Of a stretch of 43,080 nucleotides of DNA, positions 1 through 43,080 are shown one piece after another (position 1 is the first letter of the stretch; each line of letters opens with the position of its first letter). Both the position numbers and the translations under genes were made by a program. The notes under the pieces are model-generated. The model did no database searches and was not told the DNA's origin. It saw only the letters and a list, made by a program, of their open reading frames with translations. The stretch spans positions 1 through 43,080 of the forward strand of contig JAQTVB010000009.1 of NCBI GenBank assembly GCA_028707005.1. Reading direction: 5' to 3'. The stretch is from Patescibacteria group bacterium. GTDB taxonomy: Bacteria > Patescibacteriota > Patescibacteriia > Patescibacteriales > GWC2-42-12.

Positions 1-25
1 CAAAGAAGCAAATTTTTAATTTTTT

Positions 26-1729
26 ATGTCCAATACTCAATCCATTGAAGATTTATACAGCGATGCGGTTGGCAAGGGCGATGATGATAATAATGCGGCG
101 GCTAAATTGGCGGTCAAACAAAAGCAATTTAAGATTAAAGAAATCGAGCGGCTGACAAAAACCAAGGCCGACAATCTGGGTCTGCTTTATACTGATTTGG
201 TCGGTTTTCCGATTAGCCCGGAAGCTTTGGTTTTAATTGACGAAGCTGAAGCCGGAGAGCTTCAAGCCCTTTGTTTCTTCTATGATGGAAAAAATATCCG
301 TTTGGCCAGCCTGGACCCGGCTAATCTTAAAGCGGCAGACAAAGCCAAAGAACTGAGAGAAAAATATTTCGCGGATGTTAAGATTTATTTGGTTTCGCAA
401 AACAGTTTTGACTATGGCTTAAAAATGTATAAAACCATACCAAAGGTCAAGGAAACGGTAAGGGGTGTAAAAATCACTGAAGATGATTTGAATAAATATG
501 GAGAAAAGTTTTCCAGCTTCAAAGATTTGCAGGCGGAAATAACCAAAGCGCAAATCACGGAAGTGGTGACCATGATTATGGCCGCGGCCATAAAATCCAA
601 CACGTCCGATGTCCATATTGAAGCCGAGGAAGGGCTGATTAAAATCAGATTCAGGATTGACGGCGTGTTGCATGACGCGGCCACGATAGATAAAGCGGCG
701 TGGGAAAAAATAATTTCGCGCCTCAAGCTTTTAGCCGGAGCGAAAATTAATGTAACCGACAAGCCGCAAGATGGCCGGTTGTCCATCTACATGAAAGATG
801 ACCGCGTTGATATCAGGGCGTCTTTTTTACCTACAAATTTTGGCGAAAGCGTAGTCATGAGATTATTACGCTCTAGCGCCGTGGGGCTGGAATTCAAGGA
901 TTTAGGCTTGCGCAGCCGGGCCTTTGATCAGCTTAAAAGAGAAGTGGAACGCCCCAACGGCATGATTATCACTACCGGTCCGACCGGCTCGGGAAAAACT
1001 ACCACGCTGTACGCGATTTTAAAAAAACTCAACAACCCAGAAACCAAGATTATCACCATTGAGGATCCGATCGAATATCAATTAAGCGGCGTCAATCAGT
1101 CGCAAACCAGCAAAAATTATACTTTCGCCCAGGGCTTAAGGTCAATCGTCCGCCAAGACCCGGATATCATTATGGTCGGCGAAATCCGCGATCTGGAAAC
1201 CGCGGAAATCGCCATCCAATCCGCCCTGACCGGGCATTTGGTTTTATCCACGATCCACACTAACGATGCGGCCGGCACGGTACCGAGGTTTTTATCCATG
1301 GGCGCCAAACCCTTTTTATTGGCGCCGGCCCTAAACGCCATGATCGGGCAGAGATTGGTAAGAAAAAATTGCCAGCAATGCAAGCGGGAAGTTAAGCTTG
1401 ACGCCGAGACGTTGAAACGGGTGATAGAGCAGCTGAAAGCGCTGGGAGAGAAAGACAAACAGGGCATCAATTTTGACAATTTAAAATTTTACCAGGGCAC
1501 CGGCTGCGAAGCCTGCCAGGGATTGGGCTATAAGGGTCGAATCGGCATTTACGAAATCATGGCCGTTAATCAGGAGATGGAAAAACTCATTTTAGGCGGT
1601 TCTGCCAGTGAATACGACATGCGCGATAATGCCGCCAAGAATGGCATGATCACCATGGTGCAAGACGGCCTGTTAAAGGCGCTGGACGGAATTACCAGCG
1701 TGGAAGAAGTGTTTAGAGTCTCGGAATAG
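26..1729 (+). CDS. pilB: PilB/GspE-family type IV pilus / type II secretion assembly ATPase
   Basis: Walker A GPTGSGKTTTLYA, Asp/His boxes (IVRQDPDIIMVGEIRDLETAEIAIQSALTGHLVLSTIHTNDA), CxxC pairs (CQQC, CEAC). Confidence 0.93.
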   Translation: MSNTQSIEDLYSDAVGKGDDDNNAAAKLAVKQKQFKIKEIERLTKTKADNLGLLYTDLVGFPISPEALVLIDEAEAGELQALCFFYDGKNIRLASLDPANLKAADKAKELREKYFADVKIYLVSQNSFDYGLKMYKTIPKVKETVRGVKITEDDLNKYGEKFSSFKDLQAEITKAQITEVVTMIMAAAIKSNTSDVHIEAEEGLIKIRFRIDGVLHDAATIDKAAWEKIISRLKLLAGAKINVTDKPQDGRLSIYMKDDRVDIRASFLPTNFGESVVMRLLRSSAVGLEFKDLGLRSRAFDQLKREVERPNGMIITTGPTGSGKTTTLYAILKKLNNPETKIITIEDPIEYQLSGVNQSQTSKNYTFAQGLRSIVRQDPDIIMVGEIRDLETAEIAIQSALTGHLVLSTIHTNDAAGTVPRFLSMGAKPFLLAPALNAMIGQRLVRKNCQQCKREVKLDAETLKRVIEQLKALGEKDKQGINFDNLKFYQGTGCEACQGLGYKGRIGIYEIMAVNQEMEKLILGGSASEYDMRDNAAKNGMITMVQDGLLKALDGITSVEEVFRVSE

Positions 1730-1829
1730 ACACCAAAGAAACGAATAGAGAACGAATAGCACGAAGGAAAGAATCAGCGTGATAATATATTCGTGTTTTT
1801 CGTTTTATGTTAGTTAATTTAGTGTTTAT

Positions 1830-2399
1830 ATGATTAACAAAAAATTTATTCAGCAGTTAAAAAAGGAACATGACGCGCACGCGGGCGAGGGCCGGCAGAT
1901 TGTAAGCCTGTCCAATATTGTTTTGCACGACGCTAAAAAAGCGATTTTTTCTTTGCATCGCGATGATCTGGCCAGCGCCAAACAGACCCTGGGAGAAGTA
2001 GAGGCGATTCTAATCAACTTGGAGAAAAAATTCAGCTTTACTCGGCTGGAAGAGGAGGGGGCATATCGGGCGGCGGTGGAAGAATACGCCGAAGCGAAAA
2101 TGTTTTTTTTGGTTATGACCGGGAAAAAGGTTGATAAAATCAAAGAAGTAAAGCTGGATTATGAAAGTTATTTGGGTGGTTTGAGCGACCTGATCGGCGA
2201 GCTGGTACGCCGAGCCATCAAGATGGCCACTGACGGGAAATTCGGTGAAGTCAAAAAAATTCATCAGATCGCGGACGAGGTCATGGCCGAATTGGTGGAA
2301 TTTGATATGAGAAGCTATTTAAGGACAAAATATGATCAGGCCAAGGGCCATTTAAGAAAACTCGAGCAGATTAATTACGAGATTAATTTAAGAAAATAG
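1830..2399 (+). CDS. Translin-like family protein
   Basis: All-helical 189 aa ORF; C-terminal FDMRSYLRTKYDQAKGHLRKLEQINYEI resembles the translin C-terminal signature; EYAEAKMFF acidic motif. Confidence 0.6.
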   Translation: MINKKFIQQLKKEHDAHAGEGRQIVSLSNIVLHDAKKAIFSLHRDDLASAKQTLGEVEAILINLEKKFSFTRLEEEGAYRAAVEEYAEAKMFFLVMTGKKVDKIKEVKLDYESYLGGLSDLIGELVRRAIKMATDGKFGEVKKIHQIADEVMAELVEFDMRSYLRTKYDQAKGHLRKLEQINYEINLRK

Positions 2400-2507
2400 C
2401 TTATATTGAATCATATTAGTTACTATTAATTTCAGCGCCTCAAAAATTAAACAAAATTTAGCTGAGACTTTACCTGGTTGGTACATAACCCGCATTATGC
2501 ACATAAA

Positions 2508-2541
2508 AACAGGGGCGAAAAAATCATGCCCTTGTTTTTTT
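2508..2541 (+). terminator. Rho-independent terminator-like hairpin
   Basis: AACAGGGGC / GCCCTTGTT stem followed by a T run. Confidence 0.6.
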
Positions 2542-2691
2542 ATTAGTGGTTGATGCAAGTTAGTTTTTATGATAATGTTGAGATAATTTGTCTGGAGGGC
2601 GCTCTTTAAAAGGCTATTTGTTAGTAAGCTAGGCTGTTTTTCAGCCGCGCGCCCCGAAGTAAACAATTTAACCACGAAAGGAAGAGTAAGT

Positions 2692-3228
2692 ATGAACGTA
2701 CAGCTTATTGTCGGTACAGTAATTACAGTCGCAATCGTTGTGGCACCAGCTTGGCTGTCTTACCGGATTTACAAACGAATCGGTCGTCGCTGCACCGAGA
2801 AGAAAGACAAGTATCAAGATACCAAAGAATTTTGCGGTTGCAATCTCAGGCGCGTGCACAAAATATTACTGCCGGAAGACGAAAGAATTTCTTTTCTCAG
2901 TCAAAACGGCCGGTGGCGTTGCTGGATCAGGCGTAGCATTAAGCTTACTTTCACCATTTGTCCCGTCCATGGGGTAAAATGCGTGAAGATTGATTTTGAC
3001 ATCTTATCAGTCTTCCACGCGCTTTGGACGAACTGGTTTCGCAAAGAGCAATATACAATGCAGGAAAAAAAGTTAATCGATGCTTTTTGGACAAAGGTCA
3101 AACAGCTTCATGCAAGTGGAGGGCACAAGACGCTCGATGGTCAAACCACCGATACGCCGCCGATTTCATTATCTTCTATAGTGGAGAGTGTTTTTGAGGA
3201 ACTTTCCGATGTTATGGGCGGTGAGTGA
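2692..3228 (+). CDS. Hypothetical protein with N-terminal TM helix and Cys motifs
   Basis: 178 aa ORF with GGAAGAG SD-like site, hydrophobic N-terminus, and a strong terminator right after the stop; codon usage differs from its neighbours by eye. Confidence 0.6.
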   Translation: MNVQLIVGTVITVAIVVAPAWLSYRIYKRIGRRCTEKKDKYQDTKEFCGCNLRRVHKILLPEDERISFLSQNGRWRCWIRRSIKLTFTICPVHGVKCVKIDFDILSVFHALWTNWFRKEQYTMQEKKLIDAFWTKVKQLHASGGHKTLDGQTTDTPPISLSSIVESVFEELSDVMGGE

Positions 3229-3247
3229 CCGTGCCTCTTGAAGTAAG

Positions 3248-3280
3248 GCGCGCCACAGTCAAAGTGGCGCGCTCTTTTTT
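3248..3280 (+). terminator. Rho-independent terminator
   Basis: Perfect 9-bp stem GCGCGCCAC-AGTCAAA-GTGGCGCGC followed by TCTTTTTTT. Confidence 0.9.
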
Positions 3281-3308
3281 TGGTAAATTCGGCCATTTAG
3301 GCTATAAT
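3280..3308 (+). promoter_or_regulatory. Sigma70-like promoter of capA, predicted leaderless
   Basis: TTGGTA-17 nt-TATAAT; -10 ends 6 nt before ATG (3315). Confidence 0.65.
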
Positions 3309-3314
3309 TAAGGC

Positions 3315-4466
3315 ATGAAAAAGCTTGATAAATTTATTAAGCTGGCTTGTTTGTCGGCTTTGATTTTAACCATCTTTTCCGTGGGCTGGTTTTTTTGCCG
3401 AAATATCAGTTTTACGGATAATCTGAAAATAGATTTATTTTCACCATTTAAGTTCAACAAAAAAACGGCTGCGGTTATAGCAGAAGCAGAAAATTATCAG
3501 ACCGTGAAAATGCTGTTCGTCGGCGACATAATGCTGGACCGGCATGTTAAGGAAAAAATAGAAGAAAAAAACCTGGCTTATTTATTCGACGGTTTTAAGG
3601 CCGGCGGATTTGATTTCAGGCAGTATGATTTAGTGAACGCCAATCTGGAGGGCGCGGTTACGGATAGCGGCGCGCATTACGCGCCGGCTTATAGCTATGA
3701 TTTTGCCTTCGCGCCGGAACTGATCGGCGAATTGAAAAATTATAATTTTAAAATATTCAATTTGGCCAATAACCATCTTACTGATCAGGGCGAACGCGGC
3801 GTGGTTGAAACCGGGATCAATCTGGCCAAGCTGGGCTATAAATATTACGGCTGCCAGGATGCTCAAGCCGGCGATTGTAGCGCGACTATTTACGAAGCGC
3901 GCGGCTTTAAAATAGGCTTTGCCGGATTCAGCATGGTTTATAAAGAATTTAACCAGGCCGAAGCGGAAAAAATAATCGCAGAATTAAAAAATAAAACCGA
4001 TTTAACCGTAGTTAGTATTCATTGGGGAAAGGAGTACGAGCATATTTTTAATGGCATACAAGAGAGCATAGCCCATAAATTCATAGATGCGGGCGCCGAT
4101 ATAATAGTCGGCCATCATCCGCACGTGGTGCAAGGCGTGGAAATTTATGAAACTAAACGCGCCGCTGCAAATGGCGCTCATCCGAATGAGTTAATAAGGA
4201 GGCCGATTTTTTATTCTTTGGGCAATTTTATTTTTGACCAATATTTTTCGCGCGACACCCAGGAAGAGCTGGCCATAGAGCTGGATTGGAATGCCGCGGG
4301 TCAAGGCAGAGTAATTTTATATCCGTTGATTTCCAGACAGAGCCAGCCCAGTCTGATGGCGGGCGAAGCAAGGCGGAAATATCTGGAGAAAATCGCGGGC
4401 TGGTCAAAGGGAGATAGCCGGCTTATGGAGGGGATAAAAAAGGGGGAGCTATCTATTGATTTTTAG
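3315..4466 (+). CDS. capA: CapA-family (PGA_cap) metallophosphatase-like protein
   Basis: FVGDIMLDRHV, NLANNHLTDQG, SIHWGKEYEH, VGHHPHVVQGVEIY, IFYSLGNFIFDQYFS motifs; N-terminal TM. Confidence 0.92.
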   Translation: MKKLDKFIKLACLSALILTIFSVGWFFCRNISFTDNLKIDLFSPFKFNKKTAAVIAEAENYQTVKMLFVGDIMLDRHVKEKIEEKNLAYLFDGFKAGGFDFRQYDLVNANLEGAVTDSGAHYAPAYSYDFAFAPELIGELKNYNFKIFNLANNHLTDQGERGVVETGINLAKLGYKYYGCQDAQAGDCSATIYEARGFKIGFAGFSMVYKEFNQAEAEKIIAELKNKTDLTVVSIHWGKEYEHIFNGIQESIAHKFIDAGADIIVGHHPHVVQGVEIYETKRAAANGAHPNELIRRPIFYSLGNFIFDQYFSRDTQEELAIELDWNAAGQGRVILYPLISRQSQPSLMAGEARRKYLEKIAGWSKGDSRLMEGIKKGELSIDF

Positions 4467-4483
4467 ATTAAAATTATTTTTCT

Positions 4484-5617
4484 ATGTCTAAAAGTTATCT
4501 ATTGGCGGTGGCGACTTTGATGGGCGCGATCATCGGCGTGGGGTTATTCGCCATCCCATTCGTCGCCAGCAAGACCGGGGTTTTGCCTTTATTTATTTTC
4601 ATGATCGGCCTGGCCGCGGCGCAGTATCTTTTGCATTTATTATTCGCCGAAGCGGTTTTAGCCACGAAAGACAAGCACCGCTTGCCCGGGCTGGTGGGCA
4701 AATATTGGAGCAATAAAGGCAAAAAGTATGTTTTAATCATTGAGGTGGTAAGTTCTTATGGCTCAACTCTGGCTTATATTATCGCCGGCGGGTTATTCTT
4801 GCATCAGTTGTTGAATCCTTATCTGGGCGGCAGCATCTTTCTTTATTCTACCGGCCTGTTTCTCGCCGTCTCGGCGATCACTTTCTTTGACATCAAGCTG
4901 ATCGCCGGCACGGAATTTATTTTAACCGCTTTTTTGCTCGCCACCATCGGCTTGATTACTTGGCGGGGGTTTGGCCATATCCAGCTAAGCAATTATCACC
5001 TGATCAATTGGGGGAACTTTTTTTTGCTTTATGGCGCGGTTTTTTTCACCGTGGGCGGCGGAGCGGCCATCCCCGAAGTCTGCCGTTTGCTGGATAACGA
5101 GAAAAATAAAATTAAAAGCGCCATTGCCTGGGGTACTTTTTTGTCGGCGACGCTGATGCTGGTTTTTATTATGGTAATTTTGGGCATCACCGGCGATAAA
5201 AGTTCGGTTGACGCCTTAGCCGGCTTGGGCGCGGTTTTGCATGATGGCGTGGTAACTTTTTCCTTGGTTTTTGGCTTGTTGGCAGTGATCACTTCTTATG
5301 TCGTTACCGCTCAAGCCGCGGAAGAAATTTTTGAATGGGACTTTAAAATGTCCAATAAGTTAGCTTGGTTTTTGGCGAGCTGCGTTCCTTATTTTTTCTA
5401 TCTGATCGGCTGGGCCGATTTAACCAAGACGATCAGTTTCACCGGCGCGGTAACCGGGGGGGTAGCCGGCATAATTTTGATTTGGCTGGTATTTAAGATC
5501 AAGGCTCGCCCCGAGCAGCCATCGGCCGTAAACAATAAATTATCCAAACCCTTGGCTTACTTTTTGTCGGCATTGTTTATTTTGGGCATGATTTATGAAA
5601 TTTGGAATATATTATGA
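4484..5617 (+). CDS. Aromatic-amino-acid-type permease (APC superfamily)
   Basis: Multi-TM; MGAIIGVGLFAIPFVASKTG N-terminal motif. Confidence 0.8.
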   Translation: MSKSYLLAVATLMGAIIGVGLFAIPFVASKTGVLPLFIFMIGLAAAQYLLHLLFAEAVLATKDKHRLPGLVGKYWSNKGKKYVLIIEVVSSYGSTLAYIIAGGLFLHQLLNPYLGGSIFLYSTGLFLAVSAITFFDIKLIAGTEFILTAFLLATIGLITWRGFGHIQLSNYHLINWGNFFLLYGAVFFTVGGGAAIPEVCRLLDNEKNKIKSAIAWGTFLSATLMLVFIMVILGITGDKSSVDALAGLGAVLHDGVVTFSLVFGLLAVITSYVVTAQAAEEIFEWDFKMSNKLAWFLASCVPYFFYLIGWADLTKTISFTGAVTGGVAGIILIWLVFKIKARPEQPSAVNNKLSKPLAYFLSALFILGMIYEIWNIL

Positions 5618-6102
5618 AATTTTTAGTCATTTCCGACATTCACGACAACCTGGTCAACTTGAAGAAGTGCTTGCAGTGGGGGCGGAACCGGGGAATTACC
5701 GAGGCGATTTGCTGCGGCGACGTGGTTAACGGCGAAACTTTGGCGTATCTGGCGCAAAATTTGCAAACCATTTATCTGGTGCGCGGCAATTTGGAAATCT
5801 ATGATGAAGCGGAAGTTAAGCCATATAAAAACATAAAATACCTGGGCCGTTTCGGTGTTTTTGAGCTGGATGGCAAAGCCGTTGGTCTGTGCCACGAACC
5901 TTGGTATATTAAATATGTTTTACAGCAAAAGCCATGCGGCATTATTTTTTACGGCCACACGCATGAGCCGTGGATGAAAACGGAAGATGGCATTACCATG
6001 ACCAACCCCGGCACTTTGGGCGGGGTATTCACTAAAGCCACCTTTGCGGTCTGGGACAGCCAGAGCGGGGAATTGGAGTTGGAGATTTTAGAATTAATAT
6101 AA
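5614..6102 (+). CDS. YfcE/MJ0936-type metallophosphoesterase
   Basis: ISDIHDN, CCGDVV, VRGNLE, CHEPW, YGHTHEP motifs; ATGA overlap with the upstream permease gives start 5614 (ORF track has an in-frame upstream start at 5602). Confidence 0.9.
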   Translation: MKFLVISDIHDNLVNLKKCLQWGRNRGITEAICCGDVVNGETLAYLAQNLQTIYLVRGNLEIYDEAEVKPYKNIKYLGRFGVFELDGKAVGLCHEPWYIKYVLQQKPCGIIFYGHTHEPWMKTEDGITMTNPGTLGGVFTKATFAVWDSQSGELELEILELI

Positions 6103-6111
6103 GTCTAGACA

Positions 6112-6168
6112 GTAAGGACAGGTCGCGATGCAAGGTACGGACAGGTCGCGACCTGTCCTTACCTTGCA
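6112..6168. repeat. Palindromic repeat (AAGGACAGGTCGCG family) upstream of an inositol monophosphatase gene
   Basis: 40-bp near-perfect palindrome TGCAAGGTACGGACAGGTCG|CGACCTGTCCTTACCTTGCA (6129-6168, one mismatched pair) preceded by another GGACAGGTCGCGA. Confidence 0.85.
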
Positions 6169-6178
6169 CATATATTTT

Positions 6179-6955
6179 ATGCTTACTCAAATCAAACAAG
6201 CCGCTGTGACCGCGGCCAAAGAGGCGGGCCGGATGCTTGAGCGAGAATACGAAAAATTCAATCGCGCCGCGGTGATGTTAAAATCCAAGCATGAAGTTTT
6301 AACCAAGGCGGATTTAATGTCCCAGGAAATTATCATCAAGGAAATCAGAAAGCATTTTCCCGGCCATGGCATTGTCTCCGAAGAGCAGAAAAATCAAGAC
6401 CGCCAGCCAGAGTACTGCTGGTATCTTGATCCGCTTGACGGCACGACTAACTTTTCCATACATAATCCGCTGTGGTCTATCTCTTTGGCCTTGGCTAAGG
6501 AAAATGAATTGGTTTTTGGTTTGGTTTACGCGCCGCTCTTGGGCGAGATTTTTACGGCGCAGGCCGGCCAAGGCGCGGAACTAAACGGCCGGACGATTAT
6601 GGTTTCCAAGACCAATCAAGGCAAAGTGATTAATACCTTTTGCCACGGCAGCCGCGATGCGGACATAAAAAAGGCCGCGGCTTATTGGCGAAAACAGAAG
6701 CTAGCGGAAGTAGACTGCCGCCAGTTAGGCTCGGCGGCCATTGAATTGGCTTATGTGGCGTCGGGGCGGGTAGAATCTTTTTTAGCCCCAGGAGTTAAAG
6801 TTTGGGACGTAGCGGCCGGCGTGTTGCTGGTGCGCCAGGCCGGCGGCACGGTAACGGATTTTCAGGGCCGGGAGTGGCGGCTGGGCGATACGGATATCGC
6901 GGCGTCTAATGGTAAAGTGCATGGGCAGATATTAAGGGCGATAGGGGGAAAATAA
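6179..6955 (+). CDS. Inositol monophosphatase family protein
   Basis: SEEQ, LDPLDGTTNFSIHNP, KVWDVAAGVLLVRQAGG motifs. Start at MLTQIKQ preferred because the upstream ORF extension runs through the palindromic repeat. Confidence 0.92.
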   Translation: MLTQIKQAAVTAAKEAGRMLEREYEKFNRAAVMLKSKHEVLTKADLMSQEIIIKEIRKHFPGHGIVSEEQKNQDRQPEYCWYLDPLDGTTNFSIHNPLWSISLALAKENELVFGLVYAPLLGEIFTAQAGQGAELNGRTIMVSKTNQGKVINTFCHGSRDADIKKAAAYWRKQKLAEVDCRQLGSAAIELAYVASGRVESFLAPGVKVWDVAAGVLLVRQAGGTVTDFQGREWRLGDTDIAASNGKVHGQILRAIGGK

Positions 6956-7058
6956 TTATCAATTATCAATTATCAATTTTCAAATTATTAGATTTGTACA
7001 AATTTTTTAGAAATTGAGACATTGAGTAATTGGAAATTGAAAATTAGAAATTATAAAC

Positions 7059-8666
7059 ATGAAAAAGGCAATATTTTTGTTGATGCTTTTAATTTTTTTA
7101 ACTGCTTGTTCATCTAAACAAGTTAATAATGATATGCCAAAAAATGTTCGCCAGCCAGCTTACGCCGGACAATTTTATCCTCATGAACCCGGCGCGATTA
7201 CCGATCAAATCAAGCAATTTTTACAGGCTGCAGCCTCTTTGAAACCCTCACCACAACCCTCTCCCGCTACGTTCCTCGCGGGAGAGGGAGAGACTGCTCC
7301 TCTCCTCGCGAAAGAGGGGTTGGGGGAGGTCAAGGCTATTATCGTGCCGCATGCGGGCTATGATTATAGCGGCGCGGTAGCGGCTTACGGGTATCAGCGG
7401 CTGGCCGGGCAGAAAGTTAACACGGTGGTGCTGATCAGCAATTCCCATCAGGCTTATTTCGACGGCGCGGCCATTGATGACCATGATGCCTGGAGCACGC
7501 CGCTGGGCGAGGTGGCGGTAGACAAAGCGCTGGCCAAGAAGCTGGTGCAAGCCGACGCGGCCATCAAGTTTGACGGCGCGCCGCATCAAAGCGACCATAA
7601 TTTGGAGGTGCAACTGCCGTTTTTGCAGACCGCGCTTCAGGATGGATTTAAAATTGTGCCCATTGAATTTGGCAACAAAGATGATGAAACATATGAAAAG
7701 TTGGCGCGGGCGCTGGCCGATAATTTAAGCGAAGATGATCTGGTAGTGATTTCCACCGATATGTCGCATTATCCATCTTATGGCGACGCCCAAAAAATTG
7801 ATACAGGCACGCTGGAAAAAATAAAAACCGGCGACGTGGCCGAACTGGAAAATTATGTGCGGATGGTGGAAAACGCTGGCTACGCCAACGAGCAAACCTT
7901 GTTGTGCGGCATTGACGCGGTAAAAACTGTGCTGGAGTTAGCCAAACTGGCCGGCTGGAGCGAGATTGAAATATTAAAATACGCCAACAGCGGCGATGCG
8001 GCGATCGGGGACAAAGAAAGGGTGGTGGGGTATGGCGCGGTGGCGTTCGGCCAAAATAAAAATGAAAAAATAAAAAATAAAAAAGAAAATGCAAGCGCCA
8101 CATCAACGGAGTTCGTGGTGGCGGGGGAATTAAACAATAAACAGCAGAAGATATTGTTAAAAATTGCCAAGGAGACGGTGGAAAGTTTCGTGGAAAATGG
8201 AAAAATTCCGGAATATAATGTTGCTGACGAAAGATTAAACCAGAAGCAAGGCGCGTTCGTGACCTTGAATAAAAACGGCCAATTGCGCGGCTGTATCGGC
8301 CAGATCCTGCCGACCGGCCAGCCGCTCTGGCAAGTGGTGCGGGACATGGCGGTAGCGGCTTGCAGCGAAGACGGGCGTTTTAACCCGGTGGAGAAAAGTG
8401 AGCTGGGCGAGTTAGAATATGAAATCAGCGTTTTGTCGGCGCCGGAAAAAATTGATGATTGGCGGAAAATTGAACCGGGTAAGCACGGAGTGGTTATCAG
8501 CCAGGGCCGCAGCAAGGGAGTGTTTCTGCCGCAAGTGGCGACCGAAACCGGCTGGAGCTTGGAGGAATTTTTAAGCGAGCTGTGCTGGCAAAAAGCCGGG
8601 CTGGAGCCGAGTTGTTATAAAGATCCGGACACGCGAATAGAAGTTTTTACGGCACAGGTGTTTTAA
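7059..8666 (+). CDS. Lipoprotein-type fusion of MEMO1 (AmmeMemoRadiSam protein B) and AMMECR1 (protein A) domains
   Basis: Lipobox-like LLIFLTACSS; MEMO motifs QPAYAGQFYPHEPG, VPHAGYDYSG, ISTDMSHYP; AMMECR1 motifs GAFVTLNKNGQLRGCIG, FLPQVATETGW. Confidence 0.9.
   Translation: MKKAIFLLMLLIFLTACSSKQVNNDMPKNVRQPAYAGQFYPHEPGAITDQIKQFLQAAASLKPSPQPSPATFLAGEGETAPLLAKEGLGEVKAIIVPHAGYDYSGAVAAYGYQRLAGQKVNTVVLISNSHQAYFDGAAIDDHDAWSTPLGEVAVDKALAKKLVQADAAIKFDGAPHQSDHNLEVQLPFLQTALQDGFKIVPIEFGNKDDETYEKLARALADNLSEDDLVVISTDMSHYPSYGDAQKIDTGTLEKIKTGDVAELENYVRMVENAGYANEQTLLCGIDAVKTVLELAKLAGWSEIEILKYANSGDAAIGDKERVVGYGAVAFGQNKNEKIKNKKENASATSTEFVVAGELNNKQQKILLKIAKETVESFVENGKIPEYNVADERLNQKQGAFVTLNKNGQLRGCIGQILPTGQPLWQVVRDMAVAACSEDGRFNPVEKSELGELEYEISVLSAPEKIDDWRKIEPGKHGVVISQGRSKGVFLPQVATETGWSLEEFLSELCWQKAGLEPSCYKDPDTRIEVFTAQVF
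7244..7330. repeat. GC-rich inverted repeat inserted in frame in the MEMO1-AMMECR1 gene
   Basis: CCCTCACCACAACCCTCTCCCG...CGGGAGAGGG and outer partner GAGGGGTTGGGGGAGG; encodes KPSPQPSPATFLAGEGETAPLLAKEGLGE. Confidence 0.8.
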
Positions 8667-8681
8667 TTTTTCCTCTTAATA

Positions 8682-8790
8682 AAGGCCTGTCTCGCTGAGG
8701 CGAAGCGGGTCGTAGCGTAGCCGAGGCGGACGAAAGCGACTTGTCTGCACGAGCAGACCTTTGGCAGGACAAGGGAGCAGGAAAGCGGGC
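8682..8790. repeat. Structured intergenic repeats
   Basis: Multiple short inverted units: TCTGCACGAGCAGA, GCCTGTC...GGCAGGACAAG, GTAGCGTAGCCGAGGCGGAC; non-coding. Confidence 0.45.
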
Positions 8791-8886
8791 GTAAAGCAAA
8801 GGACAATTAGAGCTAGGAACTAGAGAGTTGGTTTTTTGCTAAAAAAACGTGAATTTAGGCGAATTTTTAGATAAATTCACTAAATA

Positions 8887-8915
8887 TTGACAAAAAGTCG
8901 TTAATAATATAAAAT
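8887..8915 (+). promoter_or_regulatory. Sigma70-like promoter of fic, predicted leaderless
   Basis: TTGACA-17 nt-TAAAAT; -10 ends 6 nt before ATG 8922. Confidence 0.8.
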
Positions 8916-8921
8916 ACAACC

Positions 8922-9800
8922 ATGCCATTAACTAATCCAATAAAAAATAAAATCCAGCTTTTAAAGCAGGAATTTGAAAAAAAACGCCTGGGCAAAGACG
9001 CGCTTTTGGCTTTGCTTGACGAGTCTGATATTTCAGAAAACGTCTATAATTCCAACGCCATAGAAAACTCCAGCTTGACTTTAAAGGAGACGGAGAAAGT
9101 ACTTTTAGAGATGGAATTATCTCGTGACGTGTCTTTGCGCGAAGTTTATGAGGCGAAAAATTTGGCGCGAGTAATTGAATATACCAGAAAGAAAGCGGCA
9201 GCGGCTGAACTTAATAAAGAGTGGATCTTATTATTGCATAAGATGCTGATCGGCGGAATTGATGATAAAATAGCCGGCCGCTTCAGGAAGAAAGGCGAAT
9301 ATGTCCGCGTGGGCGCTTATGTGGCGCCGGCCCCGGAGCAGGTTGAGAGAATGATGGAGTCAATCTTAATTGAATATAATAGCAAGTTAGACGGCTACTT
9401 TCTTGATAAGATTGCCAAATTCCATTTGGATTTTGAATCTATCCATCCATTCTGCGATGGCAATGGCCGCATCGGCCGGGCGCTGATAAATTGCCAGCTT
9501 TTGCGCTTGGGCTTCCCGCGCTTAATTATCTGCAATAAAGAGAAGAAATATTATTATCAGGCTTTTAGCGATTACCGTGAAAAGAAAAATACCAAGCCGA
9601 TGGAAAAGGTTTTAGCCCTGGCCCTGATTGAATCTTTGCATAAGCGGCTGGCTTATCTTAAGGGAGAAAAGGTCGTTCATTTGGCTGATTACGCCAAGGG
9701 CCAAAAGCCATCTGCACCTGCGATTTTTAACGCGGCTCGCCGGCAGAATATTCCGGCTTTCCGGGAGCGGGGAGTTTGGCAGATTGGGATAAGAGGTTAA
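8922..9800 (+). CDS. Fic/DOC family protein (putative AMP transferase)
   Basis: HPFCDGNGRIGR Fic motif; N-terminal SNAIEN matches the (S/T)xxxE(G/N) inhibitory motif; Fic_N-like region; C-terminal HTH-like tail. Confidence 0.93.
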   Translation: MPLTNPIKNKIQLLKQEFEKKRLGKDALLALLDESDISENVYNSNAIENSSLTLKETEKVLLEMELSRDVSLREVYEAKNLARVIEYTRKKAAAAELNKEWILLLHKMLIGGIDDKIAGRFRKKGEYVRVGAYVAPAPEQVERMMESILIEYNSKLDGYFLDKIAKFHLDFESIHPFCDGNGRIGRALINCQLLRLGFPRLIICNKEKKYYYQAFSDYREKKNTKPMEKVLALALIESLHKRLAYLKGEKVVHLADYAKGQKPSAPAIFNAARRQNIPAFRERGVWQIGIRG

Positions 9801-9819
9801 GGAAAATAAGAAATAAATT

Positions 9820-9978
9820 ATGAATACAAAATTATCAAATAGAAATTTGCATAAGGCAAGTCAAGCCAAGAAAGATGAGTTTTACACCCAACTTGTTGAT
9901 GCAATCGAACTAAGTCTGGGAAATAAAAAAAAGTCTTCCACGAGGGAGACCTTGAAACACAATGAAAACTTTTTTTAG
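9820..9978 (+). pseudogene. Truncated N-terminal remnant resembling EcoRI-type adenine methyltransferases
   Basis: 52-codon ORF MNTKLSNRNLHKASQAKKDEFYTQLVDAIEL...; (N/S)xAKxDEFYTQLxDIExEL recalls that methylase family's N-terminus; no methylase catalytic motif follows. Confidence 0.4.
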
Positions 9979-10090
9979 CCTGATATTTGTCTGCGGTTTT
10001 ATGCATTTAACCGCGGGAGAGCCGAAGCCCTCACAAATATCATTAAGGATATATTGGCATGGTAATATAATAAAGTCAAATTTTTAAAAC

Positions 10091-10120
10091 AAAACCACCC
10101 TCCGTGAAGAGGGTGGTTTT
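10091..10120. terminator. Bidirectional terminator
   Basis: Perfect 12-bp stem AAAACCACCCTC-CGTGAA-GAGGGTGGTTTT. Confidence 0.85.
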
Positions 10121-10152
10121 AAGTGAAACGGCCCCGTATGTTAACGCGAAAT

Positions 10153-11382
10153 TTATTTTAACCCTTCGATTATGTCTTTTATCTTAACAATTTTGCTCTG
10201 ATTTTCACCTCTTTTTTTTATTTCCACTCCGCCGCTCTTTAAAGATTTGGCGCTTACCACCAGGCGGTAGGGCAGGCCGATTAAATCCGCGTCGGCGAAT
10301 TTTTCTCCCGGACTGGCCCGGCGGTCGTCGTATAAGACCTCTATGTTATTTTTTAGCAAATCATGGTAAATTTTTTCCGCCGCCTTGTCCTGGTCCAGCG
10401 ACAAAAGATGAACCTTGAACGGCGCGACTGCCTCGGGCCAAATAATGCCTTTATCATCATGACATTTTTCCACGATTACGCCTAAGAGGCGCGAGATGCC
10501 GATGCCGTAGCAGCCCATGACCGGATATTGCTTAACGCCGTCTTTGTCTTTAAAGCCGAGATCGAAATCTTTGCCGTATTTTTGCCCCAGGTCGAAAACA
10601 TTGCCGACTTCCGCGGCCTTGGCGCGGCGCAATTTGCCTTTTTTGCATTGCGGGCAAGGCTCGCCCTCTTTTTGTTTGGCGATTTCCTGGTTGACGCAAA
10701 AAACGCACTGGTCGCAATAGAGAATGTCGTCTTCGCCCGCGTCGGTTAGCACCATGAATTCATAAGAAATTTTTTGGCTGAAACTGCCGCCCGAAGCCTC
10801 GGTCGCTTTAGCGGTTAAACCGAGCCGCGTGAAAATTTTCAAATAAGCCTGTTTGGCGATTTCATAAAATTTATCAAAGTCCGCCTGGTCAACATGAAAG
10901 CTGTACATGTCTTTCATGAAAAATTCCCGGCCTCTTAACAGTCCGGACTTGGCTCTTAGCTCGTCGCGGAATTTCCAGTGAATCTGGTAAACGTAGAGCG
11001 GCAAGTCTTTGTAAGTCTGCAGGCGCCGCATCACCAGAGGAGTGACCACTTCTTCTTCGCTTTGCCCCAGCGCGTAATCTTTTTCCGTCCGGCTTTTAAT
11101 TTTAAACAAGACATCAATTTTATCCCAGCCGCCGGTAGTTTGCCAATTCTCTTTGGGGTGGAGCATGGGCATCAAAATTTCCTGGCCGCCGATCCGATTC
11201 ATTTCTTCGCGCACTATCCGCTCAATTTTACGCAGAGTAATGAGTCCTAAAGGCAGATAATTGTAAACTCCGGCCATCAATTTTTCCGCGAAGCCGGCTC
11301 GCGTTAAAAGCTGGGCGTTCTTGGTTTCTTCGTCTTTAGGCGCGAAACGTTCGGTTTTGGTGAAAAGTTGGGATTGCTTCAT
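10153..11382 (-). CDS. proS: Prolyl-tRNA synthetase, short form without a recognisable INS editing domain
   Basis: Class II motifs FRDELRAKSGLLRGREFFMKDMYSF, GGSFSQKISYEFMV, CYGIGISRLLG; zinc-ribbon-like CDQC...CPQC. Confidence 0.93.
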   Translation of the reverse strand: MKQSQLFTKTERFAPKDEETKNAQLLTRAGFAEKLMAGVYNYLPLGLITLRKIERIVREEMNRIGGQEILMPMLHPKENWQTTGGWDKIDVLFKIKSRTEKDYALGQSEEEVVTPLVMRRLQTYKDLPLYVYQIHWKFRDELRAKSGLLRGREFFMKDMYSFHVDQADFDKFYEIAKQAYLKIFTRLGLTAKATEASGGSFSQKISYEFMVLTDAGEDDILYCDQCVFCVNQEIAKQKEGEPCPQCKKGKLRRAKAAEVGNVFDLGQKYGKDFDLGFKDKDGVKQYPVMGCYGIGISRLLGVIVEKCHDDKGIIWPEAVAPFKVHLLSLDQDKAAEKIYHDLLKNNIEVLYDDRRASPGEKFADADLIGLPYRLVVSAKSLKSGGVEIKKRGENQSKIVKIKDIIEGLK

Positions 11383-11390
11383 ATAGTTTT

Positions 11391-11419
11391 ATTGTAAAGT
11401 AAGAGGGGCGCAGTGTCAA
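11391..11419 (-). promoter_or_regulatory. Sigma70-like promoter of proS, predicted leaderless
   Basis: Minus strand TTGACA-17 nt-TACAAT-AAAACTAT-ATG. Confidence 0.75.
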
Positions 11420-11495
11420 AAGAGCGAAAAATAATTTTGACTTCCTAATAATAATTTGCTACTCTAACAAAATAAGAATTAACTTAAAATAATCT

Positions 11496-12464
11496 ATGTT
11501 TTCCATAAAAACAGCTATTAAATCGGGCAGGTTGGTCATGTTAATTTTGGTTTTAACCCTGTTGGTCGGCGGTTGCAGCGTTCCTCTGGTTAAATTAAGC
11601 CAGGACACAAAAAAGATACTTACGCCGCAAGAAGCGAAAACGGTGGCGGAAAAATTCCTTAACGACACTTTATTGCCGGCCAGCATGAAAGCCACGATTA
11701 ATGGCGCCACTCTGGAAGGCGATGTCTATAATATTAATCTTACAGTCAATGGCCAAGAATATACTTCTTATATGACCAAGGACGGAAGCAAATTTTTTGA
11801 AACCGGCATGGATATGGCCAAACTGGCTCAAGACAAGGCCGCTCAACAGGCCGCCCAAACCGGCGCTGTGGCCGGCGAACAGGCGCAAAATACCGCCGTG
11901 CCCAAAACCGACAAGCCGAAAGTGGAATTATTTGTCATGACTTATTGTCCTTACGGCTTGCAGGCGGAGAAAGGCATTCTGCCCGCTTTAGCCGCTTTAG
12001 GCAACAAAGTTGACGCCAAGATACGTTTTGTCCATTATTTCATGCATGGCGATCAAGAGGAGCAGGAAACCTACAGTCAAATCTGCATCAGGGAAGAGCA
12101 GGCCGCCAAATATAGCCAATATCTAAATTGCTTCGTGATCCAGGGCGACAGCGCTAAATGCGTAGCTCAAACCGGAGTTAATCAGGCGAAATTAACCAGT
12201 TGCGTCGCCGGCAAAGCCAAGGGTTATTATAAAACTGACTCTGATTTGAGCAACAACTATGGCGTGGAAGGCAGTCCGACGCTGGTCATCAACGGAGTGC
12301 AATCAAGCGCCGGCCGGGACGCGGCTAGCTATTTGGCCGGCATCTGCGAGGCTTTCAACAATGCGCCGGCCGAATGTTCCAAAAAATTATCCGGCGCTTC
12401 CCCCTCGGCCGGTTTTGGCGCGGGCACTGATTCCAGCGGCGCCGCGGCCGGTTGCGGGCAATAA
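11496..12464 (+). CDS. Lipoprotein with thioredoxin/DsbA-like domain
   Basis: Lipobox-like LLVGGCS; FVMTYCPYGLQAEKGI and YGVEGSPTLVING; active-site-like motif has a single Cys (CPYG). Confidence 0.75.
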   Translation: MFSIKTAIKSGRLVMLILVLTLLVGGCSVPLVKLSQDTKKILTPQEAKTVAEKFLNDTLLPASMKATINGATLEGDVYNINLTVNGQEYTSYMTKDGSKFFETGMDMAKLAQDKAAQQAAQTGAVAGEQAQNTAVPKTDKPKVELFVMTYCPYGLQAEKGILPALAALGNKVDAKIRFVHYFMHGDQEEQETYSQICIREEQAAKYSQYLNCFVIQGDSAKCVAQTGVNQAKLTSCVAGKAKGYYKTDSDLSNNYGVEGSPTLVINGVQSSAGRDAASYLAGICEAFNNAPAECSKKLSGASPSAGFGAGTDSSGAAAGCGQ

Positions 12465-12497
12465 AATAACAAAGGCACAAATTCAGATAAACTAAAA

Positions 12498-12767
12498 AGC
12501 CTTACTCCTTTTTATGACCTTCCCTAATCACACGGATATCTTCCGGATAGGTTAGAGCGGGCCATTGTAAGGGAGTAAGGTTTTATTGCCGCCGTGGTTG
12601 GGCCGTTCTCTGGCCCCAATAGAATCGCTTTGATTTTCAAAGCTTCCCAGCAACAAATAAGAGTAGCGGCTCACCCGCAGGGGGTGACTCGTGGGCGCGT
12701 AAGCCGTCCCGGAAAAGGGTGAAAAATCCCGAGCTGACCTTTGGGCGATGGAAACATCGCCCTTTTT
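12498..12767 (+). ncRNA. Candidate structured RNA of unassigned family, ending in a terminator
   Basis: CCTTACTCC (about 12500) pairs with GGAGTAAGG (about 12571); CGGCT...AGCCG encloses CACCC-GCAGG-GGGTG; CGGGA...TCCCG; ends in GGGCGATG-GAAA-CATCGCCC-TTTTT. No convincing plus-strand CDS. Confidence 0.5.
12743..12767 (+). terminator. Rho-independent terminator
   Basis: GGGCGATG-GAAA-CATCGCCC followed by TTTTT. Confidence 0.9.
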
Positions 12768-12778
12768 GTTGGCCATTA

Positions 12779-12807
12779 TTGCCCGGAAACAAGAAACAAG
12801 GTAAAAT
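12779..12807 (+). promoter_or_regulatory. Sigma70-like promoter, predicted leaderless
   Basis: TTGCCC-17 nt-TAAAAT, 6 nt before ATG 12814. Confidence 0.6.
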
Positions 12808-12813
12808 GTTATC

Positions 12814-13296
12814 ATGAACCGACCGAATTATTACAATAAAATCGTCATTTTATTTATCGCCACTTTCGCCAATATTTTTATCATGTGGTATTTTCTCGTA
12901 AGGGAAGAAAGCGTGGATTGGATCAGCTCGCAGATAATCCATCAGGCTTCGCCCTATGCCATGACCGTGGCGGAAGACGGCAAAGTGATTATTGATAACG
13001 TAATATTAGGCTATGGCTTTGTCCTGCCCAAGGGGTTTGAGACCGCGGGCGCGAAGAATCTTAGTTTTTACATCATGGCGGACGGCGGTAAAAAATGCGA
13101 AATCAAGCATTATTACGTAAGGGCCGACAAGGCGGGAGGAGAAGCCGCTGACACTAGAAAAATGATAATTCCTTTCCGGAGTAATAATTTAATTTTTGAA
13201 TTGACCGGATCAGAAGCGGACAAAAGCCTTTGCGCCGGGTATTTAAAACAGATCAAAGACAGTTTAACCAGAGAGCAAGAAACCGCCCCTCTTTAA
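12814..13296 (+). CDS. Hypothetical membrane-anchored protein
   Basis: N-terminal TM helix (IVILFIATFANIFIMWYFLV) and hydrophilic domain; no family recognised. Confidence 0.7.
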   Translation: MNRPNYYNKIVILFIATFANIFIMWYFLVREESVDWISSQIIHQASPYAMTVAEDGKVIIDNVILGYGFVLPKGFETAGAKNLSFYIMADGGKKCEIKHYYVRADKAGGEAADTRKMIIPFRSNNLIFELTGSEADKSLCAGYLKQIKDSLTREQETAPL

Positions 13297-13328
13297 TTGG
13301 CGGGCGGATTATGCCGAATATTAGCCCC

Positions 13329-13356
13329 TTGATTTTATTGCAGGATTGTGTATAAT
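13329..13356 (+). promoter_or_regulatory. Sigma70-like promoter of rpsA
   Basis: TTGATT-16 nt-TATAAT. Confidence 0.65.
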
Positions 13357-13374
13357 TAAATAAGTTTTAAATAT

Positions 13375-13462
13375 TTCACCTTTAATTCAGCTCTTGGCGA
13401 AAGGTGGCCGAGAGACTTTCCTGGTCCGCCGGAGAAGCGGGGGAAGGTTAGGCGCATTTTTT
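13375..13462 (+). promoter_or_regulatory. Structured 5' leader of rpsA
   Basis: CACCTTT...AAAGGTG hairpin and CTTTCC..CCGC..GCGG..GGGAAGG hairpin between promoter and ATG 13477, followed by a T run. Confidence 0.5.
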
Positions 13463-13476
13463 TATTTGTAAAATTT

Positions 13477-14826
13477 ATGACAGAAGAAACAAAAAATAAT
13501 AATAACCAAGGTCCGGTTAATCCCGATGACATGAAATTTGACGAAGCCAGCAAAGAGAATTTTCAAAAATTGCTGGACAAGGAAAATACAAGCATTCCGG
13601 CGGCCGGCGACATCGTCAAGGGAACAGTTTTGGCCGCGTCCAAAGCCGAAGTCAAGCTGGATATCGGCGGCGTGGCTACCGGCGTGGTTCGGGGCCGCGA
13701 ACTTTATTTTGAAGCCGAAGAATACGCCAAGCTCAAGCCGGGCGACGAAGTTGAAGCGACAATCATTGAAGAAGAAAACGAAAACGGCGAGCTGGAATTG
13801 TCGTTCCGGAGCGCCGGCCAGCTTAAAGCCTGGAACACTTTGGTTGACGCCTTTGAAAACAGAAAAATTTTAAAGGTAAAGATCAACGACGCCAATAAGG
13901 GCGGGCTGTTGGTAAGTTTCGCCCAAATCCAAGGATTTTTGCCGGTTTCCCAGCTGGCGCCGGAGAATTATCCGCGCGTTAACGGCGGCGACAAAGGCAA
14001 GATTTTAGATAAGCTCAAATCCTTTGTCGGCACCGATTTTGAAGTCAAGGTCATGGCCTTGGATCAGAAAGAAGAAAAATTGGTGGTAAGCGAAAAAGAG
14101 GCCTGGCAGGAAAAACAAAAGGATATTATTTCTCAATATAAAGTCGGCAGCATTGTGACCGGCTCGGTGACCGCTTTAACCGATTTTGGAGTTTTCTTGA
14201 GTTTCGGCGAAAACCTGGAAGGCCTGATTCATATCAGCGAGTTGGCCTGGCAAAGGATTGACGATCCGGCCGATTTATTCAAGGTGGGCGATAAAATCAA
14301 AGCGGAAATCATTTCCATTGAAGGCTCAAAAATCTTTTTATCCGCCAAAAAACTTTTAGCCGATCCCTGGCATGACGTGGATAAAAAGTACCAGGTTGGC
14401 CAGACCGTTGGCGGCACGATTTTGAAAGTTAACCCCTTCGGCCTGTTCGTTGAATTGGATAAAGATATCCATGGCTTATCGCATATCAGCCAGCTTGGGC
14501 TTAAGCCGGGGCAAAAAATCAGCGAAACTTTTAAGATGGGCGAGAAGAGAGACTTCACCGTGGTCTCTATCGAACCGAGAGAGCATCGCTTGGGCTTGGC
14601 GATTATAGAAAAAGGGGAGGGTGCGGCCAAGGCGGCAGAGACTCCGGCCATTGCTCCGGCGGAACAGACAGAGGAAAAGAAGCCTAAGGTCAAGAAAGCC
14701 AAGAAAGAGAAAAGCGCAGCGACCGGCGTTAAGTCCGCCCCGGGCGGATCTGCCTCTGGCGGAAAAGAAAAAGCTGAAAGTGCCGGCACCAAACATAAGG
14801 CTGAAAAAAAGAAGAAAGATAAATAA
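13477..14826 (+). CDS. rpsA: 30S ribosomal protein S1 (multiple S1 domains)
   Basis: Repeated S1 domains, e.g. VGSIVTGSVTALTDFGVFLSFGENLEGLIHISELAW and VGQTVGGTILKVNPFGLFVELDKDIHGLSHISQLG; Lys-rich tail. Confidence 0.92.
   Translation: MTEETKNNNNQGPVNPDDMKFDEASKENFQKLLDKENTSIPAAGDIVKGTVLAASKAEVKLDIGGVATGVVRGRELYFEAEEYAKLKPGDEVEATIIEEENENGELELSFRSAGQLKAWNTLVDAFENRKILKVKINDANKGGLLVSFAQIQGFLPVSQLAPENYPRVNGGDKGKILDKLKSFVGTDFEVKVMALDQKEEKLVVSEKEAWQEKQKDIISQYKVGSIVTGSVTALTDFGVFLSFGENLEGLIHISELAWQRIDDPADLFKVGDKIKAEIISIEGSKIFLSAKKLLADPWHDVDKKYQVGQTVGGTILKVNPFGLFVELDKDIHGLSHISQLGLKPGQKISETFKMGEKRDFTVVSIEPREHRLGLAIIEKGEGAAKAAETPAIAPAEQTEEKKPKVKKAKKEKSAATGVKSAPGGSASGGKEKAESAGTKHKAEKKKKDK
14734..14763. 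repeat. Palindromic repeat in frame in the rpsA 3' end
   Basis: TCCGCCCCGGGCGGATCTGCCTCTGGCGGA, encoding SAPGGSASGG. Confidence 0.55.
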
Positions 14827-14829
14827 CAA

Positions 14830-14857
14830 GTAAAAACGCGCTACGGCGCGTTTTTAC
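14830..14857 (+). terminator. Rho-independent terminator
   Basis: GTAAAAACGCGC-TACG-GCGCGTTTTTAC perfect 12-bp stem. Confidence 0.9.
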
Positions 14858-14863
14858 TTTTGT

Positions 14864-14892
14864 TTGCAAAATAAAGCGTTTTATTATATAAT
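14864..14892 (+). promoter_or_regulatory. Sigma70-like promoter of ftsH
   Basis: TTGCAA-17 nt-TATAAT. Confidence 0.75.
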
Positions 14893-14929
14893 TTTTACAT
14901 CAATCACTAAGAGTTTTAATGATAGAGCT

Positions 14930-16774
14930 ATGAAAAATTTAATCAAGAATTTTTTGATATTTTTTACGACCTTTTTGCTGATTGCCGCGGTTTTCAGCTA
15001 TTTTTCCGGCAATGGCCAGAAAAGCGAAGTGGTGGGTATTGATACTTTAATCAAGCAGATTAATGACCAAGAGATTAGCCAGGTGGCGATAACGGGTAAT
15101 GAAATCAAAGTGACATTAAAGCAGGGCCAGTCAGAAGTAGTGAAAAAAGAAGCCGGCGACACTTTTTCCCAAATTGTTAAAGATTATAATATAGATCCGT
15201 CCAAGGTGGCGGCGATAAAGATAGAAGTGAAGGATGAAACCGGTTTGAACTATTGGCTGGGCGTGATTTTGCCGTTTTTGATTCCTTTTATTTTGATCAG
15301 TGTATTTATTTACTTCATGCTCCGTTCGGTGCAGGGAGCGAATTCCAAGGCCATGATGTTCGGCCAATCACAGGCCAAAGAAATCGGCCGGGAATTCAAA
15401 GACAAAGTGATTTTTAAGGATGTGGCCGGGGTAAAGGAGGCCAAAGAAGAGTTAAAGGAGGTGGTGGAATTTTTAAAAAATCCGCAAAAATTCTCCGAGG
15501 TGGGCGCGCGTACGCCGCGCGGCGTCTTGCTGTTAGGCGCGCCCGGCACGGGTAAAACTCTCCTGGCCAGAGCGGTAGCCGGAGAAGCTAACGTGCCGTT
15601 TTTCAGTTTGTCCGGCTCGGAGTTCGTGGAGATGTTCGTGGGCGTGGGCGCTTCTCGGGTAAGGGATTTATTCCGCCGGGCCAAGAAAAGCGCGCCTTGC
15701 ATTATTTTTATTGATGAAATTGACGCGGTGGGCCGCAAACGCGGCTCGGGTTTGGGCGGTTCGCATGATGAGCGCGAGCAAACCCTCAATCAGATTCTGG
15801 TGGAAATGGACGGTTTTGACCCCAATACTAACGTCATTGTCCTGGCGGCTACTAACCGTCCGGATGTTTTGGACCCGGCGCTGTTAAGGCCCGGACGCTT
15901 TGACCGGCGCGTAATTTTAGATGAGCCAGATTTAGCTGATCGCGAGGCCATCTTAAAAGTGCACAGCAAAAAGAAGCCTTTGGGCAAAGAGGTAAGCTTA
16001 AAAAGGGTGGCGGAAAGAACGCCGGGTTTTACCGGCGCCGATTTGGCCAATCTCTTGAATGAATCCGCGATTTTAGCGGCCATGAAAAACAGAAAAATTA
16101 TCAGCATGGAAGATATTTTTGATTCAGTGGAAAAAGTCATGATGGGCCCGGAAAGAAAGTCGCGGATTTTGTCCAATAAAGAAAAAAAGACCACCGCTTA
16201 TCATGAGGCCGGCCATGCTATCGTCGCGCATTTCTTGCCTTTAACCGATCCGGTGCAAAAGGTTTCCATTATCGCCCGTGGCCAGGCCGGCGGCTATACT
16301 TTGAAGCTGCCGCTTGAAGACAAGCACATGTATTCCAAGACCGAATACTTGGAAGAGATCGCGGTGTTATTGGCCGGCTATGTGGCTGAACAGGAAATTT
16401 TTGGCGAAGTGACTACCGGCGCTACTTCTGATTTAAGGCGCGCCACCGGCTTGGCCAGAAAGTTAATCACCGACTATGGCATGAGCGAAACGTTGGGTCC
16501 GCGCACCTTCGGCGATAAAGAGGAAATGATTTTTTTGGGCCGAGAGATACACGAGCAGAGGGATTATAGCGAAAAAATCGCCGAACAGATTGATAAAGAG
16601 ATTTCCAGCTTTATTGATGTGGCGGCGCATCAAGCCAAGGGCGTTATTAAGACCAAGAGCGACTTTTTAGAGAAAATTGTGGCCGCTTTGATGGAAAGAG
16701 AGACTTTAGAGAAGGAAGAATTTGAGCAAATTGTGGGAAAAAAGGTTAAGCCAGAATCGTCTGTCGCCAAATAG
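14930..16774 (+). CDS. ftsH: ATP-dependent zinc metalloprotease FtsH
   Basis: [21 protein letters not shown] region, HEAGH zinc site. Start 14930 preferred because the ORF-track start 14864 lies in the promoter. Confidence 0.97.
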
Positions 16775-16784
16775 AGAGTTGTGG

Positions 16785-16790
16785 TATAAT
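16785..16790 (+). promoter_or_regulatory. Extended -10 promoter element upstream of 6S-like RNA candidate A
   Basis: TTGTGGTATAAT contains TGn-TATAAT directly downstream of the ftsH stop. Confidence 0.55.
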
Positions 16791-16797
16791 ATTCTTA

Positions 16798-17030
16798 TAA
16801 ATTGCGCCAGGTTCTGACGATAATCTCGCTAGGCTAACTTTATTTAAATTTTCTCCTGCGGAACTCGCCCACACCATTTTTTTAGTGCTTTTCGTCTACT
16901 CTGTAGTAGGCGCAAAAGTCATCAGACAATTGTTGAGTTTGGGACAAAACAAAGAAAAATGGTGGGGGCTCAAACAATCCTCGTCGAAAATTTAAATAAA
17001 ATTAGCCTAGACAATTAGCGCAAATCGTAA
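16798..17030 (+). ncRNA. Candidate 6S-RNA-like (SsrS-like) RNA, copy A
   Basis: 25-nt closing arms 16829-16853 / 16986-17010 (24/25 complementary), interior strands TCCTGCGGAACTCGCCC and GGGGCTCAAACAATCCTCGTC, apical ACACCATTTTT/AAAAATGGTG stem and terminal hairpin; shares bubble sequences with 33.7 kb. Confidence 0.55.
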
Positions 17031-17108
17031 TATTTTTATTTTGGTTGTTTTTAACAGCTCCGCGGGGAAGTTGAAAATTTAATTTTTAAAACTCTTAAAG
17101 GAGGAATT

Positions 17109-18089
17109 ATGACATTCTATCGCGATATTTTAAAGCAAGCTTTGGTTTCAACTTGGAACAATAAGCATCTCTGGTGGTTCGGCATTTTTGCCGCTTTTTT
17201 GGGTAGCGGCGGGGAAATGAAAATTTTGCTTAACAACGCGGGCGGCGATCCCGGCCGGTTGCTTTTTCCCGCTTGGCAAAACCTAGCCTCAACAGGCGTC
17301 TTCAGCAGGCAGACTTTTACTAATATCGGTTTTTTATTTACCCACGACACTTTAAATATGGTTGTTTTTTTGATCATGGCCTTAGCGATTCTGGCCGCGA
17401 CGTTGCTGTTAATCTGGCTAGTGGTGGTTTCGCAGGCGGCCTTGGTAAGCGGCTCGGCTGCGCTCATAAATAAAAAACAGCTTTCTTTCAAAGACGGCCT
17501 GAATGCGGGAATTTTAAATTTTTGGCCGGTATTAATTTTGAATATTATAGTTAAAGCGGCGGTTTATATTTTATTCTTGGCAGTAAGCATACCGTTGATT
17601 TTTTTCCGCGCCAGCTTTGTCGCCGCTCTATTTTATGCGTTCGCTTTGGCGCTGGCGGCGCTGGCGGCGCTAATTTTATCTTTTATCGTAAAATACGCCA
17701 TCGCTTACGCGGTGGTTTATAAGCAAAAAGTCGGCTCGGCGCTGAAGAAAGCCTGGAGGTTGTTTAAAAACAATTGGCTCATCAGCCTGGAAATGGCGGT
17801 CATTCTTTTCGTTATTGACATACTGATCGGCTTAGCCATATTTTTAGCGATTTTAACGTTGGCGGTGCCATTTTTATTTTTAGGGCTGATTTTCTTTTAT
17901 TCTTTTTCAGCGGTTGGCTCCTGGCTGATCGTCGTCTTGGCTTTGGTTTGTTTCTTATTCATTGTGGTTGCCGGCGGCGCCGCTTTATCGGTCTTCCAGA
18001 TTTCTTCCTGGACCGCGCTTTTTCTTGAGCTGGATAAAAAAAGAGGAGTAAGCAAATTAGTGAGAGCAGTGAGCAGTTTAATTCACTAA
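17109..18089 (+). CDS. Multi-pass membrane protein, function unknown
   Basis: Several hydrophobic TM stretches; strong SD AAAGGAGG at 17097-17104. Confidence 0.8.
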   Translation: MTFYRDILKQALVSTWNNKHLWWFGIFAAFLGSGGEMKILLNNAGGDPGRLLFPAWQNLASTGVFSRQTFTNIGFLFTHDTLNMVVFLIMALAILAATLLLIWLVVVSQAALVSGSAALINKKQLSFKDGLNAGILNFWPVLILNIIVKAAVYILFLAVSIPLIFFRASFVAALFYAFALALAALAALILSFIVKYAIAYAVVYKQKVGSALKKAWRLFKNNWLISLEMAVILFVIDILIGLAIFLAILTLAVPFLFLGLIFFYSFSAVGSWLIVVLALVCFLFIVVAGGAALSVFQISSWTALFLELDKKRGVSKLVRAVSSLIH

Positions 18090-18235
18090 AGAGGATATTA
18101 ATTACAGATCTTACACAAATTTATCATCGCTGCGCGAGATCTGGCGAAGCCAGGCAAATTTTTTATTCGTAAATTCGCCTGCCTGTCCGGTAGGCAGGTA
18201 GGCAGGTAATGGATTTGTAATTCGTATATATTTAT

Positions 18236-18643
18236 ATGACGCCCAAAAAGGCCATTATGATTATTTTGATTTTTTTTATTATCATTGTAATGATTTTTAC
18301 TTTTTTATACATAGAAAAACAACAGGACAGAACGGGTGGAGGCTTGATTAAGACGACCGGAGAGGCCGGCTCTTTCAAGAAAACCGATGAAGCTTTAACT
18401 CCGGCCGAAACAGAAGAGCAAAAAGACGCAACGGCCCAGCAAGCCGTTGAAGCGATCATAGAACAGGGCAAAAATAAATTTGGCGGCGCCAGCATTGACG
18501 CCATCAAGTCGGCCGAGGCCGTGGCCAACCAAAGACTTCAAGAGAAATTGAATAGCCGGACGCCGGAGCAGATTAAAGCCGATCAAAAACAAGCCGCGGA
18601 AATACAGAAAATGCTGGAAGAAGCCAATAGTAAAATGAAATAA
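18236..18643 (+). CDS. Hypothetical protein with N-terminal TM helix
   Basis: IMIILIFFIIIVMIFTFLYI TM then a polar helical region. Confidence 0.65.
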   Translation: MTPKKAIMIILIFFIIIVMIFTFLYIEKQQDRTGGGLIKTTGEAGSFKKTDEALTPAETEEQKDATAQQAVEAIIEQGKNKFGGASIDAIKSAEAVANQRLQEKLNSRTPEQIKADQKQAAEIQKMLEEANSKMK

Positions 18644-18737
18644 TAATTTAACGCCGCGGTCTCTGCCGCGGGGTAGTTTACCAAGAGGCTGGTTGTTGGT
18701 ATTTTTGCCTGATCAATAAATTTATTTTGTTAATCAT

Positions 18738-21700
18738 ATGAGCCGCAAACATTTTAGAATTTTTTTCTTATTTAGTTTTGCCGTAATTTTTACTTTAGGC
18801 TTATCTCTTGCTTTCCAGTCCCTCTTAGCCGACTGGACCGCGCCTTTGCATAATCCTCCACCTGCCGTGCCTAATTGCATAAGCGGAGAACCGGGCTGTG
18901 ACGCGCCGCTCAATGCCGGCAACAGTGTCCAGGCCAAACAAGGGTCTTTATGGATAAACACTGCCGGCGCTGCCAATCCCGGCCTCTGGGTTACCGGCAG
19001 CGTCGGGGTGGGCGTAATTAATCCCGCCGCCAAACTGCAAGTGCAAGACGGCGCGGTGTTATTTAACGGCACTAGCGGCACAACGCCGGCGTCGGGAGCG
19101 GGAACGCGCATGATGTGGATTCCGGCCAAAGCCGCTTTCCGGGTCGGAGCCGTCACTGGCAGTGAATGGGACGACAGATACATTGGCAATAATTCCATCG
19201 CTATCGGCTATTCTACTATCGCTTCCACGACTTATGCTACCGCCCTAGGAGCTTTCGCGGCCGCCACCGGCGCCAATGCCACCGCTTTGGGGTATGGAGT
19301 AAGCGCTACGGGAGCCGGTTCTACCGCGCTAGGCGGTGGAGCAACCGCTTCGGGCATAAGTTCTACGGCTTTAGGGGTTTACTCGCTGGCTTCAGGCGCT
19401 TATTCCATGGCGCTGGGTTATAATACAACTGCTTCAGGTTTTTCCGCCTCCACCTTAGGATATTCAACTATCGCCTCTGGGTCTTATTCTGTGGCTTTTG
19501 GTTCTCAAACCGCGGCCTCCGGGTCTTATTCCGCGGCCATGGGTCTTGGAACTAAAGCGGAAAGTTTCACTTCTTTAGCTTTAGGCCGATATAACGTCGC
19601 CACAGGCACGGCTGCCAGCTGGGTGGCCACTGAACCGATTTTTCAAATCGGTATTGGCACTGGCGACGTTAGCCGGGCTGATGCCATGACGGTTTTAAAA
19701 AACGGCAACGTGGGCATTGGTATAGTCAACCCGGGCGCCAAGTTGGAAGTCGCCGGCCAGGTGAAAATTACCGGCGGCACTCCGGGCGCGGGCAAAGTGC
19801 TTACTTCTGACGCCAACGGCTTGGCTGTTTGGCAGGCGTTGACGGCCTCAAGCGACACCTTGCAATCCGTAACCAACCGTGGCACCACCACTACCAACAA
19901 TTTAGCGATTAACGGCCAGATTTTTGATCATCAGGCGAATAATGATTTTTATATTAATTCTTATGATGGTCTGCAGCTGCGCATAAATTCTGATGGCGCT
20001 GGCTCGGCTAATTTAAAGGTTAATAATAGCGCTAATAGTACGATCGTCAGCGTGACTGACGGTGGAACCGTTTTTTTCACTGGCACTAACGGCACTACTC
20101 CGATTTCGGGAGCGGGTACGCGCCTAATGTGGATTCCCGGCAAAAAAGCTTTTAGAGCCGGTTCGGTCGATGGCAGTCAATGGGATGACGCTAATATTGG
20201 CGACCATTCCATAGCGATTGGCAATTCTACCACCGCTTCCGGCATTTATTCCACGGCCTTTGGCTTTAATTCGGTTGCCTCACAATCGGGCGCTGTGGCG
20301 CTGGGCGGAGGCAATGTTACCGCTTCAGGCTTTTTTTCCACCGCCTTGGGTTATAGATCAACCGCTTCCGCCCAGTATTCTTTGGCCATGGGCTATGGAG
20401 TTAAGGCGCAGAGTCAAAGAGAGACAGTTATCGGCTCATATAATATCGCCACAGGCACGCCTGATAACTGGGTAGCGACTGAGCCGATTTTTGAGATCGG
20501 CAACGGCATCGGCTCCAGCACCCCCTCTAACGCCCTGACAGTTTTAAAAAACGGCAACGTGGGCATTGGCGCCAACGCTCCTATCAGGCCGTTGCAGGTG
20601 GGCGCGCCGCTATTGGCAAATAACGATTTGCAATTTGGCTTCACACCAGCGATTTCTTTTCGGGCGACTGAACAAATTAGCAATGCTATTGCCGACATTC
20701 CGATTATTTATGGGGAAGGGTATTGGCCGTCAGTAGTTTTTAAAGATACTGATGCGCCGCAATTGGCAACGGGTTTAAGCACGGAAGTCGGCGGCCAGCT
20801 GATTTCTTTCGGCACCAACTTCGATCAGCTTGGTTACCATAATGATTCTTATCCTCTGGGCTATTTTAGGATTGATGTCCGCAGCGGTTATGAAAATGAA
20901 TTTTTTTCCTTAAATCATACTAGCGGTCAGCTTTTTGGCGTAACGACAGGCGGTAATGCCTGGGTTAAAAATAAAATTCGGGCAGGTTATGGTAGTTATT
21001 CATCTCCGGCCGCCACTTTGGATATCAGCGGCACCGGCTATATCAGCGGCAACGTCGGCATCGGGACTACCAATCCGAACACTAAATTAGAAGTAGTCGG
21101 CATCGCTTCTTCCACCGGCTTGCAGGTGAATGGCGCGGCGACCATTGTCGCATCTGGCATTGCTAATAACTTAAAATTAGACAACGTCGGGGGCACTTCT
21201 GCCACCGGCTTAAGTTTGGCCAATGCCGGCGCAATCAAAGGGTATTGGGCTCTGGCGGGGCATGCCGGCGATTTTTCTGCCTCTGCCGTGGTAGGCGATA
21301 CGGTCTTTAGATCGGAATCAAACAATATCCTATTTAATCGGGGGAGCGGAGCGGCTAGCATGGCGGTAGTCGGCAACAACGTCGGCATCGGGACGATTAC
21401 GCCAGGGGCACGCTTGGACGTAAACGGATTGAAATTGTTTGATTCAACACCAACCAATGCCGCCGCAACTACAAAAACCGGAATTATCTTCGGCAATAAT
21501 GCGGCGATTCCTCAAGGCTTAGTGTCAGAGCAAGTGAATACTAATGGCGATATCCTTTCTTTTGGCATAAACGTGCCGCAAGTAGGGACAAGAGATAATT
21601 CTAGGACCGGGGGTATCTTCAGGCTTGACACTGAAAGCACTTCCGGACTACAAAACGGCCAGCAATCTTTTGTGGTTTGGGGTTACCCCACGGGCGGCGC

Positions 21701-22088
21701 GAGCGCTTATACTAGGTTTATAGTGTCGCTGCAAAACGGAACCACTCTTTTAGTGCCGAACGGCGGCAATGTCGGCATCGGCACAACCAACCCTTTAGGC
21801 AAATTAGACGTTAACGGTGCCATCTATCAGCGCGGCGCTTCACTGCACGCTGATTATGTTTTTGAACCAGGTTATAGCTTAGAATCTATTGATGAACATG
21901 CGGACTTTATGTGGCTGAACAAGCATCTTAGAGCCGTACCGGTTGGCGTGAAAGATGAAAATGGGCAAGACATAGTCAATTGGGGGGAAAGGGAGCGCGG
22001 AGTTTTGGAAGAGCTGGAAAAGGCGCATGTGTATATCCAGCAGTTGAATGAGCGCATTAAAGTTTTGGAAGCGAAAGTGAAGCAATAG
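18738..22088 (+). CDS. Large surface/adhesin-like protein with YadA-head repeats and a coiled-coil C-terminus (tail-fibre/S74-chaperone-like)
   Basis: Many degenerate ~14-aa units (SIAIGYSTIAS, ATALGYGVSATGAGSTALGGGATASG, SYSVAFGSQTAASG); repeated NVGIG(T)xNP motifs; C-terminal ERERGVLEELEKAHVYIQQLNERIKVLEAKV. Confidence 0.88.
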   Translation: MSRKHFRIFFLFSFAVIFTLGLSLAFQSLLADWTAPLHNPPPAVPNCISGEPGCDAPLNAGNSVQAKQGSLWINTAGAANPGLWVTGSVGVGVINPAAKLQVQDGAVLFNGTSGTTPASGAGTRMMWIPAKAAFRVGAVTGSEWDDRYIGNNSIAIGYSTIASTTYATALGAFAAATGANATALGYGVSATGAGSTALGGGATASGISSTALGVYSLASGAYSMALGYNTTASGFSASTLGYSTIASGSYSVAFGSQTAASGSYSAAMGLGTKAESFTSLALGRYNVATGTAASWVATEPIFQIGIGTGDVSRADAMTVLKNGNVGIGIVNPGAKLEVAGQVKITGGTPGAGKVLTSDANGLAVWQALTASSDTLQSVTNRGTTTTNNLAINGQIFDHQANNDFYINSYDGLQLRINSDGAGSANLKVNNSANSTIVSVTDGGTVFFTGTNGTTPISGAGTRLMWIPGKKAFRAGSVDGSQWDDANIGDHSIAIGNSTTASGIYSTAFGFNSVASQSGAVALGGGNVTASGFFSTALGYRSTASAQYSLAMGYGVKAQSQRETVIGSYNIATGTPDNWVATEPIFEIGNGIGSSTPSNALTVLKNGNVGIGANAPIRPLQVGAPLLANNDLQFGFTPAISFRATEQISNAIADIPIIYGEGYWPSVVFKDTDAPQLATGLSTEVGGQLISFGTNFDQLGYHNDSYPLGYFRIDVRSGYENEFFSLNHTSGQLFGVTTGGNAWVKNKIRAGYGSYSSPAATLDISGTGYISGNVGIGTTNPNTKLEVVGIASSTGLQVNGAATIVASGIANNLKLDNVGGTSATGLSLANAGAIKGYWALAGHAGDFSASAVVGDTVFRSESNNILFNRGSGAASMAVVGNNVGIGTITPGARLDVNGLKLFDSTPTNAAATTKTGIIFGNNAAIPQGLVSEQVNTNGDILSFGINVPQVGTRDNSRTGGIFRLDTESTSGLQNGQQSFVVWGYPTGGASAYTRFIVSLQNGTTLLVPNGGNVGIGTTNPLGKLDVNGAIYQRGASLHADYVFEPGYSLESIDEHADFMWLNKHLRAVPVGVKDENGQDIVNWGERERGVLEELEKAHVYIQQLNERIKVLEAKVKQ

Positions 22089-22285
22089 TTTTAGAAAAAA
22101 TTGTTGATATAATAAATTGCTCCTTACTATATCGCGGTGGGGGGCAATTTTGATTGCATCTTCGGGCTAGTTATGTAAAAATGATAGTATAATGCGAACA
22201 GGCGAAAAAAATATAAGGAGAAATCGCTAAATTGTTGTTCGCATATTTGCAGAATTTCCATAATCCGTAGATTCGTATAGTTTGT

Positions 22286-22858
22286 ATGATTTCATATTTA
22301 AAAGGTAAAATAAAAAATCAGGGCAAAGACTTTGTGGTCGTGGATGTTCATGACATCGGCTACAAGGTTTTTATTTCGGCCATGTTCAGCGCCAAACTGG
22401 CCGTAGGCAAAGAACAAGAGTTTTGTATTTATCAGCAAGTGCGCGAAGACGCTCTTAACTTATACGGCTTTGCTAGCAGGGAAGAATTGGAGCTATTTGA
22501 ACTGCTGATTGGCATTTCCGGCATCGGGCCAAAATCGGCTATGGGCATCATGTCGATTGCCGCGGTGGACGATATCAAGGAGTCGATTATCCGCGGCGAT
22601 TCGGCGCTGTTGACTAAAGTTTCCGGTATTGGCAAAAAGACCGCTGACCGAGTGGTGCTGGAGTTAAGAGAAAAAATTGCTAAATTAAACGGCGGCGCCG
22701 GTAAATCCAACCAAGGCTTGTCGGGCGATGAAATCGACGCCCTAATGGCTTTGGGCTATTCTTTGCCAGACGCCAGGGAAGCTTTAAGCGCCGTGGACGT
22801 GAAAATAAAAGACAGTTCGGAAAGAATCAGACAGGCGCTAAAAAGGCTGGGGAAGTAA
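22286..22858 (+). CDS. ruvA: Holliday junction branch migration protein RuvA
   Basis: MISYLKGKI, LISGIGPKSAMGIM, VSGIGKKTADRVVLELREKI, C-terminal DAREAL domain. Confidence 0.97.
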   Translation: MISYLKGKIKNQGKDFVVVDVHDIGYKVFISAMFSAKLAVGKEQEFCIYQQVREDALNLYGFASREELELFELLIGISGIGPKSAMGIMSIAAVDDIKESIIRGDSALLTKVSGIGKKTADRVVLELREKIAKLNGGAGKSNQGLSGDEIDALMALGYSLPDAREALSAVDVKIKDSSERIRQALKRLGK

Positions 22859-22909
22859 AAAGCGTGGTTTATGCTAATTAATGATTTTTATTAAGGCAGA
22901 AAAAACAAT

Positions 22910-23884
22910 ATGCAAATTATCGAAATAACCGACAAAAAACAATTAAACGACTTTGTGGGCGCGCAACCTATGAGTCAATTCTTACAATCCTGGCAATGGG
23001 GGGAATTTCAGAAAGTGGTAAGCGGCCAGGTGAGGCGCGTTGGTGTTGTGGATGATAACGGCCGGCTGGTCGGCAGCGCGAAAGTCATTACCAAGGAACT
23101 GCCGATTGGCAGAAAGTATTTTTATTGCGCGCGCGGCCCGATCATCGCCGCGGACGCCGACAAAAAAGAGATCATGAAATTACTGTTCGGCAAAATCAAA
23201 GAGCTGGCTGAAGATGAAGGCATTATGTTTTTAAGATTTGATCCGCTTCATCAATCCGATTATCAATCGCGGACCGTTAAAACCATTGATGTTCAGCCGT
23301 CCAAGACTTTATTGTTGGATTTGGTTAAATCATCCGAAGACGAATTATTGCGCGCCATGCATCCTAAAACCAGATATAATATTAGTCTGGCGGTAAAGCG
23401 GGGGGTAAAAATAATCACCGGGGACAAAAATAAATTTGAAGAATTTTGGCGGCTTTTAGACCAGACTAGCGATCGGGACAAATTCAGGCCGCACGGCCGG
23501 AGTTATTATCAAACCATGATTGAACTTGGCGACAGCCCGATAAAATTATTTTTTGCCGAATATAAGGGTAAACTTTTGGCGACCGCCCTGGTGTCTTATT
23601 TTGGCGATACGGCAACTTATCTGCATGGCGGATCGGCGGATGAAGATCGCAATGTGATGGCGCCATATCTTTTGCAATGGCAGGCTATAAAGCTGGCTAA
23701 GGCCGGCGGGCAGAAGTATTATGATTTTCATGGCATTAACGAGGCCAAATGGCCGGGGGTGACCAGATTTAAAAAAGGTTTTGGCGGTTTTGAGCTAAAT
23801 TATCCGGGCACGTTTGATATGGTTTATGACCAAAGCTGGTACCAGATTTACAAGATGGTGAGGAAAGTGAGAAGAACGTTTTAA
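22910..23884 (+). CDS. FemAB-family peptidoglycan bridge / lipid II aminoacyltransferase-like protein
   Basis: FLQSWQWGEFQ, LHGGSADEDRNVMAPYLLQWQAIKLAK, YDFHGINEAKWPGVTRFKKGFGG. Confidence 0.9.
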   Translation: MQIIEITDKKQLNDFVGAQPMSQFLQSWQWGEFQKVVSGQVRRVGVVDDNGRLVGSAKVITKELPIGRKYFYCARGPIIAADADKKEIMKLLFGKIKELAEDEGIMFLRFDPLHQSDYQSRTVKTIDVQPSKTLLLDLVKSSEDELLRAMHPKTRYNISLAVKRGVKIITGDKNKFEEFWRLLDQTSDRDKFRPHGRSYYQTMIELGDSPIKLFFAEYKGKLLATALVSYFGDTATYLHGGSADEDRNVMAPYLLQWQAIKLAKAGGQKYYDFHGINEAKWPGVTRFKKGFGGFELNYPGTFDMVYDQSWYQIYKMVRKVRRTF

Positions 23885-24110
23885 GAAAATTTCTAATCAC
23901 CAATTAACCTAATTGATCTAATTTCTAATCAAATCCCAAACCCCAACCTGCCTGCCGGCAGGCAGGTGACCAATGACCAGTCAAATCCTAAATTTCAATT
24001 CTCAAAAATAAATTATGATTTGAGGCTTAGGATTTAGTTGGCCATTGGGATTTGGTCATTAGCGCTTGATTAGGTTAATTAGAAATTAGAATAATTAGAA
24101 ATTCTTTAAT
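23885..24110. repeat. Imperfect long inverted repeat with an embedded 22-bp perfect palindrome
   Basis: ACCTGCCTGCC|GGCAGGCAGGT at 23946-23967; flanks CTAATCACCAATTAACCTAATT...AGGTTAATTAGAAATTAG and CAATGACCAGTCAAATCC...GGGATTTGGTCATT. Confidence 0.75.
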
Positions 24111-24111
24111 T

Positions 24112-25506
24112 ATGGATAAACTCCTTCATATAATAAAACGTTATATTCCCGTTAAATTGTTTAAAGCCCTGCAGCCAATCTATCATTGGCTGTTTTCGGC
24201 TTTAGCAGCTTATTGGTACGGTTGGCCGTCCGAGAAGCTGATCGTCATCGGCGTCACCGGCACTATGGGAAAAACCACCAGCGTTTATATAATTTCTCGG
24301 GTCTTGGCGGCGGCCGGCTATAAAGTCGGCTTTACTTCAACCGCCATCTATAACGACGGCCGGCAAGAGTGGCTGAACGACAGGAAGATGACCATGGCAG
24401 GCAGGTTTTTTACTCAGAGGATGCTGAAAAAAATGGTGAAAAACGGCTGCCGCTATGCGATCGTGGAAACGACTTCGCAGGGCATAGAGCAGTTCCGCCA
24501 TCGTTTTATAAATTACGATGTTTTAGTCTTCACCGGTCTTTACCCTGAACATATTGAAGCGCATGGCGGCTTTGAAAATTATAAGCAGGCCAAAGGCAAG
24601 CTGTTCGCGCATCTAAAAAGTTGTAAAACCAAATACGCCGATGATAAAGGGCGGGTGGTTAAAGCCGATAATGGCTTTAAAAAGATTAATGCCAACAGAG
24701 TCAAAAAGACTATCATTGTTAATGCTGACGACGAGCATGCCGATTATTTTTTATCATTTTGGGCGGAAGAAAAGTGGGGATACACAAATAAAAGCGCCAA
24801 TTTGATAGGTGATAAAATGCAAATCGTTAAATATGGCGATGTTGAATCAAATAGTGGCGGAACAGAGTTTGCGGTTGATGACAAAGTTAAAATAAAAGTA
24901 AATTTGTTGGGTGAATATAACGCGGCCAACGCCATGACCGCGGTTTGCCTTGGATTAAGCCAAGGGATAAAATGGGAAAAAATTAAAAACGGCTTGGAAA
25001 AAATCAAAGCCATTCCCGGGCGCATGGAAATCATCACCGCAACTAATTTTACCGTGGTGATTGATTATGCTTATGAGCCGGAAGCTTTAAAAAAAATATA
25101 TAATACGATTTTAAAACTGGAACATACTAAAGTTATTCATGTGCTAGGTTCTGCCGGCGGCGGTCGGGATGTGGCGCGCCGTCCTAAGCTGGGAGTTTTA
25201 GCCGGCGAACAGGCTTACATAGTGGTTGTAACTAACGAGGACCCTTACGACGACGATCCGAAATTAATCATTGACCAGGTGGCGGCGGGCGCGGCCAGCG
25301 TGGGAAAAATTTTAAATCAAGATTTATTTAAAATTGAAGACCGCCGTCAAGCTATCAGCCGGGCCTTGTCGCTGGCGCGAGCCGGAGACATTGTGCTGAT
25401 TACCGGCAAGGGCAGCGAGCAGGCGATTTGCGTTGCCGATGGCAAGAAAATTAAATGGGATGACCGACAAGTTGTAAGGGAAGAATTGGCGAAGCTGGCA
25501 GATTAG
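24112..25506 (+). CDS. murE: Mur ligase family protein (MurE-like)
   Basis: VTGTMGKTTS P-loop, ETTSQGIEQFR, LLGEYNAANAMTAVCL, IPGRMEII, DYAYEPEALKK, GSAGGGRDVARRPKLG. Confidence 0.85.
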   Translation: MDKLLHIIKRYIPVKLFKALQPIYHWLFSALAAYWYGWPSEKLIVIGVTGTMGKTTSVYIISRVLAAAGYKVGFTSTAIYNDGRQEWLNDRKMTMAGRFFTQRMLKKMVKNGCRYAIVETTSQGIEQFRHRFINYDVLVFTGLYPEHIEAHGGFENYKQAKGKLFAHLKSCKTKYADDKGRVVKADNGFKKINANRVKKTIIVNADDEHADYFLSFWAEEKWGYTNKSANLIGDKMQIVKYGDVESNSGGTEFAVDDKVKIKVNLLGEYNAANAMTAVCLGLSQGIKWEKIKNGLEKIKAIPGRMEIITATNFTVVIDYAYEPEALKKIYNTILKLEHTKVIHVLGSAGGGRDVARRPKLGVLAGEQAYIVVVTNEDPYDDDPKLIIDQVAAGAASVGKILNQDLFKIEDRRQAISRALSLARAGDIVLITGKGSEQAICVADGKKIKWDDRQVVREELAKLAD

Positions 25507-25700
25507 CAGGGGATAAAAGATTAATTTTTGAGCCTCTCGCCGCTTAGCAGTTGGTTTTAAAAAATTATTTCTTCCATGATGTTGCTGTGGATAAATCAAA
25601 ATAGAACTCCGGCGGATATGCGGACAGATTAAATATTAAGGCTAATTTTAAATAAAACAAAATAACCTTGACTTTTTGATAAAAATTGTCAAAAAAAGGC

Positions 25701-25729
25701 TTGACAAGGAAATAAATAGTTGCTAGTAT
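25701..25729 (+). promoter_or_regulatory. Sigma70-like promoter upstream of rpoBC
   Basis: TTGACA-17 nt-TAGTAT. Confidence 0.7.
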
Positions 25730-25748
25730 TTAATAAGTTTTTATCCGG

Positions 25749-25877
25749 CTAACATTTGGTGTTTTTTGCCTCCAGATGTTATTCAAATAAAATCTACAGC
25801 AAATATAAAATCAAAACGGCTCCGCCATGAAAGAATCTAAGCGGGAAGGGAATTTATGTGTCTGGCCGTTTTTTTGT
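25749..25877 (+). promoter_or_regulatory. Structured rpoBC leader with attenuator-like element
   Basis: TAACATTTGG...CCAGATGTTA hairpin; AAACGGC (about 25814-25820) pairs with GCCGTTT before a T-rich run (25864-25877). Confidence 0.45.
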
Positions 25878-26032
25878 TATCAAAAATTAAAATCTCCATG
25901 CTTTTTAAATTATCACATATTTTAATTTAAAATAAGTGAAAACTTATCTCACCAATTAAATATTCCCGTTAAACTCAACAATAAGCTCGATTGAGATTTT
26001 TTGTTATTTTTAAATATAGATAAATTATTTTT

Positions 26033-29000
26033 ATGACCATGAAAATAAAATCAGCGGCGCGCGACTTCGACAAGCTCAGCACAAGGCAATTTTTTAATGA
26101 AACCAAAGCTTCAATCGGTTTGCCCGATTTAATTGAAATACAAAAAGACTCATACAATTGGTTTCTTCGCGAAGGTCTAGCCGATCTGTTCCAGGAAATT
26201 TCTCCGGTGACTGATTTTATCGGCCGTGATTTAGAATTATATTTTGAAGATTATTATCTTGATGAACCGAAATTTGATGAAAGCGAAAGCAAGGCGAAAA
26301 ATATCACCTATGAAGCTTCTTTAAGAGTGAAGGTTAGGCTGGCCAACAAAAAAACCGGTCAAACGGTGACGCAGGAGGTGTTTTTGGGAGATTTTCCTTT
26401 AATGACCAACAACGGAACCTTTATTGTTAACGGTATTGAAAGAGTCGTGGTCTCCCAGCTGATCCGCAGCGCCGGGGTTATTTTTACTTCGGAATTTATC
26501 AAAGGCAAAAAATATTATGGAGCCAAAGTGATACCTAACCGCGGCGCTTGGCTGGAAATAGAAACAGACATGAATAATGTTATCTGGGTGAGGATTGACC
26601 GCAAGAGAAAAGTCGCCATCACTTCTTTATTTAGAGCTTTCGGATATTCTTCCGATGAAGAAATCAAGCAGCTTTTTACCGCCGCCAGTAAAGATACGAG
26701 CATACCGGGGGAAATTGACAATGCCAGCCTCTTGGGTTTCATTGAAGCCACCTTGGCGAAAGATGCGGCCAAAAACGAAGCCGAAGGTTTAAAGGAAGTT
26801 TATAAAAGAATCAGACCGGGAGATTTGGCTACCACGGATAATGCCAGGCAGCTGATTCATTCCATGTTTTTCCGGTTTGACCGTTATGATTTTGATCGCG
26901 TCGGGCGCTATAAGATGAACAAAAAATTCGGGCTGGATGTGCCGAATAATAAAGCCAACCGAGTTTTAAGGAGAGAGGATTTGGTAGTGATCGTCAAAGA
27001 AGTCGTCAGGCTGAATATTACTCAGGACAAAGAAGATGATATTGACCACTTAGGCAACCGCCGCGTCAGGGCGGTGGGAGAATTAATTCAAAATAAATTC
27101 AGGGTCGGGCTGGCCAGAATGGAAAGAATTATCAGAGACAGAATGAGTATTATGGAGATTGAGAATCTAACGCCGAACAAATTGATTAACGCGCGGCCGG
27201 TGATTAGCGTAGTCAAAGAATTTTTCATGTCGTCGCAGTTATCGCAATTTATGGATCAGACCAATCCTTTGGCCGAACTTGAGCATAAAAGAAGGCTATC
27301 GGCCATGGGGCCGGGCGGTCTTACTCGCGAGCGCGCCGGTTTTGAAGTGCGCGACGTGCACACTACTCATTACAGCCGCATTTGCCCGATCGCCACGCCC
27401 GAAGGCCCGAATATCGGATTGGTCGGCCATTTAGCCAGTTATGCCAGATTAAACAGCTATGGCTTTATTGAAGCGCCTTATCAGGTGGTTTTACATGACG
27501 TTCCTAATCAGCCGGAAATTACCGAAGGCAAAACCGCGCGCGAAAATATTTATGAAATTAAAAAAACCGAGGCCGGCTCGGAAGAAGTGAAAGGCAAATT
27601 GATCGTTAAGGCCGGCGAAGTGATTAATAAAGAAACCGCCCGCAGGCTTAAAGAAAAACTCCCGCATGTAACCGTGCCGATTGTGCCGGTAGTCACTGAC
27701 AAAATTATTTATCTCGACGCTTTTGAAGAAGAAAAATATATTACCACTTCCGCGACCACGCCGCTCGATAAGGATGGGCATTTTATGGTGGAAAAAGCCG
27801 AGGCAAGAAAATACGGCCAACCGGCCATGGAATTGGTGGAAAAGATAGATTTAATCGGCGTGGCGCCGAACCAGATTGTTTCGGTAGCCACTTCTTTAAT
27901 TCCCTTTTTGGAACATAACGACGGCATCAGAGCCTTGATGGGAACGAACATGCAGCGGCAGGCGGTGCCGTTGATTACGGCCGAGGCGCCGATCGTGGGC
28001 ACCGGCATTGAGGCGCGTTCGGCCGCTGATTCCGGCCATATTGTTTTAGCGGAAAAAGATGGAGAAATCGTTAGAGTTGACGGCGGTTACATTGAAGTTA
28101 AAGATAAATCCGGCAAGATCAGCAAATATGTTTTAGAGAAGTTTTTACGTTCCAACGCCTCAACCTGCATAAATCAGCGGCCGATTGTAAATCGGGGCGA
28201 TGCTGTTAAGGCGGGAGATGTTTTAACAAATAGTTCGGCCATAGATCATGGCGAATTGTCGCTGGGGCGCAATGTTTTAGTCGCTTTCATGAGCTGGGAA
28301 GGCTTTAACTATGAAGACGCCATAATCATTTCCGAGCGGCTGATAAAAGAAGACCTTTATTCTTCAATCCATATCGAGCATTACACGATTGATGTCCGCG
28401 ATACCAAACTCGGGCCGGAGGTAATCACCAACGACATACCCAATATCAGCGAAGAGAAGCTGAAAGATTTGGATGAGCGCGGCATTGTCCGCATCGGCGC
28501 CGAAGTTTCTTCGGGCGATATTTTGGTCGGCAAAATCACGCCTAAGGGCGAAACGGAGTTGTCGGCCGAAGAGAAGCTCTTGCGGGCGATTTTTGGAGAA
28601 AAAGCCAAAGACGTTAGAGACTCATCACTCTATTTGGAGCATGGCGAACATGGCAAAGTGGTGGACATTAAAATCTTTTCCCGCGAAGACGGAGACAAAT
28701 TGTCTGCCGGCGTTATCCAGTCCATTCAGGTAACGGTGGCTAATTTAAGAAAAATTCAGATCGGCGACAAGATGGCCGGCCGGCATGGCAATAAAGGCGT
28801 TATCTCCAGAATCGTACCGGTTGAAGACATGCCTTATCAGGCTGACGGCACGCCGATTGATATAATTTTGTCGGCTTTGGGCGTAATTTCCAGAATGAAC
28901 CTGGGTCAGCTCTTAGAAACTCATCTGGGTTTTGCCGCCAAGAAATTGAATTATAAGGTGGCGGTGCCATCGCTAAACGGCATGAGCGAAGAGCAGATTA

Positions 29001-29533
29001 AAGAGGAGCTGAAAAAAGCCGGCTTGCCGGCCGATGGCAAGATTGCTCTTTTTGACGGCAAGACCGGAGAAGCCTATGACCACAAAATAGTAGTTGGCTA
29101 TCAATATATGTTGAAACTTAACCATATGGTTGAAGATAAGATGCATCAACGTTCTATCGGGCCGTATTCTTTGATCACACAGCAGCCTTTGGGGGGCAAA
29201 GCGCAATTCGGCGGCCAACGTTTCGGCGAAATGGAAGTCTGGGCGTTGGAAGCTTATGGCGCGGCGCATTGCTTGCAGGAAATTTTGACCATAAAATCAG
29301 ACGATGTTCCGGGCAGAAGCAAGGCTTATGAGTCAATTATCAAAGGCGAACCGATCAGAAAGATAAATGTCCCGGAATCATTCAATGTGTTAGTAAGGGA
29401 ATTAAAAGGTTTATGCCTGGACGTGGAGCTGATGCAAGGAGATCAGGTGATTGACTTGGAACGCCAGGGCGATGACAAGCCCATGGGAGAAGGGGAGAGA
29501 AGACAAAATTTTGAGGAAAGAAGGGATAAATAA
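26033..29533 (+). CDS. rpoB: DNA-directed RNA polymerase subunit beta
   Basis: Characteristic RpoB motifs (HYSRICPIATPEGPNIGLVGHLA, GRHGNKGVISRIVP, GGKAQFGGQRFGEMEVWALEAYGA). Confidence 0.98.
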   Translation: MTMKIKSAARDFDKLSTRQFFNETKASIGLPDLIEIQKDSYNWFLREGLADLFQEISPVTDFIGRDLELYFEDYYLDEPKFDESESKAKNITYEASLRVKVRLANKKTGQTVTQEVFLGDFPLMTNNGTFIVNGIERVVVSQLIRSAGVIFTSEFIKGKKYYGAKVIPNRGAWLEIETDMNNVIWVRIDRKRKVAITSLFRAFGYSSDEEIKQLFTAASKDTSIPGEIDNASLLGFIEATLAKDAAKNEAEGLKEVYKRIRPGDLATTDNARQLIHSMFFRFDRYDFDRVGRYKMNKKFGLDVPNNKANRVLRREDLVVIVKEVVRLNITQDKEDDIDHLGNRRVRAVGELIQNKFRVGLARMERIIRDRMSIMEIENLTPNKLINARPVISVVKEFFMSSQLSQFMDQTNPLAELEHKRRLSAMGPGGLTRERAGFEVRDVHTTHYSRICPIATPEGPNIGLVGHLASYARLNSYGFIEAPYQVVLHDVPNQPEITEGKTARENIYEIKKTEAGSEEVKGKLIVKAGEVINKETARRLKEKLPHVTVPIVPVVTDKIIYLDAFEEEKYITTSATTPLDKDGHFMVEKAEARKYGQPAMELVEKIDLIGVAPNQIVSVATSLIPFLEHNDGIRALMGTNMQRQAVPLITAEAPIVGTGIEARSAADSGHIVLAEKDGEIVRVDGGYIEVKDKSGKISKYVLEKFLRSNASTCINQRPIVNRGDAVKAGDVLTNSSAIDHGELSLGRNVLVAFMSWEGFNYEDAIIISERLIKEDLYSSIHIEHYTIDVRDTKLGPEVITNDIPNISEEKLKDLDERGIVRIGAEVSSGDILVGKITPKGETELSAEEKLLRAIFGEKAKDVRDSSLYLEHGEHGKVVDIKIFSREDGDKLSAGVIQSIQVTVANLRKIQIGDKMAGRHGNKGVISRIVPVEDMPYQADGTPIDIILSALGVISRMNLGQLLETHLGFAAKKLNYKVAVPSLNGMSEEQIKEELKKAGLPADGKIALFDGKTGEAYDHKIVVGYQYMLKLNHMVEDKMHQRSIGPYSLITQQPLGGKAQFGGQRFGEMEVWALEAYGAAHCLQEILTIKSDDVPGRSKAYESIIKGEPIRKINVPESFNVLVRELKGLCLDVELMQGDQVIDLERQGDDKPMGEGERRQNFEERRDK

Positions 29534-29649
29534 TTTTCAATATTTAAACCCCCAATGAGTTAATGGAAAATTTGGAACGAAGCAATCAGTACGTATTTGG
29601 TAAAATAGAATAAATTTTTTTTAAAATATATTTTAAATATTATACCAGT

Positions 29650-32600
29650 ATGCTGAATCCAATAAAAACCACTGATTTTGACGCTATCAAATTAAAATTA
29701 GCTTCGCCTGAAGCGATTTTGGCTTGGTCGCACGGCGAAGTTATCAGGCCGGAAACCATAAATTATCGGACGCAAAAACCGGAAAAGAGCGGTTTGTTCG
29801 CGGAAGAAATTTTTGGTCCGTCAAAAGACTGGGAGTGCTATTGCGGCAAATACAAAAAAATCCGCTATAAGGGCATTATCTGCGATAAATGCGGCGTGGA
29901 AGTAACCAGGAGCTTGGTTAGGCGCGAGCGCATGGGCCACATCAAACTGGAGGCCCCGGTTTCTCATATTTGGTTTCTTAGAGGTACTTCTTCTAAAATT
30001 GGTTTGATTATGGATTTATCCATGCAAGCGCTGGAAAAAGTGGTTTATTTCGCCAGCTTCATTATTTCCGATGTTAATGAAGAATTGCGCTTGGCGACGA
30101 TTGAGCAAATCAAGCAGGAATATAAGAACAAAAGAAAATCCATTGAAGCTGACTGGCAGAAGCAGACAGGCGAAATCAAAAATAAAAAGGGCAAACTATT
30201 GACTCAAGGCAAGAGTGAATTTGAGATTGAAAGCAGCTTAAGAGATGAAATCGAGGCTTTGGAGAAAATAAAGAATGATAAATTGGATAATTTGGAGCAG
30301 GCCTTTGATCAGGCGCAAAAAGAGTTGAAAGATTTGAAACCGCTAACTATCATTTCCGAGAGCCTATACCAAAATTTAAGCTTGAAGTATGGCCATATTT
30401 TTACCGCTGATATCGGCGCCGATGCTGTAAGGAAATTATTGGAAAAAATCGATTACGACAAGTTGATCCCGGCTTTGGAAAAAGAACTGGCCGGCGCGAT
30501 TGATTCCAAAAAAGATAAATTAGTCAGGCGCTTGAAATTATTAAAGAGTCTAAAGGCCAATAATTTGCGGCCCGAGTGGATGATTTTGACAGTCGTGCCG
30601 GTGATACCGCCGGATCTCCGTCCGATGGTGCCGCTTGATGGCGGACGATTTGCCACTTCCGACTTAAATGATTTATATCGCCGCATCATCAACCGCAATA
30701 ATCGTCTCAAGCAATTGATAGATTTGAACGCTCCCGAGGTAATTTGCCGCAATGAAAAAAGAATGTTGCAAGAAGCAGTTGACGCTTTGATTGATAATTC
30801 CATCAGGCACGGAAAGACCGTGGTGGCATCCACCGGGCAGAAAAGAATGCTTAAATCATTAGCCGATTCGTTAAAAGGCAAACAGGGCAGATTCAGGCAG
30901 AATTTACTGGGTAAAAGGGTGGATTATTCCGGCCGGAGCGTTATCGTGGTGAATCCGAATTTAAGATTGGACCAGTGCGGTTTGCCTAAGCGCATGGCCC
31001 TGGAGCTCTTTAAGCCTTTTATTATTTCACGATTAATCAACAAAGAAATCGTCCATAATGTTCGGAGCGCTTCCCGTTTTATTGAGTCTGGCAAAGGCGA
31101 GGTTTGGGACATTCTTGAAGATATCATTAAGGGCGCTTATGTTTTTTTAAATCGCGCTCCGACCTTGCATCGTCTCGGCATCCAGGCGTTCAGGCCGATT
31201 CTCATTGAAGGTTTGGCTTTACAGATCCATCCTTTGGTTTGTACGGCGTTTAACGCTGACTTTGACGGCGACCAAATGGCCGTTCATGTCCCCTTGACCG
31301 AAGAAGCCATTGCCGAAGCCCGTGATATTATGCTCTCAAGCCATAACCTCCTAAAGCCGGCCACCGGCGATCCGGTAGTGACGCCGAACCAAGACATTGT
31401 CTGGGGAGCTTTCTATATTACCAACGTCGGCCGTGATTTTACGGACGCGGATGAGAAAAAAATTAAGAATTTTTATTCGCCTGAAGACGCGATTTTGTCG
31501 TATAATCTTAAAAATATTAAGCTGCAGCAAAAAATCAGAGTGATGATAGAAAAGAAGTTTATTATTACTTCCGTGGGCAGGATTATTTTTAACGAAGCTT
31601 TGCCTAAGAAATTGCGCTTCGTCAATGAAATCGTGGGCAAGAGCAAGCTAAGGAATTTAATCAAAGAGTGTTTAAGGCATTACGGCGAACAGGCGACGAT
31701 TGATTTATTGGATCAAATTAAAAATACCAGTTTTAAATATATCACCAAGAGCGGCTTGTCCTGGGGCATGAACGATATTCCTCATCTTCATGAAAAAGAC
31801 CAAATGATAGCCAACGCCTCTAAGCAAGCCGAAGAAATCGCGGAGCAATATCGCGACGGCTTGTTAACCGACAGCGAGCGATACAGCAAGATCATTGAAC
31901 TTTGGACTACGGTTAAAGAAAAAGTGACGGAAATTTGCCGCCATCATCTGCCCAAAGACGGGCCGGTTTATTCCATGATAGAATCGGGCGCTCGAGGCTC
32001 CTGGGCGCAGCTTACTCAAGTTTTAGGCATGAAGGGCCTGGTAACTTCTCCGGGCGGCGACATCATTGAATTGCCGGTTAAGGGTAATTTCAAAAAAGGT
32101 TTTAGCGTTTTGGAATATTTCATCTCCACTCATGGCGTAAGAAAAGGCTTGTCCGATACCGCCTTAAGAACTTCAAACGCCGGCTACTTAACCAGGCGTT
32201 TGGTTGACGTTTCCCAGGATATTATTATTGTCAAAGAAGATTGCGGCGATGAAGAAGGGCTGCTCATAAAGAAAGAAGAAAGCGAAGCCATGGGCGAAAC
32301 CATCACTAAGCGCATGACCGGCAGATTTTTGGCGGCGGATTTAAAGAATCGGGCCGGCAAGGTTTTATTAAAAGCCGGCGAGCTGGTGACCGAAGAAATC
32401 GCGGAAAAAATTGCCAAAGAGGAGATTGTTGAAGCGAAAGTCAAGTCAGTTTTAACTTGTAAAGTGCACCGCGGCGTCTGTTCAAAGTGCTATGGCTATG
32501 ATTTGGCCTATAATAAACCGGTTAAAATCGGCACGGCCGTGGGTATCATCGCCGCGCAGTCAATCGGTGAACCGGGAACCCAGTTAACCATGCGGACGTT

Positions 32601-33594
32601 TCATACCGGCGGTGTTGCCGGACAGGAAGATATCACCCAGGGGTTGCCTCGGGTGGAAGAAATTTTTGAGAGCCGGCCGCCCAAGAAGAAAGCTTTTATC
32701 GCCGATGTCGCCGGCACGGTTAAGATTGAAACCGCGCAAAGAACGATTGCCGATGAAAGCGGAGAAATGGTGATTTCCAATCCCCAAGCGAAGATTTTGA
32801 AGATATATTACCAGGGCGCGGAAACGGATAAGTATCATTTTGCCGAAGCGATCCGCGAAGCGGTTTTGGAAAGTAAAGAAAATAAGAAGCAGGAAATAAA
32901 AATTTTGGTAAAAGATGGCGCTTCAGTTAATAAGAATAGCGAGTTATTTTCCGTTGGCAAGAAAATTTTTAAAGCTAAAAAGGCCGGAAAAGTAAAGGTG
33001 GAAGAAAAGGCCGTTAAAGTAGTTAGCCGGGCGGAAAAAGTCAAGGAATATATTGTGCCCAGAGGCTTTGGCATTTGGGTTAAGGACGGCGAAACAGTGC
33101 AGATCGGCGATCAGCTTACCGACGGTTCTCTGGACCTGCATCAGCTTTTCAAGCTAAGAGGCAAGCTGGAAGCGCAAAAATATATTGTTAAAGAAATTCA
33201 GTATGTCTATTCATCCCAGGGCCAGCCTTTGAATGATAAGCATATTGAAATTATTGCGCGCCAGATGTTTTCCAGAGTTTATGTTAATAATGCCGGCGAT
33301 ACCGAATTATTGCCCGGAGAAATCGTGGAGAAGGCGATTTTCGACAAGACCAACGAGGATACCGCGGCAGCCGGGAAAAAGACGGCGCAGGGAGAAGAAT
33401 TGCTGCTGGGCATCACCAAGTCTTCTCTGACCACCAACAGTTTCTTGTCGGCGGCTTCCTTTCAGGAGACGGCCAGAGTCTTAATTGACGCGGCCGTGAC
33501 CGGTAAAATTGATCATCTTGAAGGCCTAAAAGAGAACGTGATCATCGGCCGGCCGATTCCGGCCGGGACCGGCTATCGGGCGAAAGCGGAATAA
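29650..33594 (+). CDS. rpoC: DNA-directed RNA polymerase subunit beta'
   Basis: CYCGKYKKIRYKGIICDKCG zinc finger, NADFDGDQMAVHVPL catalytic loop, AAQSIGEPGTQLTMRTFHTGG. Confidence 0.98.
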   Translation: MLNPIKTTDFDAIKLKLASPEAILAWSHGEVIRPETINYRTQKPEKSGLFAEEIFGPSKDWECYCGKYKKIRYKGIICDKCGVEVTRSLVRRERMGHIKLEAPVSHIWFLRGTSSKIGLIMDLSMQALEKVVYFASFIISDVNEELRLATIEQIKQEYKNKRKSIEADWQKQTGEIKNKKGKLLTQGKSEFEIESSLRDEIEALEKIKNDKLDNLEQAFDQAQKELKDLKPLTIISESLYQNLSLKYGHIFTADIGADAVRKLLEKIDYDKLIPALEKELAGAIDSKKDKLVRRLKLLKSLKANNLRPEWMILTVVPVIPPDLRPMVPLDGGRFATSDLNDLYRRIINRNNRLKQLIDLNAPEVICRNEKRMLQEAVDALIDNSIRHGKTVVASTGQKRMLKSLADSLKGKQGRFRQNLLGKRVDYSGRSVIVVNPNLRLDQCGLPKRMALELFKPFIISRLINKEIVHNVRSASRFIESGKGEVWDILEDIIKGAYVFLNRAPTLHRLGIQAFRPILIEGLALQIHPLVCTAFNADFDGDQMAVHVPLTEEAIAEARDIMLSSHNLLKPATGDPVVTPNQDIVWGAFYITNVGRDFTDADEKKIKNFYSPEDAILSYNLKNIKLQQKIRVMIEKKFIITSVGRIIFNEALPKKLRFVNEIVGKSKLRNLIKECLRHYGEQATIDLLDQIKNTSFKYITKSGLSWGMNDIPHLHEKDQMIANASKQAEEIAEQYRDGLLTDSERYSKIIELWTTVKEKVTEICRHHLPKDGPVYSMIESGARGSWAQLTQVLGMKGLVTSPGGDIIELPVKGNFKKGFSVLEYFISTHGVRKGLSDTALRTSNAGYLTRRLVDVSQDIIIVKEDCGDEEGLLIKKEESEAMGETITKRMTGRFLAADLKNRAGKVLLKAGELVTEEIAEKIAKEEIVEAKVKSVLTCKVHRGVCSKCYGYDLAYNKPVKIGTAVGIIAAQSIGEPGTQLTMRTFHTGGVAGQEDITQGLPRVEEIFESRPPKKKAFIADVAGTVKIETAQRTIADESGEMVISNPQAKILKIYYQGAETDKYHFAEAIREAVLESKENKKQEIKILVKDGASVNKNSELFSVGKKIFKAKKAGKVKVEEKAVKVVSRAEKVKEYIVPRGFGIWVKDGETVQIGDQLTDGSLDLHQLFKLRGKLEAQKYIVKEIQYVYSSQGQPLNDKHIEIIARQMFSRVYVNNAGDTELLPGEIVEKAIFDKTNEDTAAAGKKTAQGEELLLGITKSSLTTNSFLSAASFQETARVLIDAAVTGKIDHLEGLKENVIIGRPIPAGTGYRAKAE

Positions 33595-33603
33595 TTTCAT
33601 TTT

Positions 33604-33655
33604 CTTTGTCATTGCGAGCCGCTTCGCACTTAAAGCGGCGCGGCAATCTCCTTTG
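33604..33655. repeat. TTGTCATTGCGAG-type dispersed repeat (partial)
   Basis: TTGTCATTGCGAGCCGCTTCGCACTTAAAGCGGCGCGGCAATCTCC; related full element at 40217-40320. Confidence 0.6.
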
Positions 33656-33702
33656 GGCATATACAGGTTCATTATACAAACATTAAGGCAGGTAAAGTTA
33701 TT

Positions 33703-33870
33703 TGGGGCGAAGGCTTGATTTGGTTATTTTTTTCGCTGCGGAACTCACACATTATTTAGCCAATCTAAAACTTTTTATCTAGCGGAGCTTTCTTTGGGTT
33801 TAGAAACCATCAGCTGACAGCGGGCTCAAACAATCCTCGCTTCAAAAAATAACCAAACCAAGCCCCACTG
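33703..33870 (+). ncRNA. Candidate 6S-RNA-like RNA, copy B
   Basis: Closing stem GGCTTGATTTGGTTATTTTTT / AAAAAATAACCAAACCAAGCC (33712-33732 / 33844-33864); interior shares CTGCGGAACTC and GGGCTCAAACAATCCTCG with copy A. Confidence 0.5.
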
Positions 33871-33899
33871 ATTTATTTGTTCTTTATAGATATCAAAAC

Positions 33900-33937
33900 A
33901 AAAAAGGCATGGCGGCGAAAGCCATAATGCCTTTTTT
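33900..33937. terminator. Bidirectional terminator between rpoC/ncRNA B and porB
   Basis: AAAAAAGGCAT-GGCGGCGAAAGCC-ATAATGCCTTTTTT. Confidence 0.85.
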
Positions 33938-33953
33938 GTTTATCGAATAACGA

Positions 33954-34919
33954 TTATAAATCGTATTTTTTCGCGTTTTCATCCGCCAGATGCTGGATAT
34001 AAGCGATTTGTTCTTTGCCCCGTTCGTCCTTGAATAGATGCTTGAACCTACCTTGTGGTTTCAAGTAATCCATGACCGGCGGAACTTGGGCCGGCCGCTT
34101 CATGACTTCAGTAAGTTTTCCATCAGTATATTCCACGACCGGATAAATGCCGGTTTGGGCGGCTAATTTGGCAAGCCGAATCGTGTCTTTGGGTTCGGTT
34201 TTCCAGCCCGGGATGCAAGGCACAAGAATCTGTAGATATGACGGCCCGGGCGTGGCCACAGCTTTTTTTATTTTTTTCACGATGTCTAAGGGGTAAGCCA
34301 CCGTGGTCTGGGCGACATATTTTAAGCCATGGGCCAAGGCAATGGCCAGCATATCTTTTTTCATAAATGTTGAGCCCATGCCAATAAGTTCAGTTGAGAC
34401 ATTAGCCGGCTTGCCCGCCGTAGCTTTAGCGGAGGCGGGCGTGGTGGTGGTATTTGCCGCCCAGGGGGTAGAAGCGCTGGCCTGGGCGCCGGTATTCATG
34501 TAGCCTTCATTATCGTAGCAGACGTATAAAATATTTTCACCGCGTTCCCACATGCCGCTGATCAGGCCGAAGCCGATGTCAAAAGTGCCGCCGTCGCCGC
34601 CTTGGGCCACCACAGAGATTTTCGATTTTCGATTTTCGATTTTCGATTTATATGTTAAAGCCGCATTTATGCCCGAAGCCACGGCTGACGCGTTTTCAAA
34701 TAGAGAATGGATCCAGGGCAGGCCCCAGGAGCTTTCCGGGTAAGCGGTCGTGACCACTTCCAAACAGCCGGTAGCGTTAGCGATGATAGTGTTGGGGCCG
34801 AGCGCGTCGGCCACCAAGCGGGCCGCGATCATTTGGCCGCAGCCGGCGCAACCGCGATGACCGGGGGAGAGGAGAGTCTTGGGTGGTGTTTCGGTGGTTT
34901 TATTTATGGTAATTGGCAT
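33954..34919 (-). CDS. porB: 2-oxoacid (pyruvate-type):ferredoxin oxidoreductase beta subunit
   Basis: GHRGCAGCGQMIAARL, ATGCLEV, WIHSLFENASAVASGI, QGGDGGTFDIGFG (TPP site), YDNEGYMNTGAQASASTPWAA. Confidence 0.92.
   Translation of the reverse strand: MPITINKTTETPPKTLLSPGHRGCAGCGQMIAARLVADALGPNTIIANATGCLEVVTTAYPESSWGLPWIHSLFENASAVASGINAALTYKSKIENRKSKISVVAQGGDGGTFDIGFGLISGMWERGENILYVCYDNEGYMNTGAQASASTPWAANTTTTPASAKATAGKPANVSTELIGMGSTFMKKDMLAIALAHGLKYVAQTTVAYPLDIVKKIKKAVATPGPSYLQILVPCIPGWKTEPKDTIRLAKLAAQTGIYPVVEYTDGKLTEVMKRPAQVPPVMDYLKPQGRFKHLFKDERGKEQIAYIQHLADENAKKYDL
34413..34440. repeat. Palindromic repeat in frame in porB
   Basis: GCCCGCCGTAGCTTTAGCGGAGGCGGGC, 7-bp perfect arms; encodes ASAKATAG on the minus strand. 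Confidence 0.75.
34616..34650. repeat. Four tandem 9-bp units (TTCGATTTT) in frame in porB
   Basis: GATTTTCGATTTTCGATTTTCGATTTTCGATTTA, encoding KSKIENRKSKIS next to the TPP motif. Confidence 0.8.
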
Positions 34920-35001
34920 AAGTTAATTTAGAATTAAAAATTAAAAATTACGAATTACGAATTAAAATTCGTAATTGATAATTCGTAATTTTTAATTCAT
35001 T

Positions 35002-35211
35002 CTAGTTCGTTTCCATTATTTGTTTTTTGATGCCTTTCAACTCCACTTTATTCATTTTTCCTATAAATTTGGAGGCGTTCAGTATTTCAATCAGCACCGG
35101 TTTTTTTGTTTTGGATAAATGAATAATAAAATTACCCAATTCCACGGAGTGGTCAATCGGATCTTTGGTTATTTCCCAGCTTAAGATGTTTGTTTCGGCG
35201 TCGTACTGCAT
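35002..35211 (-). CDS. DUF2283-like small protein
   Basis: MQYDAETNILSWEI...VELGNFIIHLSKTKKPVLIEILNASKFI resembles DUF2283. Confidence 0.6.
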   Translation of the reverse strand: MQYDAETNILSWEITKDPIDHSVELGNFIIHLSKTKKPVLIEILNASKFIGKMNKVELKGIKKQIMETN

Positions 35212-35218
35212 AATGATT

Positions 35219-35426
35219 ACTTGTCATTCCCGAAGCCGCAGGCTATCGGGAATCCAGGAGGGGGTAGTAAGAATGTTTTGCCTATTCTAAGCTTTGTATC
35301 ACATTTATTTGCGGTGTTGAGGGCGAGCAGTGAAAATACTTCTGCTACTTTTACTCCTGGATTGCTCCTCTGTGCCGACCTCGGCGCTGAAAAGGAAAAC
35401 GGAGTGCTTTCGCGGGAATGACAATT
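35219..35426. repeat. MITE-like element with TTGTCATTCCCG terminal inverted repeats
   Basis: TTGTCATTCCCG ... CGGGAATGACAA ends with internal ATCCAGGAG / CTCCTGGAT inverted repeat; lies between the DUF4258-like and DUF2283-like genes. Confidence 0.75.
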
Positions 35427-35438
35427 AGGGGATTAGAA

Positions 35439-35654
35439 TTATTTCACCGGGTAGAAAGTTATTACTTTAACTATCCCAGCTTCTTTTTTATAAATCACTT
35501 TTATGCCTTCTTTTTCCGCGCTGAAAAGCCCTGATTTTCTGCCTTGCTTGTCCGGCGTAGCCAAGGCGTCCTCAATTTGCTCGCGCGTGAAAAAGACTTT
35601 ATGCCGGTTCAGGATATCAAATTTATTTTCGGCGTATTTGGTAAAGTAAAACAT
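35439..35654 (-). CDS. DUF4258-like protein, intact copy (putative RelE-superfamily toxin)
   Basis: MFYFTKYAENKFDILNRHKVFFTREQIEDALATP...EGIKVIYKKEAGIVKVITFYPVK. Confidence 0.6.
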   Translation of the reverse strand: MFYFTKYAENKFDILNRHKVFFTREQIEDALATPDKQGRKSGLFSAEKEGIKVIYKKEAGIVKVITFYPVK

Positions 35655-35657
35655 AAT
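35574..35657 (-). repeat. 84-bp direct repeat, copy 1 (5' end of the intact DUF4258-like gene)
   Basis: Identical over 84 bp to 36173-36256. Confidence 0.97.
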
Positions 35658-35900
35658 TTAAAGATTGTAAGTATTATCGTTTTTTCGCCCCAGCATTAAA
35701 ACAAATATTTTTTTGTCATCGTTGATTTTGTGGATAATTCTTATTTTTCCTTGGCGGACGCGATAAATGTCTTGTCGACCCTTAAGTTTCTTTATATTGA
35801 GAGCGGCAAAATTGCCCCTATCAATTTTATCAAGAATTGCTTTAGCGGTTTTTCGTTCTTCGGCGGTTAATTTTTTCAGGGCCTTGTTGATTTTATCCAT
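35658..35900 (-). CDS. RelE/ParE-type toxin
   Basis: LKKLTAEERKTAKAILDKI...LKGRQDIYRVRQGKIRIIHKINDDKKIFVLMLGRKNDNTY is RelE-like. Confidence 0.85.
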   Translation of the reverse strand: MDKINKALKKLTAEERKTAKAILDKIDRGNFAALNIKKLKGRQDIYRVRQGKIRIIHKINDDKKIFVLMLGRKNDNTYNL

Positions 35901-35902
35901 AT

Positions 35903-36115
35903 CTATAGTCGGGATAAAATTTCTTTAATATCTACGCCACCCTTTTTTATTTTAGTAAAATCAATCACTTCTTCCCACTCTTCATCCTGAATAGGAGAAA
36001 TTTTGAATAAGGGTTTGGTTTGCTTAAAGACGATGAACGATTCGCCTTTGGCAATACGATTGATATAATCAACCATATTTTCCCTTAAATTTTTTAAACC
36101 GACGATGTTTTCCAT
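35903..36115 (-). CDS. Phd/YefM-type antitoxin
   Basis: VGLKNLRENMVDYINRIAKGESFIVFKQTKPLFKISP; immediately upstream of the toxin. Confidence 0.8.
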   Translation of the reverse strand: MENIVGLKNLRENMVDYINRIAKGESFIVFKQTKPLFKISPIQDEEWEEVIDFTKIKKGGVDIKEILSRL

Positions 36116-36144
36116 GGTTTTAAGTTAATTTTTAGATTAACTTT

Positions 36145-36173
36145 AGTTTAACAAAAGATTAACTTAGTGTCAA
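36145..36173 (-). promoter_or_regulatory. Promoter of the Phd/RelE module with operator-like repeats
   Basis: Minus strand TTGACA-17 nt-TAAACT; AAGTTAATCT repeated around the -10. Confidence 0.7.
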
Positions 36174-36256
36174 ATTTGCTCGCGCGTGAAAAAGACTTTA
36201 TGCCGGTTCAGGATATCAAATTTATTTTCGGCGTATTTGGTAAAGTAAAACATAAT
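36173..36256 (-). pseudogene. 84-bp direct repeat, copy 2: duplicated 5' end of the DUF4258-like gene
   Basis: Identical to 35574-35657; encodes MFYFTKYAENKFDILNRHKVFFTREQI then TGA. Confidence 0.95.
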
Positions 36257-36263
36257 GGCGGCG

Positions 36264-36536
36264 TTATAAGTATTTATAAATATCGTGCTTTCCCACCGAA
36301 ATAAGTATTATATCGCCATTTTTTTGTCTTTTAAAAATTAAGCGGTGCTTATTCGTTATTGAAACAGACCAGAGATTAATAAGTTTACCCTTAAGCATGT
36401 GCAAACGGAGAGAGGGATGCAGGGGGTTTTCTTTAAATATTTCTATTTTTTTTACCGTTAATAATTTTAGCTCTTCAGCCAGCTTTTTGAATTGTTCCTG
36501 AAAATTCTTTGGATAATAAATGTTGGTTATTTTCAT
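36264..36536 (-). CDS. RelE/YafQ-type toxin
   Basis: YYPKNFQEQFKKLAEELKLLTVKKIEIFKENPLHPSLRLHMLKGKLINLWSVSITNKHRLIFK; overlaps antitoxin by ATGA. Confidence 0.85.
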   Translation of the reverse strand: MKITNIYYPKNFQEQFKKLAEELKLLTVKKIEIFKENPLHPSLRLHMLKGKLINLWSVSITNKHRLIFKRQKNGDIILISVGKHDIYKYL

Positions 36537-36763
36537 CTCATTAAATCAGAGACAGACTTTAATTTGTAAACTTTCCCCTTTTTATAATCCCTTTCCGCCT
36601 TCTTTGTCATTTTTAATAGCTCTTCAGCCGAGATTAGTTCGTCGTCCGCATCTAATAAGTATTGAATATAGCCGCTTACAGTAGAAAATCCTCTTTTTTC
36701 AACCCTTTTTTTTATTATTTTGGTGGCTGATTGGGGGAGCGATAACGTTAATATTTCTCGCAT
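36533..36763 (-). CDS. Ribbon-helix-helix antitoxin
   Basis: ILTLSLPQSATKIIKKRVEKRGFSTVSGYIQYLLDADD RHH-like N-terminus. Confidence 0.8.
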   Translation of the reverse strand: MREILTLSLPQSATKIIKKRVEKRGFSTVSGYIQYLLDADDELISAEELLKMTKKAERDYKKGKVYKLKSVSDLMR

Positions 36764-36789
36764 ATTTTTAATTTTTAATAATGATGGTT

Positions 36790-36820
36790 ACATTGTAATA
36801 CATCTGTATTACAATGTCAA
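36790..36820 (-). promoter_or_regulatory. Promoter/operator of the RHH/RelE module
   Basis: 13-bp-arm palindrome ACATTGTAATACA-TC-TGTATTACAATGT (36790-36817) overlaps minus-strand TTGACA-17 nt-TACAAT. Confidence 0.85.
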
Positions 36821-36823
36821 GCC

Positions 36824-36961
36824 TGTTCGCGCGTGAAAAAGATTTTATGCCGGTTTAGGATATCAAATTTAGTTCTTGTCCGCCGTAGCCCTCTTGTCCA
36901 CTAAAGTTTTAGAAATGGTGGAGGCGTAGGCGGGTCGGCGGATTTGGTAAAGTAAAGCATA
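36824..36961 (-). pseudogene. Copy 3: degenerate 5' end of a DUF4258-like gene, interrupted by a repeat
   Basis: TTCGCGCGTGAAAAAGATTTTATGCCGGTTTAGGATATCAAATTTA... then TTTGGTAAAGTAAAGCAT; interrupted at about 36872-36943 by GTCCGCCGTAGCC...GGCGGGTCGGCGGAT. Confidence 0.85.
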
Positions 36962-36966
36962 GCAGT

Positions 36967-37611
36967 TTATTTAGCGATACAGCCTTCGCCGGCCTTGCTT
37001 GAGCATTTCCCGTTAGCGACATAGTTAAGAAAAGTGCCGCCTTCATTGGTTATCGCGGTTTTACATGTTGCCTCAGAAGCAGTTGATGTATCATTGCAGG
37101 TAAGGTACATTCCTTTAGTGAAGGCACAGCAATTAGTTTGTGTGGTGCTGGAGCTCGTATTAGTGTTAGTGTTATTGACCCCCGGCACATTCGTAGTTTT
37201 TAAATTCACCAGCGCCGGGTTGACCGTGTATAAGATCAAATAAGACGTTAAGGCTAAAACCAGGCCGGTTAGGGCGGCGCCGATCCTGGCCTTGGCTTCT
37301 CCGACCTGCGTGGCGTTGCCGCCGGCGATAATCCAGAGCACGCCGCCAACCATTAAAACTATGGCGGCTAAAATGCCGACAATGCCGATGGCGTACTGAT
37401 AAATCGCTTTAATATAGTTGGCGATATTGCCGGTAGAGGTATCGGAATTGTTAAAATTATAATTCAACCCGGTAACTTGCGGAGTGAAATTAATGTTACT
37501 GGCGGCTTGACCGGGCAGGGGCAGGGCTAGTAATAATATCACGCAGAACAGCTGGATGATGAAAGTTGAGAGAAAGAGGATAAGAAAAATTTTGGGGAAA
37601 GATTTTAACAT
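36967..37611 (-). CDS. TrbC/VirB2-pilin-like membrane protein with Cys-rich C-terminus
   Basis: Two TM helices (YAIGIVGILAAIVLMVGGVLWIIAGG; ARIGAALTGLVLALTSYLILYTVNP). Start MLKSFPK at 37611 preferred because MTKTHY is encoded by the adjacent repeat. Confidence 0.7.
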   Translation of the reverse strand: MLKSFPKIFLILFLSTFIIQLFCVILLLALPLPGQAASNINFTPQVTGLNYNFNNSDTSTGNIANYIKAIYQYAIGIVGILAAIVLMVGGVLWIIAGGNATQVGEAKARIGAALTGLVLALTSYLILYTVNPALVNLKTTNVPGVNNTNTNTSSSTTQTNCCAFTKGMYLTCNDTSTASEATCKTAITNEGGTFLNYVANGKCSSKAGEGCIAK

Positions 37612-37623
37612 ATAGTGTGTTTT

Positions 37624-37725
37624 TGTCATTCTGAACGGAGCGCAGCGAAGTGAAGAATCTATAATACGGGTTCAAGCGCTTGCCGCCCTTGTATTATAGA
37701 TCCTTCGCTGACGCTCAGGATGACA
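37624..37725. repeat. Inverted-repeat element TGTCATTCTGAACG...CGCTCAGGATGACA, copy 1
   Basis: Near-identical to 38089-38185; internal GAATCTATAATACGGG / CTTGTATTATAGATC arms. Confidence 0.9.
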
Positions 37726-38080
37726 AGTTAGATTTTATATTGTTGATATATTCTTTTATCGCGTCCTTAGATATGCCGCAATCTTTAAATAATTTTTCAC
37801 TTAGGTCTGCCATTGGCGGGTTATGTTTTTTGATTAGTTCTATTTTCTTTCTTCTGATCCAGCCTTTTAATTCTTTTTCTCTGGAGATGGCTTGATCGGC
37901 ATATTGGTATTCTTCAAAATAAATCAAGTAATATAATTTATATTTTCTAGTGAACCATGAACCAAGGCTGTGTTTGTGTTCAATTGTTCTCCTGACAATA
38001 TCATTTGTAAAGCCTATGTAAAATGTAGTTCGCTCGTAGTTGGAAACAATGTAAACATAAAAATGATAATCTTTATACAT
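37715..38080 (-). CDS. GIY-YIG nuclease domain protein
   Basis: FYVYIVSNYERTTFYIGFTNDIVRRTIEHKH...YKLYYLIYFEEYQYADQAISREKELKGWIRRKKIELI. Confidence 0.92.
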   Translation of the reverse strand: MYKDYHFYVYIVSNYERTTFYIGFTNDIVRRTIEHKHSLGSWFTRKYKLYYLIYFEEYQYADQAISREKELKGWIRRKKIELIKKHNPPMADLSEKLFKDCGISKDAIKEYINNIKSNLSS

Positions 38081-38088
38081 ATTTGTTT

Positions 38089-38185
38089 ATCATTCTGAAT
38101 GAAGCGCAGCGAAGTGAAGAATCTATAATACGGGCTTAAGCACTGTCCTTGTATTATAGATCCTTCGCTGACGCTCAGGATGACA
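38089..38185. repeat. Inverted-repeat element, copy 2
   Basis: TATCATTCTGAATGAAGCGCAGCGAAGTGAAGAATCTATAATACGGG...TTGTATTATAGATCCTTCGCTGACGCTCAGGATGACA. Confidence 0.9.
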
Positions 38186-39377
38186 AATGTCCGATAAATT
38201 GCGCTTGGCCGGATTTTTTGCCGGCTTGTTTGATTATCTTTTTAACTATCTCTTTAGTGACATCGCGTCCGCCCAGGCCGACGATGAAACTATTGATGTT
38301 AGTTTTAATTTTGTCCTGGCAGACTGTTTTAATTTCCGAAGCCAGCGGCCCGATTTGGCCCAAAGAAATAGCCTTGTCTATAACCGCGATATGTTTGGCC
38401 GGTTTCAAAATTTTTAAAATTTGTTCGGATGGAAAAGGACGAAGACATTTTATTTTTAGAATGCCGATTTGCTTTGTTTTTAAAAACATCCCCAGCCCTC
38501 CCTTGTCAGGGAGGGAACTGATCGCGTCTTTGATGGTGCCGACGACCGAACCCATGGCCACGATTATGGTGTCGGGGTTGTGCGGACCCACATATTCAAT
38601 TAGACCATTGTCTATAAAATTTTTGATTTTTGATTTTTTAATTTTTAATGAAGGAAAAATTTTATTAAAATTTATATATTCCTGGTCAATAATCTTAAGG
38701 CTGGAAATCAAATCATCATGCAGTTCCTGGCGGATCTCCATATAATGCGCGGGCGTGGCCAAGGCGCCCATGGTGACCGGGTTTTCTGGGTCTAAGTATT
38801 GCCCGGGTTTGGGCGCGTAATCCGGCAAATATTTTTTTATCTCGCCGGCCGCGGGAATGGAAACCGGTTCATAAGTATGGGTCATAACATAGCCGTCGAC
38901 ATTGACCATGACCGGAATTTTTAGCTCTTCAGCCAGTTTGAAAGCCATAATGTGCATGTTGACCGCTTCCTGGTGGTTTTCCGCGAAGAGTAAAATCCAG
39001 CCCGCGTCTCTTATGGCCATGACATCTTGCTGGTCATTCCAAATATTGATCGGCGCCGAGACCGCTCGATTGGCGCAAGTCATCACCACGGGCAAGCGCA
39101 TGCCGGCAATATTAAAAATCACTTCAGCCATGAGCAAAAGGCCTTGCGAGCTAGTAGCGCTATAGACTCTAACGCCGGCGGCCGAAGCGCCGGCCACGAT
39201 GGACGCGGCCGCGAATTCTGATTCAGCGCGGATATATTCATAAGAGGCAAGGCCGTCAGCTTTAAACTTGGCCAAGTCTTCAACAATATGGGTCTGCGGC
39301 GTAATCGGATAAGCGGAAACAACCGCCGGAGCGATATTTTTTATAGTTAAAGCGATGGCGCGAGAACCTTCTAACAT
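38175..39377 (-). CDS. porA: 2-oxoacid (pyruvate-type):ferredoxin oxidoreductase alpha subunit
   Basis: GSRAIALTIKNIAPAVVSAYPITPQTHIVEDLA, SEFAAASIVAGASAAGVRVYSATSSQGLLLM. ORF opens at 39431, but MLSLSKKSQSSQESQKSQ is repeat-derived low complexity; MLEGSRAIA (39377) preferred. Confidence 0.92.
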   Translation of the reverse strand: MLEGSRAIALTIKNIAPAVVSAYPITPQTHIVEDLAKFKADGLASYEYIRAESEFAAASIVAGASAAGVRVYSATSSQGLLLMAEVIFNIAGMRLPVVMTCANRAVSAPINIWNDQQDVMAIRDAGWILLFAENHQEAVNMHIMAFKLAEELKIPVMVNVDGYVMTHTYEPVSIPAAGEIKKYLPDYAPKPGQYLDPENPVTMGALATPAHYMEIRQELHDDLISSLKIIDQEYINFNKIFPSLKIKKSKIKNFIDNGLIEYVGPHNPDTIIVAMGSVVGTIKDAISSLPDKGGLGMFLKTKQIGILKIKCLRPFPSEQILKILKPAKHIAVIDKAISLGQIGPLASEIKTVCQDKIKTNINSFIVGLGGRDVTKEIVKKIIKQAGKKSGQAQFIGHLSS

Positions 39378-39434
39378 TTGAGATTTTTGGGATTCTTGAG
39401 ATGATTGGGATTTTTTGGATAGAGATAGCATAAG

Positions 39435-39794
39435 TTAGCGTTGCGAAATAATAAATTTATTAAGCAAAAAATTTGTTTTATTGATTAATTCCAATAAAGT
39501 TGAATAATTATTATCATTAATATATTTTAAAGCGAAAGAAATTTCACCATGACAATCTAATTCAACTAAAGAACCATGCGCGATATTAAAAAAGTTACAG
39601 CGGTCTTTTTTTGTTATTTTAGCATTTCCCTCAGCTATGTTAGCCGATACTGAACTTGCCGCCCGTCTCATTTGTGAAGTTAGGGCAAATTTTTCATCGC
39701 TCGGGAAAAACTTGGTTATCTTATATACAAACAAAGTTAATTCTTTAGCTTTTTGCCAAACAATTAATTGTCTGAAGCTATTTTGATATTGCAT
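39435..39794 (-). CDS. Four-helix-bundle protein (23S rRNA intervening-sequence / S23 family)
   Basis: FRQLIVWQKAKELTLFVYKITKFFPSDEKFALTSQMRRAASSVSANIAEGNA is characteristic of the family. Confidence 0.92.
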   Translation of the reverse strand: MQYQNSFRQLIVWQKAKELTLFVYKITKFFPSDEKFALTSQMRRAASSVSANIAEGNAKITKKDRCNFFNIAHGSLVELDCHGEISFALKYINDNNYSTLLELINKTNFLLNKFIISQR

Positions 39795-39841
39795 ACTTTT
39801 TTATCCCAAGTATCCTAAAAATCCTAAAGATCACAATAATC

Positions 39842-40108
39842 TTATTTTTCATCTACTTCCATTACAATCGCCTTGAATGGGCAGACGTCGGCGCAGAGCC
39901 CGCAGCCCTTGCAGTAATCTAAATCGCAGTCAAAATATTTTTTGCCGGCAGCATTAGCCTGATTGGTTTGGTGGATAATGCCCTCGGGGCAGAGGCGCTG
40001 GCAGATAGCACAAGCCGTGCATTTATCATGTAAAAAATTGGGCCGTAAAGTGCGCCAGCCGCCGGTCTTATTATTTAAGGTGGTATTGGGTTGAACTTGG
40101 ATATTCAT
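39842..40108 (-). CDS. porD: 2-oxoacid:ferredoxin oxidoreductase delta subunit (2x[4Fe-4S])
   Basis: CTACAICQRLCPEGII and CKGCGLCADVCPFKAI. Confidence 0.92.
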   Translation of the reverse strand: MNIQVQPNTTLNNKTGGWRTLRPNFLHDKCTACAICQRLCPEGIIHQTNQANAAGKKYFDCDLDYCKGCGLCADVCPFKAIVMEVDEK

Positions 40109-40132
40109 AAAAATGAAAAATTAAAATCTCCC

Positions 40133-40169
40133 ACCCGCAATGCCTAAGCGTAGCTTTGGCGGGCGCGGC
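40133..40169. repeat. Short palindromic repeat
   Basis: CCCGCAATGCCTAAGCGTAGCTTTGGCGGG. Confidence 0.5.
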
Positions 40170-40216
40170 AAAATGCAAAATGACAATGTAAAATATAAAA
40201 TTGAAATACTCCCATT

Positions 40217-40320
40217 GTTGTCATTGCGAGCGACTGAAAGGAGCGAAGCAATCCTTGGTTCGGAGGGGTTTACCAGAGATTGCTTCGTCGCCCCGAGTAC
40301 AGGGCTCCTCGCAATGACAG
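40217..40320. repeat. TTGTCATTGCGAG terminal-inverted-repeat element
   Basis: TTGTCATTGCGAG...CTCGCAATGACA with internal AGCAATC/GATTGCT arms; lies between porD and porG. Confidence 0.8.
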
Positions 40321-40368
40321 AAAAATTTTAAATTTTGAACTGTCATTTTCCATTTTGATTTTTGCATT

Positions 40369-40908
40369 TTACATCTGATATGACTGTTCAATCGCTTTAA
40401 TGTTTTTGGCGATTAAGGCCTGATTGTCAGCGAATTTTTCTTCAATTGCCGCTTTAAGCGACTCTAGGCTTACTAAGCCGGTGGCCTTGGCAAAGGCGCC
40501 TAAAATCACGGTGTTGACAATATTCTTGCCCAGGATTTCCAAAGCGATTTTGGTGGCGTCCAGGGTGTGAACATTATTTTTTGGCAGATTTATCGCCAGC
40601 GCGTCTTTGCTTTTGGCCGTATTAACAATGACAATCGTTTTTTTGTTGGCGCCTTTGGTAAGATCAACCGTGCCGATTAAAGTGGCATCCTGGATAATTA
40701 AGACGTTGGGCTCATAAATTTGTTGATGAGTAATAATCGGCTGGTCGTCTATCCTGGCGAAAGATTCCACCGGCGCGCCGGTTCTTTCCACGCCGAAAGA
40801 GGGGAAAGCTTGAGCTTGCCTGCCGCTTTTAAAGGCGGCGATGGCGATTAATTCCGCGGCCGTGACCACGCCTTGGCCGCCGCGGCCATGGATGCGTATT
40901 TCTATCAT
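40369..40908 (-). CDS. porG: 2-oxoacid:ferredoxin oxidoreductase gamma subunit
   Basis: MIEIRIHGRGGQGVVTAAELIAIAAFKSGRQAQAFPSFGVERTGAPVESFARI. Confidence 0.95.
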   Translation of the reverse strand: MIEIRIHGRGGQGVVTAAELIAIAAFKSGRQAQAFPSFGVERTGAPVESFARIDDQPIITHQQIYEPNVLIIQDATLIGTVDLTKGANKKTIVIVNTAKSKDALAINLPKNNVHTLDATKIALEILGKNIVNTVILGAFAKATGLVSLESLKAAIEEKFADNQALIAKNIKAIEQSYQM

Positions 40909-41018
40909 AATTTGGGATATTTGAGATTATTAAGATTTTGGGGATAGTTGGGATCGTAGTCTGTTGCTTTATCTTAAGTATCTCAAAAGTTTTAACGATC
41001 CCAATAATCCTAACTATC

Positions 41019-41726
41019 TCACTTCTTTAGTTCTTCAATAATTTTTACAAACGTATCATAAGGCACGTCGCCTTCAATCTTATAGCCATTAATGAAGTAG
41101 GTTGGCGTGTTTGCGACACCGAAACTTTGCCCGTCGGAAAAATCTTTTTGAATTTGCGGCAGATATTTTTGTTTCTCCAAGCAATCTTTAAATTTATCCG
41201 TCTTGACGCCGACTTGGTTAGCTAAAGATGCCAGTTGGTTGTTTAGTTTCGCCGTGTCGGCGCCGTTTTGGCCGGCTAAAGAGGCGATGGCGGTTTGATT
41301 GGGAAATAACTTATCATGCATGGGCCAAAATAATCCCTGTTCGCCGGCGCAACGTCCGGCCAGGGCCAGATCGGCTGAATAGTCGGCGATGACCGGGTAA
41401 TCTCGCCAGATGAATTTAATATCGTTTTTGTATGTTTGGCGCAGTTCTCCGGCAGTGGCGAAGGCTGATGCGCAGGCCGGACAGGCAAAATCGCCGAATT
41501 CCACGATAGTGATTTTGGCGTCGGCCGAGCCTAGCCAATAATGATCTCCGCTGGCGGCGTCATATTTTAGGTTATTTGCTGGCGAGCCGGCTTTCGGTTC
41601 GGCGGTTTTTATTTTAGCGATAATGTAAAAGGCGCAAGCCGCGAGGAAAAACAATATTATGGCCAAAAGAATGATCAGCAAAATGCCCCACCATCGTTTG
41701 TACCAAGTTTTATTTGAATATTCCAT
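41019..41726 (-). CDS. DsbA-family thioredoxin-like protein, membrane anchored
   Basis: EFGDFACPACASAF (CPAC motif), NTPTYFINGYKIEGDVPYD; N-terminal TM. Confidence 0.92.
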   Translation of the reverse strand: MEYSNKTWYKRWWGILLIILLAIILFFLAACAFYIIAKIKTAEPKAGSPANNLKYDAASGDHYWLGSADAKITIVEFGDFACPACASAFATAGELRQTYKNDIKFIWRDYPVIADYSADLALAGRCAGEQGLFWPMHDKLFPNQTAIASLAGQNGADTAKLNNQLASLANQVGVKTDKFKDCLEKQKYLPQIQKDFSDGQSFGVANTPTYFINGYKIEGDVPYDTFVKIIEELKK

Positions 41727-41734
41727 TGATATTT

Positions 41735-41763
41735 ATTATAATAGTATAATGCGAATACTACAA
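41735..41763 (-). promoter_or_regulatory. Sigma70-like promoter of the dsbA-like gene, predicted leaderless
   Basis: Minus strand TTGTAG-17 nt-TATAAT-AAATATCA-ATG. Confidence 0.65.
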
Positions 41764-41848
41764 ATGTTATGCAAATACTACAAAAAACAACAACCCTGGT
41801 TTTCTATTATTTATAGTATTCGGAATTAATTTGCAGTATTCGCATTAT
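41746..41848. repeat. Inverted repeat in the divergent promoter region
   Basis: ATAATGCGAATACTACAAAT (41746-41765) / ATTTGCAGTATTCGCATTAT (41829-41848), 19/20 complementary, plus inner degenerate copies. Confidence 0.8.
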
Positions 41849-41868
41849 GGATATTATAGCATCTATTT

Positions 41869-42030
41869 ATGAATAAACAAAATTTAGACCAGCTGGCCAC
41901 GGAGGCGGAAAAACGCGCGGCCGGGCGAGAGAGGAGAAAAAGAAGACGGATGAAAGTAAGCGGCGCCGGGGTGAAAAGGTTGCAGAAAATTATTTTGAGT
42001 TCGTCCGAGAAAATAGACATGACAAAATAA
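41869..42030 (+). CDS. Small basic hypothetical protein (53 aa)
   Basis: MNKQNLDQLATEAEKRAAGRERRKRRRMKVSGAGVKRLQKIILSSSEKIDMTK; below the ORF-track length cutoff. Confidence 0.4.
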   Translation: MNKQNLDQLATEAEKRAAGRERRKRRRMKVSGAGVKRLQKIILSSSEKIDMTK

Positions 42031-42047
42031 TTTGAAAGCTGTATAAT
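42019..42047 (+). promoter_or_regulatory. Sigma70-like promoter of speA
   Basis: ATGACA-17 nt-TATAAT. Confidence 0.6.
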
Positions 42048-42101
42048 TAAATTACGCCTGAACGGCGCCTATTATTTAATCTAAGCGGAGGTTTTAAAAT
42101 T

Positions 42102-43080
42102 ATGAAAAAAATTGATTCTAAGTATTTGAATTTTTGGAAGCTGGGCAAGACAGAATTCAATACGGATTTTTTTGGCATGTCTAATGACGGGGAATTGGTG
42201 GTGCGTGAGGGCAATTATCAATACAATATTTATGACTTAGTCAAGAAGTTTGGCGCGCCCCTGGAAATCGCCTTTCCTTTTGTCGTGGAAAAACGTTATT
42301 TGGATTTGGTGGAGATTTTTAACAAATACATCAAAGAATATAACTACAAAGGGCGGTTTTTTTATCATTATCCTATGAAGGTCAACCAAAATAAAGAATT
42401 TGTTCTACCCATGATTTCCGAAGGGGCAAATCTGGAAACGGCTTCATACAATGAATTGTGGTTGGTAAGGAAGCTTTGGGAGCAAGATCAGTTTAATGCG
42501 CGGATCCGCGTGGTTTGCAATGGGCCGAAAACCGAAAAGTATTTGGGGCTGATCAGAGAATTGAAAGAAAAAGGCTTATTGATCATTCCCATCATTGAAG
42601 ATGCCTCGGAATTTGAGTCTTTAAAGGAGTATAAAGGCGATGTGGGCATCCGGATGAAAATGGAAATAGAGACCAAATCCCATTGGAACAAGAAAAACGA
42701 CCGCTACGGCTTATCGGAAGAAGAAATTTATGCTTTTGGTAAAATCAAGAATTTGAAAGTTTTACATTATCACATGGGGTCGCAGAGCACGAGCCGGGAG
42801 GGTATTATTGAAGCCGTCAAAACTGCGGTTGAAGTCTACGCAAAATTGAAAATAATCAATCCGACGCTTGATACTTTAAATATCGGCGGCGGCATGGCCA
42901 TACCTTATGAGAAAAAGGAGCATTACAGCACGACCAGCGTGGTTCGGGGCATCATCGGCACGATCAACAAAGTCTGCCAAAATACCAAAACGCCGCATCC
43001 CAACATCATCGCGGAGTGGGGGAGATATATCATGGCGCCGGCTCAAATAACGATTTTTAAGATTTTGTGCCAGAAGCCGA
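42102..43080 (+). CDS. speA: Biosynthetic arginine decarboxylase (SpeA-like), truncated by window end
   Basis: Open frame from ATG 42102 to the window end: FFYHYPMKVNQNKEFVLPMISEGANLETASYNEL (PLP lysine region), LHYHMGSQ, LNIGGGM. Confidence 0.9.
   Translation, partial: MKKIDSKYLNFWKLGKTEFNTDFFGMSNDGELVVREGNYQYNIYDLVKKFGAPLEIAFPFVVEKRYLDLVEIFNKYIKEYNYKGRFFYHYPMKVNQNKEFVLPMISEGANLETASYNELWLVRKLWEQDQFNARIRVVCNGPKTEKYLGLIRELKEKGLLIIPIIEDASEFESLKEYKGDVGIRMKMEIETKSHWNKKNDRYGLSEEEIYAFGKIKNLKVLHYHMGSQSTSREGIIEAVKTAVEVYAKLKIINPTLDTLNIGGGMAIPYEKKEHYSTTSVVRGIIGTINKVCQNTKTPHPNIIAEWGRYIMAPAQITIFKILCQKP

Follow-up and report, generated by a model that had tools for sequence, protein, structure and literature searches.

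Organization of the array

The window analyzed here is a 43,080-nt stretch of contig JAQTVB010000009.1 from a Patescibacteria group bacterium (GCA_028707005.1; genome label G000), and all features of the array described below lie on its minus strand. Read 5' to 3', a pilin-like gene is followed by a duplicated gene 5' end (copy 3), an RHH-RelE toxin-antitoxin (TA) pair, a second duplicated 5' end (copy 2), a Phd-ParE pair, and finally the intact gene to which these copies correspond (the target), which itself begins with copy 1. A first-pass annotation made from the sequence alone had proposed this order from copy 3 onward, the unrelatedness of the two cassettes (Phd-ParE and RHH-RelE), the placement of TTGACA -35 boxes at or within a few nt of the repeat edges, and the direct adjoining of the proximal toxin's stop codon to copy 1, and each of these was borne out.

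At the upstream end of the array is a T4SS-pilin-like ORF (36967-37629), followed by the start-codon part of copy 3 (36935-36961), which a dispersed repeat of approximately 60 bp separates from the distal part of this older duplicated 5' end (about 36815-36874). The promoter of the distal cassette, TTGACA-17-TACAAT (36792-36820), has a palindromic operator-like sequence inside it and precedes a 76 aa RHH antitoxin (36533-36763; Pfam RHH_1 at only E = 0.13) overlapping the start of a 90 aa RelE/YafQ/YoeB-like toxin (36264-36536). This toxin retrieved YafQ_toxin (Pfam, E = 9e-6) and Txe/YoeB (NCBIfam, E = 1.1e-5), both sub-cut-off. Copy 2 (36173-36256) encodes a truncated ORF of 27 aa that ends at the TGA of TTGACA, and the -35 box of the proximal cassette's promoter, TTGACA-17-TAAACT (36145-36173), shares one base with the repeat edge. 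The proximal cassette consists of a 70 aa Phd/YefM-like antitoxin (35903-36115; Pfam E = 0.007, sub-threshold) and an 80 aa ParE-like toxin (35658-35900; Pfam ParE_toxin E = 1.5e-4, slightly below the curated cut-off), whose stop codon abuts copy 1 (35574-35657). Copy 1 comprises the 3 nt 5' of the ATG and the first 81 nt of the intact, 71 aa DUF4258-like target gene (35439-35654), and directly downstream of the target is a 69 aa DUF2283 gene (35002-35211; PF10049, E = 1.2e-6).

The gene order and overlap within the cassettes are typical of type II TA systems, with the toxins near but below the Pfam cut-offs and the antitoxins weaker still. The two cassettes of this array account for the only two ParE-profile matches in G000. 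Two strong sigma-70-like promoters begin at the repeat edges (positions 36820 and 36173), and the promoter scan as a whole did not exceed the expectation from shuffled sequence. The two gene pairs are all that lies between the copies; the insert contains neither a transposase nor an integrase, and the captured unit of this array encodes no recombinase. A PF00589 search likewise detected no integrase near the array, with the matches in G000 being confined to contigs C24 and C26. Farther upstream, dispersed palindromic repeats of 59 and 40 nt lie on both sides of a GIY-YIG gene (37715-38080; together 37622-38186 in the window).

The target gene

The target was found in 44 of the 111 genomes of the order, with one intact copy in each, and the DUF2283 gene follows it on the same strand in every one of the 44 order genomes checked. 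No Pfam or NCBIfam family could be assigned to the target protein, and a PDB sequence search retrieved chance matches only. The DUF4258 label given to it at first is weak by sequence, as PF14076 matched just 2 of 11 relatives, at E = 0.09, and finds better support in structure. The best Foldseek matches of the predicted fold (pLDDT 77) are mostly RelE, YoeB, YafQ, and ParE toxins, with E-values of approximately 1e-3 at best, and the predicted fold thus makes the target itself a toxin-like gene. DUF4258 is a member of the RelE/ParE superfamily (PMC11980606).

The repeat copies

As first noted, all 84 bases are the same in copies 1 and 2, and copy 3 has diverged; its identity over 36935-36961 and 36824-36874 is approximately 92%. 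Copy 3 differs from copy 1 at 6 of 72 positions, compared with at least 11 of 78 in other species. Judged from these sequences, the identity of copies 1 and 2 set against the 6/72 differences of copy 3 fits recent exchange or insertion; with one genome per species, the perfect identity up to the repeat edge may reflect either gene conversion or a recent insertion. In G001 and G003, the within-genome and between-genome distances of the 78-nt fragments overlap, so that vertical inheritance and gene conversion are indistinguishable there. No further copy of the repeat was found in the whole G000 genome. As a chance control, 200 mismatched flank pairs were searched at the threshold that detects the real repeats and yielded 0 direct repeats. 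The repeat forms no stem-loop or attC-like fold, folding no better than its shuffles (z of +1.6 and +1.1), and an Rfam search returned no match.

The insert splitting copy 3 (approximately 60 bp, 36875-36934) resembles the dispersed palindromic repeats of G000. Such a palindromic repeat breaks the older fragment after its KYA codons (AAATACGCC), and the 5' fragments in G001, G002, and G044 are broken at the same place, the genomes concerned belonging to two families. The occupied site of G044 (L064) also holds a REP-associated transposase-like gene (motif MPNHIHLI) and many copies of the palindrome CTCCATGCTGTGCATGGAG.

The same site in related genomes

Within the family, wherever the contig extends far enough, relatives share the gene order rpoC-OFORb-DUF2283-DUF4258-[site]-pilin-OFORa. 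The first-pass annotation had proposed looking for empty sites and for other cassettes at the same start codon, and relatives have both. Single-copy empty alleles exist in G005, G006, and G008, where the stop codon of the upstream gene is 4-7 nt from the target ATG, and the site is also empty in G027-G029 and G058 of the wider order. The family members G000, G001, G003, G004, and G007 have occupied sites with differing cargo: in G001 and G003, the cargo is a HEPN-MNT pair with an 82-nt duplicated target 5' end at its border, and G004 and G007 each combine an AAA-ATPase/DUF4143 gene with a Phd-ParE pair, in an order reversed from one genome to the other and with fragments of 20-24 nt. In G002 and G012, only vestiges are present at the site.

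In the wider order, cassettes occupy the same position without a 5' fragment, including Phd-ParE (G046), RHH-RelE (G052 and G056), and RelB-type (G101) cassettes, among others. A member of another family, G049, has two unrelated cassettes after two nested 36-nt fragments of the DUF4258-like gene, and both fragments carry the same altered GGG motif. The proximal Phd antitoxin of the window is 77-87% identical to the same-site antitoxins of G004, G007, and G046, where relatives of the proximal ParE toxin also occupy the site. Homologues of the distal RHH antitoxin are paired with RelE in G049, G052, G056, G105, and G108.

Several of these distributions bear on how the cassettes travel. The RelB-type antitoxin (query from G003) was found in 5 of the 111 order genomes, spread over four families, and in all five it lies at this site; for the ParE toxin, the best four matches are all at this DUF4258 site. 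The AAA cassettes of G004 and G007 are 89.3% identical at the DNA level, as compared with 74.3% for the neighboring OFORb, and by this difference a transfer of the cassette between genera at one site is probable. Together, the distributions of RelB and ParE and the identity of the AAA cassettes point to exchange via flanking homology rather than free transposition. Fragment length is constant inside a genus, but one and the same cassette has fragments of different length in different lineages. In genus g1, a single fragment end (at approximately nt 80) is common to three unrelated cassettes, which suggests, on these alignments, that the fragment edge was inherited while the cassettes were replaced.

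Apart from the complete cassettes, orphan C-terminal tails of the Phd antitoxin (KIIDFTKIKKGGVDIKEILSRL) lacking a toxin are present upstream of the target in G001, G003, G004, and G012 (L025, L026, L029, and L034). The tail in G001 and G003 is a small ORF beginning with a start codon of its own, possibly an anti-addiction remnant. In G100 (L054, 239 to 33 nt upstream of the target), the Phd antitoxin starts with MIYF, encoded by the opening codons of the target and fused in frame to the antitoxin body.

Junctions and cassette limits

The captured unit spans from the -35 box of the promoter to the stop codon of the last gene. In 7 of 9 measured junctions, the duplicated segment starts between -6 and 0 nt from the ATG, the exceptions being copy 3, which is broken by the insert of approximately 60 bp, and G007, where it starts at -16 with an older cassette end upstream. 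The segment ends no more than 7 nt from the -35 box in 8 of 9 junctions and 13 nt from it in G105. Across various genomes and targets, the duplications measure 84, 82, 82, 55, 98, 43, 37, and 30 nt by alignment, and the overall range is 20-107 nt when the 20-24 nt of G004 and G007 and the approximately 107 nt of G108 (by eye, to the -35 box) are included. The inserts have no terminal inverted repeats, and their edges differ between cassette types.

Other target genes

The first-pass annotation had confined the phenomenon to the DUF4258-like gene, which proved too narrow. Among the loci located via the RelE toxin, those of G105 and G108 have a cassette ahead of pheS and a duplicate of the pheS 5' end. 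A HEPN-MNT pair precedes uvrD in G010, where 30 nt are duplicated. The start codon is the only feature that the unrelated targets DUF4258, pheS, and uvrD have in common. At a class I tRNA synthetase gene (ileS-like, L157) and a miaB-like gene (L163), the toxin stop merges with the target ATG without any duplication. Duplications of gene 3' ends in G050 and in Kerfeldbacteria (L168 and L195) indicate that the start codon is not the sole target, and broader RelE relatives in the phylum are mostly without flanking repeats, so the duplication pattern is not universal. In L184, L189, and L205, distant repeats were judged to be unrelated or of low complexity.

Origin of the arrays

On balance, we favor homology- or microhomology-assisted capture at a recurrent gene start, followed by recombination between the resulting copies, as the reading that best suits the compared sequences. 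The start codon of the DUF4258-like/DUF2283 gene pair would repeatedly capture small addiction cassettes, the incoming DNA most likely being joined by short homology or microhomology. Each capture would leave a direct duplication of 20-107 bp of the target, here of the downstream gene's 5' end; comparison with the empty sites finds both the upstream and the downstream gene intact after capture. The duplicated 5' ends may afterwards serve RecA-type recombination, which would homogenise the copies, swap cassettes between related strains, and merge alleles into nested arrays, while old cassettes would decay to fragments. The predicted role of the cassettes is probably selfish maintenance or a stress or phage response. 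Counting against capture are the occupied sites without a 5' fragment in G046, G052, G056, and G101. Additionally, microhomology does not fully explain the exact abutment to the -35 box and the stop codon. It is possible, if unlikely, that Patescibacteria have an undescribed, perhaps enzyme-driven, insertion of promoter-to-stop cassettes at start codons that duplicates the target's first tens of bases; were this so, essential genes could safely be used as repeated landing sites.

The first-pass annotation had read the array as successive insertions of a mobile unit made up of a promoter, a TA pair, and the target 5' end. What stands of this is that unrelated cassettes have used one gene start in succession and left the gene downstream of it intact. 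That each event was a fresh insertion, or that such a unit is what moves, is not established, since the arrays can be accounted for just as well if alleles merged through homologous recombination between copies. In a separate alternative, one ancestral insertion left the 5' fragment, and all later change consists of the replacement of cassettes and of unequal homologous recombination among strains with different cassettes, with no repeated insertion needed in a genus. The shared fragment end of the three unrelated cassettes in genus g1, the altered GGG motif in both G049 fragments, and the restriction of the RelB pool to the locus all speak for such a history, yet each unrelated cassette still needs at least one joining at the -35 box and the independent pheS and uvrD cases still require insertion events, making a single ancestral insertion rather improbable as the whole account. 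Ordinary tandem duplication of a TA-DUF4258 operon would leave identical copies if recent, as copies 1 and 2 are, but is excluded by the adjacent cassettes belonging to unrelated families; an assembly artefact is excluded as well, given that the same architecture with different cargo was found in other assembled genomes, and empty sites exist. We regard either origin as exceedingly improbable.

The remaining alternatives concern the joining itself. In a double template switch (microhomology-mediated break-induced replication, MMBIR), a polymerase would exit the target at TTGA/TTT, copy the TA module, and re-enter at TTATG upstream of the exit, thus duplicating the stretch between. Candidate short overlaps do exist at left junctions (AAATATTT/GACA in G108 and AATT/TGACA in G000), and at right junctions the toxin stop and target ATG merge as ATGA or TATG in G049, G052, L157, L163, and at pheS. 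However, all 5 of the 5 genus g1 junctions have one extra base before the TTGA-like cassette start, which means that TTGA is not a clean overlap, and we consider template switching an unlikely route. A tyrosine recombinase acting in trans in an integron-like manner, with the gene 5' end as attachment site for circles of promoter, TA pair, and 5' end, would suit the precise edges, single-site reuse, shuffled cassette order, and gene-end regeneration that site-specific integration typically gives, and G000 does encode two tyrosine recombinases. These are located on other contigs, however, and the PF00589 search found one in G001 and none in G002. The repeat lacks an attC-like fold, the duplicated length varies from 20 to 107 nt, and DUF4258, pheS, and uvrD are unrelated in sequence beyond the start codon. 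The dependence of fragment length on lineage for the same cassette is also not predicted by simple circle excision and reintegration. A recombinase in trans is accordingly a rather doubtful explanation.

Comparison with known systems and significance

The first-pass annotation did not recognize the arrangement as a described integration mode, but a related one is known: insertion with long target duplication has been described for restriction-modification genes, with duplications of approximately 100 bp (PMC1643837, PMC3874152, PMC3031569), including the Helicobacter pylori cases of Nobusato et al. 2000, as they are cited in those three papers. Common to both are an addiction-type gene pair without a transposase, long direct target duplications of variable length, and an empty allele in a relative (here G005, G006, and G008). 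In contrast to the restriction-modification complex of the H. pylori cases, the cargo here consists of type II TA, HEPN-MNT, or AAA modules; the duplicated part is mostly exactly the downstream gene's 5' end, one start codon is reused to give nested arrays, and the hosts are Patescibacteria. A literature search, outside of which most subscription papers lay, found no report of TA modules, gene-start duplications, or nested arrays under insertion with long target duplication. The array suggests an extension of this mode from restriction-modification to TA genes, at gene starts and with arrays.

Super-integrons carry TA gene cassettes (PMC2654758), and the array shares with them promoter-bearing TA cassettes lined up at one site and shuffled in order between genomes. 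Unlike in integrons, there is no linked IntI and no attC-like fold, and the repeat is a neighbor's coding sequence of variable length. Merodiploid formation by natural transformation, in which recombination also yields one intact and one altered copy of a gene with repeats at their borders, involves duplications of 100-900 kb between existing long repeats (PMC3784515), unlike the short ones here. The array cassettes resemble a further kind of element in being self-contained promoter-gene units that lie between two genes which relatives have side by side. Phage morons are units of this kind; the units here are instead chromosomal TA modules, and we know of no moron described with duplicated 5' ends of a neighboring gene. 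Some ICEs and phages, for instance SXT in prfC, integrate into gene 5' ends using a self-encoded integrase and a fixed att core. The regeneration of the target's 5' end is common to both, whereas the integrase and fixed att core are features of SXT-type elements and not of the array cassettes.

The movement of chromosomal TA modules in the absence of a transposon has long called for an explanation. With empty, occupied, and vestigial sites, swapped orders, and repeat-bordered cassettes at one syntenic locus across the order, and with the independent pheS and uvrD cases, the junctions can be compared directly and the mechanism becomes testable. A further suggestion from the locus is that the start of an essential gene can serve as a safe and reusable docking site where genomes are very small.

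A scan of a 320-kb sample of G000 revealed three further genic insertions between direct repeats. An NYN-domain gene lies between 113-nt repeats of 98% identity (L259:17158-18221) and may be a further case of insertion with long target duplication, and two more gene insertions (L254:5391-6374 and L268:5185-7968) lie between 92-nt repeats of 88-90% identity.
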